From a bacterium (GTDB lineage: Bacteria; CLD3; SB21): a DNA stretch of 6,331 nt. Made by a program: the position numbers and the translations under genes. The notes under the pieces were generated by a model. That model ran no database searches. It was not told the origin of the DNA and saw only the letters and a program-made list of their open reading frames with translations. Numbering within the stretch: the stretch's first letter is position 1; each line of letters starts with the position of its first letter. The stretch is taken from NCBI GenBank assembly GCA_013360215.1, contig JABWCP010000052.1, positions 1 to 6,331 of the forward strand. Reading direction: 5' to 3'. This document shows positions 1-6,331 of this stretch, one piece after another.

Positions 1-1
1 G

Positions 2-343
2 ATTGTTTTGCTCAGTGGTTCATTGCGGTGTTTAGCTGAGCCGATGCAACGTTTTACGCAAGCCGAAGATTTGATTTGTTCGGAAACGGAAATCGTAAAC
101 AACCGATATACCGGCGAAATGAGTTCACTGCATCCGTACGGCGAAAACAAAAAGACATTAGCGATACGTTATTGTACAGATCATCAAATAGCTGAGAGAA
201 ACTGCCGGGCCTACGCCAATGAGTGGGCGGATCGTTTTCTTATGGAGGCTGTCGGAGAAGCGGTGGCCGTGGATCCGGATGAAAATTTAGAGCGACTTGC
301 ACGAATAAAAAAATGGAAACAAATTAACATATATCATGGCTAA
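2..343 (+). CDS. HAD-IB family phosphatase (SerB/PgpC-like), C-terminal part, 5' truncated by window edge
   Basis: The frame is open to the left edge, so the true start lies outside the window; the TTG at 8 is not a credible start because it falls inside a HAD core motif. Reading from base 2, the first residues (IVLLSGSL) match HAD motif II, with the conserved Ser after a hydrophobic strand. Next come a 'TG' turn (about residue 35 counted from the TTG at 8), a 'YGENK' motif III with the conserved Lys, and a motif IV region (AYANEWAD) followed by the typical ending 'EAVGEAVAVDP' and a basic tail with a Trp. This order is characteristic of subfamily IB phosphatases such as phosphoserine phosphatase and phosphatidylglycerophosphatase C. 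The motif I nucleophile (DxD) would be upstream and cannot be checked. Motif IV is odd: the first of its two usual Asp residues is Asn, while the second is kept. The stop overlaps the next start by 8 bases, so the two genes are probably translationally coupled. The substrate is unknown; beside CDP-alcohol transferases, a phosphorylated lipid head group or polyol is plausible. Confidence 0.82.
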   Translation: MVLLSGSLRCLAEPMQRFTQAEDLICSETEIVNNRYTGEMSSLHPYGENKKTLAIRYCTDHQIAERNCRAYANEWADRFLMEAVGEAVAVDPDENLERLARIKKWKQINIYHG

Positions 344-1772
344 ATCTTTTTTTCTAAAACAGGCAGCTTGGTTTAAAGATTCTTTACAGGAGTTCACTGT
401 CCCGGATGAGTTTGAAATTGACATGATAGCTCCAGTTGATGCCCCGGCATTGTCGCGGGACATGATAAAAGAGTCTATTTATCATCCCTTTGGTCCTTCG
501 CTAAAAAATTTAACCCAAGGTAAGACCAAAATTGTTTTCGTGGTTGATGATCTCGGTCGCCCGACTCCAGCGCATGATATTATTCCTTATGTTTTAGAAA
601 TTTTAAGTACCTCCGGCGTGCTTTCGCAAGATATCTCATTTATAGTAGCAACGGGATCTCATCGACAACTTTCCCGCGAGGATATGGCGCGCAAAGTCGG
701 TGCAACTATCGTTGACTCGTACCGTGTCACATGCCACGATGCATTCAAGTCACCATTAAAAGATCTCGGATATTCGAGAAATGGCTTTCCGTGTATTGCT
801 AATAAAGAGGTTGCTGAGGCTGATCTTATTATAGGTATCGGTTGTGTTATTCCTCATTCGTGTCACGGATTTGGCGGAGGTGCGAAGCTTTTTTGTCCGG
901 GTATTGCAGGTATGGAATCCATTGTCACCATGCACGGGTTTACGCCCAAACGGGGGCGAGGGAATATTGATAATCCAAAGAATGATTGGGATATGCGCTC
1001 GGCGTCGGAGGCATTTGTGGCAAAACTACCCCCGATTTTTCTCATTAATGTTGTCATGAATTCACAACGCGAAATAAGCGCTATTTTTTCAGGATCTATC
1101 CAGAACGTTTTTGAAGCCGCGCGAATAAAAGCGTCTGAAGTTTATAGAACAGAAATTTTGGAAGATCAAAAAACAAAATATGATGTGATTTTGATTAATG
1201 CTTACCCACTGGACTCAGATCCGGTGCAGTCTGCTAAAAGTCCTTGGGTGAAAAACATGTTTCCAGATACAATTCAAATTCATATCAACTCGTCTGCGGA
1301 TGGTGTTGATTATCATGGTTGGAAAGTATTCAGGCGAAGTAATTGGTTCACCTTGGTTGTAGCGTCTATCGCTGAGGGCCTAACATTTCCAATAGTTCCC
1401 AAATTTTTTAATAATATTTCATCTTGGCCGATCATTCGTTTCCTCCGAGAACATTTGGTCCGACTGCTTGTACGAATATCACATGCGGATTTTGACACTT
1501 ATTTATCGTGTCGAGTTGCGATTGAAAAGAGTAAGTCAAGAGAAGCATCGTCAGTATCAGGCCCGGATAGAAACCGTACCCCTTGGGTTTATTCAGAGTA
1601 TTTTACGGATGCCGAATTCAAAAAAAAATACAGTAAAGGTACTCTATTTAAAGATTGGAAATCTGTAGTTGAAGGCATAAAAAAGTACTATCCCAAAGCC
1701 AAAATAGCTGTAGTCACTTGCGCACCGGTTCAAATTCCTGTGGTGAAAGGATCTCATGATAGCACTCATTGA
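336..1772 (+). CDS. LarA-like (DUF2088) nickel-pincer-nucleotide racemase/epimerase homologue
   Basis: This 478-residue protein carries the lactate-racemase N-terminal domain. Visible motifs are D72xxR75 in 'VVDDLGRPTP', 'ATGSHR' with H109, 'IPH' with H174, 'GGGAKLFCPG' with K184, 'TMH' with H200, and QxxK (Q298, K301). From memory, Lactobacillus plantarum LarA uses D72, R75, H108, H174, K184, H200, Q295 and K298; K184 carries the pincer nucleotide and H200 binds nickel. The match is near-exact in position, so cofactor binding is likely intact. Known relatives racemise lactate, malate or phenyllactate or epimerise sugar acids; the substrate here is unknown. The protein is about 50 residues longer than LarA (about 425), with the extra length mainly near the C-terminus. 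The start at 336 has no good ribosome-binding site (the nearest GGA is 18 bases upstream) and overlaps the HAD gene, which points to coupled translation. Activity would need LarB, LarC and LarE encoded elsewhere. I give no gene symbol because lactate specificity is not shown. Confidence 0.9.
   Translation: MAKSFFLKQAAWFKDSLQEFTVPDEFEIDMIAPVDAPALSRDMIKESIYHPFGPSLKNLTQGKTKIVFVVDDLGRPTPAHDIIPYVLEILSTSGVLSQDISFIVATGSHRQLSREDMARKVGATIVDSYRVTCHDAFKSPLKDLGYSRNGFPCIANKEVAEADLIIGIGCVIPHSCHGFGGGAKLFCPGIAGMESIVTMHGFTPKRGRGNIDNPKNDWDMRSASEAFVAKLPPIFLINVVMNSQREISAIFSGSIQNVFEAARIKASEVYRTEILEDQKTKYDVILINAYPLDSDPVQSAKSPWVKNMFPDTIQIHINSSADGVDYHGWKVFRRSNWFTLVVASIAEGLTFPIVPKFFNNISSWPIIRFLREHLVRLLVRISHADFDTYLSCRVAIEKSKSREASSVSGPDRNRTPWVYSEYFTDAEFKKKYSKGTLFKDWKSVVEGIKKYYPKAKIAVVTCAPVQIPVVKGSHDSTH
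1745..1751 (+). promoter_or_regulatory. Ribosome-binding site for the first transferase-like gene
   Basis: GAAAGGA lies four bases before the ATG at 1756, inside the end of the LarA-like gene. It supports that ATG as the start and re-initiation across the 17-base overlap. Confidence 0.55.
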
Positions 1773-2946
1773 TGCACGTAATACTGATAGTTTCAGCAAA
1801 CTTTTTGATATCACCTTGATTGAACGCATTCTTCGTCAGGTGTGGGTGGTCGGAGTTCGTGAAGCGTATCTGTACGCGCCTAAACAATCAGTAAATCTTA
1901 AAGGGGAATTTATAAAAAAATTTCCTATGAAATTTGGCGCGATTCGTGCATTAGATGAATTACCAAAAGATCAAAACGATGTTATGATTTTTGACGGTTC
2001 GGCTATTTATGATGATAGGATTATAGATGCTTTAACAAAATCTGAAAACGATGTTTCGATTATTGATGGACTTAATCCTGATACGCCCATAGCCGTTCGA
2101 TACACTAATAATCAAACGTGGTCAAGTGTAACTATTAACGATAAAAAATTCACAGAAGTATTCAAAAGTTCGACCATAAAAGATATACAAACAATGGATA
2201 CGTATGTCAAATTTTTACGTAAATCATACATCCCTACGTTACGTTTTGTAAAAGCAGAAGATAACCTGCGAACCATTGAGAATGATCTTTTCGAAAAAAC
2301 ATTTAAATCAGGTTTGGAGTGGATTGCAATATACGGGTATAAGATCCCGGTTCGCGAAATGACGAGATTATGTGCGAAAACATCCGTTACGCCGAATCAG
2401 ATTACAGCCGTAGCCATATTCTGCCGATGGGCGTCTATACCTTTGTTATTTGGAGGTTGGCTTGCGCTCGGACTAAGTTTGATTGTATTATTTGTTGTTT
2501 TAGATTCTTTGGATGGCAAACTTGCCCGAATGACGTTTCGATTTAGTGAACATGCTGACTGGATTGATCATGGCTCCGTACTACCCACACGTCTTGGCTG
2601 GTATGCGGGGTTGGGATGGCACTACAGTTCTGGTGTATGGTCGTCACAAGCGGGTATGCTAACTATCATAACATTAGTTTGTATAGTTTTGGATGATCTC
2701 AATTGGGCTGTTGCCAAACGAATTTTTAAACGTACTCTTTTTGATATTACTGATTTTGATGCAAAAGCGCATTTGTTTACTCATCGCCGCAACGATATGT
2801 TTTTGATGCTTAGCGGTTATCTTATGGGGTTAGGGTTGTATTCGTTTTATTTAATTTGCGGGTGGGTCGTGGTCACGTGGATCTGGCATTGCACGCGAAT
2901 TGTCTATTTATCGAACGATAGTAGCTTGTCAAAAGAAAGAAATTAA
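1756..2946 (+). CDS. Nucleotidyltransferase-like / CDP-alcohol phosphatidyltransferase-like membrane protein, degenerate active site (paralogue A)
   Basis: This 396-residue protein has two domains. Residues 1 to about 165 resemble a GT-A nucleotidyltransferase: strand 'IALIDA', helix 'TLIERILRQV', and 'VMIFDGSAIYDD', where D80 sits at the usual metal-binding strand end. The GxGxR nucleotide loop is missing. Residues about 185 to 215 form the linker 'PVREMTRL...VTPNQIT', typical of CDP-alcohol transferases before their first helix. About six membrane segments follow (near 216-235, 237-253, 276-290, 300-318, 347-366 and 367-385). The signature reads D250-SL-D253-G254-KL-A257-R258, then after eight residues A267 instead of Gly, D271 at the third Asp, and V275 where the fourth, catalytic-base Asp should be. 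'DHG' after the third Asp and 'HLFTHRRN' near residue 340 look like features of one subfamily. It overlaps the LarA-like gene by 17 bases and sits 17 bases before its paralogue. It may be a non-catalytic partner, a transferase using another base, or a lipid-binding protein. Confidence 0.85.
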   Translation: MIALIDARNTDSFSKLFDITLIERILRQVWVVGVREAYLYAPKQSVNLKGEFIKKFPMKFGAIRALDELPKDQNDVMIFDGSAIYDDRIIDALTKSENDVSIIDGLNPDTPIAVRYTNNQTWSSVTINDKKFTEVFKSSTIKDIQTMDTYVKFLRKSYIPTLRFVKAEDNLRTIENDLFEKTFKSGLEWIAIYGYKIPVREMTRLCAKTSVTPNQITAVAIFCRWASIPLLFGGWLALGLSLIVLFVVLDSLDGKLARMTFRFSEHADWIDHGSVLPTRLGWYAGLGWHYSSGVWSSQAGMLTIITLVCIVLDDLNWAVAKRIFKRTLFDITDFDAKAHLFTHRRNDMFLMLSGYLMGLGLYSFYLICGWVVVTWIWHCTRIVYLSNDSSLSKERN

Positions 2947-2963
2947 TAAATCGAGATCTAAAA

Positions 2964-4178
2964 TTGTTGAAATTAACAGCCCATATATTACTTACGAATG
3001 ATTTTGAGCAATATGCTCACCGAGAGGTTTATGGAGTAACATTCGTTGAAAGGCTTATTCGGCAGTGTAAAGAATTAAAAGTGCATTCCATTAATGTATG
3101 GAGTGAAAAAATTATGTTTGTTCACTCGGATGTATACTGTCGCCCGTTCAATGAATGGAATCAATATATGTCTCAACTGCGAGTTCGTGAAGAAGAGCGA
3201 ATTATTATTATTGATTCTAATATCATCGCGGATGATCATTTGATCAAATATCTGGTCTATCACACGGGTTCGTTGGCAATTACAAATCAGTACCACATAG
3301 TTGGAGTAAATACTTCCAGATTGGCTAAAAATAACACCGATGTTTTTTCCTTTGAAACCGCCAAGAAGTATGTGGCTAATTTTGATCCAAAAGTGATAGA
3401 GCCGAATGAAATGAATAAGTACGTTCATGAGTTACGTTTGCAATTCGTGCCTTACTTTTTCGTTTATACGCATGCTTTGGACATTCGTCAAATGCAAAAC
3501 ATCATGTATGAAGCTAACTTTAAGGGTACACTTGATTTTATTGCTACCTACGTGTATAAATATCCGGTTCGAGAGATTACGAAATTTTTAAGCCGCCATT
3601 CTTGGGTGACCCCGGATTTTCTTACTATGCTGAGTATCGTCAGTTCGTTTGTTGTTCCGTTGCTATTAGCTTTCGGTGAAATGGGATGGGCCGTTTTGGT
3701 GGGTTGGCTCATGTTCATTTTTGATTCCGTGGACGGGAAATTGGCGCGACTGACCGTTCGGCTTAACCCGACGATGGGCGTGATCGAACACGCTACGAGT
3801 GCCCCAGCTATTTTTTTGTGGTTTGCCGGTCTGGGCTGGTATTTTTCAAATGGGCAACTTTTAGAGTTTACCCATCCGGCTTCGGCTACGGCGTGGTCGC
3901 TGATGGCGCTGTATTGGTTAGATAAAGGGGTCAATGGAATATTCAAACCGCGCTTCGGTATTGATTTGTATAACTATGCTCCGATAGATCGTTTCTTTCA
4001 CCTTTTCGCCTGTCGCCGCGCGATTATACATCTTATCATTACCGTGGGGTGGGCGACCAGCTATCGCGATGAAGCGTTTTACTTTTTAGGTATTTGGATG
4101 GTCATCAGTTTTATGTTTCATTTGTTTCGTTGCGGATGGATTTTAGCTACGGACGAACCTCAAACTGTGGCCGAATAA
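2964..4178 (+). CDS. Nucleotidyltransferase-like / CDP-alcohol phosphatidyltransferase-like membrane protein, degenerate active site (paralogue B)
   Basis: This 404-residue protein is a tandem paralogue of the preceding gene. The heads align ('TFVERLIRQ' here, 'TLIERILRQ' there; 'IIIIDSNIIADD' here, 'VMIFDGSAIYDD' there), as do the linkers ('YKYPVREITKFLS...VTPDFLT') and the segment between the AR of the signature and 'AGLGW', which is the same length with no gaps. The signature is D254-SV-D257-G258-KL-A261-R262, then M271 for Gly, E275 for the third Asp and S279 for the fourth. It is therefore even further from the canonical site than its neighbour. About six membrane segments lie near 219-236, 241-255, 281-297, 308-322, 353-366 and 372-390. 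'HLFACRR' (346-352) matches the same motif in paralogue A. The start is a TTG at 2964 (a second TTG follows at 2967); no ATG or GTG lies between the previous stop and this point, and the N-terminus aligns with paralogue A. The ribosome-binding site is weak (GAG near 2953). The nucleotide loop GxGxR is absent. Substrate and activity are unknown. Confidence 0.85.
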   Translation: MLKLTAHILLTNDFEQYAHREVYGVTFVERLIRQCKELKVHSINVWSEKIMFVHSDVYCRPFNEWNQYMSQLRVREEERIIIIDSNIIADDHLIKYLVYHTGSLAITNQYHIVGVNTSRLAKNNTDVFSFETAKKYVANFDPKVIEPNEMNKYVHELRLQFVPYFFVYTHALDIRQMQNIMYEANFKGTLDFIATYVYKYPVREITKFLSRHSWVTPDFLTMLSIVSSFVVPLLLAFGEMGWAVLVGWLMFIFDSVDGKLARLTVRLNPTMGVIEHATSAPAIFLWFAGLGWYFSNGQLLEFTHPASATAWSLMALYWLDKGVNGIFKPRFGIDLYNYAPIDRFFHLFACRRAIIHLIITVGWATSYRDEAFYFLGIWMVISFMFHLFRCGWILATDEPQTVAE

Positions 4179-4219
4179 ATACACTGTGTGATTATTGCTA
4201 CAAAAAAGAAATTAATACC

Positions 4220-4236
4220 AATAGTTTAAACCTATT
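4220..4236. repeat. Imperfect palindrome before the canonical transferase gene
   Basis: AATAGTTTAAACCTATT has a perfect 8-base core (GTTTAAAC) flanked by AATA and TATT, with one extra C on the right side. It ends three bases before the GTG at 4239. It could be an operator or a start-region hairpin, but short AT-rich palindromes also arise by chance. Confidence 0.25.
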
Positions 4237-4238
4237 CA

Positions 4239-5663
4239 GTGATGATTCAAAACGCGATAATAATTGCAATAAAATCAACAAACGACGCACCGGATTTTGA
4301 TACGTTGTACGGCGGAGAGACGTTGATCGGGCGGGCGCTAGTGGCGATGAGTAAATCCGGCATGAAATATGTAACGATAATATGCCGAATGTCGGATCGT
4401 ACACTCATTGAACGTTGTGTTAAAGAAGTGGATGCCGAACGCATCAGTGTATCTCCTACGATCCATAGTATGGATGATGACGTAAATTTAAGTAAAGCCG
4501 TTAATGAGATTACAAAATCATCAGAAAGCACATGGATGCTGATGACATATGATAAAATCATTCATCCGACTTTCATTTTGCCGGTACGCGAATGCGTACA
4601 AACGCCGGCATTGATTACGTATAACGGCGTTATGCGTCAAGGGGATAAGGTTATTTTTGGCGAAGAGATGGCGCCCAAGTTTCAAACCCAATTTCAGGAT
4701 GTTTCGATTTTTGATATGGTATCTGTACAGGATAATAAAGTGAAAACATGGAATACAGCCGACGCGCCGCACTTCTCAGCCGGAATTTTAGTCGCTCGTA
4801 ACGCGGATCTTGTTTTAGCAGAAACTTGGCAAAGTATATCTGAACTCATAAAGTTTTTTATAACGAAAGAATTATTGAAAACGGTTTCTGTCAGCAACGG
4901 TTGGTGTATGCCGGTCAATAAATCTATTCCACCGTCGGTAATAAAAAACGTTTTTTGGAAAATGGCTTTTAAAGAAATCAGCGGAGAATTTTCTAAAGCT
5001 GTGAATAGTAAACTATCCAAACCGCTTACATTTTGGTTTAGCGCGCACCAGTACAAACCGGATACGATCAGTAATATGTCGCTCGTGCTTTTTATTGTAG
5101 CGTCGGGGTTTTTGTTAATACCGGAATACTGGGCTATGGTCGTTTTTGCCGTAGTTTGGCAGTTTTCAGCCGGCGTGCTGGATCGTTGCGATGGCGAAGT
5201 GGCACGTATGCGTAATCATGAATCCGAGGCCGGCGGAAAATTTGACATGATCGTGGATGACTTACGATTTGCTCTACCTCTGATGGCGTTAGGTGTGGCG
5301 TGTTCCCTGGAATTACCGGATGTGCGATACGCCATTGTAGCTGCGATCACGCTTGCGGGGAGTTTTGCTATTACATTCTTTGAACAAGCTACAATGCGCC
5401 GTTTTGGTTATGTGAGTCGCCAAAAACTGAACGTAGATTATCTGAAAGCCAAAGGTGATACCAGCCGCTTCAGCACCACAATGAAAAAACTCCAACCCGT
5501 ATTCAAAGGTGATATTCGTACTTTTTATGTGTTTTTGCTGACTTTTCTCGGCGAGAAAACCATTATTTTTTGGGTATTAGTGTTTTATCATGTATTTGTA
5601 AGCGCTCTTGCTTTATTCGGTGCGCTGACGTTTCCGCGATTAATAGCGAAAATGAAAAAGTGA
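4239..5663 (+). CDS. IPCT/DIPPS-like bifunctional-type protein: nucleotidyltransferase-like head and canonical CDP-alcohol phosphatidyltransferase
   Basis: This protein has 474 residues from the GTG at 4239, or 473 from the ATG at 4242, which is the more conventional start; neither has a clear ribosome-binding site. Residues 1 to about 240 are a GT-A nucleotidyltransferase-like head: strand 'AIIIAI', 'GGETLIGRAL' (25-34), 'YDKIIHP' with D105 at the metal-binding strand end, and 'FSAGILVARN' (179-188). The usual GxGxR loop and following Pro-Lys are not visible, so cytidylyl transfer is doubtful. Residues about 265 to 470 are the membrane transferase with about six helices. Its signature is complete: D315-RC-D318-G319-EV-A322-R323, eight residues, G332, D336 and D340. 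In this family the first three Asp bind metal and the fourth is the general base, so this domain should be active and form a phosphodiester from a CDP-alcohol. Length and order fit inositol-1-phosphate cytidylyltransferase/DIPP synthase, but the true alcohol cannot be told. It follows paralogue B by 60 bases and is probably the last gene of the operon. Confidence 0.88.
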   Translation: MMIQNAIIIAIKSTNDAPDFDTLYGGETLIGRALVAMSKSGMKYVTIICRMSDRTLIERCVKEVDAERISVSPTIHSMDDDVNLSKAVNEITKSSESTWMLMTYDKIIHPTFILPVRECVQTPALITYNGVMRQGDKVIFGEEMAPKFQTQFQDVSIFDMVSVQDNKVKTWNTADAPHFSAGILVARNADLVLAETWQSISELIKFFITKELLKTVSVSNGWCMPVNKSIPPSVIKNVFWKMAFKEISGEFSKAVNSKLSKPLTFWFSAHQYKPDTISNMSLVLFIVASGFLLIPEYWAMVVFAVVWQFSAGVLDRCDGEVARMRNHESEAGGKFDMIVDDLRFALPLMALGVACSLELPDVRYAIVAAITLAGSFAITFFEQATMRRFGYVSRQKLNVDYLKAKGDTSRFSTTMKKLQPVFKGDIRTFYVFLLTFLGEKTIIFWVLVFYHVFVSALALFGALTFPRLIAKMKK

Positions 5664-5777
5664 AATTATTCATCTTATTTGATTGGAAAACAGTTTACCC
5701 CCTTTTAATATGAGGATGCGTCAATTTATAGTTTCTTTTAAAATACCGGTTAATACATAAAAGTATGAAAACAAAGT

Positions 5778-5783
5778 GAGGGG
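5778..5783 (+). promoter_or_regulatory. Ribosome-binding site for the DUF3047 gene
   Basis: GAGGGG lies four bases before the ATG at 5788 and selects that start, which also gives a well-formed signal peptide. Confidence 0.6.
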
Positions 5784-5787
5784 ATAT

Positions 5788-6331
5788 ATGCGCTTCATGC
5801 AAGGTGTAATATTTACATTGAGTGCGTTGATGGTGATCGTGTGGATGGAGCCGGTTTCAAAGGCCGAAGCAGGTGGTGATTCTATTTTGATAGAAGATTT
5901 TACTTCGTCCAATACGGGTCAATTTCCGAAAGGTTGGGGATGGTTGGACGGGACGTCGGTTAAAAAGATAAATGAAGCTAAACCCGGTGAAGTACCGTAT
6001 GTGGTGATGGAAGAAAACGGTAATAAATTTTTACGTGCTGATGACAAAGGACAAGCTATCACGATCGTGTCTGATAAAAAATGGAATATCAAAAAATATC
6101 AATGCATCCAATGGCGTTGGCGTGTCAATCAATTTCCTACCGGGGCCAATGAATATGCCAAAGGCAAAACTGATAACGCGGCCAGCCTGTATATCAGTTA
6201 TTATGTGAGTTTTATCGGCATACCGCGCAGTATCAAGTATATTTGGAGTAATACGCTTCCGGAATGCGAAACTTTCCGAAAAGATGGTACAGGAAAGGCG
6301 ACGAATATAGTCGTGGAAAGCGGCACCTCCA
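5788..6331 (+). CDS. Exported DUF3047 domain protein, 3' truncated by window edge
   Basis: The reading frame starts at an ATG behind a good ribosome-binding site and stays open to the right edge (181 codons seen). Residues 1 to 28 form a Sec signal peptide: a short basic start (MRF), a hydrophobic core (about 7-20) and a likely signal peptidase I site after 'AEA'. The mature part shows DUF3047 hallmarks: 'FPKGWGW' near the start, 'KFLRADDKGQAIT', 'IQWRWRVNQFPTG' (the Trp-rich strand), 'TDNAASLYISY', then 'IKYIWSNTLPECE' and 'IVVESGT'. The family has no established biochemical role that I know of; the strand-rich pattern suggests a periplasmic beta-sandwich, possibly ligand-binding. A 124-base gap separates it from the transferase operon, so it may have its own promoter. 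Any link with lipid synthesis rests only on proximity. Confidence 0.8.
   Translation, partial: MRFMQGVIFTLSALMVIVWMEPVSKAEAGGDSILIEDFTSSNTGQFPKGWGWLDGTSVKKINEAKPGEVPYVVMEENGNKFLRADDKGQAITIVSDKKWNIKKYQCIQWRWRVNQFPTGANEYAKGKTDNAASLYISYYVSFIGIPRSIKYIWSNTLPECETFRKDGTGKATNIVVESGTS

Follow-up and report, generated by a model that had tools for sequence, protein, structure and literature searches.

The window, that is the whole stretch of DNA analysed here, is 6331 bases long and represents one entire contig (C52) of a 3.7-Mb draft genome. It harbours six genes, all on the + strand, in the order HAD, LarA-like, A, B, C, and DUF3047:

2..343, +, HAD-IB family phosphatase, C-terminal part (PF12710, E = 3.8e-8; full-length orthologue L037:6322-6963)
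336..1772, +, LarA-like protein (lactate racemase N-terminal domain; PF09861, E = 5.7e-46)
1756..2946, +, A, cytidylyltransferase-like domain (about residues 1-190) plus CDP-alcohol phosphotransferase (CDP-AP) domain
2964..4178, +, B, two-domain architecture as in A (residues numbered from the start at 2964)
4239..5663, +, C, cytidylyltransferase-like domain without the nucleotide-binding signature plus CDP-AP domain
5776..6331, +, DUF3047 protein with a signal-like N-terminus, truncated by the contig end (PF11249, E = 4.3e-15)

The open reading frames A, B, and C were confirmed at the coordinates that an earlier note on this sequence had given. They are separated by small gaps, and the LarA-like gene shares 17 bases with the start of A. 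Orthologues of the LarA-like gene adjoin A in two other genomes (G003 and G005). The nickel-insertion family LarC (PF01969) was not found in the window's genome, though it is present in three relatives, and the LarA-like protein (336-1772) may act without the nickel pincer cofactor. In G003 (L037:12613-18809), a second C-type CDP-AP, a BcrAD/DUF2229 CoA-dehydratase activase, and a 457-aa protein are encoded between C and the DUF3047 gene.

The window is only part of a larger gene cluster. The HAD gene is split, with its N-terminal half at the start of contig C36 (minus strand) and its C-terminal half on C52; since this gene is shared between their ends, the two contigs are very probably neighbours. 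C36 encodes one single-domain and two two-domain CDP-APs, so that the wider locus contains six such proteins, as well as a flippase, an Fe-ADH, NTases, a TPP enzyme, and a PEP mutase-NTase fusion with the motif EDKLFPKTNS. Positions 2815-12214 of this contig (L010) form a phosphonate-type cluster consisting of the PEP mutase-NTase fusion, a TPP decarboxylase-like enzyme, the Fe-ADH, NTases, and the two two-domain CDP-APs, suggesting that a CMP-phosphonate (possibly of hydroxyethylphosphonate) is transferred by the CDP-APs. Phosphonate genes were not found inside the window itself. In relatives, the gene neighbours include a stand-alone NTase, a polysaccharide-type flippase, an MMPL transporter, an MlaC-DUF3047 fusion, and an outer-membrane efflux channel. 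The export-type neighbours in both the window's cluster, where the flippase is of the Wzx type, and its relatives suggest that the product is perhaps a lipid or glycan with a head group destined for the cell surface. The MlaC-DUF3047 fusion of a KSB1 relative (L064:13378-14631), which adjoins the MMPL transporter, hints that DUF3047 proteins are involved in moving lipids to the outer membrane.

We compared A, B, and C with the full CDP-AP signature, D1xxD2G1xxAR...G2xxxD3xxxD4 (the aspartates are referred to as Asp1 to Asp4 and the glycines as Gly1 and Gly2). All three proteins match PF01066 above its curated cut-off of 22 bits (A 22.7, B 28.4, C 39.4), but only C contains the complete signature (D315-RC-D318-GEVAR-MRNHESEA-G-GKF-D336-MIV-D340). 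Protein A reads DSLDGKLAR-MTFRFSEH-A267-DWI-D271-HGS-V275: Asp1 (D250), Asp2 (D253), Asp3 (D271), and the following His (H272) are in place, while Ala267 and Val275 occupy the positions of Gly2 and Asp4. In B (DSVDGKLAR-LTVRLNPT-M-GVI-E-HAT-S279), Gly2 is replaced by Met, Asp3 by Glu, and Asp4 by Ser279; the His next to Asp3 is again retained. Re-reading of the open reading frames and motifs thus reproduced every residue and number of the earlier note for all three proteins, including Val275 and Ser279. An Asp hidden by an alignment shift was ruled out, as neither A nor B has one nearby downstream. Since both lack the full signature, they were classed as variants within the PF01066 superfamily and not as canonical members. 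The related motif of CHPT1/CEPT1-type enzymes, G2ExxD3HxxD4, is likewise incomplete in all three: A has D268 and H272 without Gly2 and Asp4, B has the His alone, and both the His and the acid are missing from C. C belongs to a subfamily other than that of A and B, nearer to IPCT-DIPPS. Single-domain CDP-APs from the same genome were intact in all five cases in which the motif was read, and so is the two-domain protein at 10271-11530 on C36. The other two-domain protein of that contig (L010:9090-10262, minus strand) has His at the Asp4 position and Lys instead of the usual His after Asp3. Judged by these residues, it appears to be the most degenerate member and a stronger pseudoenzyme candidate than A or B.

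The two-domain architecture proposed before was borne out by AlphaFold2 models (mean pLDDT 91.9 for A and 90.1 for B). Over their full length, these predicted models match AF2299 (Z scores 24.4 and 23.6 for A and B, respectively) and IPCT-DIPPS (25.2 and 22.3). The CDP-AP fold of both models is supported by comparison with 4o6n, 4mnd, 5d92, and 6h5a, and the N-terminal domain matches cytidylyltransferases, e.g. IPCT (2xme) and PntC (6pd2). Sequence alignments to the PDB chains end before the fifth helix.

Loss of Asp4 is not a peculiarity of this strain. All nine genomes analysed from the window's class contain relatives of A, and in the window's family all seven genomes encode at least one Asp4-less protein, with Val, Ser, or Thr at position 4 of the A-type proteins and Ser, combined with Glu at Asp3, in the B-type proteins. 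The residue changes of A and B are found again in orthologues that are about 40-60% identical, which excludes chance or error. The alignment of homologues that had been set beforehand as a check therefore argues against a strain-level loss: close homologues also lack Asp at position 4. For the wider distribution, genome contigs were scanned with a pattern covering the first half of the signature only, and hence unbiased for the second half, which yielded 80 loci. Among these were nine further Asp4-less proteins with Met at Gly2, Glu at Asp3, and Ala at Asp4, from records labelled Latescibacterota, Handelsmanbacteria, Gemmatimonadota, or unclassified, and four from KSB1/Calditrichaeota with Gly at Asp4. 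Asp4-intact relatives (DHGLD and similar) were found in Rhodospirillaceae, Burkholderiales, deltaproteobacteria, and others. Because conservation of the first half is partly given by construction in these loci, it was judged on a set collected by whole-protein similarity instead. In its 19 sequences, including the 15 without Asp4, Asp1, Asp2, Gly1, Ala, and Arg are invariant. Five records from Alphaproteobacteria and Burkholderiales (L083, L090, L103, L106, L129) contain two divergent intact A/B-type paralogues (DTVDGKLAR and DSVDGKLAR), located a few kb apart on opposite strands. Three MAG records, L059, L089, and L055, carry the labels Gemmatimonas phototrophica, Klebsiella pneumoniae, and Bacteroidetes, respectively; their genes resemble those of other lineages, and these labels look doubtful.

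Within the A/B-type family, 30 of the 92 sequences lack Asp4. The His following Asp3 is kept in 29 of these 30, the protein at C36:9090 being the sole exception among all 92, whereas it is absent from C-type proteins. As this His also occurs in the Asp4-intact sister groups, inheritance accounts for part of its conservation. The nine A-type proteins share A267, D268, P277, R279, and D347 alongside Ser, Thr, or Val at 275, and in none of the other clades does R279 or D347 prevail at its position. In the KSB1 proteins, both those that have Asp4 and those that lack it, an Asp follows one turn further on, at the position of R279. Taken together, relatives from several phyla share the loss of Asp4 with the rest of the site preserved, which argues for an old, selected variant and not for decay.

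The earlier note had treated A and B as two separate breakages. This was not upheld by a phylogenetic tree of 64 sequences calculated without the motif columns: A, B, and the Latescibacterota-type proteins fall into one supported clade (99/96), so that separate breakage was rejected in favour of a single ancient loss of Asp4 followed by duplication, which would explain both proteins. The KSB1 group is placed separately, and joining the two Asp4-less groups was rejected (AU p = 1.8e-5); Asp4 was thus lost independently in KSB1/Calditrichota. A quicker tree of 108 rows gave the same two losses, and placed the long-branched C36:9090 protein and an extra paralogue from G002 in the first clade with weak support.

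Selection was estimated from pairs of G003, G005, and G006 alone, because comparisons with the window's genome are saturated at synonymous sites. For the membrane domain, dN/dS was 0.11 for A, 0.05 for a second A-type paralogue (A2), and 0.09-0.13 for B, compared to 0.07-0.10 for the intact C and C2. Constraint is weaker in the N-terminal domains (0.14-0.36). The Asp4-less membrane domains are therefore under purifying selection comparable to that of C. The claim that A and B are selected and not randomly decayed gains weight from these values (0.05-0.13 vs 0.07-0.10 for C) and from conservation across genera and phyla. Random decay or a strain-level loss of two redundant copies could be suspected as the paralogues sit in the same cluster. 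But several phylum-level groups share the conserved loss, and purifying selection acts on the genes; cross-phylum conservation, tree, and dN/dS together refute this explanation, to which we assign hardly any probability.

The function of A and B depends on the role of Asp4. The eight signature residues have been termed absolutely conserved, and in PIP synthases Asp4 is regarded as the catalytic base (PMC4634129). In Mtb PgsA1 (PMC6506517) and CHPT1 (PMC10182977), it acts as a ligand of the second metal. For CHPT1, His133/Glu129 is the proposed base and is needed for activity, and Ala at any of the signature Asp residues, Asp4 included, leaves less than 20% activity (PMC10182977). The CEPT1 variant D158A (Asp4) retains about 15%, and here the base is proposed to be His155, directly after Asp3, or His197 (PMC10156783). 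As A and B retain the His after Asp3, the loss of Asp4 deprives them of a metal ligand, whereas the base need not be missing. The earlier argument that both proteins lost their catalytic base and hence are pseudoenzymes consequently stands only in its first part: Asp4 is absent, but the step from a missing Asp4 to a missing base is unsupported, given that the base proposed for CHPT1/CEPT1-type enzymes is the His kept in 29 of 30 Asp4-less proteins.

We consider it most likely, with a probability of slightly below one half, that A and B remain catalytic in a modified way, relying on a His as base and on a second metal site that has changed. They would bind a CDP-alcohol or CMP-phosphonate supplied by a separate cytidylyltransferase and pass the phospho-alcohol to a membrane acceptor. 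The His after Asp3 would serve as general base, paired with D268 in A, and one Mg2+ together with a changed second site would substitute for the usual two-metal site. This second site could be formed by S/T/V275 with R279 and D347 in A, and involve the Glu in place of Asp3 in B. Asp347 is a candidate stand-in for Asp4 in A; it has no counterpart in B. The product would be a lipid or glycan head group (phospho- or phosphonolipid) exported to the cell surface. Against continued catalysis, the lost Asp4 would also have been a ligand of the second Mg2+, and the His-acid dyad is complete in A only, B having Gly at the Glu129 position. Moreover, the Asp4-to-Asn variant of MtPIPS (D93N) has nearly lost activity and still binds its substrate (PMC4634129), which speaks against catalysis without Asp4 and fits a role confined to binding.

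Such a role is the main rival: A and B may be selected, non-catalytic partners of C that bind CDP-alcohol without turnover, serving as heteromer, allosteric, or donor-presenting subunits. We regard this as possible but rather doubtful. CDP-APs are dimeric, and the second protomer of PgsA1 extends residues into the active site (PMC6506517), although the protomers of CEPT1 are apparently independent (PMC10156783). B adjoins C in G000 and G002-G006, and outside the window's family a C-like protein with intact Asp4 is encoded in 12 of 13 Asp4-less genomes, in seven of them within several kb of the Asp4-less gene. However, the C-like gene is on a separate contig in four Asp4-less genomes, and a C-like protein is also present in eight of nine FCB-type genomes whose A/B-type protein has Asp4; among the other Asp4-intact genomes searched, 12 of 14 are without one. 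C-like pairing thus tracks lineage and not the loss of Asp4, and alone is no argument for a pseudoenzyme. The opposite argument, that four Asp4-less genomes have no intact two-domain partner, was rejected: each of the four proved to encode a C-like protein when searched with a C-type profile, and the objection to a heteromer from a missing partner was dropped. Retention of the metal- and CDP-binding residues and of the His also speaks against mere binding. A literature search for CDP-AP pseudoenzymes or inactive CDP-APs found none, which does not prove that none exist.

It is less likely still that the chemistry of A and B could do without a base, either with an anionic acceptor (phosphate, phosphonate, or carboxylate) or in hydrolysis or exchange of a CDP-alcohol. 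Retention of Asp1 to Asp3 with loss of position 4 and the clade-specific Arg279 gained by A, one helical turn below 275, are compatible with this idea, and the cluster does contain LarA-like (2-hydroxy-acid) and phosphonate genes. But the conserved His would be left unexplained, and in most relatives outside the window's family the LarA-like gene is non-adjacent. For the group as a whole, we put at about even odds that it is an ancient natural CDP-AP subfamily without Asp4, in which position 4 was lost at least twice and which relies on a His as base together with a remodelled metal site, or else performs another reaction.

Asp4 is the usual candidate for the base, whereas the eukaryotic structures favour a His. 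With naturally occurring Asp4-less proteins and their Asp4-intact sister groups at hand, both the identity of the base and the need for a second metal become testable. In addition, the Asp4-less proteins mark a cluster in several uncultivated phyla that apparently builds a surface-directed phospho-head-group.

With respect to known systems, the PEP mutase-NTase fusion, TPP-dependent enzyme, and Fe-ADH of C36 follow the CMP-phosphonate logic of the PntC-type phosphonate cytidylyltransferase pathway; in a term search of PMC6697681, CDP-APs did not come up as the transferase of that pathway. IPCT-DIPPS (PDB 4mnd; NF041135) shares the two-domain build and is the top structural match of A. NF041135 is also the closest NCBIfam match of C (E = 8.7e-12), yet far below the cut-off: the curated score, which spans the two domains, is 580 bits, compared with 44.7 for C, 24.7 for B, and 17.3 for A. 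The NTase signature (AAGxGxR-like) of the first domain is absent from all 108 tree sequences; A, B, and C have lost it, whereas a C-type relative from KSB1 (L064:3454-5118) retains it. AF2299 of Archaeoglobus fulgidus (PDB 4o6m/4o6n/4q7c) combines a cytidylyltransferase-like domain with a six-helix CDP-AP domain, as do A and B, but in the alignment has Asp at position 4, in contrast to Val in A and Ser, plus Glu at Asp3, in B. CHPT1 and CEPT1 (PDB 8ero, 8gyw) differ from A and B in their ten helices, the absence of a cytidylyltransferase-like domain, and the presence of Asp4. Like A and B, however, they have a His right after Asp3, and the position of CHPT1 Glu129 is occupied by an acidic residue in A (D268) and by Gly in B.
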